Positions 1 through 33,224 of a stretch of DNA of 33,224 nt are shown here, in pieces; position 1 is the first letter of the stretch, and each line of letters starts with the position of its first letter. The notes below the pieces were generated by a model. That model did not search any database, was not told the origin of the DNA, and saw only the letters and a list, made by a program, of their open reading frames with translations. A program made the translations under genes and the position numbers. The DNA is taken from NCBI GenBank assembly GCA_903854475.1, contig CAINWP010000329.1, forward strand, positions 1 through 33,224, in the 5' to 3' direction. This stretch comes from an uncultured Verrucomicrobiota bacterium. Lineage in GTDB: Bacteria; Verrucomicrobiota; Verrucomicrobiia; Limisphaerales; UBA9464.

Positions 1-2
1 CA

Positions 3-1384
3 GTCACCAATGCCTTTCGGCCTGTTGTGGTGTTGTTACTCATGCCATGAGCGAAAACCACTCCCTGCTCCGGGTCGTCACCAATGCCTTTCGGCCTGTT
101 GTGGTGTTGTTACACGCTTACGTCGGCCTGACTTTCGCCTGCACCCAGGGGTCACCAATGCCTTTCGGCCTGTTGTGGTGTTGTTACCTACAACTCCCGA
201 GCCCGGATCGCATTGGACATCGTCAGTCACCAATGCCTTTCGGCCTGTTGTGGTGTTGTTACCCGAAAGTGACAGCCATCCAATTCATTGCATGAGAGGT
301 CACCAATGCCTTTCGGCCTGTTGTGGTGTTGTTACGTCTGGGGTGCGGATTTAAGATCGATTTCACCACCACCACGTCACCAATGCCTTTCGGCCTGTTG
401 TGGTGTTGTTACCCCATCGACGTACCTCAGTACCGCAGTCACCCCGCGATCAGTCACCAATGCCTTTCGGCCTGTTGTGGTGTTGTTACTGAAGCAATGC
501 GCTAGCAATAGGCACGCAGCCTATTGTGTCACCAATGCCTTTCGGCCTGTTGTGGTGTTGTTACTGAGGAAATGGTGCTCTGGCGCGGGATGCCGGTTGA
601 CGGTCACCAATGCCTTTCGGCCTGTTGTGGTGTTGTTACGCCACCGTCAACAGCTGCGGCCGCTTCTCTCCGATGCGTGTCACCAATGCCTTTCGGCCTG
701 TTGTGGTGTTGTTACTGAACCATATTGCTGACACCAGCAAAAAGGTCGGCGAGTCACCAATGCCTTTCGGCCTGTTGTGGTGTTGTTACGAGGTAGAAAC
801 CTGTTGGGCGCTATACTGCGAAGGCTTGTCACCAATGCCTTTCGGCCTGTTGTGGTGTTGTTACTCCACCTGAAGGATCCGGGCTTACGTCCTATGTCCG
901 AGTCACCAATGCCTTTCGGCCTGTTGTGGTGTTGTTACGCTGTCATGCAGTCCATGGTTCCTATCCACGGCAAGCGTCACCAATGCCTTTCGGCCTGTTG
1001 TGGTGTTGTTACGTCCACTCCCAAGCGTGAGGCTGCTTTGCTTAGTGCCGGTCACCAATGCCTTTCGGCCTGTTGTGGTGTTGTTACGAGTGGAAGCGAG
1101 TGGGGATCTCCCCGGCGACCGGGTGTCACCAATGCCTTTCGGCCTGTTGTGGTGTTGTTACTAGGAGTACCCACTAAAGAGCAACGTCATTGGATTGGTT
1201 GTCACCAATGCCTTTCGGCCTGTTGTGGTGTTGTTACACGGCGCGCGGCGTGGACTTTGGATCGGCAAGCCTGGTCACCAATGCCTTTCGGCCTGTTGTG
1301 GTGTTGTTACGGCAGCAAGTCCTTAGTGCGTTTGGCTCCGTTAGGACGTCACCAATGCCTTTCGGCCTGTTGTGGTGTTGTTAC
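3..1384 (-). CRISPR. CRISPR array, 19 repeats of 37 bp, type III-B associated
   Basis: Nineteen identical 37-bp repeats (plus-strand sequence begins GTCACCAATGCC and ends GGTGTTGTTAC) start at 3, 77, 151, 226, 299, 376, 453, 528, 603, 679, 753, 828, 902, 976, 1051, 1125, 1201, 1274 and 1348. The 18 spacers are unique and 36-40 bp long. The first repeat starts 2 bases into the window, so the array probably continues to the left. No repeat is degenerate, so the old end is not visible. Read on the minus strand, the repeat contains GCC-GAAA-GGC, a short stem with a GNRA-type loop, and ends ATTGGTGAC, which resembles the usual ATTGAAAC 3' end. On that basis, and because cas1-cas2 lie just to the right and read toward the array, transcription is inferred to be on the minus strand with the leader at 1385-1588. 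The open frames across the array are artefacts of the repeat. Confidence 0.98.
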
Positions 1385-1588
1385 TGCGGGCCCTTTCTAC
1401 GCGCGGATCGAGAGGGTGCAAAGGACCAAAAGGATGGGAGCCCTTTTCGTTTTGTTCCCAAGACACGTCGAGGAAGGGCTGATGCATCGAAATTCGCGAA
1501 AAACTGGGAGAAATGACCGGGATGGGACACCCCCGATTTTGATACATTTTTGGTCGGGACCTGAGTTTGACGGTCCGGTATTTCGGGA
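1385..1588 (-). promoter_or_regulatory. putative CRISPR leader between cas2 and the array
   Basis: This 204-bp non-coding stretch joins the cas2 stop codon to the last repeat at 1348-1384. It has A/T-rich patches (around 1455-1470 and 1535-1555) and short inverted repeats, for example GGACC and GGTCC around 1557-1577. No convincing -35/-10 pair was found. It is called leader from position and inferred array direction only. Confidence 0.6.
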
Positions 1589-1981
1589 TCATACGAGGTA
1601 GCAGACCACCTGCTCGCTGCATATCATGGTTCCAGCCGTTCGAGTTTCCCGAGCTGCTCGCGCATCAAGGGTGTAGGCAACGACCCGGTCCTCCTTCGAA
1701 TCGATCGTCTCGAGCAGTAGCCCCCAGAAGCGCTCAAATTCCTCGGGCTTCAATCGGCACTCAAAGATGCTGTATTGCACGCGGACCCCAAAGTCCTCGC
1801 AAAGTTTGGCGACCCGGGCAAGGCGGCGGGGTTGGCTGATGTCATAGGCGACGAGAGTGAGCATCTGGCGGGGACCTGGCGGTTTTGAAATGTAGGGGAC
1901 CACCGGGAATGCCTTGTACCACCAGTCGTCGGACGGGCAGGGCGAGTTCTCGGGAGCCGAGCTGGATGGAGTTGCCATCAT
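1589..1981 (-). CDS. cas2: Cas2, CRISPR adaptation endoribonuclease-fold protein
   Basis: Cas2 forms the integrase complex with Cas1 that inserts new spacers. The core starts MLTLVAYDISQPRRLARVAK, with the conserved YDI strand and Asp, followed by FGVRVQYSIFECRL, the typical second strand; about 91 residues from that Met (position 1864). The frame is open for 39 more codons up to an ATG ATG at 1981, only 6 bp after the cas1 stop. Codon use there is GC-rich at third positions, and the other gaps in this operon are mostly short, so the longer start is reported. The extension contains DDWWYKAFPVVPY and matches nothing I recognise. If it is not translated, the gene is 1589-1864. It is the last gene of the operon, next to the array. 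Confidence 0.93.
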   Translation of the reverse strand: MMATPSSSAPENSPCPSDDWWYKAFPVVPYISKPPGPRQMLTLVAYDISQPRRLARVAKLCEDFGVRVQYSIFECRLKPEEFERFWGLLLETIDSKEDRVVAYTLDARAARETRTAGTMICSEQVVCYLV

Positions 1982-1987
1982 CCCGGT

Positions 1988-3112
1988 TCAGTTCATCAGG
2001 AACGGTTCGAAGCCGGACGGTTCCTTGAGAGCGGCCTTATAGAGAAGGCCCTGGTTTTCGAGTTGCTGGCGGAGGGTGGTCCGATGGCCCACCGCCTCGC
2101 TCAAAAAATGACGTTCCATGCGGCGCTCATACTGGAGGAAGAACCTGCGGCGTCCGTCCTTGTTGAGAAAGACTCCCCCGTCCCGCTGCTCGAAGTGATC
2201 CAGATTGAGAACTTTGTGGCTGAAAAGATCGAGGGCAAGGGCTTCGACCAGAAGCGGCCTGAATGGTTCGATCAGATCCAGCGCCAACGACCATCGGCCG
2301 TTTTCAGGCGTATGAAGGCAGCCTAGTGAGGGGTCGAGACCGTGGGCGTGGAGGAATGCCACCATTTCGTTGTAAATCAGGGTCGCGCCAAAGCTGATGC
2401 ACGCGTTGACTGCGTTTTTTGGCGGTCGAGTGCTCCGACGCTCGAATGGAAACGCCGCCGGTAGGAACTGCGCCCATGCGGAAAAGTAGCGAGCGGTCGT
2501 GGCGCCTTCGTAGCCTCGGATTTCATCCACCGACTCGCATTTGCGGATGGGTATGAAGGAAGATTCCATCCACCCCAAGGTGGCAGACAAGTTGGGAACC
2601 GAGGTAGACGGCAAGGCCGCCGCCGGAGTGATCGAAGATTCCGAATCCCCGTAATCATCTCCGATTGCCGATTCCAGCCGATCGCTGGTATCCGATTTCC
2701 GTGAGGCCGCCATCCGCTGCAGGATGCGGCGCTGATTGTAGAGCTTGGCAGAAACGATCTTCGCCGAAATCCCCCGGGCAAACGCGGGCTCCAAGGTGCG
2801 CCGGTACTGCTCCAAGCGCGCTTGGGCATGGGAGTTCAACGGTGGCAGGAAGCCCCCGAGGAACTCCCCGCTGTCGGCGAGGATGCTCACAGGAATGCCG
2901 GCGGACAGGACGGCAGCCAGAGCCTGCTGGGTCAACTGGACATGCTCAGAACAGATCAACCGATCCAAGTCACGCAGGGGAATATCTCGTCGAATGCCGG
3001 GCCCGTGTTCGTCATCGGGGGTTGAAACTTGGATCCGTTCCCCGACCAGGCGCACATAAGCTCCCGGTTGCACAATGCAGGCTGATGGCATGATTGCGTC
3101 AGCTTGCGTCAT
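1988..3112 (-). CDS. cas1: Cas1 CRISPR integrase
   Basis: Cas1 is the metal-dependent integrase of spacer acquisition. The N-terminal beta domain includes PGAYVRLVGERIQV and GIPVSILADSGEFLGGF. The C-terminal helical domain carries the metal-binding residues: Glu202 in GYEGATTARYF, His267 in GCLHTPENGR, and Asp279/Glu282 in LALDLIEPFRP (numbering from the ATG at 3112). Between the domains, roughly residues 138-180, is an unusual Ser/Asp-rich low-complexity stretch that makes the protein (374 residues) longer than the usual ~330. The start is uncertain: ATGs at 3127, 3112 and 3091 are all in frame. The 3112 start has AGG five bases upstream. It is followed by cas2 after 6 bp and preceded by a gap holding a CGGACGTCCG palindrome. 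Confidence 0.96.
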   Translation of the reverse strand: MTQADAIMPSACIVQPGAYVRLVGERIQVSTPDDEHGPGIRRDIPLRDLDRLICSEHVQLTQQALAAVLSAGIPVSILADSGEFLGGFLPPLNSHAQARLEQYRRTLEPAFARGISAKIVSAKLYNQRRILQRMAASRKSDTSDRLESAIGDDYGDSESSITPAAALPSTSVPNLSATLGWMESSFIPIRKCESVDEIRGYEGATTARYFSAWAQFLPAAFPFERRSTRPPKNAVNACISFGATLIYNEMVAFLHAHGLDPSLGCLHTPENGRWSLALDLIEPFRPLLVEALALDLFSHKVLNLDHFEQRDGGVFLNKDGRRRFFLQYERRMERHFLSEAVGHRTTLRQQLENQGLLYKAALKEPSGFEPFLMN

Positions 3113-3134
3113 TGCTGCCTGGCGCATGCATCTG

Positions 3135-3144
3135 CGGACGTCCG
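3135..3144. promoter_or_regulatory. CGGACGTCCG palindrome upstream of cas1 (candidate operator)
   Basis: A perfect 10-bp palindrome sits in the 108-bp gap between the CARF-wHTH gene and cas1. The same 10-mer occurs at 4802-4811 and 10806-10815, both also in gaps of this operon. The flanks TG on the left and G on the right are shared with the 10806 copy. Confidence 0.45.
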
Positions 3145-3235
3145 GGAACCTCCCGGCCTTGAAGTCGGACCGGCTGCATAGACGGGTTGATGGCCGGGGC
3201 CGACAAGGGCCTCCATGAAACAGTCAAAGGCGGGT

Positions 3236-4387
3236 CTATTTCAGGAAGATCATCGATGGCGGAACATCGAGTGCGCATCTGCCCTTGCTGGGTAGCACGT
3301 CGCACAGGAAGGCGGCCTCTCCCCCGGCGCGCAGCGCTTTCCTGCGGAGGTCCGAGAGCAGGCGGGTCATGTCTCGCTGATCGAGGTCGCGATCGAGCGA
3401 TCCATGATGCCTCCAGTCGGACCAATCCCGAGCAGGCGCCTCCTGGCGCAGCCGGAGGCGGAATTCGTTGAGGTCCACCAGCGCCTCGTCGTAGGAGCCG
3501 AGTCGAACCTCCCCTTCGCGGGCCCGAATAGCGAAGAACTGCAAAACCAGATGTTCGCGTGGGGACAAGTCCACGACGCGCCCGTTGACGACAACGCGCG
3601 GTCGGCTGGTCTCAACCTCAAGCCTCAGTTGCTGCCCAACCGTTGAGCGCACACCGTGCCGACACTGCTCCAACAGGCGTAGGAAGGAACCCGCCGGCTG
3701 GCCAAGTTCACGCTGAAACAGATTGCGGAGGGGGACGAATGGCACTTCGGCGATGGTGACTGCAGCCTTGGCGGGATCCACCGATTCACCGCGCCGATCC
3801 ACGATCGGAGGGCCCGGTTGGTCCGGAAACCAGAAGCCGGGCAACGACTCGTAAGGTTCACTCACCAGAACGTGAGTGAGCCGGTCGGTCTCACGCCCGG
3901 AAAGCGTGAGACAAGCGTAAAGCAAAGCCCCCATGGTCTTGCGGCCACCCGCAAGCGATGCGATCAGGATCGTATCGGGATTCTCCACAATCGACCGGAC
4001 CGTCTCGAGGAGGAAGTCAGCGGCCGCCTCGTTGTCGGATGGAGTTCGCAGGTCGGCAAGCTCCCGGGAAATCCCGCTTGCAGGATCAGCGGCCGTGATG
4101 ACGCGAAGATCGTCACCAGTTTCACCGAAACGTAGGCGGCCATGCAGATCCAAACCTTGGGCCTCTAGGCTCTGGCGCAGCGCTGCCCAGGGGGTGAGGC
4201 CGGCGAAGGATTCGGAGGGCCTGAAAAGCCGCCGCAATTCATCCCGACCCCGAGTGGTGGTCACGGCGATGATTCTTGTCGGGATGATGGGTTCCGAGCC
4301 ATCGGCTGGATGTGCCAGGGCCCAGACGGTTTCGGTTAGGATGGCCGGCGACATGCCGGTCACAGCGAGCAGGACGATTTCTGACAT
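3236..4387 (-). CDS. NE0113/SSO2081-like (Crn1-type) CARF protein with C-terminal winged helix
   Basis: This is a CARF-fold protein of the NE0113 (PF09623) family, which includes the cyclic-tetra-adenylate ring nuclease Sso2081 (Crn1). The N-terminal motif LLAVTGMSPAILTETVWAL and the motif SLAGGRKTMGALLYACLTL are family hallmarks. The Ser of GMSP and the Lys of GGRKTMG correspond to the Ser and Lys needed for Sso2081 activity, so it may cleave cA4. Beyond the CARF domain, about residues 260-365 (RVVVNGRVVDLSPREHLVLQFFAI, later RDMTRLLSDLRRKALRAGG) look like a winged helix-turn-helix, an extension that could bind DNA. The start chosen is the ATG at 4387 (MSEIVLLAVTG); an ATG at 4405 is six codons upstream. 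Its role as damper of the Cas10 signal, as ligand-sensing regulator, or both, is inference. Confidence 0.85.
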   Translation of the reverse strand: MSEIVLLAVTGMSPAILTETVWALAHPADGSEPIIPTRIIAVTTTRGRDELRRLFRPSESFAGLTPWAALRQSLEAQGLDLHGRLRFGETGDDLRVITAADPASGISRELADLRTPSDNEAAADFLLETVRSIVENPDTILIASLAGGRKTMGALLYACLTLSGRETDRLTHVLVSEPYESLPGFWFPDQPGPPIVDRRGESVDPAKAAVTIAEVPFVPLRNLFQRELGQPAGSFLRLLEQCRHGVRSTVGQQLRLEVETSRPRVVVNGRVVDLSPREHLVLQFFAIRAREGEVRLGSYDEALVDLNEFRLRLRQEAPARDWSDWRHHGSLDRDLDQRDMTRLLSDLRRKALRAGGEAAFLCDVLPSKGRCALDVPPSMIFLK

Positions 4388-4411
4388 GGCGTGCAGGGGG
4401 GGCATACTATC

Positions 4412-4762
4412 TCACGCCGCCGGTAGAGCGAGCGTTCGAATCTCCGGCAGCGCCTCGCGTCCAGCGATACCTTGGATGCCACCGTAGAGCATCGCTGTGT
4501 GGCTGATGGCCTTATTCAACTGCTGCTCGCGCTCCTTCCACTGGCGTGCGAAGGCACGCTGCTCGGCGTCCAGTTGGTCCCGCAGGCCAAGGAATGCCTC
4601 GACGATGGCCTTGATGTTCTGTCGGAAACCGGTGCCGCACAAGTGATCGTAGAGTGCTTGTACCTTGTTCGACTCAAGCTGTTCATGCATTCGATGGAAG
4701 ACAGCCTCAGTGAGGGGGATTTCGGCGCCGTACTTCAGACAGGTAATCGTGGCTTCAGTCAT
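4412..4762 (-). CDS. miniature DUF2130-like protein
   Basis: This 116-residue protein looks like the two ends of a DUF2130 protein joined together. The start, ITCLKYGAEIPLTEAVF, resembles the CPKCG-type zinc-ribbon start of the family, with the second Cys replaced by Tyr. The rest (VQALYDHLCGTGFRQNIKAIVEAFLGLRDQLDAEQRAFARQWKEREQQLN, then TAMLYGGIQGIAGREALPEIRTLAL) resembles the usual C-terminal end. The large central region of the family, normally bringing it to about 400 residues, is absent. The family assignment is from remembered patterns. DUF2130 has no firmly established biochemical function that I can name. It lies in the cas operon, 66 bp after the Can2-like gene and 24 bp before the Crn1-like start. 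It could be a deletion remnant that stayed in frame, or a small functional subunit. Confidence 0.7.
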   Translation of the reverse strand: MTEATITCLKYGAEIPLTEAVFHRMHEQLESNKVQALYDHLCGTGFRQNIKAIVEAFLGLRDQLDAEQRAFARQWKEREQQLNKAISHTAMLYGGIQGIAGREALPEIRTLALPAA

Positions 4763-4801
4763 GAACTTGGTATAGCTGAACGGATTAATTAAGACGGTCG
4801 C

Positions 4802-4811
4802 CGGACGTCCG
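4802..4811. promoter_or_regulatory. CGGACGTCCG palindrome between the Can2-like and mini-DUF2130 genes
   Basis: A perfect 10-bp palindrome in the 66-bp gap, 40 bp upstream of the mini-DUF2130 start. The stretch between it and the start is A/T-rich (AATTAATCC and TATACC on the minus strand), which would suit an internal promoter, but no clear -35/-10 pair was defined. Confidence 0.45.
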
Positions 4812-4828
4812 TGGAGGTCGGAGAGGGT

Positions 4829-6010
4829 TCAACCTGCGCGGGTTCGAGCCGTGGCTAGCGCCCGGAGCGATTCCAGAGAGGCCGGCTGGTTGGGATGGAG
4901 CAGGGCACGCCATCCGTCGCAGAGGTCGTTGCGGAGGATCACAGACAGGCCACGGCTGAGAGCAAATGCGCCGGCTTCCGCCGGCAGGGGTGTTACTCGG
5001 ACCGCTACCGCTTTCCCCAACAAGCCGCCGACCTCAGCGGTGTTGAGGAGATCTTCTTTCAGGGGTTTCAGCTCTTTGTCCCTCAATTCGTTGGTGATCT
5101 GTTCCAGTAACCCGCCCATCTCGGGGTCCAGTGGGCCGGTGGATTCCAAGCGGCGCCGCAATTGTCCGATCCGCGATTCAGCCGTGCGCCGGTGTTTGCA
5201 ATCCACGACCCAAAGCTTGCCACACCAGTTAAAAACGAGGTCGAGTTCACCCTCGTCCTGCCAGTGGCCGCGACCGGCACCGGATTTCAGGCGGATGCCG
5301 CGCTGCACCATGGGAACACCCAGATGGAGGATGACCGCGGCGGTGAGCAATTCGAGATCATCCCCGGCTCTCCCATCTGGCAATGGGACAGACGAGCGAC
5401 GGTTTAGCCATGCCCGCGGATCCGGTGCGTTCCCCCGTAGCAGGTCCAAGCGCAATGACGATTCGTTCAGTGTTTGGCCGGTGTCGCTCAGCGTGAGGCG
5501 TTCGCCTTCTCCGACAATCTCGGCAGCCTGCAACTGACACCGCAGCAATGCCAACGGATCGAGGTCTCGGGCCAAATGCGGGTTGAGCGAAAAACCAGGC
5601 TGTGGTTGCAGGTCAGAACCGACTGGGAGGAAAGGAAAGTTACGGAGGTCTCGTTCCAGGTAGAAGCAGGAGACGCCGTTCAGACGGCTCCACTCTGCCG
5701 CAGCCATGGCCATGAGTTTGTTGCCACCGGTGAGATTGAACCTGCAGTTGGCGCCGTCGAGCAGTTCGGCCTCGGCCACTGCGGCCATGGCCTGCATGAG
5801 TTTTCCAAAGTCGTCGTGCGGAGCCTCCACCAGACGGACGCCGCCGGGCATCAGATTCGTTGTCTGAAACAACTCCTTGAGCCGTTCTGCCGGCCCCCTC
5901 GACTCCGATTCCTCGGCAGAATGGAACAGCACTGCTCGGTGTGGCTTCAGTTCTAGGACCGCCAGCACCTGGGGCCAGATCTGACGGGAAGCTAAAGACA
6001 GGAGGGTCAT
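4829..6010 (-). CDS. Can2/Card1-like CARF nuclease (DUF1887)
   Basis: This protein combines a CARF sensor and a PD-(D/E)xK nuclease, as in Can2/Card1, which are switched on by cyclic tetra-adenylate to cut nucleic acid. The CARF ligand motif is FNLTGGNKLMAMAAAEW (residues 91-107). The nuclease domain shows Glu220 in GDDLELLTAAVILHLG, Asp257 in EGELDLVFNWCGKLWV, and the DCK triad (Asp270, Lys272) where many relatives have ECK. The length of 393 residues is near that of known members. It starts 9 bp after the HEPN gene stop, so the two are probably co-transcribed. The expected outcome is dormancy or death of phage-infected cells; substrate preference (DNA or RNA) cannot be read from sequence. 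Confidence 0.88.
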   Translation of the reverse strand: MTLLSLASRQIWPQVLAVLELKPHRAVLFHSAEESESRGPAERLKELFQTTNLMPGGVRLVEAPHDDFGKLMQAMAAVAEAELLDGANCRFNLTGGNKLMAMAAAEWSRLNGVSCFYLERDLRNFPFLPVGSDLQPQPGFSLNPHLARDLDPLALLRCQLQAAEIVGEGERLTLSDTGQTLNESSLRLDLLRGNAPDPRAWLNRRSSVPLPDGRAGDDLELLTAAVILHLGVPMVQRGIRLKSGAGRGHWQDEGELDLVFNWCGKLWVVDCKHRRTAESRIGQLRRRLESTGPLDPEMGGLLEQITNELRDKELKPLKEDLLNTAEVGGLLGKAVAVRVTPLPAEAGAFALSRGLSVILRNDLCDGWRALLHPNQPASLESLRALATARTRAG

Positions 6011-6019
6011 GGCGATGGC

Positions 6020-7300
6020 TCAGAAAAACCAGCTAGGTTCGAGTGGTGGCGTGGGCAAGCTCTCCCGTTGCAGGTCGAAGCCGAGGAATTCGCCGGCCAG
6101 CCGCTTCATTTGCTCGAAGCCGGAGACGCCGACGGGCTCGAGTCCATGGGCAAGAATGCTCGCGTTGCGCTTTGCAGTCGCAGCTCGCCACCGGCTTGCG
6201 GTTTTTCCTTCGGCATCTTGACGGTCGAGGTCGGTCACGATCGCCGTCACGCGGGGGTCGCCCACTGCATTCAATGCGCGGAAACACAGTTCCAGACTTA
6301 GCTTGATCTCCCCGTCCGGCCCCGGCTGGCATATTGACTGGGACCGGAGCGTTTCGGGTAGTTTTGCAACCTGCTCCGCGCGGCATCGGCCGTTTTGAAA
6401 ACAGCCATCGGATACTTCGGCCAGCCAAAGCTGACCCTGTAATTCCATGGCCCGATACAGCCGGGCCGCGGCGTCTTCGTGGCGGGCCTGCGCGGCGGTT
6501 CGCAGCGTGTTGTCGAGCAACTCAGGCAGTATCTCTGGGCCGGAGCCGGCCTCCGCGCAGCGTTCACAGCGAGCGAGCACCGCGGCCAGCCAGGGCACTG
6601 GGCCCCCGTCGCCCTGTGCCTCGAACATTGGCCGCAGTCGGCCTTGCGCCGTCTTGAGTAATCCCCTGGCCGAGGGGAAGTCGAGCCGTTGCCGCGCCGC
6701 TAACCCATCGGCCAAGGTAGCCATGGCCTCGAACCGCAGCGGTTGCGGCACCTGCGGGGCCACCTTTCGGAGTAGCCGGGCGACCTCATCGAATTGGTTG
6801 GCTGCCCAGAGGATGCCTGCCCATTCGATTTCCCGGAGGGCCAGCTCAGCCCACGGATTCGCCTGATAGTGGACCTTTTCCTGGCCCTCGACGGTGATGC
6901 CCAGACCACTTTTCTCCCGCTGGACGCCGCCCACATAGCTGAACTGCTTGAATAGTTCGGTGGCCGCGAGCACAAGGGCGGCACTCATGGTCTTGGTCCC
7001 ACCCGTGTAATCCACGAGCACCGATTCAGGAGCGACGCGGGCCTCGGCGAGGATGTCCGGGAGTTTGCGGCGAAGCGCTTGGTAGCAGGGCCCGATTTCC
7101 TCGAACCGCGCCACCTCGATAAAGCGCGGCATGGGATGCCAGTCGAGCTGCGTCTGGATGGAGTCGGCGTTGACTCGGCTGCTGGGCGAACAGAAATACC
7201 ACACGTGTACCGGGCGATGCTGCCGAAGCACATGCAGCACTGGCGCTGAAGAGCCCCCTACGGAGACGAGAGCGGCGGCTATGGGGATATTCGAACTCAC
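6020..7300 (-). CDS. Csm6-like CARF-HEPN ribonuclease (TIGR02710 family)
   Basis: This is a CRISPR-associated CARF protein of the TIGR02710/Cas02710 type. The motif VDYTGGTKTMSAAL (residues 96-109) is the ligand-binding signature of the family. The C-terminal half is helical and ends with the HEPN motif RNASILAH, Arg378-x6-His385, the active site of the Csm6/Csx1 RNases that are activated by cyclic oligoadenylate. Translation starts at a GTG whose GTGA overlaps the cmr1 stop codon, indicating translational coupling to the effector genes. The likely role is non-specific RNA cleavage when Cas10 detects foreign transcripts. The size of the ring ligand cannot be told from the sequence. Confidence 0.88.
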   Translation of the reverse strand: MSSNIPIAAALVSVGGSSAPVLHVLRQHRPVHVWYFCSPSSRVNADSIQTQLDWHPMPRFIEVARFEEIGPCYQALRRKLPDILAEARVAPESVLVDYTGGTKTMSAALVLAATELFKQFSYVGGVQREKSGLGITVEGQEKVHYQANPWAELALREIEWAGILWAANQFDEVARLLRKVAPQVPQPLRFEAMATLADGLAARQRLDFPSARGLLKTAQGRLRPMFEAQGDGGPVPWLAAVLARCERCAEAGSGPEILPELLDNTLRTAAQARHEDAAARLYRAMELQGQLWLAEVSDGCFQNGRCRAEQVAKLPETLRSQSICQPGPDGEIKLSLELCFRALNAVGDPRVTAIVTDLDRQDAEGKTASRWRAATAKRNASILAHGLEPVGVSGFEQMKRLAGEFLGFDLQRESLPTPPLEPSWFF

Positions 7301-8172
7301 ATCAAAGCTGATTGCTGAAGGAGTTGACCAATTCTCGTGGGGCGTGACTGATGGGTCCCATGGGCCAGTCGGTCGACAGCTGTTCGTAGATGATTCACGG
7401 TATTTCCAGTCACTTCTTGGCGCTCATCCCACATGGCAAGAATTCGGAAGCCGTCGGTGAAGGAGCGCACCGTAAGCCGCAATGGTGAAGTTTTGCGAGG
7501 CGGGGCCGGATCATCCCGGCCTTGCCTGACTGCCCCGAGGGGATAATTGATATCCTCCATCGCCTGGTGCGATATGGTCTCGGTGATGACCTTTCGGGCA
7601 CATTCAGCATCCGAGAAAACCTGATCGAGCAGATCGAATCTCAAAGAAGCGTCACCCAACAACTGCTCCAACTGTCCCCGAAACGCCGACACCTCAACAG
7701 GCGCATCGACCCAGCGGAACGATCCGCCACCGCGAGTGGTCCGTAGCCCGAGTGACCCGGCTAACAGCCAGCCCTTTAGCGAGCGCTCGAACTGCATCCT
7801 CCGGGGCTCCGAGAGGCCGCCTAACCGCTCCCCAATGACTAGTGTGAATGCCGAGCCGGCCGGAAAAGCGCAGCGCGGAGCGTTGGGACCACTACGGCCA
7901 TCTCGTCCCGCCGGCTTGTGAGGCAGGGTGGCCGGAAACGACGAGAGGTTGAACGTTTCCGGAAGGTCTGTGACCCTGACCACCACCCGGCTTGCCGACG
8001 TGTTGCCGTGAACACTGCCAAAGATCGACTGCTCGTCCTGATAGCTCCCGCCCAAGGCGCGGAACCACCAATGCAGCTGCCCTCTGATCGAAGCAGCCCT
8101 GATTTCCGGACGATCATCATAGGCTCCTCGGCTGAACAGGGGGGTTACGAACTTAACTTGATACCGATTCAT
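7297..8172 (-). CDS. cmr1: Cmr1, type III-B RAMP protein
   Basis: This RAMP-fold subunit belongs to the Cmr complex, where it sits toward the end that contacts the 3' part of the crRNA. The N-terminus reads YQVKFVTPLFSRGAYDDRPEIRAASIRGQLHWWFRALGG, with the Cmr1 pattern TPLF-x-G-RPEIR-x-SIRGQLHWWFR, followed by EQSIFGS and ASRVVVRV. The chosen start is the ATG at 8172, which overlaps the cmr6 stop as ATGA. The frame is open 31 codons further, but that part looks non-homologous. The 291-residue product is somewhat short for the family. The stop codon overlaps the GTG start of the HEPN gene. Confidence 0.95.
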   Translation of the reverse strand: MNRYQVKFVTPLFSRGAYDDRPEIRAASIRGQLHWWFRALGGSYQDEQSIFGSVHGNTSASRVVVRVTDLPETFNLSSFPATLPHKPAGRDGRSGPNAPRCAFPAGSAFTLVIGERLGGLSEPRRMQFERSLKGWLLAGSLGLRTTRGGGSFRWVDAPVEVSAFRGQLEQLLGDASLRFDLLDQVFSDAECARKVITETISHQAMEDINYPLGAVRQGRDDPAPPRKTSPLRLTVRSFTDGFRILAMWDERQEVTGNTVNHLRTAVDRLAHGTHQSRPTRIGQLLQQSALM

Positions 8173-9554
8173 GGCAGATTCACTCCGTGGTTTTTTGCCG
8201 CTGTTAGCAGTGCTTCGACCCGAGCCTTGTTGGCAGGCTTGTCGCTCTTCTTCCATCGCTTCCAAGTGTCCTTTTTCTCTGCTCCTGAAAGCGTTAGAAG
8301 TAGTCCCTTTTGCTCTTCCGCCGGCAGCGTGGTCAAATCGGAGGCTTTTTTGGCGAATTCATCCTCGTTGAGCTTGGCGAATTTTTCCCGGGCCACTTCT
8401 GCCGGCGACATGGAGGCGATCCGGGCGGCTTCAGCTTCGGCCTTAGCCTTAGCGTCGGCCCCCTGATTTGCCTTGGCCTGGGCAGCCGCTTTTGCCGTCT
8501 TTTCCGCCGCCTCAATCCCCTCCAGAACGGCAGGCCGGAGGCTGAACCAGCCATAGCCGGCTGCGGTCTTGGCTCCGATTCCACGCACGGTCAACGCCGA
8601 CTCTAGCCAACGCTTTGCCGGCTCAATCAGCCGCACGTCTGCGTCCGTTCGGTTGAGGACTAGCAGAAATGCAAACTGCGCGCCGCGCTCGACGGCCGGA
8701 AAGGGGTTGGGTTTGGGGTTCTCTTCCTCTAACGGTCCCAACTGCCCAGCAGGGATGCCCCGTTTTCTGTCGCCTCCATAGTAAAGAGGGCAATGAACAT
8801 TCGTTAAATCTACCACCACTTTCGCCTCGTTCACTGGATAGGTTGGCAAGAAGGAGATCCGCCCCCGAAAATTCTCTGACCGCCCGCCCAGCAGATCTCG
8901 GTAGGATTGCAGGTCGCCTCCGCCAAAGTCGTTGTCCGAGGTCCCGAACACTTCACGGAAATCCTCAAACAGCCCCTTCCGGTTCGAGTCGTCGTCTGAT
9001 TTGAGTTCTTCCAGAGCGGCGTGACGGCATACGCCCTTGACCGCAGAGCCGGGGATGAAGGGCATGCCGAACAGCCGATCTAGGCTAATGCCGGCGTTCT
9101 GAATCAGGGAATCGGCAAGGTTGATGGCAAGTCGGCCTTCCAGTTCAGCGATGGCCGCCACGGACCGTCCGGGAAATGCTGAGCGGAATAGCCCGATTAG
9201 GCGGCGCGTGTGCGCAGAACGCAATGCGGTCAGCTCAGTCGATCCCAGCCGTGTAGCCGAGAGGGAGTTGGCAATCGCTGCTTCAGCCCCTAAACGTTGT
9301 GACTTCTCGGGGTTCCTTTCGACCAATCTCTGGCTTTCGCTCCGTTTGGCTTCGGCCTCCCGGGACAGCAGCGCGGAACCCCCATCACTGATCCGCAGCA
9401 AGGTCCATCGATGGGCATCGTTTGCTTTGAGGTCGCCCAGGCCCCACAGCTTGTGAAAAGGGAACTTGTCGAGGAGAAGACTGCGGTTCTCGACTCGCTC
9501 GGCGAATGGCCCGATCGCGTCCATTAAGTCGCCCGAAATGGGAATGCGTACCAT
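8169..9554 (-). CDS. cmr6: Cmr6, type III-B RAMP protein with long charged C-terminal tail
   Basis: Cmr6 is a RAMP subunit next to Cmr1 in the Cmr complex. Visible family motifs are GISLDRLFGMPFIPGSAVKGVCRHAAL, FREVFGTSDND, GRISFLPTYPV, VVDLTNVHCPLYYGG, and the glycine-rich RGIGAKTAAGYGWFSL near the end of the RAMP core. About 125 residues follow, rich in Ala, Lys and Glu (EAAEKTAKAAAQAKANQGAD and beyond), which are not part of ordinary Cmr6. The start at 9554 has GAAAGG 6 bp upstream and lies just after the cmr5 stop; the longer frame to 9596 would overlap cmr5. Confidence 0.94.
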   Translation of the reverse strand: MVRIPISGDLMDAIGPFAERVENRSLLLDKFPFHKLWGLGDLKANDAHRWTLLRISDGGSALLSREAEAKRSESQRLVERNPEKSQRLGAEAAIANSLSATRLGSTELTALRSAHTRRLIGLFRSAFPGRSVAAIAELEGRLAINLADSLIQNAGISLDRLFGMPFIPGSAVKGVCRHAALEELKSDDDSNRKGLFEDFREVFGTSDNDFGGGDLQSYRDLLGGRSENFRGRISFLPTYPVNEAKVVVDLTNVHCPLYYGGDRKRGIPAGQLGPLEEENPKPNPFPAVERGAQFAFLLVLNRTDADVRLIEPAKRWLESALTVRGIGAKTAAGYGWFSLRPAVLEGIEAAEKTAKAAAQAKANQGADAKAKAEAEAARIASMSPAEVAREKFAKLNEDEFAKKASDLTTLPAEEQKGLLLTLSGAEKKDTWKRWKKSDKPANKARVEALLTAAKNHGVNLP

Positions 9555-9556
9555 GA

Positions 9557-9928
9557 TCAGCCTTTCTTCACGAAACGGCGGGCAAATTGTAACCAAGCCA
9601 TGGTTTCATTCGTGGCTAGTTTCAGGGTTTCGCTGTTGGTTTCCCTTGACGTCAGGTAGTCCACCAGTGTGACGCGATCCTTGACTCGATCCACTGGCAG
9701 GATGGCAATTGCAGGATCAGCCAAGTGGCGAGCGATCGCATCAAACGTCAGTTGCCAGCCAGCCTTTTCAGAAAATGAATAGGCGGCAGTGGCCAACAGG
9801 CCGTGGTTGAGGATAAGAGGTGCCAGTTTTTTGATAACCTCACCGCCTTGAGGTCCGGTGACTCTTTCGCCCTCCCTCTTGGCAAATTCCAAAGCATTGC
9901 GGGCGCGGATTTGATCGAGATTGTTCAT
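9557..9928 (-). CDS. cmr5: Cmr5, small helical subunit of the Cmr complex
   Basis: Cmr5 is the small alpha-helical subunit stacked along the Cmr filament beside Cmr4. The protein has 123 residues, the usual size, and begins MNNLDQIRARNALEFAKREG, with the family pattern of a basic N-terminal helix. It continues with KKLAPLILNHGLLATAAYS and ends with the conserved segment ATNETMAWLQFARRFVKKG. The gene starts 15 bp after the cmr4 stop and ends 2 bp before the cmr6 start. Confidence 0.93.
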   Translation of the reverse strand: MNNLDQIRARNALEFAKREGERVTGPQGGEVIKKLAPLILNHGLLATAAYSFSEKAGWQLTFDAIARHLADPAIAILPVDRVKDRVTLVDYLTSRETNSETLKLATNETMAWLQFARRFVKKG

Positions 9929-9943
9929 GGTGGCGTTCTTTCT

Positions 9944-10765
9944 TCAGGCGAGTTTGACAGTGCAGAAACCAAGCCCGGTGGTTCCGTTGCCGCCGAATTG
10001 AAGCAGTTGCTCGGTGGCGAGCGATTTGAACACCTCGTTTCCACCGTTCGGTTTCCGCGTTTCAGTGAGGACGCTGTAAAGTAGGGTCTCGCTAGGGACC
10101 GTCTCCTCATTGAATAATCCGCCATCCTCCGCTGTTCCGGTTTCGTCGTTGATGCGGACGTGCTGGTTGACCTGGCAAGCATTGACCGAGAAATGGGAAA
10201 GGTCGCCATCGGGAAGCAAGACGAAGCGCCCTTCCGCTCCGGCCAGGACGGCGTCGCCCAAAAGAGAGCAAAGCTTCTGTTCCCAATCCTTTGGAAAATC
10301 ACCAGCCACGCCAAATCGATACTCTTCCAGCACTGCGACACCCTTGCCGGGAATCACCACCTTGTTGCCGGCCAGACAGGACATCTCTTTAGGCATCGGA
10401 GGAACCGTAAGGGAGAGGTCGGCGTCTCTCGCGAACCTCTGGAGGGCCAGCGGCGATGTTGCTAGAGCGAATGCGCCCTTCGCAGAACGCACTGGAAACA
10501 GCAGCAAACGCGCTTCGCCAAAAGAGATTTTGCCTGCGGAGAACACCTCTCCGTCACCGCCTTTGCCGAACATTTCGTCCGAATGATCCTTGCCAAGAGT
10601 AGCTAGATGATCCCTTAGGACGCCCTTGATGCTGCTGCCAGGAATGATCGGAAATCCCGTGTGCCGCTCTCGCTGCACCGGTTGGTCAATCGCGCCGACG
10701 CTGGCGCCGGCGCCAACGTGGAGTGGGGTACGCGTGAAGACGTAGAGAATACGTTTGTTGCTCAT
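9944..10765 (-). CDS. cmr4: Cmr4, backbone RAMP and target-RNA nuclease subunit
   Basis: Cmr4 forms the repeated backbone of the Cmr complex and cuts target RNA at 6-nt intervals. The N-terminus TRTPLHVGAGASVGAIDQPVQRERHTGFPIIPGSSIKG is characteristic. Asp27 (GAIDQPVQ) matches the catalytic Asp of known Cmr4 proteins. Later motifs include GKISFGEARLLLFPVRSAKG and a final LLQFGGNGTTGLGFCTVKL, the glycine-rich RAMP loop. The 273-residue length is typical. The 51-bp gap upstream holds a CGGACGTCCG palindrome, so the gene may have extra regulation even though it lies inside the operon. Confidence 0.96.
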   Translation of the reverse strand: MSNKRILYVFTRTPLHVGAGASVGAIDQPVQRERHTGFPIIPGSSIKGVLRDHLATLGKDHSDEMFGKGGDGEVFSAGKISFGEARLLLFPVRSAKGAFALATSPLALQRFARDADLSLTVPPMPKEMSCLAGNKVVIPGKGVAVLEEYRFGVAGDFPKDWEQKLCSLLGDAVLAGAEGRFVLLPDGDLSHFSVNACQVNQHVRINDETGTAEDGGLFNEETVPSETLLYSVLTETRKPNGGNEVFKSLATEQLLQFGGNGTTGLGFCTVKLA

Positions 10766-10805
10766 GGTTTGATGATTCTTGTTGGGTGCTTCAAAGTCAT
10801 GGTTG

Positions 10806-10815
10806 CGGACGTCCG
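10806..10815. promoter_or_regulatory. CGGACGTCCG palindrome between cmr3 and cmr4
   Basis: A perfect 10-bp palindrome immediately after the cmr3 stop codon (which ends at 10817) and 41 bp upstream of the cmr4 start. It shares its outer TG and G with the copy at 3135-3144. Confidence 0.45.
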
Positions 10816-10816
10816 G

Positions 10817-12184
10817 TCAGGTCCCGAGGAACCGCCAGGTGCTGCAGACGCCGAGGCCGAAGCCTTTTTCACCCATAAGCGTGCTGCGGCGGTTGCGGAT
10901 TGTTTTTTGGTCCTCCTCATGGCCGTGCCAGTTGAGAGCGGCTGCAAGATTGCAAGCGTCCTGCTCGGAATGGGCTTCGAAGTAGTAAACGGCCCCCGCA
11001 GGGACGGCGAGGTGGGTGGATTTGGCACCCGCCTCCTTTCGGTCAGTTTCATTGGCCAAAGCCCATCCAGTGACCGGAATGGGCTTGGGTACGATTGCAG
11101 CGACGAGTCTGGCGGCGATCTCCGTGGAATCATCCCCGAAACCCCTCGTGTGCTTCCCGGAATAGCTGCGGTTCCTCCGGTTGCCTGAGCGCAGCATCAC
11201 CTTTCCGTGGGTCTGGTGCACCCAATTCGGCAGCCACCCACCGTGATGGGGGGTCATGAGGCGTCCATCCTTGGACTTTGCCGGAATCTCGGGCCACACG
11301 GCGGGTGACAGCAGGATCCACTTCACCAACCACCGTTTTTCTCCGCCGGCTTCCCTGCAATCGAACGCTCTGATTTTGCCCCGCGGCAGCGGTAGCGGCA
11401 TTCCTTCAACTCGTGAAGCGGTGCAGAGCCGTTGCTGTCCGCCCACGAGGATCTGCTCAGGTCCGTGGAATAAATCCAGAATCAGGTCCTTCCGATCGGA
11501 GGTTCCGTTCTTTTCCTGAGTCTGGGCAAAGACCCCCAGTCTCCAGTTGTCGCGCAGGCGCAAGTAGCGTGCGGAGTAGATTTTCCCGGCAGCCTCTCCC
11601 TGCCCGGTGGTGCCGGTTTCAGTATCGATGGCGATGCCGATGCTCGCCTCGGCGTCGGAGAAGGTGGATTCGTCAATGGACTGACCGTCCTCCAATGTGC
11701 AAGTAGCTCCATCTAGATACCGTTGGAATGCGTCGGCGCGCAGCCAGGCTTTTGCCTTGGCCTCTTTGGAAGGCGGTAGGCGGTTGGCCACGGCATAGTC
11801 CAGAGGTTCGGGCAGGCTGGAGTGGGCTGCGTCGAAGATGTTTACCGGCGCCAGAGCGGGTTGGAGCGTATCGTCAAGAAGGTCCAACGGGCGGGGTAGA
11901 TACCACTGATCGGTTGCAGACGGACCGGTTTGAACCGGAAACGGACCGGCCGTCACCAGCGAGCCAAAGCGCCGGTTGTCTTGGCCATGACGTTGAGCTC
12001 CATGGCGCTGGTCATGTGCGTGGCTTTCTTGCGCAAGTCCGGATCGGTGCAAGGCAGCGTGTAATGCAGCATCGGTGACATTCGGGAGTGGCCAGGCGGC
12101 ACCATGTCCGGCCAGTGAGCCTTCCATGGGCCGTCCATCCCGGAAGAACAGGATGTCAGTGGGTCGGAGCAGGATCGTGTTCAT
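10817..12184 (-). CDS. cmr3: Cmr3, type III-B RAMP protein
   Basis: Cmr3 is the Cas5-like RAMP that caps the complex at the crRNA 5' handle and binds Cas10. The N-terminal signature LLRPTDILFFRDGRPMEGS is diagnostic. The C-terminus MGEKGFGLGVCSTWRFLG is the glycine-rich RAMP loop. The 455-residue length is at the larger end of the family. Its ATG overlaps the cas10 stop codon (ATGA), showing translational coupling. Confidence 0.95.
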   Translation of the reverse strand: MNTILLRPTDILFFRDGRPMEGSLAGHGAAWPLPNVTDAALHAALHRSGLAQESHAHDQRHGAQRHGQDNRRFGSLVTAGPFPVQTGPSATDQWYLPRPLDLLDDTLQPALAPVNIFDAAHSSLPEPLDYAVANRLPPSKEAKAKAWLRADAFQRYLDGATCTLEDGQSIDESTFSDAEASIGIAIDTETGTTGQGEAAGKIYSARYLRLRDNWRLGVFAQTQEKNGTSDRKDLILDLFHGPEQILVGGQQRLCTASRVEGMPLPLPRGKIRAFDCREAGGEKRWLVKWILLSPAVWPEIPAKSKDGRLMTPHHGGWLPNWVHQTHGKVMLRSGNRRNRSYSGKHTRGFGDDSTEIAARLVAAIVPKPIPVTGWALANETDRKEAGAKSTHLAVPAGAVYYFEAHSEQDACNLAAALNWHGHEEDQKTIRNRRSTLMGEKGFGLGVCSTWRFLGT

Positions 12185-15033
12185 TGATTGTTACCTTTCG
12201 GCGACCAGTCGTTGGCGGTGCGGTGGGCGAAGGCGACCGTTTGGCATAGGCCGACGACCGAGCGAAGAACCCTCTCGGAGGGGGGCGTATCGGATGGGTT
12301 GTTTGTGCACTTATCGCGCAGCGAACCGAGGTAAGCATCTAGGGCGGAGCGGAGTTTGCTACGGAGCTCGTCAGCTTCTTCTGTGTTGCGGGGAAACTCT
12401 GCTCCGCGCTGACGCGAGAGGCAGTGCTCGAACTCGCGGCGGACGATGTCGTCCACCGGAAACTCGCCAACCGGAGACAGGCTTTGGTTAGCCCTGCTCA
12501 ATGGAGTGGTATCGGTGACGTATACTTCGATCAGTTCGGCGAATCGGTGCGGAAACTTGGAACTTAGCCAGTCCTTTTTGAGGCACATCGCCAGTTGCTG
12601 AAATAGATCGAGGCCGTGCTCCCATTTGGCACCCCATTCGATGATCTCACCCGAACGCTTCATCAGGGTGACAGCGACTGCGCTGCGGCCCAATCCGCCG
12701 TGGTCGGGTTGGCGCTTGGCCCGTTTCTCGGCGACCTGTGCTGCCCGGACGACATCCTGAAGCGGTGATTTGAAGTGGGCGATTGCGACGCCCACGGAGC
12801 AGTCGGCCGCGGGTCCAGGAACCAGGAAAGAGATGCTACGACCTTGGTCGTCCTTGGAACCTGAAGAAAGAAATCCCGGGGCCGTGCTCGAAAACAGTTC
12901 TCCCTTGGTTCGATGAATGACCGTGCGACCCTGAAAGGCATTGCGCAAGGAACGAGCACACTCCAGAGCCGTGTCGGCTGGAAGCAACGCCAACACGTCG
13001 TCGCCGCCGGCGTAAATGAGCCGGCCGTCGAACGCCTCGACGATGGTCCGAGCGCAGTGCAGGGCGAAGTTGCCTAGAGCTTCGCTGAACTGTAGATGGT
13101 AGCTGGGAGAGAGCGGGCGTCGGGCCTCGAGGAATTGTGCAAAACGACTGCGCAAGTTTCCTCTGCCGTCTGGATCGGAATCCCGCTCGAAATACTCTTG
13201 TGATCCCTGCCTCGCCTGACCGCCATTGCCTTGGTAGTCCGCCAATTGGCTTTTGAAAGGAGGTGTCTTAACTCCGCTGATCCATTTCCCGATCTCGTCG
13301 CCGTCCAAGGCGAGCACAGCGAAGTATTTTTCGGACGAGTCCTTCTGGAAGTCCTCCTCGCTCTGCTTGTCATCATCTTTTCCAAAAGGGATATGCCGCG
13401 CAATGCTGCGCGTATCCGGCATGGGGAAATCCTGGGAACTGGTCTTCAGCTTCCAAGGTTCGCCACTGAGATAGGCCAAATGCCAGACCCGCTTGATCAA
13501 TGTGGGCGCGCTCAGCCAGTCGTCATGCTTGAAGAGCGAAGCCCAAGGCCCGTGATTAAGCGCTCGGGCTTTTTCCCCCCAAGCCTTTCCACCCGCCACA
13601 GCTTCCTCGCGCCCGGACATCGAGTCCTTGTTGCTGAAGGTGCCCACCGCCCAGCCGCCCACGTTGACGGCCTCGAACGAGCGAGTCTGGCGCACTGCGT
13701 CCAGTTGCCAGCCGTTGAGCGCGAGCATCACAGACCAGCCGAGGCCAAGATTGTTGAGCGTGGTCTTGCTGGCATCGGTGTAGAACCGACCGTCTCGGTG
13801 ATCGAAAGGCATTTGTTGCTGTGCCATCTTAACGACAGCTTCGACCCGTTTCTTGGCTTCGGAGACCGGTGTGCCCTCATCAAAGCCGGTGGCCAAGTTA
13901 AGCGCTGCTTGCAGGTTCTCCGGCCAAGGCGTCACCTGCCAAGACAGGGAGAGAAATCGTTTCACCTGGGATTCAAAGCGCTGTTTTCGTTGGGTGGCTG
14001 TGAATTCTCCTTCATCGGCGGTAAGACCAACCTGCTCACAATCGTTCCACACGGCGTCAGCGATTGCGTGCCACTCGGACTCGATGGCCGCTTTGACGGC
14101 GTCGGCCATTTCGTTCGCGCGGTGGGCGGGAACAACAGCGAGGAAAACGTTCGGCAGATTCGGCGTCAGCAGTTCGCGGTCGGTGGACCAATCCAACGAC
14201 TCCCAAACCGTCTTCGAACCGATGTTGACCTTCGACCAGAGTTCGTAACGCCAGTGCAGGTCGAACAGCGGTTGTTCTCTCAGGTTGGGGAAGATTACGG
14301 CATCAGGCCCGATCCGCGCTGAAAGAGCCTTCAGGCCAGCTGCCATCAGCCAAGAAAGCAGGTAGCTGGAGCTCCACAGGTCACGGATGCTCCGGGCGGC
14401 CGCGATGAAGTCCTGCACCGGACCGAGTTGGAATTTGAGAAACGCGGGCCTGAGCACTGCCTCCCTGCCTGGTTTGTCCGCACAGGCATCGAGTGCGGAT
14501 ACCACCTGCATGTGCGTCCAGACGGTGTGATCGGGGATGCGGGTATCCGCTGGCAGGAAGGCGAACCGATAATCTTTGGCGGTGCTATGTCGCGCCCAAA
14601 GCCGCCAATGGGCGAAGAATCGCGCGCGCCAAGCATCCGGTTCACTCATTGTCTTGAGCGATTCGTCCGTGAGCACCGGTTGCACGCCTTGATCCGTCTC
14701 GCGGGCGACTTCAGCCGTGGAGAATGCGGCATGGAACGGAAAGAGCGCCGCCCCGTCCGCCGAGCCGAGGGCGTGGTGGAACTGGTTGCGGACGCCATCG
14801 AACTTGCAAGTCACCCCGGCAACCCGCCCCTGCGGGAACGGCAACCGGTCGGCGGCGGCGGCAACCCAGTCCGATGGCTGTGCAAAGTGTTTGGCGTAAT
14901 TCTGCGCCTCTTCGTCGCTGAATCCCGCCTGACGGAATAGAATTTTTGCGTGGTCCTCATGCGAGGCGATGTCCACGCACTTGCTGGGCGGGTCATGCAG
15001 ATAGGCGGCAAGTTTTCGTTTCCAGTCGGTCAT
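12181..15033 (-). CDS. cmr2: Cas10/Cmr2, large subunit and cyclic oligoadenylate synthase
   Basis: Cas10 is the signature subunit of type III systems; on binding target RNA its Palm domain makes cyclic oligoadenylate. The N-terminal HD-like region begins MTDWKRKLAAYLHDPPSK, with His13-Asp14. A first Palm-like motif is FAVLALDGDEIGKWISG. The catalytic motif LIYAGGDDVLALLP has GGDD at residues 676-679, intact, so signalling should work. Whether the HD site is an active DNase is less clear. The start used is the ATG at 15033; a GTG at 15066 is also in frame, and neither has a strong Shine-Dalgarno sequence. It is the first gene of the operon, preceded by a large non-coding region with an 18-bp palindrome. 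Confidence 0.97.
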   Translation of the reverse strand: MTDWKRKLAAYLHDPPSKCVDIASHEDHAKILFRQAGFSDEEAQNYAKHFAQPSDWVAAAADRLPFPQGRVAGVTCKFDGVRNQFHHALGSADGAALFPFHAAFSTAEVARETDQGVQPVLTDESLKTMSEPDAWRARFFAHWRLWARHSTAKDYRFAFLPADTRIPDHTVWTHMQVVSALDACADKPGREAVLRPAFLKFQLGPVQDFIAAARSIRDLWSSSYLLSWLMAAGLKALSARIGPDAVIFPNLREQPLFDLHWRYELWSKVNIGSKTVWESLDWSTDRELLTPNLPNVFLAVVPAHRANEMADAVKAAIESEWHAIADAVWNDCEQVGLTADEGEFTATQRKQRFESQVKRFLSLSWQVTPWPENLQAALNLATGFDEGTPVSEAKKRVEAVVKMAQQQMPFDHRDGRFYTDASKTTLNNLGLGWSVMLALNGWQLDAVRQTRSFEAVNVGGWAVGTFSNKDSMSGREEAVAGGKAWGEKARALNHGPWASLFKHDDWLSAPTLIKRVWHLAYLSGEPWKLKTSSQDFPMPDTRSIARHIPFGKDDDKQSEEDFQKDSSEKYFAVLALDGDEIGKWISGVKTPPFKSQLADYQGNGGQARQGSQEYFERDSDPDGRGNLRSRFAQFLEARRPLSPSYHLQFSEALGNFALHCARTIVEAFDGRLIYAGGDDVLALLPADTALECARSLRNAFQGRTVIHRTKGELFSSTAPGFLSSGSKDDQGRSISFLVPGPAADCSVGVAIAHFKSPLQDVVRAAQVAEKRAKRQPDHGGLGRSAVAVTLMKRSGEIIEWGAKWEHGLDLFQQLAMCLKKDWLSSKFPHRFAELIEVYVTDTTPLSRANQSLSPVGEFPVDDIVRREFEHCLSRQRGAEFPRNTEEADELRSKLRSALDAYLGSLRDKCTNNPSDTPPSERVLRSVVGLCQTVAFAHRTANDWSPKGNNQ

Positions 15034-15074
15034 GGCATGAAGATTCGAGGTGTTGAGGGAACGCACCTCATTTT

Positions 15075-15092
15075 GGACATCCGCGGATGTCC
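15075..15092. promoter_or_regulatory. 18-bp perfect palindrome upstream of cas10 (candidate operator)
   Basis: GGACATCCGCGGATGTCC reads the same on both strands. It lies 42 bp upstream of the cas10 ATG (9 bp upstream of the alternative GTG). A second imperfect dyad, CCGCA-T-TGCGG, adjoins it at 15092-15102. Its half-site GGACATCC differs in one base from GGACGTCC of the palindromes inside the operon. Confidence 0.5.
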
Positions 15093-15678
15093 CGCATTGC
15101 GGCCTTTTGACGTTGCTAAAGGAACGGCGGTTCGCATGCAGGGCAATCGCGGCTAATTAAGCAGCTCAATAATTCAAGGCGACCTATTTTGTTGGAAATC
15201 ACTTGGTTGGACGGCGCTGTGATGCGAACAGGCGATTCAGAGCCGGATCTATTCTTGAAGGATGCAAAAGAGCTAGCGGTTAGGCGTTCCGGAAAACCGC
15301 GAGGATGGGTTTCTTTGGTGTCATCCTAGATTGGCCAGAACCGGTTCTCTACCGCTATCCGCAGCTAGGTGGGATTGCTCCGATTTATCGAAACTAGATC
15401 GGCACCAAGACCGTAAGCAGGGCGTTTAGGGGCGTGCTGAAAAAAGGAAGGCTACACTGGAGCGCCTCCACCGGGTCGCCCGTGTTTGTTGCGCAGCCCG
15501 TGTGATGCACATCCATCTGGACAACCCGCTCTGATAAAGCGCCGCGGACGCAACGCCGCCGCGTCGGTCCAGGCACAGCTGTCGGTGGATGTTTGCGTCG
15601 AACTGTCGACCAAGAGTTCGGGCCAGCAGCAGCCACCTCAATGGTCTGGTTCATAAGACCGAACGGCCGCTCCGCCGC
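15093..15678. other. non-coding region between the cas operon and the sugar kinase gene
   Basis: About 590 bp without a recognisable gene. The part from about 15150 to 15400 is visibly richer in A/T than the surroundings and should hold the cas operon promoter (minus strand), but no convincing -35/-10 pair was found. Small open frames at 15394-15654 (minus) and 15589-15816 (plus) resemble nothing I know. The region could contain an eroded mobile element, but this cannot be shown. Confidence 0.5.
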
Positions 15679-16821
15679 TCACCGCCGCATCGAGGCCGAG
15701 GCACCGTCGGCGAGGGCTTGTATCTCGGCGGCCCGGAACTGCGAGGTGTCTCCCCGGGTGGTGTGGACGAGTGCGGCATAAGCCAAGGCGAAGTCCAGTG
15801 TGCGGCCAAGCGGTAGGCCCGACAGGAGTCCATGCAAGAGGCCGGCGGAGAACACATCGCCGGTGCCCACACGATCTACGATCTCGAGGTCGCGGTATTC
15901 CCGGCCCCGGCCGAATCGCGGGCCTATGCCGACGAATCCGCTCAGGTCGTGCCGATTCCCTTGATGCACGGTGCGTTCAGTGCCGGCGATGAGTTTTAGC
16001 TTCGGGAAAGCCTGGCTCACGGCAGCCACCAGTTCGGCTGTGCCCGATTGTGGGTCCGGGGCGGTCGAGTGCAGCAAGGCCCGGAACCCTTCCGGACTGC
16101 CGATCAATACATCGCTTTGCTCCACGAACTCCCGGTTGATTTCTGCCGCGCGCTCCGGCGTGGCCAGCGAAGCCCGAAAATTGAGGTCGTAGCTCACCAG
16201 TGTTCCTGCTGAACGAGCCGCGGCAACGGCGGTTTGCAAGGTGGCGCGGGTCGATTCGGACAGGACGGCGAAAATACCGCCGCTGTGCAGCAGTCGCACG
16301 CCTTCCCGTTGAAAGACGTGTGTCCAGTCCACGTCGCTCGGAGTCATTTGGCTGGCGCTAGAATGCCCCCGATCGAAGAGAGCCATCCCTCCGCGCACGC
16401 CCACTCCAATTTCGGCGAAATACAGTCCCACGCGATTGGCTCGGCCCAGACCGTCGTGAGGTTCGAGAGCGACGTGGCTCACATCCATCCCAGCGGCCCG
16501 GGCGTGGTTGAGAATAATGTCGGCCAAGGGATTGTCGGGCAGCTTGCTAGCGAAGGCGGCTCGCCACCCCAGGCGTGCTGCTGCGTAGGCCGCATTGTAT
16601 TCGCCACCGCCGACGTCGATTTCTAGCGACCGAGCGAACTCCAATCGGCCGTGACCCGGGGGTGACAAGCGGACCATGCACTCGCCCAGGGCCATTAAAT
16701 CGTGCCGGGTGGAGGCCGTCACCCGCAGGGGCAAGGACAGGGGTTGGTCGAGGGAATCGAGTTCAGGGCTCATGCCTAGGGGTTCCAGTGGGCGGGGATC
16801 GGTCAACCGCGATGGGTTCAT
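15679..16821 (-). CDS. kdgK: PfkB-family sugar kinase, probably 2-keto-3-deoxygluconate kinase
   Basis: This is a ribokinase/PfkB-fold sugar kinase. The N-terminal motif is LMALGECMVRLSPPGHGRLEFARSLEIDVGGGEYNAAYAAARLG. The C-terminal signature DRVGTGDVFSAGLLHGLLSG contains the catalytic base Asp322 (380-residue numbering) and the anion hole GTGD. The first motif and FRALLHS-type substrate-loop spacing are closest to KDG kinases, which make 2-keto-3-deoxy-6-phosphogluconate. The neighbouring gntP permease and a nearby altronate dehydratase (product KDG) fit that role. The start is 16821 (MNPSRLTD); ATG at 16773 is also possible. It follows the permease gene by 14 bp and is probably co-transcribed. 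Confidence 0.85.
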   Translation of the reverse strand: MNPSRLTDPRPLEPLGMSPELDSLDQPLSLPLRVTASTRHDLMALGECMVRLSPPGHGRLEFARSLEIDVGGGEYNAAYAAARLGWRAAFASKLPDNPLADIILNHARAAGMDVSHVALEPHDGLGRANRVGLYFAEIGVGVRGGMALFDRGHSSASQMTPSDVDWTHVFQREGVRLLHSGGIFAVLSESTRATLQTAVAAARSAGTLVSYDLNFRASLATPERAAEINREFVEQSDVLIGSPEGFRALLHSTAPDPQSGTAELVAAVSQAFPKLKLIAGTERTVHQGNRHDLSGFVGIGPRFGRGREYRDLEIVDRVGTGDVFSAGLLHGLLSGLPLGRTLDFALAYAALVHTTRGDTSQFRAAEIQALADGASASMRR

Positions 16822-16835
16822 CGGTGCCGTTGGCC

Positions 16836-18269
16836 TTAGAGTCTGGCAACCAAATGGAAGGCGGCCAGCGAGAAGAGCATGCCGGCGATGCCCACGATGG
16901 TCTCGCAAACCGTCCAGGTCTTGAGGGTTTGTCCGACGCTGAGACCGAGGCTGTCCTTAACGATCCAGAAGCCGGCATCGTTGAGGTGACTCAAGAAGAG
17001 TGATCCGCAGCCCACTGCACAAATAATCAACGCCACCTGATGGGGATTCATTTCCGGATGGGCCGCCAGCACGGGCACCAGCAGACCCGAAGCCGTGGTG
17101 ATGGCCACAGTGGCCGAGCCCGTGGCCACACGGATGAAGGCCGACACCAGCCACCCGTAGAGCAGCGGGCTCAGGTGGGCCGCGTCGCCGGCGCGGCCGA
17201 TCGCCTCAGCAACTCCGGAGTCCCGCAGCACGCGGGCGAACCCGCCGCCCCCGCCGATCACCAAGATGGTCAAACCCACGGCACCGATGCATTGCTCGGT
17301 AAATTTCAGAACCTCCGACCGGGTGTAGCCGCACCGGGTCCCGAGCGTCACCGAAGCTATTAGCACGGCCAAGAGCAGCGCCAGGGTGGGGTGACCAATG
17401 AATTGGGCGGCCTCGCGAAGTGAGTGACCCTTGGGAAGGAGCAGTTCGGCCACCGTGGCCAAGAGCATGAGGATCACCGGGCTGAGGATGCTGAAGAGCG
17501 TCATACCAAAGCCCGGCAATCGGAACCGCGGATCGGTCGAGGTGGCTTTTTTCGGAATGGCTGGCGGGTTGGCTTGGACGCGGCCGACCACAAATTTCGC
17601 ATAGATGGGCCCGGCCACGGCAGCGGTCGGAATTCCAATCACAAAGCCCCAGAAGAGCACCAGGCCCATGTTGGCTTTGAGCGCCTCAACGGCCACCACG
17701 GGGCCCGGGTGCGGCGGCATGACTCCATGCATGACCGATAGGCAGGCCAGTAGCGGCAGCGCCAACCTCAGGAAGGGTTGGCGGGTCTCGTGGGTAAGGG
17801 TGAGCAGGATGGGCAGCAGCAGGACGAGGCCGACTGCGAACCAGGTGGTCAGGCCGATCGCCAACGCCAGCGCCATAATGCACCATTGGATGCGATTGGG
17901 GCCGAAGATCCGCGCCATTCGGGAAGCCAGTACTTCAGCGCCGCCGGACTCGGCCAAGAGCTTGCCTAGCATGGTTCCTAGGGCGATGACTCCGGCCGTT
18001 CCCGCCAGTGTGGCTCCCAGGCCATCTCCGAAGGACTTCATCACCCCAAGCACAGTGTAGGCGGCCGTCTTGCCTTCCGGAGAGGTGAGGACCTTACCGG
18101 CGGTGTCGCGCATCGGCACGTCCAGCAGCAGTACGGCTCCCAGGCCGACAACCAGAGACGCCATGAGCAGCGATAGGAACGCGTTCACCTTGGCCTTGGT
18201 GATGAGCACGATCAGGGCGGTGATCGCGATCAACGCGAGGAGGATCAGTTTCCAGTCCTGAGGATTCAT
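16836..18269 (-). CDS. gntP: GntP-family gluconate/sugar-acid:H+ symporter
   Basis: This integral membrane transporter of about 477 residues has a dozen or more hydrophobic segments. Recognisable GntP-family stretches include FGDGLGATLAGTAGVIALGTMLGKLLAESGGAEVLA, the MHGVMPPHPGPVVAVEAL loop, and VATGSATVAITTASGLLVP with GCGSLFLSHLNDAGFWIVKD near the end. The family imports gluconate and related aldonates with protons. The start is taken at 18269 (MNPQDWKLILLAL), since the 54 upstream codons are not membrane-like and run into the divergent gene region. It is co-oriented with the KDG-kinase-like gene, so uptake and phosphorylation of sugar acids are probably linked. Confidence 0.93.
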   Translation of the reverse strand: MNPQDWKLILLALIAITALIVLITKAKVNAFLSLLMASLVVGLGAVLLLDVPMRDTAGKVLTSPEGKTAAYTVLGVMKSFGDGLGATLAGTAGVIALGTMLGKLLAESGGAEVLASRMARIFGPNRIQWCIMALALAIGLTTWFAVGLVLLLPILLTLTHETRQPFLRLALPLLACLSVMHGVMPPHPGPVVAVEALKANMGLVLFWGFVIGIPTAAVAGPIYAKFVVGRVQANPPAIPKKATSTDPRFRLPGFGMTLFSILSPVILMLLATVAELLLPKGHSLREAAQFIGHPTLALLLAVLIASVTLGTRCGYTRSEVLKFTEQCIGAVGLTILVIGGGGGFARVLRDSGVAEAIGRAGDAAHLSPLLYGWLVSAFIRVATGSATVAITTASGLLVPVLAAHPEMNPHQVALIICAVGCGSLFLSHLNDAGFWIVKDSLGLSVGQTLKTWTVCETIVGIAGMLFSLAAFHLVARL

Positions 18270-18410
18270 GGGCTTGGCCTGCAAGGCTGGCAGGGAAACG
18301 GGACCGCGGGCAAGGGAGCGATCGGTGGGAAGTGTTTCAGGCCAAGACCTGAGGCTTCCTCGGTTCTGCCTCTTGTCATCGCGACGTCTGCCGGTAATCT
18401 GTCCGCCGAC
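18270..18410. promoter_or_regulatory. divergent intergenic region of gntP and the membrane protein gene
   Basis: The 141-bp region separates two divergent starts (18269 minus, 18411 plus) and must hold the promoters of both units. No specific motif could be defined. Confidence 0.4.
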
Positions 18411-19058
18411 GTGCCGGATCGTTTCCAACAACTCTACCCCTGGTTTTTTGCCTTGGTGGTGGCGCTGAGCCGTTGGCCGGGTCTTTTCCCGCCCAACTTC
18501 AGCGTCGTGTATTCCTTGTGCCTGTGCGGGGGCATGTTCTTTCCGGGTCGATGGGCGATCGCCCTCCCGCTAGGCACGCTGCTGGTGAGCGATGTCGCCC
18601 TCAACCTGTGGTACCAATTTGGCAAGGGGTACGATGTCTGGGACCCGGCTTCGCTCCTTTACATGGTGGGCAACTACGCCGGCTACGCCGTCTTGTTTTT
18701 GTTGGGACGCGGGCTGAAACCCCTCGTGCCGGGCACCCGCTGGCTGCGACTGCCTCCGGCCATTCTAGGCAGCCTCCTCGGGGTGATGCTGTTCTACGGG
18801 GTCACCAATACGCTCTCGTGGCTGCGCGATCCGGCCTACGCCAAGACTCTGGCCGGTTGGTGGACCGCATTGACCACCGGTTCAGCCGGTTGGCCAGAGA
18901 CTTGGAAATTCCTGCGCAACAGTCTGTTGAGCAGCGCCCTCTTCAGCGCCCTCTTTGCCGTGGCTTGGCAGGCGGATCCCTCGGAGTCTCCGCAGGAAAA
19001 GGGTGAATGCACCCCACCGGCCGAGGTCGATGGCGAGGCCGAAGAGCAGACCGCTTAA
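18411..19058 (+). CDS. membrane protein, DUF6580-like
   Basis: This 215-residue protein begins with a GTG and has about five hydrophobic segments. The stretch ALSRWPGLFPPNFSVVYSLCLCGGMFFPGRWAIALPLGTLLVSDVALNLWYQF resembles the DUF6580 group: a PNFSPV-like loop, then a glycine-containing helix and an LSD motif. These proteins are thought to be related to ECF-type substrate-binding membrane components, but the substrate is unknown. The C-terminus after residue 190 is acidic and cytoplasm-like (SPQEKGECTPPAEVDGEAEE). It ends 11 bp before the phosphodiesterase gene. Confidence 0.7.
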   Translation: MPDRFQQLYPWFFALVVALSRWPGLFPPNFSVVYSLCLCGGMFFPGRWAIALPLGTLLVSDVALNLWYQFGKGYDVWDPASLLYMVGNYAGYAVLFLLGRGLKPLVPGTRWLRLPPAILGSLLGVMLFYGVTNTLSWLRDPAYAKTLAGWWTALTTGSAGWPETWKFLRNSLLSSALFSALFAVAWQADPSESPQEKGECTPPAEVDGEAEEQTA

Positions 19059-19069
19059 TTAACGACGCC

Positions 19070-19543
19070 ATGACCGTGGGACTGATTTCCGACACCCACG
19101 GGTTTTGGGACGACCAAATCCCGGCCCTGCTTGCTGGGGTTGATCACATTCTCCATGCCGGTGACATCGGTGACCCCTCAATCCTCGCGAGTTTGGAACG
19201 GATCGCCCCAGTCACGGCCGTAATGGGCAACTGCGACGGCCTGCCTCTCGATGCACGCGAGACGGAGGTGATTGACCTCGGGGGATATCGCTTTCTGGTT
19301 CATCATATTGTCGATCCTCGCGCTCCGCACGACCGATTGGCCCGGAGCATCGATCACCATCATCCCGCCGTCGTGGTGTTCGGACACACCCACAAGCCGC
19401 ATGATTCCCGAGTGGATTCCATCCGTTACCTCAATCCGGGCTATGCCGGGCGGATCCGCTTCAACCAACCCCGCAGTCTGGCCATCCTCGATTTGGGCGA
19501 TCCAGCCCTGCCGATGCGCCTGATCGATTTGGGAATGGTGTGA
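19070..19543 (+). CDS. YfcE/MJ0936-type metallophosphoesterase
   Basis: This is a calcineurin-like phosphodiesterase of the small YfcE group (157 residues). The metal-binding motifs are in order: LISDTHG (Asp8, His10), HAGDIGD (Asp32), MGNCDG (Asn54-Cys-Asp, where GNHD or GNCD is expected), and GHTHKPH. The chain closes with the typical YLNPGYAGRIRFNQPRSLAILDL, a family-specific SLNPGS-like segment. The start is the ATG at 19070, 11 bp after the previous stop, because the protein core begins immediately. It probably hydrolyses phosphodiesters in the cytoplasm; the natural substrate is not known. Confidence 0.9.
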   Translation: MTVGLISDTHGFWDDQIPALLAGVDHILHAGDIGDPSILASLERIAPVTAVMGNCDGLPLDARETEVIDLGGYRFLVHHIVDPRAPHDRLARSIDHHHPAVVVFGHTHKPHDSRVDSIRYLNPGYAGRIRFNQPRSLAILDLGDPALPMRLIDLGMV

Positions 19544-19634
19544 ACCTTTGCACGCTCTCGTACCCGACCGATTGAATCGCTTTGACGACCCCGTCGTCCG
19601 CTTGCACGTTGATCGCAGTTCAACTCTGAGAATT

Positions 19635-20030
19635 ATGAGCCTGAAAATCGCTTCCGCCGCTGTTCTGTCCGCCGCCTTGGGTTTGTCGGCCGCCGACTTT
19701 GATGCCAGCAAATTGCCGCCGGTTTCCACCAAACAGGGCGTGACCTATGAGAAGGACATCAAGCCCCTCTTCGAACGCTCCTGCTTCAAGTGCCACGGGC
19801 CTGAGAAGCAAAAGGCAAAGCTGCGGTTGGACTCCCTAGAGGCCACCCTCAAAGGCGGCGCCGACGGAGCGGGTTTCGAGAAGGGTGCCAGCGCCAAGAG
19901 CACCTTCGTGGCCAGTGTCGCACGATTGATGTCCGAAGACGAAAACATGCCCCCGGAAGGCAAGGGGCAGGCCTTCAGCAAAGAAGAGGTCGGTCTGCTT
20001 CGGGCCTGGATTGATCAGGGCACGAAGTGA
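19635..20030 (+). CDS. exported c-heme protein of the PSCyt type
   Basis: This 131-residue protein has a signal peptide (MSLKIASAAVLSAALGLSAA, cleavage after about residue 20). One heme c motif CFKCH (Cys50, Cys53, His54) lies in ITYEKDIKPLFERSCFKCHGP-like context (here VTYEKDIKPLFERS, then CFKCHGPEKQKAKLRLDS). This is the planctomycete/verrucomicrobial PSCyt1-type arrangement, in which a single c-heme domain often precedes DUF1549/DUF1553 domains in large proteins. Here it stands alone. MPPEGKGQAFSKEEVGLLRAWIDQG gives a Met that could be the second axial ligand. The frame extends upstream to 19548, but the signal peptide fixes the start. Confidence 0.88.
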   Translation: MSLKIASAAVLSAALGLSAADFDASKLPPVSTKQGVTYEKDIKPLFERSCFKCHGPEKQKAKLRLDSLEATLKGGADGAGFEKGASAKSTFVASVARLMSEDENMPPEGKGQAFSKEEVGLLRAWIDQGTK

Positions 20031-20168
20031 GTCGAGTGATTGGGTTATTAATCCGCCTTCGGTTCGCCGCTGCAGGGTTTAGTCTCCAGCAACGGCGGGC
20101 TGCTCCATTCACCGTTCCTTTCACCGTTCCTTCATCCATCCCGTTGTTCGTTTCAGCCTGACAATCAT

Positions 20169-21254
20169 ATGCTCGCACTTCGGGAATTTCATGCCGAACA
20201 GGATGCCGTTTTTACCGAACTCCAATCCATGGAAGCGGTGGCGCACTACGGCGATGTCGCCGCCGAATACTCGGCGATCCAGAACTCGGTCGGTGTGGCT
20301 GATCTGAGTTTCCGGGGTCGCCTGTGTCTTCTGGGGACCGATCGGGTGCGCCTGCTGCATGGTCAGGTGACCAATGACATCAAGGCGCTTCAAGCGGGGC
20401 AGGGGTGCTACGCCGCCTTTACCTCGCCCAAGGGACGGATGCAGGCCGATGTCCATGTCTATGCCCTGGCTGATGAGTTGTTGCTCGATGTTGAGCCCGG
20501 CCTGACTCAGAGCCTCATTGAGCGGTTGGATCATTACATCGTCTCCGATGATGTTCAGGCCGTTGACGTGGCCGAGCACTACGGACTGTTTTCCTTTCAA
20601 GGTCCCAAAGCCCTGGAGGTTCCCGGTCTTTTGGATCCGGGACTGACGTTGGCTCTGCAGAGCCACGGCATCGTTCACCGGCCAGATCCTGAACTGGGCG
20701 ATCTTTACTGGGTGAACCATGCCCGCACTGGCAGTCAGGGGGTTGATGTGTTCGTCCCGACCGCGGCTCTGGGCATGGTTTGGGACAAGCTTTGTTTGGC
20801 CGTGCGATCCGTAGGAGGCAGGCCCGTGGGGTGGTCCGCCCTAGATCTGGCCCGCATCGAGGCGGGGATTCCGCGCTTCGGTGTGGACATCGATGAGAAC
20901 TACTTGCCGCCGGAGGCGGGGCTCGACCGCGACGGCATCAGCTACACCAAGGGCTGCTATATCGGTCAGGAGACCATCGCCCGGATCCGGACCTATGGCC
21001 AAGTGACTAAGGCGCTGCGGGGTTTGCGCTTTGAGTCCGCTGCCCCGATGCCCGTCCGAGGGGACAAGATCCTCCACAATGGCCGTGAGGTGGGTTCCCT
21101 CACCAGTGTCATCCAATCCCCCCGGCTTGGGTGTCCCATCGCTCTGGGGTATGTCCGTAAAGAATGCAACGCCCTGGGCACCGCACTCATGGTCCGTTCC
21201 GCCTCGGGCGCCGAGATCCCGGCGACGATCGTGCCGCTGCCGTTTTCGGCCTGA
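20169..21254 (+). CDS. ygfZ: YgfZ/GcvT-like folate-binding protein
   Basis: This belongs to the YgfZ/IBA57 branch of the GcvT fold, which supports assembly of some iron-sulfur enzymes using tetrahydrofolate. The signature KGCYIGQETIARIRTYGQV (residues 261-279) contains the conserved K-G-C-x-x-G-Q-E with Cys263. The N-terminal half shows LHGQVTNDIKAL and AFTSPKGRMQADVHVY, typical of the family. The length of 361 residues is normal for this branch. It is transcribed alone, with 138 bp of non-coding DNA upstream and 132 bp downstream. Confidence 0.93.
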   Translation: MLALREFHAEQDAVFTELQSMEAVAHYGDVAAEYSAIQNSVGVADLSFRGRLCLLGTDRVRLLHGQVTNDIKALQAGQGCYAAFTSPKGRMQADVHVYALADELLLDVEPGLTQSLIERLDHYIVSDDVQAVDVAEHYGLFSFQGPKALEVPGLLDPGLTLALQSHGIVHRPDPELGDLYWVNHARTGSQGVDVFVPTAALGMVWDKLCLAVRSVGGRPVGWSALDLARIEAGIPRFGVDIDENYLPPEAGLDRDGISYTKGCYIGQETIARIRTYGQVTKALRGLRFESAAPMPVRGDKILHNGREVGSLTSVIQSPRLGCPIALGYVRKECNALGTALMVRSASGAEIPATIVPLPFSA

Positions 21255-21386
21255 CTATTCTCCACCCCTGGGTCGAGTAGTCGGGTTCGATGGTCTGACT
21301 TGGGATGGCTGGCCTCGTGAAAAACTTGAGGGCTAGCGTGCCGCTTCGCTTGACCGAACGGCTGGTTCTGGCGGAAATCTTCTCCG

Positions 21387-22118
21387 ATGCCTATTCGTTC
21401 CCTCCTCCGCGCCGGTGCTGTGGCCCTGGCGGTCGCCTCCTTGGCCTTCACCGGCTGCAAGGCCACCATTAAAGATCCTAAGACCGAAGGCTACGTGCCG
21501 ATCTTCGATGGCAAGACGCTTGCCGGCTGGGCGGGACGTTCCGACTTGTGGACCGTCAAGGAAGGACTCATCACGGGCACCACCCACCGGGATCATCCGA
21601 TTGCTGGAAACACCTTCCTGGTCTGGACCAATGGCACCGTGTCCAATTTCGAACTGCGCTTGCAGTACCGCATTTTCAACGGCAACTCCGGCATTCAGTA
21701 CCGCAGCAAGTTGGTGGACGCCGACAAGTTCGTGGTGGGCGGATACCAGGCGGATTTCGAGGCCGGCAAGACCTACAGCGGCATCCTCTATGAAGAGCGC
21801 GGCCGTGGTATTTTGGCCGAGCGCGGTCAGCGCACGGTTATCACCGACGAGGGCGGCAAGACCAAGGTCACCGTGGTGGGCAAGCTCGCCGACTCCAAGG
21901 AACTCCAGGCCAGCATCCATGACGAGCAATGGAACGACTACCTCATCGTCGCCGATGGCAATCACCTCATGCATTTCATCAATGGCCGCATGACCGTCGA
22001 TGTCGTCGACCAGCAGTCCGCCAAGGCCGCCAAGGAGGGCATCCTCGCTCTTCAAATCCACGCCGGCCCGCCGATGGTGGTGCAGTTCCGCGACGTGAAG
22101 ATTAAGAAGCTGCCGTAA
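21387..22118 (+). CDS. DUF1080 (3-keto-disaccharide hydrolase-like) lipoprotein
   Basis: The N-terminus is a lipoprotein signal with the lipobox AFTGC (Cys24). The rest is one DUF1080 (PF06439) beta-sandwich domain: GYVPIFDGKTLAGWAGRSDLWTVKEGLITG, NFELRLQYRIFNGNSGIQYRSK, YSGILYEERGRGILAERGQ, and the ending GILALQIHAGPPMVVQFRDVKIKKL. Members are abundant in Verrucomicrobiota and Planctomycetota; some hydrolyse 3-keto-glycosides, others have unknown activity. The protein should be anchored to a membrane facing the periplasm. It is followed by a strong terminator. Confidence 0.93.
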   Translation: MPIRSLLRAGAVALAVASLAFTGCKATIKDPKTEGYVPIFDGKTLAGWAGRSDLWTVKEGLITGTTHRDHPIAGNTFLVWTNGTVSNFELRLQYRIFNGNSGIQYRSKLVDADKFVVGGYQADFEAGKTYSGILYEERGRGILAERGQRTVITDEGGKTKVTVVGKLADSKELQASIHDEQWNDYLIVADGNHLMHFINGRMTVDVVDQQSAKAAKEGILALQIHAGPPMVVQFRDVKIKKLP

Positions 22119-22167
22119 GACGGGCACAGACACGGGAAACTCCTCGTGTCATTGAGAGTTCGTTCAT

Positions 22168-22199
22168 CGGGGCGAGGGAAACCTTGCCCCGATTTTTTT
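22168..22199 (+). terminator. rho-independent terminator after the DUF1080 gene
   Basis: CGGGGCGAGG, loop GAAA, CCTTGCCCCG makes a 10-bp stem with one G-U pair, followed by A and seven T. It lies 50 bp after the DUF1080 stop. Confidence 0.92.
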
Positions 22200-22228
22200 C
22201 TGCTGCGGGTTTGTTGAAGAAGGACGAG

Positions 22229-22304
<76 letters not shown>

Positions 22305-22437
22305 GACCGTGAAGCGTCCTGTCCAGATGAAACGGGGGAGTGCAACCCTGGACCGTTCTGCGGACAGAATAGGTATCCCAATGTCCAGCGCTCCTGCAAG
22401 CATCCCGTCCGGTCGTATGGACCGGTCGGTTAACGGT

Positions 22438-22620
22438 TTATGGATTCGGAGAGGCTTGGGTCGACCGTGTGTCGCGGCTGCCGGTTTGGAGCAAGTGATG
22501 CAGCACTGCACCGGCACCAAGGGTACCCAAGGCGGCCAGCAGCACTGCGGGGCGTTGAACGATGACGAAGACAATCATCCAGCAGCTCAGTGCGGCGAAG
22601 AGGGGGCGATAGGGTTTTGG
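22438..22620 (-). pseudogene. C-terminal remnant of an APC-type permease
   Basis: Downstream of uxaA, a minus-strand frame reads RPRGPKPYRPLFAALSCWMI, then VFVIVQRPAVLLAALGTLGAGAVLHHLL before a short polar tail and stop. This resembles the last membrane helices of amino acid/polyamine permeases (a PYR-PLxP loop followed by two helices with QRP). There is no start codon outside the uxaA overlap and no upstream part of a transporter, so it is read as a truncated leftover. The alternative is a small one- or two-helix membrane protein starting at an internal Met. The rest of 22305-22437 holds no gene. Confidence 0.45.
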
Positions 22621-22639
22621 GCCTCTCGGTCGAAGCGGT

Positions 22640-24175
22640 TCAGAAGACCGGGCCCAAGGGCCAGGGGGCGAACTCCTCGTCGCCAATGCCAGCGTGCTCG
22701 CTCTTGGTGCGCTCGCCATTGGCCGCAGCGAGGATGGCCTCGAAGATGCGTTGTCCCACTTGGGGAATAGTTTCCTCGCCATCCAGAATCGTGCCGGCAT
22801 TGAGGTCGATGTCGCCTTCCATCCAGCGGTAGAGCGGTGTGTGTGTGGACACCTTAATGCAGGGAGCCGGCTTGCAGCCGTACACACTGCCGCGACCCGT
22901 GGTGAACACTCCCACGTTGCAGCCGCCGGCCACCAATCCCGTCATGCTCACCGGGTCGTAGCCGGGCGTATCCATGAAGCACAGGCCGGGCCCGGTGATC
23001 GTTTGGGCATACTGCAGCACCGACATGAGCGGGGCTTGGCCGCCTTTGGCCACGGCGCCGAGGCTCTTTTCGAAGAGGGTCGTCAGGCCGCCCTCTTTGT
23101 TGCCGGCCGAGGGGTTGTTACTCATCGAAGCCCCGTGCTTCCGGGCATGGTCTTCCCACCAGCGAATCCGTTCGAGCAGCGCATCGGACACCTCTCGGCT
23201 CACCGCGCGACGGGTGAGCAGGTGTTCGGCCCCATAAATCTCCGGGGTCTCGGCCAAGACCGTCGTGCCGCCGTGGCGAATAATTTGGTCGGAAGCCCAT
23301 CCCAGGGCCGGGTTGGCGGTGATACCGCTGTGGCCGTCGGAACTGCCGCAGTTCAAGGCGACGAGCAGGCGGCTCAGTGGCTGGGTCGAACGGCGCTGCG
23401 CGGCGACCGCCGGCAACAGGCCGGCAACGGCCTTCACGGCGTCCTCCACGGTCCGGGCCATCCCGCCCTGTTGCTGGATGTTCAACACCAGCGGGGGTTC
23501 CCCACCGCCCTCCGGTTGGTCGAGCCCGTGCCGGCGCACCAGCGCGGCCGCCTGGTTGGTCTCGCACCCGAGGCCGATGATCACGTAGGCGCCGATGTTG
23601 GGATGGCGGGCGATGCCGGCCAGCACGCGCTGGAGGATCTCCGTGCCCTGGTCGGCGGTGGCGCAACCGGCCTTGTGGGTGAAGGCCACCACGCCGTCCA
23701 CGCCGGGGAAGTCGCGTCGCAGCGCCTCGGGCGTGAACCGCCGAGCCACGAATTGAGAGACGCTGGCCGAGCAGTTCACCGACGAGATCACCGCCACGTA
23801 GTTGCGCGTGCCGGCCCGGCCGCCCGGGCGCGTGAAGCCCTGGAAGGTGCGCCGTTCCGCCTCGGGCAGGAGGTCCCATGGCGCGGTGGGAGCCACGAAA
23901 TGGTCGCCCGTGGCCAGTTCGCCGGTGTCGACATTGTGCACATGCACATGGGCCCCGGCCGGGATGTCCACCGAGGCGCGGCCGATGAACTGCCCGTACT
24001 TGCGGATGGGGCTGCCCTGGGCCAGCGGATGGAGCGCCACCTTGTGCGCGGCCGGGATCGCCCCGGTCAGCCGGAGGTGGCCAGCCTGCTCGCCGGCCAG
24101 CAGCCGTCGCCGGGCCACGGCGACGTCGTCGTCGGGATGAAGCCGGATCAGCACCTCGTCTTGGTTCGCGCTCAT
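22640..24175 (-). CDS. uxaA: UxaA-family altronate dehydratase (copy 1, complete)
   Basis: UxaA dehydrates D-altronate to 2-keto-3-deoxygluconate, the substrate of KDG kinase. The N-terminal SAF domain spans about residues 1-95 (DEVLIRLHPDDDVAVARRRLLAGE, HKVALHPLAQGSPIRKYGQFIG). The large domain follows, with GGRAGTRNYVAVISSVNCSASV, FTHKAGCATADQG, GLGCETNQAAAL, NCGSSDGHSGITANPALGWASD, then SNNPSAGNKEGGLTTLFEKSLGAVAKGGQAPL and the final TKSEHAGIGDEEFAPWPLGPVF. The start is set at the ATG 24175 (MSANQDEV); a GTG 15 bases upstream is in frame. A paralogous C-terminus lies at the right end of the window. Confidence 0.93.
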   Translation of the reverse strand: MSANQDEVLIRLHPDDDVAVARRRLLAGEQAGHLRLTGAIPAAHKVALHPLAQGSPIRKYGQFIGRASVDIPAGAHVHVHNVDTGELATGDHFVAPTAPWDLLPEAERRTFQGFTRPGGRAGTRNYVAVISSVNCSASVSQFVARRFTPEALRRDFPGVDGVVAFTHKAGCATADQGTEILQRVLAGIARHPNIGAYVIIGLGCETNQAAALVRRHGLDQPEGGGEPPLVLNIQQQGGMARTVEDAVKAVAGLLPAVAAQRRSTQPLSRLLVALNCGSSDGHSGITANPALGWASDQIIRHGGTTVLAETPEIYGAEHLLTRRAVSREVSDALLERIRWWEDHARKHGASMSNNPSAGNKEGGLTTLFEKSLGAVAKGGQAPLMSVLQYAQTITGPGLCFMDTPGYDPVSMTGLVAGGCNVGVFTTGRGSVYGCKPAPCIKVSTHTPLYRWMEGDIDLNAGTILDGEETIPQVGQRIFEAILAAANGERTKSEHAGIGDEEFAPWPLGPVF

Positions 24176-24245
24176 GGTGTAGGCTTTCACCTTGAGCCGG
24201 CCCCGGACCCGGGGCCAGAGCGATTCCTCGGACGGCGACGGATCA

Positions 24246-24383
24246 TCAGTTCGCCTGTGGATTCGGGGGGGGCGTGTTGAGGTAGAGTTTTCCGGTCTCC
24301 GAATCCTCGGTGTTTTCTGCGAGGAGGGCAGAGATCAGGCGCAGGAGCGACGCCTTGTTTGGGAAGACCCGCACGACGCGGGG
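24246..24383 (-). pseudogene. IS256-type transposase C-terminal remnant
   Basis: The minus-strand frame reads PRVVRVFPNKASLLRLISAL, then LAENTEDSETGKLYLNTPPP and a stop. This matches the very C-terminus of IS256/mutator transposases (R-VVRIFPN-x-S-LRL-x-x-A-L, then a W/S-E-x-W-x-TG-x-YL-N motif, here SETGKLYLN). Nothing of the catalytic DDE domain is present nearby, and no inverted repeats were identified. It is a relic of an insertion next to uxaA copy 1. The remaining part of 24191-24470 has no other recognised feature. Confidence 0.7.
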
Positions 24384-24470
24384 GCAGCCCGCTTGAACCT
24401 TGAATCTTAAGACTCGGGACTCCCGACCGGTTGGTGGGGACACTCGCCCCCCCGGAGCGGAGGTTGGAGC

Positions 24471-25319
24471 CTAGCGGGCTTTGGCGATGGCCTGACGGAA
24501 CTGCTCGGTCAGGGGATCGTGCATCATGTTGAGCATGTCGACGACGACCTTGTCCGCGGTGGCTGGATTGCCTCCGCCTGGGAAGGGAGGCTTCGGGTCG
24601 TATTCGCCGAGGAGTTGCATGCCCTTGGCGTAGAAATCGCCCCGGAACCGGCGGATGAGTTCGACGCCCAGATCGAGTCCGGCGCTGACACCGGCGGCGG
24701 TGATGCGGTCGGTTCTGTCGGTGACGATGCGTTCGCTGACGGGAGTGGCGCCGACGTCCTTGAGGACGTCGATGGTTTGCCAGTGGGAAGTGGCGCGTCG
24801 GCCCTTGAGAAGGCCGGCGGCCCCGAGGATCAGGGAACCGGTGCAGACGCTGCCGGCGAGCTTGGCCTTGGAACCGCGGTCGGCGACGAACCGCCGGGTC
24901 TTTTCGTCGGCGATGGCGGCGAGAGTGCCGGTGACGCCGCCGGGGATAAGGAGGAGGTCCAGCTCTTCGGGGCAGTCGGCGAAGGTCATGTGAGGGCGGA
25001 TGCAGAATCCGCCGGCGGTGGCGCCTTCGCAGGGGACGATATCCTTGGTCTTGGCGACGAATCGGACAGTGGCTCCCATCATGCCAGCGAGGAAGTAGTG
25101 GGGACCGAGGGCATCGAGTGCGGTGAACTCGGGATAGACGAGGATGGCGATCTGTTCGGATCCCATGCGGAGCTGGGGTTGGGCGGCGTGGACGGCGGCG
25201 TTGTGGGTGTTGGTGGGGGCGGCCTGGGAAGGAGCGGCGCAGGTACCGGCGGCGGTGAGCGCGAGGAGGCGGATCAGGTCGCGGCGCGAGAGGGAATGGT
25301 CTTCCATGGTCATCAGCAT
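24471..25319 (-). CDS. Tat-exported DJ-1/PfpI-family protein
   Basis: The N-terminus has a twin-arginine signal (SLSRRDLIRLLALTAAGTCAA). The mature part is a DJ-1/PfpI class I glutamine amidotransferase-like fold: IAILVYPEFTALDALGPHYFLAGM, LLLIPGGVTGTLAAI, and the nucleophile elbow GSVCTGSLILGAAGLLKGRRATSHW with the reactive Cys. This elbow is the form seen in isonitrile hydratase (InhA)-like proteins and GATase1-AraC regulators, but no AraC domain is present. In-frame ATGs at 25319, 25313 and 25307 all precede the signal. It starts 30 bp after the pseudopilin stop, so it may be the last gene of the PEP-CTERM operon. Confidence 0.88.
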   Translation of the reverse strand: MLMTMEDHSLSRRDLIRLLALTAAGTCAAPSQAAPTNTHNAAVHAAQPQLRMGSEQIAILVYPEFTALDALGPHYFLAGMMGATVRFVAKTKDIVPCEGATAGGFCIRPHMTFADCPEELDLLLIPGGVTGTLAAIADEKTRRFVADRGSKAKLAGSVCTGSLILGAAGLLKGRRATSHWQTIDVLKDVGATPVSERIVTDRTDRITAAGVSAGLDLGVELIRRFRGDFYAKGMQLLGEYDPKPPFPGGGNPATADKVVVDMLNMMHDPLTEQFRQAIAKAR

Positions 25320-25348
25320 TGAAGGTTTGAGCGCGTTCGGGTGCGGGG

Positions 25349-26107
25349 TCAGAAGTAGTAATTGCCGAAGATGTGGACGATGCGGAGGTCCGGGCTGGGA
25401 GAGTTGGTGAGCTGGAAGCGGTTGCCGGGGACCCATTCGACGGAGCCATCGGACCACGCGCGATGGATGCCATCGAGTTCCTCGGCGTGGAACCGGAAGT
25501 CTGGATAGCGGGTGCTGGTGCGGCGGTGGAAGAATTCGAACCGCCGGGGCTCGGAGATCAGGAATTCGTCGAGGATATCGGTCCAGAGGGTGCCGCGCGA
25601 GGAGTTGAGTTTGTCGGCGGCGGAGCCCGGGTTGGCGAGGGTTGCGAATCCACCGGAGACCATGGTGGACTGTTCGATGGCACCCACGTAGAGGTATCCG
25701 GTGTAGATGCCGCCGCCGAACGCGGGGCCTTCGGCGAGGCCGGAGTCGACTGCCATTGGACAGTTGATCCAGCGGGGTTGATTGGCGCGCTTTGGCCAGG
25801 TTGGGAACTGGCCGGGCGGTAGCGTGGTCCCTAGGTAGCGGGCCATCGACTGGAGACGTTCGAGCCGGATGCCACCGGGCACCGAGGCGTCCATGGGTGG
25901 CAATTGATGGAAGTCGGAAAGGTAGGTGAGGTCGGCGATGGCGAACTGCCTGAGGTTATTGAGGCAGACAAGTCGGCGGGCCTTGAGCCGGGCGCGGCCG
26001 AGGGCAGGCAGGAGCAGCGAGGCGAGGAACGCAATGATCGCGATCACGACCAACAGTTCGATCAGGGTGAAGGCACCCGCGAAGCTGGGGCGCGGGGTGC
26101 GGATCAC
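25349..26107 (-). CDS. prepilin-type (type II pseudopilin-like) protein
   Basis: A class III signal is visible: a short basic leader, then [32 protein letters not shown], with prepilin peptidase cleavage expected before Phe13 and the conserved Glu at position 5 of the mature protein. The C-terminus has [14 protein letters not shown], similar to the DG-containing ending of the many verrucomicrobial H-x9-DG pseudopilins. The start is a GTG at 26107 whose GTGA overlaps the stop of the upstream gene. Such proteins may form secretion pseudopili or be surface proteins; the partner genes for a secretion system are not in this window. Confidence 0.85.
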
Positions 26108-27045
26108 GGCTGGACGACCCGGAAGTAGCGGGCGGCGACGGTGGCGGAGATTTCGATGGGGATCGAGGCTTTGCCGGAGTCGTCGATGGTTCCCGAGGCC
26201 ACGGTGCTCCATCCGTTGAGGGGCAGGGCGAGGTCCGTGCTGGCGACGAGAGTGAAGGTGGAACCCGGGGTGCCTTCGGAGATACGGATGCGCAGGGAGT
26301 CGCCCGAGGTTTTGGTGCCGGAGAGGACCGGTGGTTGGGGACGGACAGAAGACCTGCCGGTGAACGTGAAGTCTCCGACGTCGCGAAGTGCGTCGGCGGG
26401 GGTGGCGTACAGGAAATTGGCGATCTCGAACGACACGGCGAGGTTGCCGGACAGGGTGAAGCCGTCCGGATGCTCGGTGACTTGGACGTTGAGGATGTCG
26501 AAGTTGGCGACGCTGGGGGCGATGTTGCCCTTGAGGTGCCAGCCTGAGCCGCCGAAGCGGTGGCGTGCGGCGCTGTATAGGAGCGTGTAGTCACCGTAGA
26601 GCAGACCGCCCCCGCTGCTGACCTTGAAGCGGACGATGCCCCCGAGGCCGATGCTTCCGGTGTGGCTGGTGAGTTCGCCGGAGGTGTACTCGAAGGTGGT
26701 GGGCTGGGTGGTCCGGCCCATCTGGTTCGTGACGGTGGGCCCGTTCATGAGCAGGACCAATCCGGAATACGAGGTGGTGGGAAGGGGGTCCGACAGGATC
26801 TGGTCGTAGTTGCGGGCGTTGCCGGCGGCCTGATCGAAGAAGGCGTCCAACCGGAGCACGGGCATCGCGGCACCGAGGCCGGAGGCCAGGGAGTCCCAGG
26901 CAGATTCATCCAGGTCCAGTCGGGCCTCGCCCGACATGAGGGCGTCGGCGAGCAGGCTCGTGGCCTGGGAAAAAAGTGCGACTGCCGGCAAAAAGGCTGC
27001 CCGGATGAGGCGACGCGCGGGATAGATTCTGAAGGCTTGGGCCAT
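26104..27045 (-). CDS. secreted paralog of the PEP-CTERM protein, without sorting signal
   Basis: This 313-residue protein has an N-terminal hydrophobic export segment (about residues 14-33). Residues 40-235 are a paralog of the next upstream gene, sharing [54 protein letters not shown], then [16 protein letters not shown]. It lacks the PEP-CTERM tail and instead has a ~70-residue C-terminal beta-rich segment ([22 protein letters not shown] then ARYFRVVQP), a form frequent at the end of exported proteins in this phylum. It starts 3 bp after the PEP-CTERM gene stop. Function unknown. Confidence 0.8.
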
Positions 27046-27048
27046 GGC

Positions 27049-27801
27049 TCAGCGACCCGACATGGAACGGTGGGCCCGGCGTGAGAACGGCAACAGTGCA
27101 GCGAGCGAGAGCAGCGCGATCGTGGACGGTTCGGGAACCGCATTGACGCCGGTGAAGGTGAAGGTTCCGACGTTTCGGAGGGTGTCGGTCGGGGTGTTCA
27201 AGAGTAAGTTGGCCACTTCGAAGGTGACACCCATGTCGCCGGACAGCGTGAACCCGGCCGGGGATTCCGCGATGCTGACGCTGGTCAGGTCGAAGAGCGC
27301 GGCGGCCGGAGGGATGTTGCCCTTGAGGAACCATCCACTTCCGCCGACGAGCGTGCGGTTGATGTCGTACTGGAGGGTCAGGTCTCCCATGAGTAGGGAT
27401 CCGCCGATGCCACCGAAGACGTCGAAGCGTGCGACGCCGCCGAGGCCGATGACACCGGTGTGCCCTGCAAGGTCGCCGGCGGAGTAGGAGAAGGTGGTAG
27501 GCTGGGCGGTGCGGCCGTCGAGGTTAACGACGGATGTGCCATTCATCCCGTAGATCTGACCCGTATAAGTCGAGCCGGGGATCAGGTCGGTGCCGAGTTG
27601 GGCGGCGGTCCGGGAGGCGGACTCGGACTGGTTGAAGTAGGTGGAGAGGGTGAGGACGGGTGCTGGTCCTAGGCCGGAGCCGAGGGCTTCGACGCCCGAC
27701 TGGCTGTAGTTGAGGATGGCGGAGCCGCTGGAGAGGGTTGCGGCGAGGGTGGTCAGCCCGGCGAGGGCGGCGGTGGCGAGGGTTAGGGCGGCTTTGTTCA
27801 T
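27049..27801 (-). CDS. PEP-CTERM exported protein
   Basis: This 250-residue protein has a signal peptide (MNKAALTLATAALAGLTTLA) and a C-terminal PEP-CTERM sorting signal: VPEPSTIALLSLAALLPFSRR, with PEP at 223-225, a hydrophobic helix and a basic end. Such proteins are processed by an exosortase (EpsH) and released to the surface or matrix; that enzyme is not in this window. The central domain is shared with the downstream gene, evidence of tandem duplication. A hairpin covers its ribosome binding site (27804-27824), and a RegA-like inverted repeat lies 70 bp upstream. Function unknown. Confidence 0.88.
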   Translation of the reverse strand: MNKAALTLATAALAGLTTLAATLSSGSAILNYSQSGVEALGSGLGPAPVLTLSTYFNQSESASRTAAQLGTDLIPGSTYTGQIYGMNGTSVVNLDGRTAQPTTFSYSAGDLAGHTGVIGLGGVARFDVFGGIGGSLLMGDLTLQYDINRTLVGGSGWFLKGNIPPAAALFDLTSVSIAESPAGFTLSGDMGVTFEVANLLLNTPTDTLRNVGTFTFTGVNAVPEPSTIALLSLAALLPFSRRAHRSMSGR

Positions 27802-27803
27802 GC

Positions 27804-27824
27804 GATCCCCGGAAATGGGGGATC
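27804..27824 (-). promoter_or_regulatory. hairpin over the ribosome binding site of the PEP-CTERM gene
   Basis: On the minus strand GATCCCC, a 7-nt loop, and GGGGATC form a perfect 7-bp stem that ends 2 nt before the ATG at 27801. The Shine-Dalgarno-like GGGGA lies in the second arm, so folding would hide it. This suggests control of translation of the PEP-CTERM operon. Confidence 0.5.
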
Positions 27825-27870
27825 TGGTAGTGTGTTGCCATCGACGGTGGTCGCATCAAGAATGGTACAT

Positions 27871-27885
27871 GCGGCAAATTGCCGC
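27871..27885. promoter_or_regulatory. RegA-like inverted repeat upstream of the PEP-CTERM operon
   Basis: GCGGC-AAATT-GCCGC, perfect half-sites with a 5-bp spacer (the dyad extends to 7+7 around one base). It lies 70 bp upstream of the PEP-CTERM start and 23 bp after the cytochrome stop. No T-run follows on the minus strand, so a terminator is less likely. Confidence 0.5.
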
Positions 27886-27908
27886 CCGCAGGTGCCCCTT
27901 CCAAGAGA

Positions 27909-28859
27909 TCATTCAGAGAGGATCGCATCCCATCGGTAACCGTAGACCCAATCGATGAGGAGATCGCGTTCGGCCGGCGGTATCTTCGCTCCGAGCGCGG
28001 GCATCGGGACCGTTCCCCATTTTCCAGAACCACCGTTCATCACTTGAACCATGAGGATCGCCCGGGCATCAGGAGCATCTTTATAACGCGCTGCCACGTC
28101 CCGTAAAGCCGGGCCAACTGCCTTAATGTCCGGGTTGTGGCAGTTCATGCAGGTATGCTTGCTCGCCAGCGCAATGCTCGCCTTGTTGTTGGCCGACAGG
28201 AACCGTGAAGCCATCAGTTGCCACTCTCCTGAAACCTTCAGAGGAATTCCGAAGACGTTCACCTGGCCTGGTGGTACATCCCGATCCCTCAAAGTCCGAG
28301 GAAGCACCAGCGTCACCTCGCCTGAATCACCTCGGACGACGGCCTTGCCTGAACCATCGAATCTGGGCGCTACGAACGAGACGTTGGTGAGCTGCACATA
28401 CTTGTTGGCCAACGGTAGTGCATCCTTGAAGAACGATGCACCGCGAGGTTCGGACGCTCCGAAGGCTCGGTTGGTCGCATTCACCGTGACCGCCCCTTCC
28501 CGCGCTATCAGCGCTCCGAATCCCATCGGGCCCGTGCCGAGTTTTCCGGATAGCGACAGCTCGTTCCGGACGACTACCTTTGCAGCATCGGCCTTGGCAA
28601 AATGAACGGGGACCGCCGCTTCACCGGGTGCCTGGACATAGGCCAAGACCGAACCGTCCTGCAAAGTCGCACGTGCACTGACAATGCCATTGATTTCGTG
28701 GGTCGTGTCGGAATCGGTGACCTTGGAAGAAGCTGGGTCGAGACTCTTCAGCACCGTGGCGATGTTCGCCGCCTCAAGACCTCCCGCGAGCACGACTCCT
28801 GACAGCGCGACGATCCATTTCTCGAGGGCGTTCCGACCGATCCAATTGTTTCGCTTCAT
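27909..28859 (-). CDS. exported c-type cytochrome with N-terminal beta-rich domain
   Basis: The 316-residue protein has a signal segment (ALEKWIVALSGVVLAGGLEAAN). A central region of about 190 residues with several VxL-type strands (residues 35-225) matches no family I can name. The C-terminal domain is a class I cytochrome c: KHTCMNCHNPDIKAVGPALRDVAARYKD (Cys237, Cys240, His241) and WGTVPMPALG with Met286 as the likely sixth ligand, like c551-type cytochromes. The start is the ATG at 28859, chosen from the signal; the frame is open to 28949. It is downstream of regA, with a RegA-like half-palindrome 51 bp before its start. Confidence 0.9.
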   Translation of the reverse strand: MKRNNWIGRNALEKWIVALSGVVLAGGLEAANIATVLKSLDPASSKVTDSDTTHEINGIVSARATLQDGSVLAYVQAPGEAAVPVHFAKADAAKVVVRNELSLSGKLGTGPMGFGALIAREGAVTVNATNRAFGASEPRGASFFKDALPLANKYVQLTNVSFVAPRFDGSGKAVVRGDSGEVTLVLPRTLRDRDVPPGQVNVFGIPLKVSGEWQLMASRFLSANNKASIALASKHTCMNCHNPDIKAVGPALRDVAARYKDAPDARAILMVQVMNGGSGKWGTVPMPALGAKIPPAERDLLIDWVYGYRWDAILSE

Positions 28860-28909
28860 GGGAGAGAAGCATAGCGGGCACGCACTGCGATGATTCAAAC
28901 GTTTAGACT

Positions 28910-28924
28910 GCGGCAAAATGCCCT
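28910..28924. promoter_or_regulatory. RegA-like site upstream of the cytochrome gene
   Basis: GCGGC-AAAAT-GCCCT; the left half and spacer are identical to the site at 32784-32798 and the right half is degenerate. It lies 51 bp upstream of the cytochrome start, in the 103-bp gap after the response regulator gene. Confidence 0.45.
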
Positions 28925-28962
28925 GATCAGCGAGCCAACGGAAGGACATGTGAGGTCATGCA

Positions 28963-29505
28963 TCAACGGATTGGGGGATATTTGCCCAGCTTGCGTTGGA
29001 GGGTGCGTCGATCGATCCCGAGCCAACGGGCAGCCTGCGAGACGTTTCCGTCGCAGTCGGTCAGGACCCGTTGGATATGCTCCCACTCCACCCGGTCGAG
29101 GGAAGGTGTCTCCGGCGGAACCTCCTTGGAGTTGCTCTGGATGAGCCGCTCCCCCCGCAAGGCGGCGAGGATCTGTTCCGCGTCTGCCGGCTTGGTCAGG
29201 TAGTCGCGGGCTCCCCATCGGACTGCCTCCATCGCAGTCGCGATGCTGCCGAAACTGGTGAGCACCACGACAGGCCTCTCGGGATGCTCGGCATGGAGTT
29301 CGCGGACCAGACTGAGCCCATGACCGTCCGGAAGGCGCAGGTCGACAACGGCGGCATCCGGTCCGTCTTGTCTCCATGTCACCATGGCCGCAGCGCAGCT
29401 GCCTGAGACAAACACTTCGCATCCCCTGGCGACTAGAGCTTTGCGGAGGCGTTCTGAGAAGACTTGGTCGTCCTCGACCAGCAGGAGCGAGGTGTGATTC
29501 TTCAT
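28963..29505 (-). CDS. regA: RegA/PrrA-like response regulator
   Basis: This 180-residue two-domain regulator has a receiver domain with the acidic pocket LVEDD (Asp12, Asp13), phospho-acceptor Asp55 in VVDLRLPDG, Thr/Ser in VLTSFGS and Lys105 in YLTKP. The C-terminus is a Fis-type helix-turn-helix (DGNVSQAARWLGIDRRTLQRKLGK, residues 152-175), the architecture and size of RegA/PrrA/ActR. The start ATG overlaps the kinase stop (ATGA). In Proteobacteria, RegA controls respiratory and other energy genes according to redox state. The neighbouring copper-chaperone and cytochrome genes suggest a similar role here. Confidence 0.92.
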   Translation of the reverse strand: MKNHTSLLLVEDDQVFSERLRKALVARGCEVFVSGSCAAAMVTWRQDGPDAAVVDLRLPDGHGLSLVRELHAEHPERPVVVLTSFGSIATAMEAVRWGARDYLTKPADAEQILAALRGERLIQSNSKEVPPETPSLDRVEWEHIQRVLTDCDGNVSQAARWLGIDRRTLQRKLGKYPPIR

Positions 29506-30770
29506 GACTCGCGGATCGCAGGATGCGGGATGAACAGGACAGCGTCGGTTCTTCCGTCGGATGTGGTTTCGAGGTTGAAGGATCCTCCCAGCCGATCGGC
29601 AAGCAGGCGCACGAGGAACAAGCCGAGGCCGGTTCCCTTCCCGGGCGGCTTGGTTGTGAAGAACGGTTCTCCTGCACGGATACGCACTTCTTCTGGAATA
29701 GGGGTGCCTCGATTCGAGATCCGGAACAGGATCCCGTTGACAGGCCGTTCCACGGAACACTGGACATCTTGACCCGGCAGACTCGCGTCGATTCCGTTTC
29801 TCACGAGCGCCACCAGCGCTTGGATGAGGGCTTCCGGGGGTGCATGAACCTCGATCCCGGATGCCTGGGCTCTGCAAGACAATCGATCAGGAAACCGCTC
29901 GCCAAGTTCCACCAGCACCTGATCCACCGGGATGGTATGTGGTTGATCCCCGGACTGGGTCTGTAGTCGGTCGAGAATCCGCCGACAGCGATGGGATTCT
30001 TCACGGATCAGGTCGGCGTCCTCTGCAAGATCTGGATCCTGCGGATACCTTCTGGCTGCCCGAGCGAGTTCACCCGCGGCGATGGTGATCGTTCCGAGAG
30101 GAGTGCCCAATTCATGAGCCGCACCGGCAGCCAGCGTGGCCAAGGCGGCGAAACGTTCATTGCGGACCACCGCCTGACGTGCGAGTCCGAGTTCCAAGCC
30201 ACGCCGGATTAGCGCCTGTTGCAGCCTGCTGGCAAAGAAGACGATCGCAACCGACGTCAGGATGAATGCAGTGAGCATTCCTTGCAGGTGGGTCTTCAGG
30301 GGGAGGCCGGGACCCACGCCACAAACAGCCTCGCTCAGACGGGGCAACGGCCAGAGGCCAAAGAATAGAGCAGCGAAACCGGAGCAACAGACCCCGGCCA
30401 CCAAAGTGGTCCAGAGAGGTGGCAAGGCGACCGCGGCAAGCGCGAGGTGGGCCAGATAGAAAGTGCTGAACGGATTGTGCGGACCACCGGTATAATGCAG
30501 GACGGTGGTCAATTGGAGGGCATCCAACACCATGCACGATGCGAGAAACGGAGGGGATTCGCCGCTTCCCACAGGAACCCTGTGAAGCACCAAATTCGTG
30601 AAGACGGTGAATCCGATGCAGATCCAAACGACGAGCATCGGCAGAGGTATTTGGAGCACAAGATTGACCCAAAGGACCGTGGCTGCCTGTCCTCCGGCGG
30701 ACGTCCACCGGAGTCGGCGCAGCCAAGGTAGCGTCAACTCGGATATCCTTGATGATTGAGCCTCCATCAT
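29502..30770 (-). CDS. regB: RegB/PrrB-like redox-sensing histidine kinase
   Basis: This 422-residue kinase has about six membrane helices in the first 185 residues. The loop YTGGPHNPFSTFYL (GGPHNPF at 95-101) matches the ubiquinone-linked GGxxNPF motif of RegB. The H-box AAGAAHELGTPLGTI carries the phospho-His219 in the RegB form. Cys262 in EESHRCRRIL is at the place of the redox-active Cys of RegB. The ATP-binding part has an N-box (VRNGIDAS) and GKGTGLGLFLV. The ATG overlaps the stop of the SCO-CusF gene and its own stop overlaps regA, so all three are translationally coupled. Confidence 0.93.
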   Translation of the reverse strand: MMEAQSSRISELTLPWLRRLRWTSAGGQAATVLWVNLVLQIPLPMLVVWICIGFTVFTNLVLHRVPVGSGESPPFLASCMVLDALQLTTVLHYTGGPHNPFSTFYLAHLALAAVALPPLWTTLVAGVCCSGFAALFFGLWPLPRLSEAVCGVGPGLPLKTHLQGMLTAFILTSVAIVFFASRLQQALIRRGLELGLARQAVVRNERFAALATLAAGAAHELGTPLGTITIAAGELARAARRYPQDPDLAEDADLIREESHRCRRILDRLQTQSGDQPHTIPVDQVLVELGERFPDRLSCRAQASGIEVHAPPEALIQALVALVRNGIDASLPGQDVQCSVERPVNGILFRISNRGTPIPEEVRIRAGEPFFTTKPPGKGTGLGLFLVRLLADRLGGSFNLETTSDGRTDAVLFIPHPAIRES

Positions 30771-31636
30771 CTGCTCCTGCTGGCTTCAAGCAGGGTCTTT
30801 GCCAACTCTGTCGCCGTCCAACCATTGCCGTCGAATTGACGGTGAATTCTTCCAGTGGCATCGAGAACCACGGTTCGAAGATTGTGCGAAAACCCGTCAC
30901 TGTCAGGGACTATTCTCAGATCGAGGCGTGGCGCGATATTCGACAGGGTGTTGGCGCTCAGCACTCCGAACGACCATCCGGTTGATACGCCCTCCCTTGA
31001 GGCCTCTGCATATCGGCCGAGTACCTCCGGAGTGTCGAAGCCTGGATCGAAGGAAAGAGACAGCAGTTTCCAACGGGTGGACCCGTCTGAGTTTTTTAGA
31101 AGGAGTTCCCGTGCATCATGGAAGTTGCGAGTCATTCTCGGACAAAATTCCGGAAGTGGACAGCGGGTGAACACGAAGGTGAACGCCACCGAGTTTCCCC
31201 GATAATCGGAGATTCGCCGGATACTTCGGTCCTCCGCCAGCCATTCGAAATCGGGCATCATCTGCCCGTTGGTCAACTCGGAACCGGTTTGGCGGATGGA
31301 TGCAGAAGCAGGTGCTTTCGGCGTCTGATGCCCGGTCCTCTCGATAGAATCTATCCAATGTTCATCGGCTCCGATGTGGATTCGAAAACGCACCTCGTCG
31401 CCCTCCCTGAGTCCATTCAACGAATTGGAATCCCGAACATTGAGGGTCATGGTCATCTTTGGCATCACACCGGGGATCTCGTCGTGGCGGATCACGACAG
31501 AGTGTCCGTCTGTCGAAAATTCACGGATTATGCCTGTCGCGTCATGGGACCTGACCGTCTTCGGCGACACAGGCGCTCGATCACATCCGACGATGATTAA
31601 CAGGAGCGCCAGGAGAGGTGATGTGATCCTTTGCAT
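30767..31636 (-). CDS. SCO1/SenC-type copper chaperone lipoprotein with N-terminal CusF-like domain
   Basis: The N-terminus is a lipoprotein signal (lipobox IVGC, Cys18). Residues about 30-100 form a CusF-like copper-binding domain: VVIRHDEIPGVMPKMTMTL supplies His51, Met61 and Met63, spaced as the CusF ligands. Residues 120-289 are a SCO1/SenC thioredoxin fold. The copper motif is TRCPLPEFCPRM, where the two Cys (159, 165) are five residues apart rather than the usual three; the later ligand His251 lies in FSHNLRTVVLD. SCO proteins deliver copper to the CuA site of cytochrome oxidase or act as thiol redox factors. Start fixed by the signal peptide. Translationally coupled to the kinase. Confidence 0.9.
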   Translation of the reverse strand: MQRITSPLLALLLIIVGCDRAPVSPKTVRSHDATGIIREFSTDGHSVVIRHDEIPGVMPKMTMTLNVRDSNSLNGLREGDEVRFRIHIGADEHWIDSIERTGHQTPKAPASASIRQTGSELTNGQMMPDFEWLAEDRSIRRISDYRGNSVAFTFVFTRCPLPEFCPRMTRNFHDARELLLKNSDGSTRWKLLSLSFDPGFDTPEVLGRYAEASREGVSTGWSFGVLSANTLSNIAPRLDLRIVPDSDGFSHNLRTVVLDATGRIHRQFDGNGWTATELAKTLLEASRSR

Positions 31637-31683
31637 TCGGTGGTTGGAATACGGATGTCGAGGCCTTGTTCCGATTTCGGGTG

Positions 31684-32445
31684 TCAACGTTGTACGTTTG
31701 TTCGAAGGCGCACCATCGACTGGACAACCTCGGCCGGCATGCCCCTGTCCAGTCCGTCGAAGTGGAATCGAAGTGCACCCTGCTTGTCGAAAAGAGCGAC
31801 TTTCCTGAGATCCTTGAAATCTGAGGGATGGCTCGCCGGAATCGAAATCGCGGATTGATGGAGCCCGATCTGATCGATCAATGGATAGATCGCGGTCTTT
31901 TCCCCCGTCAGGAACAACCATCGGTTTGGATCGGCCCGAAAACGAGTGGCGAACCGGTTCAATACCTCCGGGGTGTCGGATCTTGGATCCACCGTAAGTG
32001 AAACCAGGACCGCATCTTCGACACCGGAGATCATGGACTGTAATTCTGCCATCCTGAGGTTTACTTTGAGGCAAGCGCTGTCACATCCGGTGAACACGAG
32101 GTTCATGATCACGAACCGGTTCTCCAGATTCGTTCTAGAAATCCGTCGGCCGTTCCTTTCGATGAGATTGAAATCGGGGATTACGTGGCACCCTTTGACC
32201 GGCATCGTCATCTCGTGTTGCTGGGTCTGCTGGATGTGGGAAAGCCACGAGGAGAGGGTGATGAGGGCAACCACCGCCCCCGTCCAGAGGAACACTTGCC
32301 TCGACCGGCCAAGTGAATCTTGTTGATGATTCGAGATGGTTCCTTCGGCTGAACTTGCCATGGGTCGGTGATTTTCCGGGGTGGCCGGCAGGTCTAAACT
32401 TCCTTTCGAGGCGAGTTGGTATCTGGACTGTGTTATTTCGGACAT
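31684..32445 (-). CDS. membrane-anchored SCO1/SenC family protein
   Basis: This 253-residue protein is anchored by one helix (VFLWTGAVVALITLSSWL, about 51-68) after an N-terminal cytoplasmic stretch. It is followed by a SCO fold: HVIPDFNLIERNGRRISRTNLENRFVIMNLVFTGCDSACLKV, with the classic CxxxC (Cys121, Cys125), then LVSLTVDPRSDTPEVLNRFATRF. The final ligand is probably the His in ASHPSDFKDLRKVALFD. The first ATG overlaps the upstream HMA gene by 13 bp; an ATG at 32361 would give a shorter tail. Two SCO genes in a row suggest separate steps in copper delivery or oxidation. Confidence 0.9.
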   Translation of the reverse strand: MSEITQSRYQLASKGSLDLPATPENHRPMASSAEGTISNHQQDSLGRSRQVFLWTGAVVALITLSSWLSHIQQTQQHEMTMPVKGCHVIPDFNLIERNGRRISRTNLENRFVIMNLVFTGCDSACLKVNLRMAELQSMISGVEDAVLVSLTVDPRSDTPEVLNRFATRFRADPNRWLFLTGEKTAIYPLIDQIGLHQSAISIPASHPSDFKDLRKVALFDKQGALRFHFDGLDRGMPAEVVQSMVRLRTNVQR

Positions 32446-32732
32446 GTGGTGATGTCGTAGCCTGATTGCTGGATGACCTTGACCAGGGCGTTCGATGAGA
32501 CGGTGTTGGTGTCGAAGCGGATGATCGCCGTTCGGTTGGAGAATGAAACCTGGGCGTCGACCACCCCGTTCAGTCGACGGAGTTCAGAACGAATTCCACC
32601 TGCGCATCCCTCGCAATGCATTCCATGGATTCCGAAAAGATTGGTCGCGTTGGGAGGGCGTTTGCGGGAATCAGCTGCGGTCAGACACAGAGCCATTCCG
32701 CCAACGCCCAAGGTAACCAGGATCCATCTCAT
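32433..32732 (-). CDS. exported heavy-metal-associated (HMA) domain protein
   Basis: This 99-residue protein has a signal peptide (MRWILVTLGVGGMALCLTAA) and one HMA ferredoxin-like domain. The metal site is GIHGMHCEGCAGGI (Cys40, Cys43), and the domain runs to VIQQSGYDITTC. In layout it resembles MerP or a periplasmic CopZ-like chaperone, most likely carrying Cu(I), given the two SCO proteins that follow. It is the first gene of the copper/RegBA operon; a perfect RegA-like inverted repeat lies 52 bp upstream of its start. Confidence 0.88.
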   Translation of the reverse strand: MRWILVTLGVGGMALCLTAADSRKRPPNATNLFGIHGMHCEGCAGGIRSELRRLNGVVDAQVSFSNRTAIIRFDTNTVSSNALVKVIQQSGYDITTCPK

Positions 32733-32763
32733 GCTGGGCTCATGATGCGAATGATCCTGATAT

Positions 32764-32779
32764 CCAAGTCGAGGCTTGG
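32764..32779. promoter_or_regulatory. short dyad CCAAG-N6-CTTGG upstream of the HMA operon
   Basis: A 5-bp inverted repeat with a 6-bp spacer, between the RegA-like site and the HMA start. It may be a second operator or chance. Confidence 0.25.
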
Positions 32780-32783
32780 AGGT

Positions 32784-32798
32784 GCGGCAAAATGCCGC
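32784..32798. promoter_or_regulatory. RegA-like inverted repeat upstream of the HMA-SCO-RegBA operon
   Basis: GCGGC-AAAAT-GCCGC, perfect half-sites, 52 bp upstream of the HMA gene start and 25 bp after the uxaA copy 2 stop. There is no T-run after the dyad on the minus strand. The form GCGGC-N5-GCCGC fits the general GCGNC-N-GNCGC consensus of RegA/PrrA. Confidence 0.55.
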
Positions 32799-32822
32799 CG
32801 ACCATTTCTCCGTTTGCTCGTC

Positions 32823-33224
32823 TCAGAAGACCGGCCCGAGTGGCCAGGGCGCGAACTCCTCGTCGCCGAGGCCGGCCTGCTCGCTCTTGGTGCGCTCGCC
32901 GCTGGCGGTGGCCAGGATGGCCTCGAAGATCCGTTCGCCCACCTGGGGGATGGTTTCGCAACCCTCGAGGATCGTTCCCGCATCCAGGTCCATGTCGTCC
33001 TGCATCCAGCGGTAGAGCGGCGTGTGGGTGGACACCTTGAGGCAGGGGGCGGGCTTGCAGCCGTACACGCTGCCACGGCCCGTGGTGAACACGCCGACAT
33101 TGCAGCCGCCGGCCACCAGGCCGGTCATGCTCACGGGGTCGTAGCCCGGGGTGTCCATGAAGCACAGGCCGGGCCCGGTGATCGTTTGGGCATACTGCAG
33201 CACCGACATGAGCGGGGCTTGGCC
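32823..33224 (-). CDS. uxaA: UxaA-family altronate dehydratase (copy 2), C-terminal part only in window
   Basis: The last 134 residues of a second UxaA are visible, running off the right edge in frame (GQAPLMSVLQYAQTITGPGL, then CFMDTPGYDPVSMTGLVAGG). It differs from copy 1 at only about a dozen of the last 128 residues, for example CLKVSTHT for CIKVSTHT and WMQDDMDL for WMEGDIDL. Similarity at DNA level stops just beyond the stop codon. The gene is presumably complete outside the window; the two copies lie in the same orientation about 10 kb apart. Confidence 0.9.
   Translation of the reverse strand, partial: GQAPLMSVLQYAQTITGPGLCFMDTPGYDPVSMTGLVAGGCNVGVFTTGRGSVYGCKPAPCLKVSTHTPLYRWMQDDMDLDAGTILEGCETIPQVGERIFEAILATASGERTKSEQAGLGDEEFAPWPLGPVF

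Follow-up and report, generated by a model that had tools for sequence, protein, structure and literature searches.

The response regulator RegA/PrrA is a textbook global redox regulator, and the RegA-type operator of the Pseudomonadota takes the form GCGNC-N5-GNCGC. Its DNA target has long been hard to define. In the part of the R. sphaeroides PrrA ChIP-seq report available here a strong consensus was not obtained (PMC4263372), and the accessible text of a second study describes the published RegA/PrrA-type motifs as degenerated and dissimilar, with none predictable in A. ferrooxidans (PMC5506826). Published RegR boxes also differ, with imperfect halves and other spacings (PMC4064962, from an extract). 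RegA and RegB homologues of Verrucomicrobia are themselves already known, since they appear together with those of Planctomycetes and Acidobacteria as tips of a tree published in 2021 (PMC8191878, in the portion consulted).

The window analysed here is a 33,224-nucleotide stretch of DNA from an uncultured Verrucomicrobiota bacterium, and the genes of its regBA locus all lie on the minus strand. A gene for a heavy-metal-associated (HMA) domain protein with an N-terminal hydrophobic segment (32433..32732, 99 aa) is followed by genes for a SCO1/SenC family protein (31684..32445, 253 aa), a CusF-like domain fused to a SCO1/SenC domain (30767..31636, 289 aa), a RegB-type sensor kinase (29502..30770, 422 aa) and a RegA-type response regulator (28963..29505, 180 aa). 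Beyond these lie genes for a monohaem c-type cytochrome with an N-terminal domain of ∼ 200 aa (27909..28859, 316 aa), a PEP-CTERM secreted protein with the tail VPEPSTIALL...RRAHR (27049..27801, 250 aa) and a second secreted protein (26104..27045) that shares 49% identity with it over 230 residues. The PEP-CTERM protein scored slightly below the Pfam PEP-CTERM cut-off (E 0.00066; 20.1 against 20.7 bits), and a Pfam search with the second protein returned no match; the two genes are probably on one transcript.

The description of the two signalling proteins as RegB/RegA-like, made in an earlier note on this DNA, is borne out by their sequences, albeit with scores below the curated thresholds. 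The quinone-binding motif GGxxNPF is present in the membrane domain of the kinase as GGPHNPF, and its residues G95, G96, N99, P100 and F101 are invariant in 18/18 sequences, as are H219 (the phospho-histidine), E220 and P224 of the H-box and C262, which follows the H-box as expected of the redox-active cysteine. From its place, and without aligning the R. capsulatus sequence, we infer that C262 is the counterpart of R. capsulatus Cys265. The top family for the kinase is NCBIfam NF033792 (206.9 bits, E 4.8e-61, 405 of 422 residues covered), below the equivalog cut-off of 350 bits. The regulator comprises a PF00072 receiver and a PF02954 Fis-type helix-turn-helix in ∼ 180 aa, its gene lies alongside regB, and by far its top family is NF033791 (181.9 bits, E 9.8e-54; cut-off 250 bits, a score reached in 0/196 genomes of the order). 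Among solved structures it matches 1umq, a photosynthetic apparatus regulatory protein (E 5.7e-13), and 3rqi, a response regulator (E 1.1e-32).

Three inverted repeats, GCGGCAAAATGCCGC (32784-32798), GCGGCAAAATGCCCT (28910-28924) and GCGGCAAATTGCCGC (27871-27885), are all present where the earlier note had placed them, and its distances of 52, 51 and 70 bp agree with the start codons of the HMA (32732), cytochrome (28859) and PEP-CTERM (27801) genes. The full element, TGCGGCA-N3-TGCCGCA, spans 17 bp and extends beyond the GCGGC-N5-GCCGC of that note. The predicted RegA-type operators, given without strand, are operator 1 at 32783..32799 (13/14 half-site letters; 51 nt 5' of the HMA start codon), operator 2 at 28909..28925 (11/14, with a degenerate right half; 50 nt 5' of the cytochrome c start codon) and operator 3 at 27870..27886 (13/14; 69 nt 5' of the PEP-CTERM start codon). 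A sigma-70 promoter scan of 27000-33224 gave one match, off the gene strand, against 1.7 in shuffles.

The shorter pattern GCGGC-N5-GCCGC occurs exactly twice in the window against 0.19 expected, a count that one of 100 shuffles attains, and with two mismatches it is at background (65 observed, 58 expected). Across the genome 12 places match it, fewer than the 16 matched by the reversed control, and as written it is therefore unspecific; the genome scan proposed with it uses too short a pattern, and it was dropped for the longer element. The core GCGGCAAAWTGCC, common to all three sites, has just three exact matches in 4.44 Mb, which are these sites, and GCGGCAAANTGCC has five exact places, with N being A or T in three (the sites of the window) and C in two. 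With two mismatches allowed, TGCGGCA-N3-TGCCGCA gives 18 places in its own genome against 13 in the control, and so a wider weak-site regulon cannot be claimed. One extra single-mismatch place for the 17-mer (C80, L157) lies within a called gene, and the scan of this genome gave no more strong intergenic sites beyond the regBA locus; control therefore looks local.

The proposed fit to the RegA/PrrA site type holds in part. On the gene strand site 1 agrees at each position with GNGRCRTTNNGNCGC, the Bradyrhizobium japonicum RegR box (quoted in the part of PMC5506826 consulted), for which it is the sole match in the window, and sites 2 and 3 differ from that box by one mismatch each. The R. capsulatus RegA consensus SSGNVRDNHYSNCSS is matched by sites 1 and 3, and by site 2 with one mismatch, but this agreement alone means little because there are 81 matches in the window. 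The PrrA form does not fit exactly, being off by two letters at sites 1 and 3 and by three at site 2.

In the order, a RegA-family regulator was found in 8/196 genomes, the same eight that have strong RegB matches, with at most 4-9 and 16 candidates scored per genome for RegB and RegA. Three weak extras in the order-wide HK search (G554, G452 and G556; 77-79 bits, kinase domain only) were not counted as RegB because RegA was not found in them. Among the RegB loci of relatives, 16/17 have a site with 12/14 or more letters close to regBA or 5' of the operon containing it, and the remaining locus (L065) has one of 11/14, 28 nt before the kinase start. A RegA-type gene is in the same cluster in 17/17 and adjoins the kinase in 16/17; in L061, HMA and SCO genes lie between the two. 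The site is also found 5' of TonB receptors, other HMA/SCO genes and a bd-oxidase-like cytochrome, as judged from gene calls made with a simple codon-usage script, one doubtful call of which contains the L056 site.

With at most one mismatch to TGCGGCAWWWTGCCGCA, 23 sites were found in 17 RegBA genomes (13 of which carry sites), against seven in 20 genomes in which RegBA was not found (six carrying sites). The latter were chosen by hand, several for having core matches, and the choice is therefore biased against the claim. All five perfect sites are in RegBA genomes; the reversed control gives one. The shorter pattern GCGGCAWWWTGCCNC matches in 96/196 genomes of the order, most of them without RegBA, and was rejected as an order-wide marker as unspecific. 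Where 28 such loci without RegBA were read, the match lay in an open frame of > 200 aa in 27, as it does in L098, one of two RegBA loci read alongside, and the full 17-mer was present in 0/28. In the nearest named relative (L158) sites 1 and 2 are kept as conserved blocks while the intergenic DNA around them has diverged, site 1 as GCGGCATTTTGCCGCA 5' of HMA and site 2 with its identical degenerate half. The corresponding stretch of L158 has no counterpart of site 3, and no gene there either.

With the half-sites relaxed to TGCGRCA-N3-TGYCGCA and at least 13/14 letters required, the 96 distinct RegB loci compared, which come from several phyla, yielded 46 sites in 38 loci. The full set of 1259 permuted palindromes (300 had been used earlier) averaged 1.6 sites and reached 26 at most. 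In eighteen loci a site precedes the kinase match by no more than 600 nt (control mean 0.09, maximum 7). The highest-scoring permuted controls were near-neighbours of the motif, for example TGCRGCA. The element is nevertheless not shared by the whole family: at 13/14 there was no site in 55/78 named loci (L158 and L159 left out), which include all 17 from Alphaproteobacteria, and the two Bradyrhizobium loci scanned likewise showed none. The relaxed, stricter-threshold and position-aware tests superseded one with unrelaxed half-sites at 12/14 in 80 named loci, in which 34 sites were observed and two of 60 sampled permutations, which included the motif itself, were higher (62 and 47). L159, which is the same contig as L056, was counted twice in the 80-locus tests and excluded from the 96-locus test. 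Among loci with a site, a G/G site accompanies 11/12 regulators with Asp in the recognition helix and 5/25 with His (Fisher p 5e-5, kinship ignored), but a link between Asp and the GGC (versus GAC) half-site is not established because just two independent pairs lie on supported branches.

Co-occurrence with regBA, the consensus fit, gene placement and conservation in L158 support the reading that the palindromes are operators for the RegA-type regulator encoded between them, which would control the HMA-SCO-regBA operon, the cytochrome c gene and the PEP-CTERM genes. As relatives keep the palindrome beside the same switch, it is very probably the place where that switch binds. The proposed RegBA regulon gains support from sites that accompany regBA in Verrucomicrobiota and at some RegB loci of other phyla, but looks local in its own genome. 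It is improbable that the sites serve a different regulator, such as a copper sensor, governing the same genes: the genes downstream are indeed copper-related, and three of the seven sites in genomes without RegBA found are intergenic (L149, L151 and L153), but the sites track regB/regA over several phyla, often directly 5' of or inside the regBA cluster, and site 1 fits the RegR consensus. Moreover, the genome with L149 (G494) is 85% complete and of the same genus as the RegBA-bearing G468, and the absence of regBA from it may be due to this incompleteness. That the sites are instead intrinsic terminators of the genes upstream is less probable still. All three sites do lie ∼ 22-38 nt past a predicted same-strand stop codon and could form a short hairpin, and around site 1 folding is more stable than in shuffles (z -2.9), to which an adjacent second hairpin contributes; yet the GC stem is not followed by a T-run, none of the sites was listed by a terminator scan, at the other two sites the stability is at the level of shuffles (z -0.8 and +0.8), the AT centre and 17-nt frame are kept as sequence, and in L063, L067 and L070 the genes flanking the site are divergent. 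A chance or repeat-derived likeness of GC-rich palindromes, suggested by the background frequency of the loose pattern, is very improbable given the core and 17-mer statistics and the blocks kept within diverged intergenic DNA.

On the operator reading, the RegB-type membrane kinase, with its quinone motif and redox cysteine, would phosphorylate RegA in response to a redox or quinone signal, as in its family. A RegA dimer would then bind TGCGGCA-N3-TGCCGCA, centred ∼ 58-77 nt 5' of the start codons, and act, by activation or repression, on its own putative HMA-SCO-CusF/SCO-regB-regA operon (autoregulation), the adjoining c-type cytochrome gene and the PEP-CTERM pair. In this way the provision of copper to respiratory proteins, and the dose of the switch itself, may follow the quinone pool's redox state.

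A rigid 17-bp palindrome that is kept next to regBA in Verrucomicrobiota, and at some loci in other phyla, makes the binding code directly testable, contrasts with the degenerate published motifs, and makes regulons predictable in uncultured Verrucomicrobiota; its context suggests that supplying copper is a core output of RegBA. A broader, less likely reading is that TGCGRCA-N3-TGYCGCA is the ancestral sharp element of the RegA family that became blurred or lost beside regBA in Alphaproteobacteria, the group in which the textbook studies were made, and that verrucomicrobial RegBA is a dedicated copper-and-respiration module. This module might govern TonB copper uptake, HMA/SCO/CusF chaperones, the bd-oxidase-like haem-c cytochrome and PEP-CTERM or His-rich surface proteins, with the RegA cysteine perhaps sensing copper besides quinones. 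The lack of sites at the 17 alphaproteobacterial loci lowers the odds of this reading.

In Methylomonas sp. DH-1 a TonB receptor and tonB-exbB-exbD are RegA-dependent, and such genes carry the operator in L144; there the feo promoter alone was ChIP-enriched, and the authors note that remaining effects may be indirect (PMC13274454, in the part available). With the RegB/RegA systems of Pseudomonadota (PrrB/PrrA, ActS/ActR, RegS/RegR, RoxS/RoxR) the locus shares the GGxxNPF motif, H-box and redox cysteine of the kinase, and a RegA with a short receiver and a Fis-type helix-turn-helix with an RRTLQRKL helix. It also shares an adjoining SCO/SenC gene (familiar from regBA loci; PMC9147068, PMC5359404) and, as predicted, control of cytochromes or oxidases through an operator of the GCGNC-N5-GNCGC type (consensus strings in the excerpted PMC5506826). 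It differs in that strong sites are limited to the locus in its genome and scores fall below the NCBI equivalog cut-offs, and in having Asp in place of His ahead of the RR of the recognition helix, in the window and in 13/18 Verrucomicrobiota relatives read. Unlike its Pseudomonadota counterparts, the operon additionally holds HMA and CusF-SCO genes, and its operator is stricter, TGCGGCA-N3-TGCCGCA.

The minus strand of the window carries a row of genes encoding an HMA protein, an SCO1/SenC protein, a CusF-SCO1/SenC fusion, a kinase, a regulator, a cytochrome c, a PEP-CTERM protein and a second secreted protein that is 49% identical to the PEP-CTERM protein. The reading frames of kinase and regulator share 4 nt. 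The earlier note's view that these two proteins are RegB/RegA-like was borne out, the best NCBI families being ActS/PrrB/RegB (E 4.8e-61) and ActR/PrrA/RegA (E 9.8e-54), respectively; both proteins miss the curated cut-offs of these families. When the kinase was aligned with 17 others, GGxxNPF, H219 and C262 were invariant in 18/18 sequences. The nearest named RegB (77% identity) comes from a ‘Verrucomicrobiales bacterium’ MAG, locus L158, and points to Verrucomicrobiota as the window's phylum. In a 95-row RegB tree a branch with a support of 86, not starred, sets the 19 rows taken as Verrucomicrobiota (the window, L158 and 17 loci from the same order or class) apart from the Pseudomonadota rows. 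The deep branches are weak, and at that resolution the tree gives no sign of a recent transfer of RegB from Pseudomonadota. RegB/RegA is sparse in phylum and order: a RegB match was found in at least 10/387 genomes of the phylum sample and both proteins in at least 8/196 genomes of the order, counts that are lower bounds because only the first few candidates per genome were scored. Elsewhere on the contig, the short stretches 23003-23019 and 22919-22933 recur identically 10,183 nt away (33186-33202 and 33102-33116), inside an open frame that lies at the end of the contig, which looks like a duplicated gene.

Three palindromes, at 32783-32799 (site 1), 28909-28925 (site 2) and 27870-27886 (site 3), precede the HMA, cytochrome c and PEP-CTERM genes, respectively, and the places (32784, 28910 and 27871 for the 15-nt form) and gene distances (52, 51 and 70 bp) first reported for them proved correct on the window sequence. 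The pattern then proposed, GCGGC-N5-GCCGC, is not specific, as the suggested scan of the 4.44-Mb genome found 12 places against 16 for a reversed control. All three sites share a longer sequence, GCGGCAAA(A/T)TGCC. The form GCGGCAAANTGCC has five exact places in the genome, and N is A or T only at sites 1–3, which all fall within 5 kb. Flanking letters known from relatives extend the element to TGCGGCA-N3-TGCCGCA, of whose 14 half-site letters sites 1 and 3 match 13 and site 2 matches 11.

The gene order HMA-SCO-CusF/SCO-regB-regA-cytochrome is common to L158 and the window, with identities of 57%, 46%, 62%, 77%, 79% and 84%, respectively. The longest conserved block before HMA is GCGGCATTTTGCCGCA, at start-codon distances of 52 nt (L158) and 51 nt (window). 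Before the cytochrome gene both keep GGGCA(A/T)TTTGCCGCAG, damaged half included, and site 2 is thus kept in imperfect form. L158 has no detected counterpart of site 3, and no PEP-CTERM homologue follows its cytochrome.

Among 17 relatives' loci from 16 other genomes, all have a RegA-type gene within the cluster, adjoining the kinase in 16, and 16/17 carry a site matching at 12/14 or better, either no more than about 2.5 kb from regBA or in front of its operon; the remaining locus (L065) has an 11/14 site 28 nt before the kinase. Genome-wide, sites with at most one mismatch number 23 in 17 RegBA genomes versus 7 in 20 RegBA-negative genomes, and the five perfect sites all belong to the former. 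Gene calling places 21 of the 23 between genes; of the other two, one (L148) touches a gene's end and one (L056) falls in a doubtful call. Likewise by gene calling, 4/7 sites of the RegBA-negative genomes lie within called genes. In genome G078 a site lies between convergent genes (L156). A shorter form of the element is frequent without RegBA, with matches in 96/196 genomes. RegBA-negative genomes account for 28 of the 30 short-form loci listed; in 27 of the 28 the site falls inside an open frame of more than 200 aa, and all 28 lack the full 17-mer. The 17-mer is present in both listed loci of RegBA genomes, one of them (L098) also under a 265-aa open frame.

In relatives the genes behind the element are of several kinds. 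Homologues of the window cytochrome (L057, L058, L059, L062, L146), HMA/SCO genes (L060, L061, L145, L158 and, with the site 232 nt upstream, L147) and, as in the window, PEP-CTERM proteins with tails recognised by eye (L064 and L068; a further one belongs to the gene row that follows the L144 site) were found; several other genes have no family match. A bd-oxidase-like membrane cytochrome with a C-terminal CxxCH haem-c domain, whose profile hits subunit I of a bd-type quinol oxidase (5doq, E 8.5e-9), is encoded near regBA behind the element at L068:4337-5698, L070:10927-12354, L071:11674-13116 and L072:10981-12390, and behind a 12/14 site at L056:1-1374; in L070 and L071 a second cytochrome c gene follows. 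TonB-dependent receptors lie behind the element in L063, L066 and L062 (site 590 nt upstream), and in L149, from a genome in which RegBA was not found; in L144 the element precedes a tonB-exbB-exbD-receptor-PepSY set, and a second receptor there has a 12/14 site upstream. Only the L066 receptor is a copper receptor by family (TIGR01778, 584.8 bits, cut-off 472.45), since by score the L144 receptors are siderophore receptors, and for the L062 and L149 receptors the best matches are haem-type ones, under cut-off. The L149 receptor (5388-7553; genome G494, 85% complete) shares 86% identity with the one in G468, a genome that has RegBA.

Other neighbours were also seen. L067:10545-11585, divergent from regB across the predicted operator, encodes a Met- and His-rich probable outer-membrane protein for which Pfam and NCBIfam gave no match at the chosen thresholds. 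Predicted operators precede genes for two large proteins, 62% identical (L058:12488-15088, L146:485-3013), the former matching a lactonase-type propeller and a di-haem peroxidase (MauG/CCP). Near predicted RegA-type operators or TonB receptors, L144:13449-15998 and L148:4083-4979 encode secreted proteins whose mature N-termini, judged by eye, would start at or near a His (HEH, HAH, HLTY, HIYAGA), which suggests that this His may be a metal ligand.

The element also occurs beside RegB in other phyla. In 80 named RegB loci and the 17 relatives' loci, TGCGRCA-N3-TGYCGCA at 13/14 gave 47 sites in 39 loci, or 46 sites in 38/96 loci once L159, a duplicate of L056, was removed, a number reached by none of all 1259 permuted half-sites (mean 1.6, maximum 26). 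In 18 loci the kinase match has a site no more than 600 nt upstream, 16 of them outside Verrucomicrobiota, e.g. Nitrosospira, Gallionella and Acidobacteria; the controls average 0.09 such loci and peak at 7, their highest counts coming from near-neighbours of the pattern. No 13/14 site was found in 55/78 named loci (L158 and L159 excluded), and these 55 include all 17 alphaproteobacterial loci. Some R. capsulatus ChIP sites, among them GCGACCGTTCGTCGC at ccoN and GTGACAATTTGTCCC at cydA, share this form, and many others in the same table do not (PMC5359404).

Taken from sequence, the locus most likely encodes a RegB/RegA-type redox switch that controls its own genes and has putative operators close by. 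A RegA dimer bound upstream at the predicted sites could act on RNA polymerase, as activator or repressor. Copper would be a plausible second input, because R. capsulatus RegA is reported to bind copper and dimerise through Cys156 (PMC9147068) and 16/19 Verrucomicrobiota regulators have a Cys at the presumed same helix position.

The occurrence of RegA/RegB here is not new, since proteins from Verrucomicrobia, Planctomycetacia and Acidobacteria are present in a published tree (PMC8191878). Among the open-licence papers listed, judged mostly by titles and abstract starts, none was seen to treat a RegA operator or regulon in Verrucomicrobiota. Three things appear to be new: the sharp predicted operator, the fact that it is conserved with regBA, and the set of copper, cytochrome, TonB and PEP-CTERM genes. 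In Methylomonas, a TonB receptor and the tonB operon are reported to depend on RegA for their expression (PMC13274454); in L144 the same kinds of gene lie behind a predicted operator.
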